A stretch of DNA of 11,610 nt from Nitrospinota bacterium (lineage in GTDB: Bacteria; Nitrospinota; Nitrospinia; UBA9942; JAHJSF01): positions 1-11,610 of the forward strand of contig JAHJSF010000183.1 of NCBI GenBank assembly GCA_018830405.1. Direction: 5' to 3'. The first letter of the stretch is position 1. Every line of letters begins with the position of its first letter. Position numbers and translations under genes: made by a program. Shown here piece after piece: positions 1-11,610 of the stretch. The notes beneath the pieces were generated by a model, which was not told the DNA's origin, did no database searches, and saw nothing but the letters and a program-made list of their open reading frames with translations.

Positions 1-32
1 ATGTATAGGTTATTTTTTTACAGGCCCTTAAT

Positions 33-371
33 ATGCATGAAATGTCGATAGCAGAATCGGTAATGTCAATTATCGATGAGGAGGTGGCTAAAAACAACGG
101 AAAGAGGGCGGTCAGGGTTCTACTTGTCATCGGAAAACTTTCTACCATTGTTCCTGAGTCTCTTATCTTCTGCATCAATGCCAATAAAGAAGGGACGGTT
201 TTCCAGGATGCGGAGTTTGCAATAGAAGAGATACCCGGTAAGGGATATTGTAAGGAGTGTGACAAGGAGTATGAAGTCGGCCCGCATCAATTTTTTTGTG
301 AGGTGTGTGAGAATGTCTTGGAGGTTAGGGGCGGAACCGAGCTGCTAATAAAGGAATTGGAGATAGAATGA
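33..371 (+). CDS. hypA: Hydrogenase nickel incorporation protein HypA
   Basis: Zinc-containing nickel chaperone that, with HypB, delivers nickel to the large subunit of [NiFe]-hydrogenase (in some bacteria also to urease). The 112-residue length is normal for the family. The N-terminus MHEMSIAES is the family signature: His2 is the known nickel ligand, which fixes the start at this ATG. The zinc site is visible as two CxxC pairs, C73-C76 (CKEC) and C89-C92 (CEVC). No strong ribosome binding site precedes the start; only the 32 bases upstream can be seen. The stop overlaps the hypB start by 4 bases (ATGA), so the two are translationally coupled. No hydrogenase structural gene lies in the window, so the target enzyme is inferred. 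Confidence 0.95.
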   Translation: MHEMSIAESVMSIIDEEVAKNNGKRAVRVLLVIGKLSTIVPESLIFCINANKEGTVFQDAEFAIEEIPGKGYCKECDKEYEVGPHQFFCEVCENVLEVRGGTELLIKELEIE

Positions 372-1024
372 GCCGTACCATAAGGATAGAAAAAAAGATA
401 TTGGAGGCGAACAATATTATTGCCGAACGGAATAGGAAGAGATTTGCCGAGGAGGGGATAATGGTGGTCAACATAATGAGTTCCCCCGGTTCCGGAAAGA
501 CCACCCTCCTTGAAAAGAGTATAGCCCTCCTATCTGATAGGATTAACATAGGTGTCATAGAAGGGGATATTGCTACCGATAAGGATGCTGTTCGGGTCGA
601 AGAGGCGGGGGCCAAATGGGTTACCCAGATTAACACCGGCGGCACATGCCACCTTGAAGCGGGGATGATAGAGCAGGCGATGGAGGATATGCCTAAGGGG
701 TTAGACCTTCTGATAATAGAGAATATCGGCAATCTTATCTGTCCGGTTGGTATGGACCTGGGGGAAGAGATAAAGATTATGCTCTCCTCTATAACCGAGG
801 GGATGGATAAACCAAAGAAATATCCGGGGATATATAGGGCCTGTAAGGTCTTGGTGGTCAATAAGGTTGACCTAGCCCCGATGGTTGATGTTGATCCGGA
901 CGCCCTTGTGACCGAATCGCTGGAAGTCAATCCGCAGCTTAAGGTATTTAAGACCTCTGCCAGAACAGGGGAAGGGGTAGATGATTGGTGTGAATGGCTT
1001 CTCTCCATTTCTAAAAAAGGATAA
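368..1024 (+). CDS. hypB: Hydrogenase nickel incorporation GTPase HypB
   Basis: GTPase (SIMIBI class) that powers nickel transfer with HypA during [NiFe]-hydrogenase maturation. Visible motifs in the 218 residues are the P-loop SSPGSGKTT (38-46), the EGDIATDKDA segment (65-74), C94-H95 in NTGGTCHLEA, C125 in ENIGNLICPVG, and the G4 motif NKVD (165-168). Cys94, His95 and Cys125 match the metal site in the GTPase domain known for this family. The N-terminal CxxCGC high-affinity nickel motif of the E. coli protein and the His-rich stretch of some homologues are both absent, so this is the minimal form. It overlaps hypA by 4 bases and lies 9 bases before nadC. Confidence 0.95.
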   Translation: MSRTIRIEKKILEANNIIAERNRKRFAEEGIMVVNIMSSPGSGKTTLLEKSIALLSDRINIGVIEGDIATDKDAVRVEEAGAKWVTQINTGGTCHLEAGMIEQAMEDMPKGLDLLIIENIGNLICPVGMDLGEEIKIMLSSITEGMDKPKKYPGIYRACKVLVVNKVDLAPMVDVDPDALVTESLEVNPQLKVFKTSARTGEGVDDWCEWLLSISKKG

Positions 1025-1033
1025 GACTTAGGC

Positions 1034-1852
1034 ATGATTAACCGTTTAATAGCCCTTTCTCTGGAAGAGGATTTAGGGGAGGCTGGCGATGTTACTACCC
1101 GCTACTCCATTGGAGGGAATCTGGCCGGCCGGGGGAATGTCTATGCCAAGGAGGGGTTTGTCCTGGCCGGAATAGATATATTCAAACGCGTTTTTGAGAC
1201 GGTTGATAAAGGGGTTATCTTTTCTGAGGCCCGTAAGGATGGGGAGAATATATGTTCAGGAGCGAATATCATATCTGTCGCCGGCCCTCTCTCCTCGCTG
1301 CTGACCGCTGAGAGAACCGCCCTTAATTTCCTACAGCATCTCTCCGGTGTGGCCACCATGACCAGTAAATTTGTAAAAAAGATTGAGGGGACATCGGCCG
1401 TTATTATCGACACGAGAAAGACAACCCCCGGCTGGCGCAGTCTTGAGAAGAAGGCTGTTCTCCAGGGGGGTGGGGAGAACCATAGATTCGGTCTATACGA
1501 CAGGTTTCTTATTAAAGACAACCATATAAAAGGGGCGGGGGGAATCACCTCAGCCGTTGAAAAGTGCCGAGAGGCGGGCCTCGACCTTAAGATAGAGGTA
1601 GAGACGGAGTCTATGTCCCAAGTCAAAGAGGCGGTTGAGGCGGGGGCAGATATTATTATGCTCGACAATATGTCGGTTGAGGCAATGAAAGAGGCGGTCT
1701 CTTTTATAGGGGGGCGGAGCAAGGTTGAGGCCTCCGGAAATGTTACCCTGGCTAACGTTAGAGAGATAGCCGAGACTGGGGTTGACTACATATCTATAGG
1801 GGCGATAACCCATTCAGCCCCGGCGGTGGATATCAGTATGAAAATATTATGA
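1034..1852 (+). CDS. nadC: Nicotinate-nucleotide pyrophosphorylase (quinolinate phosphoribosyltransferase)
   Basis: Converts quinolinate and PRPP to nicotinate mononucleotide, CO2 and pyrophosphate in de novo NAD synthesis; cytoplasmic. At 272 residues it has the usual length. Visible family motifs are EEDLGEAGDVTT near the N-terminus (11-22), DTRKTTPG (126-133), the substrate-binding run GGGENHRFGLYDRFLIKDNH (145-164), E189, MLDN (209-212) and EASGN (232-236). The start is the ATG 9 bases after hypB, with AAGGA at the end of hypB as a distant ribosome binding site. The stop overlaps the biotin ligase start by 4 bases. nadE, the last enzyme of the same pathway, lies on the other strand at 4133-5854. 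nadA and nadB are not in the window. Confidence 0.96.
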   Translation: MINRLIALSLEEDLGEAGDVTTRYSIGGNLAGRGNVYAKEGFVLAGIDIFKRVFETVDKGVIFSEARKDGENICSGANIISVAGPLSSLLTAERTALNFLQHLSGVATMTSKFVKKIEGTSAVIIDTRKTTPGWRSLEKKAVLQGGGENHRFGLYDRFLIKDNHIKGAGGITSAVEKCREAGLDLKIEVETESMSQVKEAVEAGADIIMLDNMSVEAMKEAVSFIGGRSKVEASGNVTLANVREIAETGVDYISIGAITHSAPAVDISMKIL

Positions 1853-2643
1853 CAGTTGGGAATACTATTTCCTCTTTAGAAATTGAGAAGCACCTGTCCG
1901 ATAATTCAAGAGGGTTGCAGCTGATTGTTGTTGATGAGACCGATTCTACCAACGATATGGCCAAGGTCTTGTCTAAGGAGGGGAAGAAGCGATTTGCGGT
2001 TATCGCCAAACGTCAGACAAGAGGGAAGGGGAGGGGAGAACATATCTGGGCGTCTCCCGATGGGGGGATATATCTCTCTCTAACCATTGAGAATGATCTC
2101 CCTAAGAGGCGTATTCCCCTTCTTAACCTAACCCTGGCCGTCGCAGCCGCTGAGACTATTTTACAAACAACGGGGGCAACAGTTTCTCTTAAATGGCCTA
2201 ATGATATATACCTGCACGGCCGTAAGCTGGGGGGTATTTTGATAGAGAGCTCCACCGGCCCAACCGACTATATCGTGGCCGGAATAGGGATAAACCTGAA
2301 TAGTGAGATGGAGTCCTTTCCCCCTGAGCTTAGAGAGGGCGTATCCTCTATCTATGGGGAAACAGGGCTGTTTTACGATCCAAATTTATTTATTGCTAAT
2401 CTGATATCTTCAATATTAAAGTGGACCGATATAACGATTGCGGAATCGGACAGAGTCATAGACGAGTGGAGCCGGCTATCTGTAACATTGGGGAGCAGGG
2501 TCGCCTTTGTGGTAGGGGGACGAACCATAAGAGGTTTGGCCGTAGGGGTGGATAGTGACGGTTTTTTGATGGTGGAAGATGATGATACCCACCTTACCGA
2601 GAAAATTGTATCACCTAATATTTTGGGGGAAGTATGCTGTTAG
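1849..2643 (+). CDS. birA: Biotin--[acetyl-CoA-carboxylase] ligase, monofunctional
   Basis: Activates biotin with ATP to biotinyl-AMP and attaches it to the lysine of biotin carboxyl carrier proteins. Visible in the 264 residues are DETDSTND (29-36), the biotinyl-AMP loop QTRGKGRGEHIW (56-67), KWPNDIY (115-121), KLGGILIE (126-133) and GIGINLN (145-151), followed by the small C-terminal domain. The DNA-binding winged helix found at the N-terminus of bifunctional BirA is absent: the catalytic domain begins within about 25 residues. It is therefore an enzyme only (class I) and not the biotin operon repressor. The start is coupled to nadC (ATGA). The C-terminus overlaps coaX by 10 bases. Confidence 0.93.
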   Translation: MTVGNTISSLEIEKHLSDNSRGLQLIVVDETDSTNDMAKVLSKEGKKRFAVIAKRQTRGKGRGEHIWASPDGGIYLSLTIENDLPKRRIPLLNLTLAVAAAETILQTTGATVSLKWPNDIYLHGRKLGGILIESSTGPTDYIVAGIGINLNSEMESFPPELREGVSSIYGETGLFYDPNLFIANLISSILKWTDITIAESDRVIDEWSRLSVTLGSRVAFVVGGRTIRGLAVGVDSDGFLMVEDDDTHLTEKIVSPNILGEVCC

Positions 2644-3407
2644 CCGTTGATCTGGGGAATACACACATTGTGATAGGGGTATTTGAGGGGAAGGGTTTGT
2701 GTTGTGAGTGGAGGATTAGCACATATCCGCAAAAGACCTCTGATGAATATGCGGCCATAATGTCCGAGCTATTCCGCGGCCAAGGGATATCCCTCTCTAT
2801 GATAAACAAGGCGATTCTTTCCAGCGTAGTTCCCCATATCACAGGGGAGATAGTCAATTACATAAAACTATATCTGGAGATTGAGCCAATAATTGTTGAT
2901 GGGAACAGTGATACAGGTATAGAGGTTGCCATTGATGACCCGAGCGAGGTTGGTTCCGACAGGATTGTCAATGCAGTTGCCGCAGTGGAGCAGTTTGGGG
3001 CGCCCCTGATAGTGGTTGATTTTGGAACGGCCACAACCTTTGATGTTATATCGGCCGATAAAAGATATTTGGGAGGGGCCATCGCCCCGGGGATAAATCT
3101 CTCTATGGACGCCCTGGTGTCGAAAACGGCTAAGCTTCCCAGGATAGAGGTTAAGGCGCCCCCAAGTGTGATAGGGACAAACACGGTTACAGCTATGCAG
3201 TCGGGCCTTTTCTACGGCTATATAGGATTAGTAGACGGGATTATAGAGAGAATGATAGGAGAGATAGACGGCAGGGTTGAGGTGATAGCCACCGGAGGAT
3301 TGGCCACACTCATTTCTTCATCCTCAAGGTTTATAAGCAAGGTCTCCCCCTCGCTTACCCTGAATGGCTTGAGGATTATATACGACCGGCGCGACAGAGC
3401 GACATAA
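2634..3407 (+). CDS. coaX: Type III pantothenate kinase
   Basis: Phosphorylates pantothenate to 4'-phosphopantothenate, the first committed step of CoA synthesis. The type III enzyme belongs to the ASKHA fold, needs a monovalent cation and is not feedback-inhibited by CoA. The 257 residues show the phosphate-binding motif LAVDLGNTH (3-11), EVGSDR (105-110), VVDFGTATTFD (127-137), GGAIAPGI (147-154) and ATGGLA (219-224), all characteristic of CoaX. The ATG sits inside the end of the biotin ligase gene, preceded by GGGGGA as ribosome binding site. The adjacency birA-coaX is common in bacteria. It is the last gene of the plus-strand operon; a hairpin follows 46 bases after the stop. Confidence 0.96.
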   Translation: MLLAVDLGNTHIVIGVFEGKGLCCEWRISTYPQKTSDEYAAIMSELFRGQGISLSMINKAILSSVVPHITGEIVNYIKLYLEIEPIIVDGNSDTGIEVAIDDPSEVGSDRIVNAVAAVEQFGAPLIVVDFGTATTFDVISADKRYLGGAIAPGINLSMDALVSKTAKLPRIEVKAPPSVIGTNTVTAMQSGLFYGYIGLVDGIIERMIGEIDGRVEVIATGGLATLISSSSRFISKVSPSLTLNGLRIIYDRRDRAT

Positions 3408-3572
3408 ATTCGTATACCTTTGTTGCTCCTTGGCTCGTCGTTACGGCGTATTCCCCCTTAACAAAGGGGGATGAGGGGGTTGTATAAAAATACGTCTCAC
3501 TCCTCGCCTTTGTCGCGTCTCGGGCTACTTTTTTCTGACGCTCTGTATAATGGCCAACCGGAACCCCTGATA
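3408..3572. other. Repeat-rich spacer between convergent operons
   Basis: This 165-bp gap separates the ends of coaX (plus) and the arginine decarboxylase (minus). It contains a G/C-rich hairpin (3453-3470). It also contains two imperfectly similar segments, about 3425-3445 (CTCCTTGGCTCGTCG) and about 3499-3518 (CTCCTCGCCTTTGTCG), plus CGTCTC twice (3493-3498 and 3516-3521). A minus-strand frame stays open across the gap (3376-3609) but overlaps both neighbouring genes and has no recognisable protein. I read the stretch as dispersed non-coding repeats, not a gene. Confidence 0.5.
3453..3470. terminator. Possible bidirectional terminator / dispersed hairpin
   Basis: CCCCCTT (3453-3459), loop AACA, then AAGGGGG (3464-3470) make a perfect 7-bp stem between two converging genes. 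No clear T-run follows on either strand, so an intrinsic terminator of the classical kind is doubtful. A stem of this sequence also resembles the dispersed CCCCCTT...AAGGGGG intergenic repeats seen in many environmental bacterial genomes. Confidence 0.4.
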
Positions 3573-4118
3573 TTAGAATATAAATACCGCTGCTGCGACC
3601 ACGGTGCAATAGCCGTTATTCTTTACTATGGCCGATTTGGTTGTATTGGTTGTCTTGACTATCTTGTTGCTTATCTTAAAGACCTCTTTTTTTTCATCCC
3701 AACTAGTATCCTCGTCAAACTCAACACCCAAGGTGGAGGCGAGCATGGCCGCGGCAATATCCTCCGCATAGTCTCCGGTCACTTTCTCATTCTGTCCAAA
3801 GCCGTGGTGCTCGCTCAGATAGCCGTAGGCATTCTTGTTGGTTGGAACGGCGCATCCTATAGATGTGGCTATAAGGCGGTGCGGTTCATTGCTGCCGCAT
3901 CTGGCCATTACGCAGAAGGTAATCATTCCCGGCTCCAGAAGAGCAATTCCTTCTTTTTTGCTGATTATTTTGCACTTTGGAGGAAGTATGCTCGAAACAT
4001 ATACCAGGTTACACTTCTCTATCCCTGCATCCCTTAAGGCCAACTCAAAGGACCTAAGCTCATGCTTGTGGGTTCCAACGCCGCTGGTGAAGAACATTTT
4101 TTTAGGTACAAGGGTCAT
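3573..4118 (-). CDS. Pyruvoyl-dependent arginine decarboxylase
   Basis: Decarboxylates arginine to agmatine, the entry to putrescine and spermidine synthesis in organisms that use this route; also found in acid-resistance roles. The proenzyme of 181 residues self-cleaves between two serines. The site is visible as VSSILPPKC (41-49), so the beta chain would be about residues 1-42 and the alpha chain would start with a pyruvoyl group made from Ser43. Other family signatures are FFTSGVGTHKHEL (9-21), MARCGSN (71-77), AIGC-like TSIGCAVP (85-92) and AYGYLSEHHGFG (97-108), where Glu103 is a likely active-site acid. The start at 4118 is supported by an excellent AGGAGG (4127-4135 region) 7-8 bases upstream. 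It lies 14 bases after nadE in the same operon. No agmatinase or spermidine synthase gene is in the window. Confidence 0.93.
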   Translation of the reverse strand: MTLVPKKMFFTSGVGTHKHELRSFELALRDAGIEKCNLVYVSSILPPKCKIISKKEGIALLEPGMITFCVMARCGSNEPHRLIATSIGCAVPTNKNAYGYLSEHHGFGQNEKVTGDYAEDIAAAMLASTLGVEFDEDTSWDEKKEVFKISNKIVKTTNTTKSAIVKNNGYCTVVAAAVFIF

Positions 4119-4132
4119 CTATCTCTTTCCTC

Positions 4133-5854
4133 CTAGAAAGTTTTTTTAATGTATTTATTTGTTATGGGCAATCTCCTATCCTTGCCAAATGCCTTAGGGG
4201 TTATTTTTACCCCCGGCGGAGATTGTCTCCTCTTGTATTCGCTGCTGTTTAGCATACCGATTATCTTACTAACCGTCTCCATATTGCAACCTTTTTTTAT
4301 TTTCTCTGATATATTTCCGTCATTTTCAATATATTCTCCTATGATTGGATCCAATATATCGTATGGGGGGAGAGAGTCGGTATCCCTCTGATCGGGGCGA
4401 AGTTCGGCCGAGGGTTCCTTCTCTATTATGGCCTGCGGTATCAGATCAAACCCAGCCTTGGCGTTTCTGTAGGCGGCCAGCTGATAGACCATAATCTTGG
4501 GGACATCCTTTAGAACGGCAAACCCTCCGGCCATATCTCCATACATAGTGCAGTATCCTGTGCTGAATTCACTCTTATTTCCGGTGGCAACAGGGAGCCA
4601 GCCGAACTTATTGGAGAGGGCCATTATGATAGTCCCCCGTATCCTCGACTGTATATTTTCCTCGGCGACATCCGGCTCTCTCCCCTCAAAGAGGGACGAC
4701 AGAGAGCTATGGTAAGACTCTATCATCCCCCCTATGTCTACCTCTTCTATCCGCATGCCGAGGTTTTTGGCCAACCTGGCCGAATCGGTTACGCTCCCTT
4801 TGGAGGATATCGGGGATGGCATTGTAACCCCAATAACATTTTCCGGGCCGATTGCATCGACGGCCAGCGTTGCAGTCAGGGCCGAATCTATCCCGCCACT
4901 CAGTCCCAAAACCGCCTCAGAGAAACCATTTTTTCTTATGTAGTCCCTGAGTCCCAACACCAAGGCGGAGTATATCTCCTCCTCCCGACCGATTTTTTGG
5001 GGAGTATTCTTTTTAATCCCCTGTTCAGGGGGAGGAAGCGGAGTGTCTGATATCTTAACCGTTATAGGGGCAATCGCCTTAGAACCCGATTTCCTCCCCC
5101 TCCTCTTGTCGAGCAGATTGAGGGGCAAATCGGAGATAATAAGATCCTCTTCAAATCTTTTCCCCATATCGATAACCTTGCCGTCGGGGGAGAATATCAT
5201 TGAACCTCCGTCGAAGACCAGTTCGTCCTGTCCCCCAACAAGATTGTTGTAGAGGAGAAAGAGATTGTTATCCTTGGCCCTCTTGGCCAGCATCCTCTTT
5301 TTCTGGGCGAATTTACCTGAGTGGTAGGGGGATGAGGAGAGGTTGGCCATAATCCTTACCCCTCTATCGGCCGCTTGTATGGTTACCGGACCGGCCTCGT
5401 GCCATATATCTTCGCATATATTTACTGCCACCTTTACCCCGTTTATCAGAAATATAGGGGGGGCGTCACCGGGGGTGAAGTATCTCTTCTCATCGAAGAC
5501 CCCGTAGTTGGGGAGGAGTATTTTATGGTATACCCCTCTAATCTTCCCTTTATGCAGGATGGCGGCGGCATTAAAACCATCTCCCCCTTTTTTGTCAGCG
5601 AAGCCGACAATGGCCGTTGTCTTTTTAACGAACGAGGCCACACGTTTCAATTCGGTCAGATTATCTTTTATGAATGACTTGTTGAGAAGGAGGTCTTCAG
5701 GGGGGTAGCCAGTTATGGCCAACTCAGGGAAGAGGATGAGCCCTGCCGATAGCCTCTCCCCTTTCTTGATATACTCCACCACCTTATCCCCGTTACCCCG
5801 CAGGTCGCCTACTGTGGTGTTTATCTGGGCTAAGACTACACGAAAGGTATTCAT
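4133..5854 (-). CDS. nadE: Glutamine-dependent NAD(+) synthetase
   Basis: Makes NAD from nicotinate adenine dinucleotide, ATP and glutamine. Residues 1 to about 265 are a nitrilase-fold glutaminase with the triad E44 (LFPELAITGY), K111 (YHKILLPNYGVF) and C147 (NICEDIW). From about 290 to the end is the NAD synthetase domain of the adenine nucleotide alpha-hydrolase type, with the P-loop LGLSGGIDSALTA (316-328), later ATGNKSE and GDMAGGFAVLKD. The two-domain length (573 residues) is normal. I chose the ATG at 5854 (MNTFRVVLAQI), where homology to the family begins, over a TTG at 5881 that would add nine unmatched residues and overlap the upstream gene. The ribosome binding site is weak, and the start lies 1 base after the methyltransferase stop, so translation is probably coupled. 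Confidence 0.95.
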   Translation of the reverse strand: MNTFRVVLAQINTTVGDLRGNGDKVVEYIKKGERLSAGLILFPELAITGYPPEDLLLNKSFIKDNLTELKRVASFVKKTTAIVGFADKKGGDGFNAAAILHKGKIRGVYHKILLPNYGVFDEKRYFTPGDAPPIFLINGVKVAVNICEDIWHEAGPVTIQAADRGVRIMANLSSSPYHSGKFAQKKRMLAKRAKDNNLFLLYNNLVGGQDELVFDGGSMIFSPDGKVIDMGKRFEEDLIISDLPLNLLDKRRGRKSGSKAIAPITVKISDTPLPPPEQGIKKNTPQKIGREEEIYSALVLGLRDYIRKNGFSEAVLGLSGGIDSALTATLAVDAIGPENVIGVTMPSPISSKGSVTDSARLAKNLGMRIEEVDIGGMIESYHSSLSSLFEGREPDVAEENIQSRIRGTIIMALSNKFGWLPVATGNKSEFSTGYCTMYGDMAGGFAVLKDVPKIMVYQLAAYRNAKAGFDLIPQAIIEKEPSAELRPDQRDTDSLPPYDILDPIIGEYIENDGNISEKIKKGCNMETVSKIIGMLNSSEYKRRQSPPGVKITPKAFGKDRRLPITNKYIKKTF

Positions 5855-5855
5855 G

Positions 5856-6473
5856 CTACTTATTGTTGACGGCGTAGACAATTTTCCACAGGTCTATCTT
5901 CTTCAGACTCTCCTTACGGTGTATCTCCAGATTGGCCTTCTTGGTCAGTTCGTCCAGACAAAGATTGGCCTTCCAGCCTATCTTGCAGGTGAAGGGGTTG
6001 AGGGCCTCTTCTATTCTCCCCATTAGTTTGTTCTTGCTTTTGAAATGGTTCATTATTATCAGCAGCCCATCCTTTTTGCAGACACGTTTCATTTCGGCTA
6101 TAACCTTAACCGGGTCGGGAACGACACTTATGACGAAGGTGGCGATAACAAAATCGAAGGTATCGTCTTCAAACAGGAGGTTTGAGGCGTCCATCTCTTT
6201 TAAGGTTATGTGGGTCATGTCGAATTTGTCCACCTTGTCCTGAGCCTTTTTCAGCATCTCGGCCGAGAGGTCAATTCCGGTAACCTCACAAAATTCAGGA
6301 TAGAGGGGAAGGGTTAAACCCGTTCCTACCCCGACATCCAAGACCTTATGGTTTGGCCTTATATCTATACTGTTTATAACATGCCTGTGGCGCGGGTAGA
6401 AAAAGCGTTTAAAGATTAGGTCATATATATATGACTGGGTATTGTATATCTTTTTAATACTGCTATTTTGCAT
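5856..6473 (-). CDS. Class I SAM-dependent methyltransferase, PmtA/UbiE-like
   Basis: Cytoplasmic Rossmann-fold methyltransferase of 205 residues. Motif I is VLDVGVGTGLTLPLYP (44-59), the SAM ribose-binding acidic residue is D68 in TGIDLS, then MDAS (94-97), the post-motif strand FDFVIATFVISVVPD (106-120) and NHF (142-144). The sequence around motif I (GVGTGLTLPLYPEFCEVTGIDLSAEML) is closest to my memory of Rhodobacter-type phosphatidylethanolamine N-methyltransferase (PmtA), which makes phosphatidylcholine, but a UbiE-like or other substrate cannot be excluded. The ATG at 6473 is preferred: AGGAGG lies 12 bases before it at 6485-6490. The frame also extends to a GTG at 6509, but that start would place the ribosome binding site inside the gene; a TTG one codon upstream is an alternative. 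It is the first gene of the operon with nadE and the arginine decarboxylase. Confidence 0.82.
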   Translation of the reverse strand: MQNSSIKKIYNTQSYIYDLIFKRFFYPRHRHVINSIDIRPNHKVLDVGVGTGLTLPLYPEFCEVTGIDLSAEMLKKAQDKVDKFDMTHITLKEMDASNLLFEDDTFDFVIATFVISVVPDPVKVIAEMKRVCKKDGLLIIMNHFKSKNKLMGRIEEALNPFTCKIGWKANLCLDELTKKANLEIHRKESLKKIDLWKIVYAVNNK

Positions 6474-6524
6474 CAAGGTGTTCTTCCTCCTAATAATATG
6501 TATGAACACAAATATAAAGCAGGC

Positions 6525-6554
6525 ATTATATCTTGTTCGGTCTCTCTATGTAAA
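6525..6554 (-). promoter_or_regulatory. Sigma-70 promoter for the methyltransferase-nadE-arginine decarboxylase operon
   Basis: Read on the minus strand, a TTTACA -35 box (6549-6554, five of six consensus bases) is followed by an 18-bp spacer and a perfect TATAAT -10 box (6525-6530). Transcription would start near 6518, giving a leader of about 45 bases that carries the AGGAGG ribosome binding site in front of the ATG at 6473. It lies in the gap after mazG, so mazG and the next three genes can be transcribed separately. Confidence 0.75.
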
Positions 6555-6591
6555 CCAAAATGGAGCAAATAACTATGTGACAATATTGCAC

Positions 6592-7389
6592 TTATCCTGT
6601 CTTTTCTCTCTCCAATTCTTTGGCCTCTTCCCATAGCTTATCCATCTCGGCCAGCGAAACATCTGCCATAGTTTTACCCCCCTCGGCCAGTCGCTCCTCT
6701 ATGTGGCGGAACCGTTTGGCAAAGCGGACAATCGTCTTTTTAAGGGCCTCATCCGGGTTTACCTCAACAAATCTGGCTATATTTACCAGGGCGAAGAAGA
6801 GGTCTCCCATCTCCGCCTCTATCTCCTCCGTCTTGCCGGCCAGGAAGGCCTCCTTGAATTCCCCCATCTCCTCTTCTACCTTGGCGAAGACATCATCGAC
6901 ATTGTCCCAGTCGAAACCTACCCTGGCCGCCCTCTCCTGTATCCTATGGGCCTGAATTATGGAGGGGAGGCTCTTCGGAATCCCCTCAAGGGCCGATTTT
7001 CTATTTTCGTTCCCCTTCTCCTTGCTCTTTATCTCCTCCCACTGCTTTAGAACCGCAGCGGCGTTATCCGCCCCGCTATCTCCGAATACATGCGGGTGCC
7101 TTCGGATCATCTTTTCCCTTATGGTGGTGATGACATCGTCGATATCAAACTTCCCCGCCTCTTCGGCCAGATTAGCGTGGAAAACAATCTGTAATAGCAG
7201 ATCCCCCAGCTCCTCCTTAAGTTTGTCAGGGTTGCCGCTCTCAATCGCCTCGATTGTTTCGTAGGTCTCCTCTATCAGGCATGGTTTTATTGAATCGTGG
7301 TTCTGTTCCATATCCCAAGGGCATCCCCCCGGTCCTCTCAGTTTCTTAATAACCTCAACCAACGACTCCAACTCCTTCCCATTACCCAT
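6592..7389 (-). CDS. mazG: Nucleoside triphosphate pyrophosphohydrolase MazG
   Basis: Hydrolyses (d)NTPs to NMP and pyrophosphate; it cleans non-canonical nucleotides and in E. coli lowers ppGpp during starvation. The 265 residues hold two tandem MazG domains, as in the E. coli protein. Domain one has GGCPWD (21-26), the metal-binding EExxE (40-44) and ELGD (60-63). Domain two has VGFDWD (157-162), EEEMGE (172-177) and EMGD (193-196). The start is taken as the ATG at 7389 because GAGG lies 10 bases upstream; a TTG three codons earlier (7398) would sit directly on that site. It stands alone, although it points the same way as the downstream operon. No mazEF genes are present, so the toxin-antitoxin association seen in E. 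coli does not apply here. Confidence 0.95.
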   Translation of the reverse strand: MGNGKELESLVEVIKKLRGPGGCPWDMEQNHDSIKPCLIEETYETIEAIESGNPDKLKEELGDLLLQIVFHANLAEEAGKFDIDDVITTIREKMIRRHPHVFGDSGADNAAAVLKQWEEIKSKEKGNENRKSALEGIPKSLPSIIQAHRIQERAARVGFDWDNVDDVFAKVEEEMGEFKEAFLAGKTEEIEAEMGDLFFALVNIARFVEVNPDEALKKTIVRFAKRFRHIEERLAEGGKTMADVSLAEMDKLWEEAKELEREKTG

Positions 7390-7484
7390 TATTCCCAATC
7401 CTCATTGTGTTGTTTAAATTGTCTAGATTTCTAATTCTACACCGAAAGTTAGGGGATGGGCTAAAGATTAAAAAAGGGGAGGTT

Positions 7485-7519
7485 TTTTAAACCGCCGAGG
7501 AGGCAGAGGACACAGAGCT
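7485..7519. repeat. Dispersed AACC...GAGG...ACACAGAG motif, copy A
   Basis: The stretch reads AACCGCCGAGGAGGCAGAGG followed by ACACAGAG. It resembles two other sites in the window (8036-8062 and 8641-8675) that begin AACCAC and continue with GAG/ACAGAG-like bases. Such sequences occur as dispersed intergenic repeats in many bacterial genomes. It lies in the AT-rich 7390-7623 gap between mazG and the small gene, where I see no convincing coding sequence. Confidence 0.4.
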
Positions 7520-7594
7520 TTTTATTTTTTAGGCAAGGAACACTCTAAACATGCAAAAAGGATTAATTAGTGATGAAGAGAAGTGAAAAGTATT

Positions 7595-7624
7595 ATTGGA
7601 AGATTTGACTACTATCCAATTTTT
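7595..7624. terminator. Weak possible terminator
   Basis: ATTGGA (7595-7600) and TCCAAT (7615-7620) form a 6-bp stem with a 14-base loop, followed on the plus strand by five T residues. Its place next to the stop of the minus-strand 61-codon gene suggests a transcription end, but the stem is AT-rich and the loop long. Confidence 0.22.
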
Positions 7625-7809
7625 CAAACTTTGATTATTTTTATCTTATATTCTTTTTCCAGGCTTCTTGTTGCCACTACGGCCTCTATCTTAGATAACC
7701 ATACTCTGTCATGATTTGCTTTATCCTTAACGAATTTTTCTTCGCCTGTTTCCTTATTAACCAAAAGAACCTTATAATTTTCTATTTTATTACCACCGAA
7801 AAGACCCAT
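7624..7809 (-). CDS. Small hypothetical protein (61 aa)
   Basis: I do not recognise this protein. It begins MGLFGGNKIENYKVLLVNKE and is hydrophilic and rich in Lys and Glu, with alternating patterns (YKVLLVNKETGEEKFV, EYKIKIIKV at the end) that suggest a small beta-strand fold; there is no signal peptide or membrane segment. Reality is supported by a ribosome binding site, AGAGG, 7 bases before the ATG, and by the absence of an overlapping gene. The repeat that begins 47 bases upstream of the start has a second copy in front of hicB, so the two small genes share similar upstream DNA. A role is unknown. It could be a chance open frame, but the start context argues against that. Confidence 0.6.
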   Translation of the reverse strand: MGLFGGNKIENYKVLLVNKETGEEKFVKDKANHDRVWLSKIEAVVATRSLEKEYKIKIIKV

Positions 7810-7856
7810 TTTTATCCTCTAAATCCTTTTATTTTCCATTACCAGGGATATGTCCT

Positions 7857-8042
7857 TCTGTTTTTTGGAGGCAGTAAAGAGCCTGTTTGGATACTGTCAT
7901 AGTATCAAAACAGGAGGGGGATACACAATTCCAATCCTAAAAATTAAATGACGGAGCAGTTCTTCTCCTCCCTTTAGCAAAGCATGTCCTCGACAGCGAT
8001 CGGGGAGAAGGCAAGGAGGGATTTGAAACATATTTTAACCAC
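7857..8042. repeat. Long direct repeat, copy 1 (186 bp)
   Basis: Aligns without gaps to 8462-8647 at a constant offset of 605 bases; I count 9 mismatches by eye (about 95% identity). Four of these fall at 7889-7895 in a hairpin arm and five at 7932-7957. Visible structure: CCTGTTT (7882-7888) plus GATAC (7890-7894) pair with GTATC (7902-7906) and AAACAGG (7908-7914), separated by one G.A mismatch. Further on are the inverted pair CTTCTCC / GGAGAAG and, between its arms, two short stems, CTTT-AGC-AAAG and CCTCGA-CAGCGA-TCGGGG. The repeat ends at AACCAC. It contains no coding frame that both copies share. Confidence 0.9.
7899..7928 (-). promoter_or_regulatory. Possible promoter inside repeat copy 1
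   Basis: On the minus strand TTGTGT (7923-7928), an 18-bp spacer and TACTAT (7899-7904) could be -35 and -10 boxes driving the 61-codon gene whose ATG is at 7809. The identical pair occurs in copy 2. Both boxes match consensus only partly, and the -10 lies in the hairpin. Confidence 0.3.
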
Positions 8043-8062
8043 TGAGACACAGAGTTAAGGAA
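8036..8062. repeat. Dispersed AACCAC...ACAGAG motif, copy B
   Basis: Reads TAACCACTGAGACACAGAG and then TTAAGGAA. It begins at the exact right end of long repeat copy 1 and lies just beyond the hicA stop. It is one of three related sites in the window. Confidence 0.4.
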
Positions 8063-8080
8063 CAAGTCCTCAAGATTCTA

Positions 8081-8257
8081 CTATTTACTCAACATCTTAA
8101 GTATATGTTTGGCTAAGGAGTTTTTAATCTCGTTGTGCCGGGGAATCGGCTGAGATATTTTTGTATCGGGGTTGGTATACCAATCGTGTCGGCCCCCATG
8201 ACGGATGAGCAGGCAGCCCATTTTTTCAATGGTGCGGATTAAATCTTTACGCTTCAT
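8081..8257 (-). CDS. hicA: HicA family toxin
   Basis: Ribosome-independent mRNA interferase toxin of a type II toxin-antitoxin pair. The 58-residue product begins MKRKDLIRTIEKMGCLLIRH and continues GGRHDWYTNP, then PIPRHNEIKNSLAKHILKML. This is the compact double-stranded-RNA-binding-like fold of HicA. His24 in GGRHDWY matches the catalytic histidine of the family, and the PRHNEI segment before the last helix is also typical. Length is normal. Its ATG overlaps the hicB stop by 4 bases (ATGA), so the toxin is made by coupled translation after the antitoxin. The gene sits inside the pair of long direct repeats. Confidence 0.88.
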   Translation of the reverse strand: MKRKDLIRTIEKMGCLLIRHGGRHDWYTNPDTKISQPIPRHNEIKNSLAKHILKMLSK

Positions 8258-8445
8258 GCGACCGAAAGTTCACCAACGCGAAGGACATTGGGGATATTGC
8301 CGCTTGTTAATTCCTCGTGTATGTCTTTCAGGTTTGCCTTCAATTCATCAAGGGTTTCCCCCTCTGTTCTGTAGTCGGGGAATTCTTCAAGCCAGCCGAT
8401 GAACATATCTTCATCCTGGTAATAAACGAATTTTTTTGTTTCCAT
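8254..8445 (-). CDS. hicB: HicB family antitoxin
   Basis: Antitoxin that binds and neutralises HicA. The 63 residues start METKKFVYYQDEDMFIGWLE and continue EFPDYRTEGETLDELKANLKDIHEEL (21-46). This is the partial RNase-H-like fold of short HicB proteins: a strand-strand-D/E-x-G-x-W pattern followed by the GETLDELKANL helix. There is no C-terminal helix-turn-helix or ribbon-helix-helix domain, so autoregulation by DNA binding, known for longer HicB proteins, is not evident. Ribosome binding is weak (AAGGGA about 6 bases upstream). Order is antitoxin then toxin, the reverse of E. coli hicAB. Long repeat copy 2 starts 16 bases upstream of the ATG. Confidence 0.88.
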   Translation of the reverse strand: METKKFVYYQDEDMFIGWLEEFPDYRTEGETLDELKANLKDIHEELTSGNIPNVLRVGELSVA

Positions 8446-8461
8446 AATCTTTCCCTTTCAC

Positions 8462-8647
8462 TCTGTTTTTTGGAGGCAGTAAAGAGCCTGTTTAGTTATC
8501 GTCATAGTATCAAAACAGGAGGGGGATACACAATTCTAATCCTAAAAATGAAATAGCAGAGCAGTTCTTCTCCTCCCTTTAGCAAAGCATGTCCTCGACA
8601 GCGATCGGGGAGAAGGCAAGGAGGGATTTGAAACATATTTTAACCAC
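8462..8647. repeat. Long direct repeat, copy 2 (186 bp)
   Basis: Second copy of 7857-8042, in the same orientation, ending at the same AACCAC. In this copy the upper part of the first hairpin is damaged: the 5' arm reads GTTAT where copy 1 has GATAC, while the outer CCTGTTT/AAACAGG pairing is kept. The 3' half, with CTTCTCC/GGAGAAG and its two inner stems, is identical to copy 1. Together the copies bracket hicBA (8081-8445). Confidence 0.9.
8504..8533 (-). promoter_or_regulatory. Possible promoter for hicBA inside repeat copy 2
   Basis: Minus-strand TTGTGT (8528-8533), 18-bp spacer, TACTAT (8504-8509). Transcription would begin near 8497, about 50 bases before the hicB ATG. The boxes are partial matches and the same pair lies in copy 1, so support comes mainly from position. 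Confidence 0.32.
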
Positions 8648-8675
8648 GAACCAGAGGAAAAGCACAAAAAACACG
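8641..8675. repeat. Dispersed AACCAC motif, copy C
   Basis: Reads TAACCACGAACCAGAGGAAA and then AGCACAAAAAACACG. It begins at the right end of long repeat copy 2, just as copy B begins at the end of copy 1, but diverges from it after AACCAC. Confidence 0.35.
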
Positions 8676-8683
8676 CCCCACTC

Positions 8684-8712
8684 TTGTCATTCCGCACTTG
8701 ATGCGGAATCCA
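8684..8712. repeat. REP-like palindromic element
   Basis: TTGTCATTCCGCACTTGATG followed by CGGAATCCA. ATTCCGCA (8689-8696) and TGCGGAAT (8702-8709) form a perfect 8-bp stem with a 5-base loop. The frame GTCATTCC...GGAATCCAG is a widespread form of bacterial dispersed palindrome. No T-run follows, so it is not an evident terminator. Confidence 0.6.
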
Positions 8713-8728
8713 GCCCCCCTAAAAACAA

Positions 8729-8757
8729 TTAAATAATCCCTTCCCTTTTGATAGAAT
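8729..8757 (+). promoter_or_regulatory. Weak candidate promoter for the restriction-modification gene
   Basis: TTAAAT (8729-8734), a 17-bp spacer and TAGAAT (8752-8757) lie about 60 bases before the ATG at 8819. The -10 box is good (five of six) but the -35 box is poor. It is the best pair I can see in the 8648-8818 gap, which otherwise holds only the small palindrome. Confidence 0.28.
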
Positions 8758-8818
8758 ACCGAGTCATAAAGAGTGGTTGCAAAAAGCCAATGCCGTCTGT
8801 AAAAAAGGAAAGTAAAGA

Positions 8819-11610
8819 ATGACCTTAGACGAATATATCAAGACGATAAACGAACGGCATAAACTCGGCAACGCAACCGAACACACCTTCAGGGGCGACC
8901 TGCAACGCCTCATCGAAACCTTAGCCCCCGCAATCAGGGCCACCAACGAACCTAAAAGGCAATTGTGCGGCGCGCCAGATTACATCATCACCAAAAAAGA
9001 TATCCCCGTCGGTTTTATAGAGGCCAAAGACATTGGGGATAAAGACCTTGAAGGAGCTAAAAAGACAGAAAACAAAGAACAGTTCGACCGCTACAAGGCC
9101 GCCCTTTCCAATCTTATATTCACCGACTATTTAGACTTTCATCTCTATAAAGACGGGAAATTTGTTACCAAGATAGCCATTGCCGAGATTACCCCCAAAG
9201 GGATAAAAGCATTACCCCAAAACTTTGCCCCCTTTGAAGCCCTCATAAAAGACTTTTGCTCCTATATCGGCCAAACCATCAAAAGCCCTAAAAAGCTGGC
9301 TGAGATGATGGCCGGGAAGGCCCGCCTACTCTCCGATGTTATTGCCAAGGCCCTCACCAGTGATGAAACCCACAACGAAGACAGCTCCCTTAAAGAGCAG
9401 ATGCACGCCTTCAAAGAGATTCTTATTCACGATATCACCCCCAAAGGTTTTGCCGATGTCTATGCCCAAACAATCGCCTACGGCATGTTCGCCGCCCGTC
9501 TGCACGATACTACTTTAGACAACTTTACCCGACAGGAAGCAGCGGAACTTATTCCAAAATCAAACCCCTTCCTCCGCAAACTCTTCGGCTACATATCAGG
9601 GCCCGACATAGACGACAGAATAAAATGGATAGTCGACAGCCTGGCCGATATCTTCCTCGCCTGCAACGTAGAAGAGATACTCAAAAACTATGGCAAAAGC
9701 ACCAAAACGGAAGACCCGATTATCCATTTCTATGAAACCTTCCTGAGCGAATACGACCCTAAACTCCGTAAAGCTAGAGGCGTTTGGTACACCCCTCATC
9801 CGGTAGTAAACTTCATTGTCCGGGCGGTGGATGAGATTCTGAAAACAGAATTTAATCTCCCCCAAGGTCTGGCCGATACAAGCCAAACCAAAATTAAAGT
9901 AAGACGACAAGGGAAACAGGTAGAAGAGGAAGTCCATAGGGTGCAGATACTCGACCCGGCCACAGGGACAGGGACATTCCTAGCCGAAGTGGTCAAACAG
10001 ATATACAAAGGGTTTGAAGGGCAAGAGGGGATTTGGAGCAACTATGTAGAAACCCATCTACTGCCTCGCCTAAACGGTTTTGAACTCCTCATGGCCAGCT
10101 ACGCCATGGCCCATCTGAAACTCGATCTACTCCTGAAAGAAACAGGCTACACCCCAACCAAAAACCAGCGTCTCAATGTCTACCTGACCAATAGTTTGGA
10201 AGAACACCACCCCGACACCGGAACCCTCTTTGCCAGTTGGCTAAGTAGCGAGGCCAACGCCGCCAATCATATAAAAAGGGACACCCCCGTAATGGTCATA
10301 ATGGGGAATCCCCCCTATAGCGGCGAAAGTGCCAATAAAGGGGAATGGATTATGAAGTTGATGGAGGATTATAAAAAAGAGCCGGGGGGAAAAGAAAAAC
10401 TAAAAGAAAGAAACCCCAAATGGATAAATGACGACTATGTAAAGTTCTTGCGTTACGGCCAGCACTTTATTGAAAAGAACGGTAGCGGTGTCTTGGCCTT
10501 CATCAATCCGCACGGCTTTCTCGACAACCCAACCTTTAGAGGGATGCGCTGGAACCTCCTTAAAACCTACGACAAGATTTACACCATAGACCTGCACGGC
10601 AACTCTAAGAAAAAAGAGACTGCGCCGGATGGGAGCAAAGACGAAAATGTCTTTGATATCATGCAGGGTGTTTCTATAAATGCCTTAGTAAAAACGGGGA
10701 AGAAAAAGACCAACGAATTGGGGAAGATTTTTCATTTTGATTTGTTTGGAAAAAGAGAGCTGAAATATGATTTTCTTTCTGAAAATTCTATTAAAACTAT
10801 CCCCTACAGAGAATTACCCAACCAAGCCCCAATGTACTTTATGGTGCAAAAGGATTTCAAGGTTCAGGAAGAATACAACAAGGGCATTTCTACCAATAAA
10901 TTATTTCCTTTGAACAATGTGGGGATAGTAACAGCAAGAGATGCCTTTACTATTCATAATTCAAAAAATGAAGTTGAAAATACTATAAATAAGTTTTTAA
11001 GCTTAGACGATGAGTCGGCAAGAGCTAAATTTAATTTAGGTAAAGATGTTAGGGATTGGCAAGTTAATTTTGCTAAGAAAGACTTGCAAAATAACTATCC
11101 TAATAAAGGGCAGTTTGCAAAAGTTTCTTATCGACTATTTGATGACAAATGGACTTTCTTTACTGGTTATTCAAAAGGTTTCCACTGTTATCCTAGAACC
11201 GAAATAATGCAACATTTCCTGATTGGCAAAAATTTTGGGCTATCACTTTGTAAGCAGTTTAAATCAGGCGATACGTACCAACATGTTTTTATGACAAACA
11301 AAATAATTGAGAGCTCATTTGTTTCTAATAAAACAAGCGAGATAACAAGTGTTTTCCCTCTCTATCTCTACCCCGAAGCCAACGCTCAGCAAACCCTCGG
11401 TCAAACCGGCCAAAGAACCCCCAACCTCAACCCTGAGATTGTCAATCAGATAGCCGGGAAGCTCGGCTTAACCTTCACCAACGAGAAGGAAGAAACCGAG
11501 GGGACATTCGCCCCGATAGATATTCTCGATTACATCTATGCGGTTCTCCACAGCCCGACCTATAGGGAAAAGTACAAAGAGTTTTTAAAGATTGATTTTC
11601 CGCGCGTGCC
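8819..11610 (+). CDS. Single-chain restriction-modification enzyme (type IIG / ISP-like N6-adenine methyltransferase with PD-ExK nuclease), C-terminus outside window
   Basis: The frame is open for 930 codons to the window edge with no stop or frameshift. An in-frame TAA two codons upstream and AAGGA 8 bases before the ATG fix the start. Domains: an N-terminal PD-(D/E)xK nuclease with P53-D54, E68-A-K70 and a downstream Q88xxxY92 motif; a helical linker (about 110-310); the VWYTP segment (322-326); SAM-binding motif I DPATGTGTF (379-387); and catalytic motif IV NPPY (497-500), diagnostic of N6-adenine methylation. About 638 to 846 is the likely target-recognition region, then a conserved-looking end (DYIYAVLHSPTYREKYKEFL). 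It should methylate host DNA and cut unmodified DNA with one polypeptide. No helicase motifs are seen between nuclease and methyltransferase, unlike full LlaBIII-type ISP enzymes. By family memory roughly 100 more residues are missing at the right edge. Confidence 0.88.
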   Translation, partial: MTLDEYIKTINERHKLGNATEHTFRGDLQRLIETLAPAIRATNEPKRQLCGAPDYIITKKDIPVGFIEAKDIGDKDLEGAKKTENKEQFDRYKAALSNLIFTDYLDFHLYKDGKFVTKIAIAEITPKGIKALPQNFAPFEALIKDFCSYIGQTIKSPKKLAEMMAGKARLLSDVIAKALTSDETHNEDSSLKEQMHAFKEILIHDITPKGFADVYAQTIAYGMFAARLHDTTLDNFTRQEAAELIPKSNPFLRKLFGYISGPDIDDRIKWIVDSLADIFLACNVEEILKNYGKSTKTEDPIIHFYETFLSEYDPKLRKARGVWYTPHPVVNFIVRAVDEILKTEFNLPQGLADTSQTKIKVRRQGKQVEEEVHRVQILDPATGTGTFLAEVVKQIYKGFEGQEGIWSNYVETHLLPRLNGFELLMASYAMAHLKLDLLLKETGYTPTKNQRLNVYLTNSLEEHHPDTGTLFASWLSSEANAANHIKRDTPVMVIMGNPPYSGESANKGEWIMKLMEDYKKEPGGKEKLKERNPKWINDDYVKFLRYGQHFIEKNGSGVLAFINPHGFLDNPTFRGMRWNLLKTYDKIYTIDLHGNSKKKETAPDGSKDENVFDIMQGVSINALVKTGKKKTNELGKIFHFDLFGKRELKYDFLSENSIKTIPYRELPNQAPMYFMVQKDFKVQEEYNKGISTNKLFPLNNVGIVTARDAFTIHNSKNEVENTINKFLSLDDESARAKFNLGKDVRDWQVNFAKKDLQNNYPNKGQFAKVSYRLFDDKWTFFTGYSKGFHCYPRTEIMQHFLIGKNFGLSLCKQFKSGDTYQHVFMTNKIIESSFVSNKTSEITSVFPLYLYPEANAQQTLGQTGQRTPNLNPEIVNQIAGKLGLTFTNEKEETEGTFAPIDILDYIYAVLHSPTYREKYKEFLKIDFPRV
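10730..11355 (+). other. AT-rich target-recognition segment within the restriction-modification gene
   Basis: Hand counts of 60-base rows give 23% GC at 10741-10800, 30% at 10981-11040 and 32% at 11041-11100, against 60% at 10201-10260, 43% at 9661-9720 and 52% at 11401-11460. Codon choice changes too: ACC, GCC and CTC give way to TTT, AAT, ATT and TTA. The segment covers residues of about 638-846, downstream of the NPPY motif, where target-recognition domains lie in this type of enzyme. Edges are approximate. Confidence 0.65.

Follow-up and report, generated by a model that had tools for sequence, protein, structure and literature searches.

The restriction gene of the window, the 11,610-nt stretch of DNA analysed here, very probably encodes a single-chain Type IIG enzyme whose target recognition domain (TRD) is an exchangeable cassette and whose AT-rich dip is a standing trait of its family rather than the mark of a recent swap. 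The enzyme is of a known kind and evolves by a known mode; the striking part is the family-wide AT bias of its TRDs. Within this one Type IIG family, recognition domains and backbones mix freely across phyla. An AT-rich island inside a restriction gene is a tempting signal, but it is no proof of recent import.

A Type IIG enzyme with a two-part recognition domain

The Type IIG restriction-methyltransferase gene lies on the plus strand, as do all of its parts described here. Its frame stays open from 8819 until the contig stops at 11610. The 3' end of the gene is thereby lost: 930 codons are seen (8819..11608), and homologous open frames are ~1,000-1,150 codons long. The PADLOC model REase_MTase_IIG matches the gene product (E 0), and a Pfam scan of the product returned N6_Mtase, Eco57I and Type_ISP_C (PF18135, E 2e-50, residues 694-930). 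A nuclease motif of the PD-(D/E)xK type, P53-D54 ... E68-A69-K70, is encoded at 8975..9028. All five of its residues are invariant among 34 aligned homologues, and we take it to be the catalytic motif. The N6-adenine methyltransferase domain (9701..10693) is identified by its two Pfam matches, by conserved columns and by structural similarity to Type I M subunits and gamma-class methyltransferases. It contains DPATGTGTF (9953-9979, residues 379-387) and NPPY (10307-10318, residues 497-500), both in conserved columns.

A linker or anchor (10694..10780), the site at which other genes break up four of the homologous genes, joins the methyltransferase to the TRD. The TRD comprises a first variable half (10781..11122, residues 655-768), a near-invariant YR(P/L)FD motif (11129..11143) and a second variable half (11156..11353, residues 780-845). 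Among the aligned homologues, Y771 and R772 of this motif are invariant and F774 and D775 are conserved in at least 90%. The two halves are probably TRD-N and TRD-C, in a naming that follows the division of MmeI (PMC4833311). Beyond them lies a conserved C-terminal part (11366..11608) that again has the composition of the backbone, with a GC3 (GC at third codon positions) of 0.64, and of which the contig end cuts part off.

We built an AlphaFold2 model of the query from 34 sequences (mean pLDDT 77, pTM 0.60). It structurally matches LlaBIII, LlaGI and DrdV at Z 24-26, DrdV over the whole chain, and the large rmsd of these alignments suggests that domain placement differs. The PADLOC match, the motifs and the match to DrdV identify the query as a single-chain Type IIG enzyme, with nuclease, methyltransferase and shared TRD in one chain. 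The predicted chain order is an N-terminal PD-(D/E)xK nuclease, a helical connector, a gamma-class adenine methyltransferase, a two-lobed TRD and a C-terminal helical part. One TRD is predicted to direct both cutting and methylation, so its replacement would change both specificities together.

An AT-rich segment coincides with the TRD

An earlier note, made from the sequence alone, had described an AT-rich stretch of about 620 bases within the restriction gene, in a frame open throughout, and had placed it at the expected TRD. Each of these observations holds. An unsupervised two-changepoint fit delimits a GC3 segment at codons 637-845 (10727..11353; 2dlnL 52.5), with 32% GC and a GC3 of 0.30, compared with 48% and 0.57 elsewhere in the gene. 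When all codon positions are fitted, the segment spans 10637-11356. Its right edge is sharp (support 11333-11378) and its left edge soft (10628-10928). The assignment to the TRD agrees with the position of Type_ISP_C and with the structural matches to DrdV, LlaBIII and LlaGI. The GC values that the note gave for the dip, 23-32%, were slightly too low, since 60-base rows across 10720-11319 range from 28% to 37%; rows from 11380 on are at 50-57%.

Across 200 within-gene shuffles of synonymous codons the top GC3 statistic was 22.7, against 51.2 observed. Seventeen long genes of the same genome have GC3 drops over 208 codons of at most 0.156; the query's is 0.27. With amino acids matched, GC3 in the query TRD lies 0.27 below that outside it (z -8). 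Of the -0.155 change in total GC, -0.053, about one third, is attributable to amino-acid composition.

Recognition domains move between backbones

The query was aligned with 46 homologous proteins, and the tests of shared history drew on a closer set of 34 rows that contains the query; sampling was by single genomes per species. Mantel tests over the 34 rows showed that nuclease identity tracks methyltransferase identity (r 0.71, p 0.0005). TRD identity is uncorrelated with that of either the methyltransferase (r -0.04, p 0.66) or the nuclease (r -0.06). The C-terminal part follows the methyltransferase (r 0.37, p 0.008) and not the TRD. Individual pairs make the pattern plain: homologues L034 and L014 are 96% identical in backbone and 38% in TRD, and L009 and L007 are 95% and 27% identical, respectively. 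Along the L034/L014 alignment, nucleotide identity is 91% up to residue 666, 50% from there to residue 829 and 71% beyond it, switch points that lie near the composition edges at 637 and 845.

Topology tests led to the same result. With backbone data, AU tests rejected the query's TRD group as a clade (p 5e-39), as well as the groupings query+L006 (p 2e-5) and L030+L045+L017 (p 2e-6). With TRD data, they rejected the backbone sisters L030+L035 (p 1e-10) and the backbone group L007-L008-L009-L034-L014 (p 2e-4). Tests of L007+L022 (backbone data) and of L028+L011 and L006+L026 (TRD data) were non-significant. The TRD groups were picked after identities and trees had been viewed, which makes the p-values somewhat flattering. 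The AU tests reject one shared history for TRD and backbone, and together with the Mantel results they establish that the TRD has a history separate from the rest of the enzyme in this family. The two TRD halves are themselves partly independent (pair correlation 0.71); between L035 and L002, for instance, half 2 is 70% alike and half 1 33%.

The AT bias is shared across the family

The query's GC3 drop is the second largest among the 47 genes compared. At synonymous sites, the difference in GC3 between TRD and backbone is negative in all 46 homologues, with z < -2 in 85%. Adding eleven genes, including plasmid genes from GC-rich proteobacteria, brought the set to 58, of which 57, from several phyla, have lower synonymous GC3 in the TRD, a count that overstates the independent cases because TRD types are shared. 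The sole exception is an AT-rich plasmid gene of Acinetobacter. L002, the nearest relative by backbone, shares the query's TRD type and shows a synonymous GC3 drop of 0.18 itself. With the dip present in nearly every relative, L002 included, the dip alone is no evidence of recent import here.

Backbone columns deviate by about zero at every level of conservation, variable ones included. TRD columns deviate by -0.07 to -0.17 at every level, the most conserved included, and the AT shift therefore belongs to the region and not to variable sites. The AT bias of TRDs is thus regional, family-wide and largely synonymous. Over the homologues, mean GC3 is 0.23 in the TRD and 0.38 in the backbone, so TRDs are not merely moving among these backbones. 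TRD GC3 tracks backbone GC3 in part (logit slope 0.65, 95% interval 0.43-0.86).

A similar shift appears in Type I systems. The hsdS TRDs of EcoKI have GC3 of 0.26 and 0.19, compared with 0.66 in hsdM/hsdR. Other genomes of the class agree: in 19 of 21 Type I hsdS loci, the TRD has a lower GC3 than neighbouring ORFs (p 2e-5), with means of 0.33 in TRDs and 0.48 in all neighbouring ORFs, in a comparison made without amino-acid matching. Among open-licence papers, we found no direct description of an AT-rich bias of TRDs.

Origin of the gene in this lineage

The earlier note had regarded the backbone as resident, which is doubtful. Overall backbone GC3 (8819-10693) is normal for the host (82nd percentile of its genes), but its use of C-ending codons ranks at the 99th percentile and that of G-ending codons at the 4th. 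Eight of the phylum's 77 genomes, counting its own, contain relatives, and long matches in the phylum outside its own genome are at most 54% identical. Given this extreme codon use and patchiness, the backbone is not clearly resident. The closest relatives of the gene are in Bacteroidota; whole-genome searches found no close relative in Nitrospinota, nor in two phyla around more distant matches. Codon use, patchiness and the Bacteroidota relatives indicate that the whole gene was probably acquired horizontally.

The query and L002 are 85% identical in backbone and 70% in TRD; the query and L006 are 73% and 70% identical. Two histories could give these values: one TRD replaced by another of its type once query and L002 had separated, or a TRD that evolves faster. 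With TRD data, the AU test did not reject query and L002 as sisters (p 0.53), and the query TRD is equally close to that of L006. Identity at 4-fold sites between query and L002 is 0.30, compared with 0.26 by chance, so that synonymous sites, being near saturation, give no date for the TRD change between them.

Plasmid-borne relatives of the query TRD are at most 53% identical to it, phage records gave distant matches alone, and viral contigs held no confirmed relative of the TRD. The whole protein matched one locus among viral contigs, L073. This homologue, on a contig from a viral collection, has the same GC3 values as L021, a chromosomal gene of Mongoliibacter ruber; the two are probably one gene, and the viral scoring of L073 may stem from a prophage or defence island.

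Explanations for the AT-rich dip

The earlier note had proposed that a foreign specificity domain was recombined into a resident enzyme. Its idea of TRD movement is borne out for the family by the Mantel and AU tests; its reading of the dip as a recent foreign import is not, given the same shift in 57 of 58 genes. A recent replacement in this lineage, by an AT-rich donor's TRD, of that of a resident GC-moderate enzyme would fit the sharp right edge, the strong GC3 drop and the mobility of TRDs between backbones. It would also fit the lower identity of query and L002 in TRD than in backbone, and the equal nearness of the query TRD to that of L006, whose backbone is more distant. We nevertheless consider it unlikely, given that nearly all relatives show the dip, that L002 has the same TRD type with a dip of its own, that the sisterhood of the two TRDs stands unrejected, and that the backbone departs from the host in its own codon use. 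Selection or mutation that affects the TRD coding sequence itself (for instance through avoidance of its own or other recognition sites, mRNA structure or silencing), with foreign origin playing no role, has a real but lesser chance of being the explanation. It accords with a shift seen in many phyla, at the most conserved TRD columns and in the unrelated TRDs of hsdS, and the saturation of synonymous sites between query and L002 means that an old composition could not have survived unaided. The partial dependence of TRD on backbone GC3 weakens the case, for partial amelioration of imported DNA would give likewise.

Two further readings fare much worse. The earlier note had also named what would speak against its swap, namely congruent trees across the parts of the enzyme and a dip in every family member from amino-acid composition alone; nearly all members do have the dip, but the trees are incongruent and amino-acid composition is not its sole cause. 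That amino-acid composition, or weak codon selection at variable sites, alone produced the dip is very improbable: amino acids predict about one third of the query's drop, but the GC3 drop persists at matched amino acids, variable backbone columns lack a drop and conserved TRD columns have one. Matched-amino-acid and conservation-class tests accordingly reject amino-acid composition or site variability as sole cause. A chimeric contig joining two genomes at the TRD has a still slighter, almost negligible probability. The contig does come from a fragmented draft genome of 185 contigs, but the frame is single and open, homology is full-length in dozens of independent assemblies, and composition regains its earlier level past the TRD.

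We therefore favour a single-chain enzyme with an exchangeable TRD cassette and an AT dip that is a standing family trait. The mosaics are apparent in the sequences, and from them we infer the route: recombination in conserved flanks (around residues 630-660 and 848-860), perhaps with YRPFD as an inner anchor, would combine near-identical backbones with different TRDs. The likeliest contributors to the dip would be two: TRDs often replaced by horizontal transfer from an AT-rich pool and incompletely ameliorated, and the loss of GC-raising homologous gene conversion where alleles differ too much to pair. In many bacteria, genes that recombine have a higher GC content (PMC4450053). We tentatively propose, as not quite an even chance, that TRDs of unrelated systems (Type IIG and Type I HsdS) keep a low, partly host-independent synonymous GC. 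Low GC in TRDs would then point either to cassettes drawn from a fast-moving pool or to a lack of homologous gene conversion, and if this is true, base composition alone could locate specificity cassettes in genomes. Why the synonymous sites of TRDs stay AT-rich in hosts of differing GC becomes a measurable question.

Relation to known systems

DrdV (PDB 7lo5/7lvv) has the same whole-chain domain order as the query and is its best PDB sequence match (E 1.4e-29). Against the query model it scores Z 24 over ~750 residues, with 22% identity in the structural alignment; its TRD sequence is too unlike the query's for the recognition site to be transferred. The Type ISP enzymes LlaGI and LlaBIII (Z 25-26) resemble the query in their methyltransferase-TRD arrangement and share with it the Type_ISP_C domain, but they carry an ATP-dependent DNA translocase between nuclease and methyltransferase. 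The query Pfam scan found no helicase or translocase family, and the methyltransferase begins at about residue 295, after the nuclease motif at 53-70. Chain lengths differ: 1,406 aa in LlaGI and 1,578 in LlaBIII, compared with ~1,000-1,150 in the query family. Annotation pipelines label relatives 'type ISP'; the translocase domain that defines Type ISP is missing, and we therefore file the query as Type IIG.

Borrelia plasmids hold homologues 32-38% identical to the query. One, in Borrelia burgdorferi record NC_000956, is 35% identical over its full length; we take this record to be plasmid lp56 and the homologue to be BBQ67, BBE02 itself being unmatched. Its TRD is 36% identical to the query's, and recognition is therefore expected to differ. 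Modification of host DNA and restriction of foreign DNA have been reported for both BBE02 and BBQ67 (PMC11546952).

MmeI (Type IIL) combines nuclease, connector, methyltransferase and a TRD-N/TRD-C pair serving both activities (PMC4833311). It has the query's layout and two-lobed TRD but is a distant match (structural Z 13.9), and specificity changes in its family have been traced to pairs of TRD residues (PMC4833311), whereas the query family exchanges whole TRDs. TRDs of Type I HsdS and S-gene domains of Helicobacter pylori Type IIG systems recombine through conserved flanks into new combinations (PMC3077401, PMC3874165). The hsdS TRDs are AT-rich, like those of the query family. In HsdS and the H. 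pylori Type IIG S proteins, however, two TRDs reside in a separate S subunit; the query has one TRD inside a single chain.

Neighbourhood and interrupted homologues

The window contains no tRNA and no known RNA family. Just upstream of the restriction gene, on the minus strand, lie a HicA toxin gene (8081-8257, Pfam E 2.6e-12) and an adjoining HicB-like ORF (8254-8445) without a Pfam match. The pair is flanked by 186-base direct repeats (7857-8042 and 8462-8647, 95% identical), and these two are the only full copies of the repeat in the genome.

HicB-HicA pairs also split two homologous genes, in L086 (3415-3842, genome G164) and L084 (3580-4028, genome G163), both exactly at the methyltransferase/TRD linker (query residues ~627-631). 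The two pairs differ; the HicB of L084 falls below the Pfam cut-off, and the TRD part in G163 holds stop codons. At the same linker, L037 (5935-6432) has an IS200-like transposase ORF of 165 aa (Pfam Y1_Tnp, below cut-off), and the TRD part is retained as a second open frame that has its own start. In L046 (6014-7165), the insert at this linker is a DDE transposase gene. The linker looks like a tolerated break point, from which a two-subunit enzyme could result. On a Roseinatronobacter plasmid, a homologue (L097, 295-3370) is annotated as overlapping methylase and type ISP genes, an overlap that suggests a frameshift or a two-chain form.
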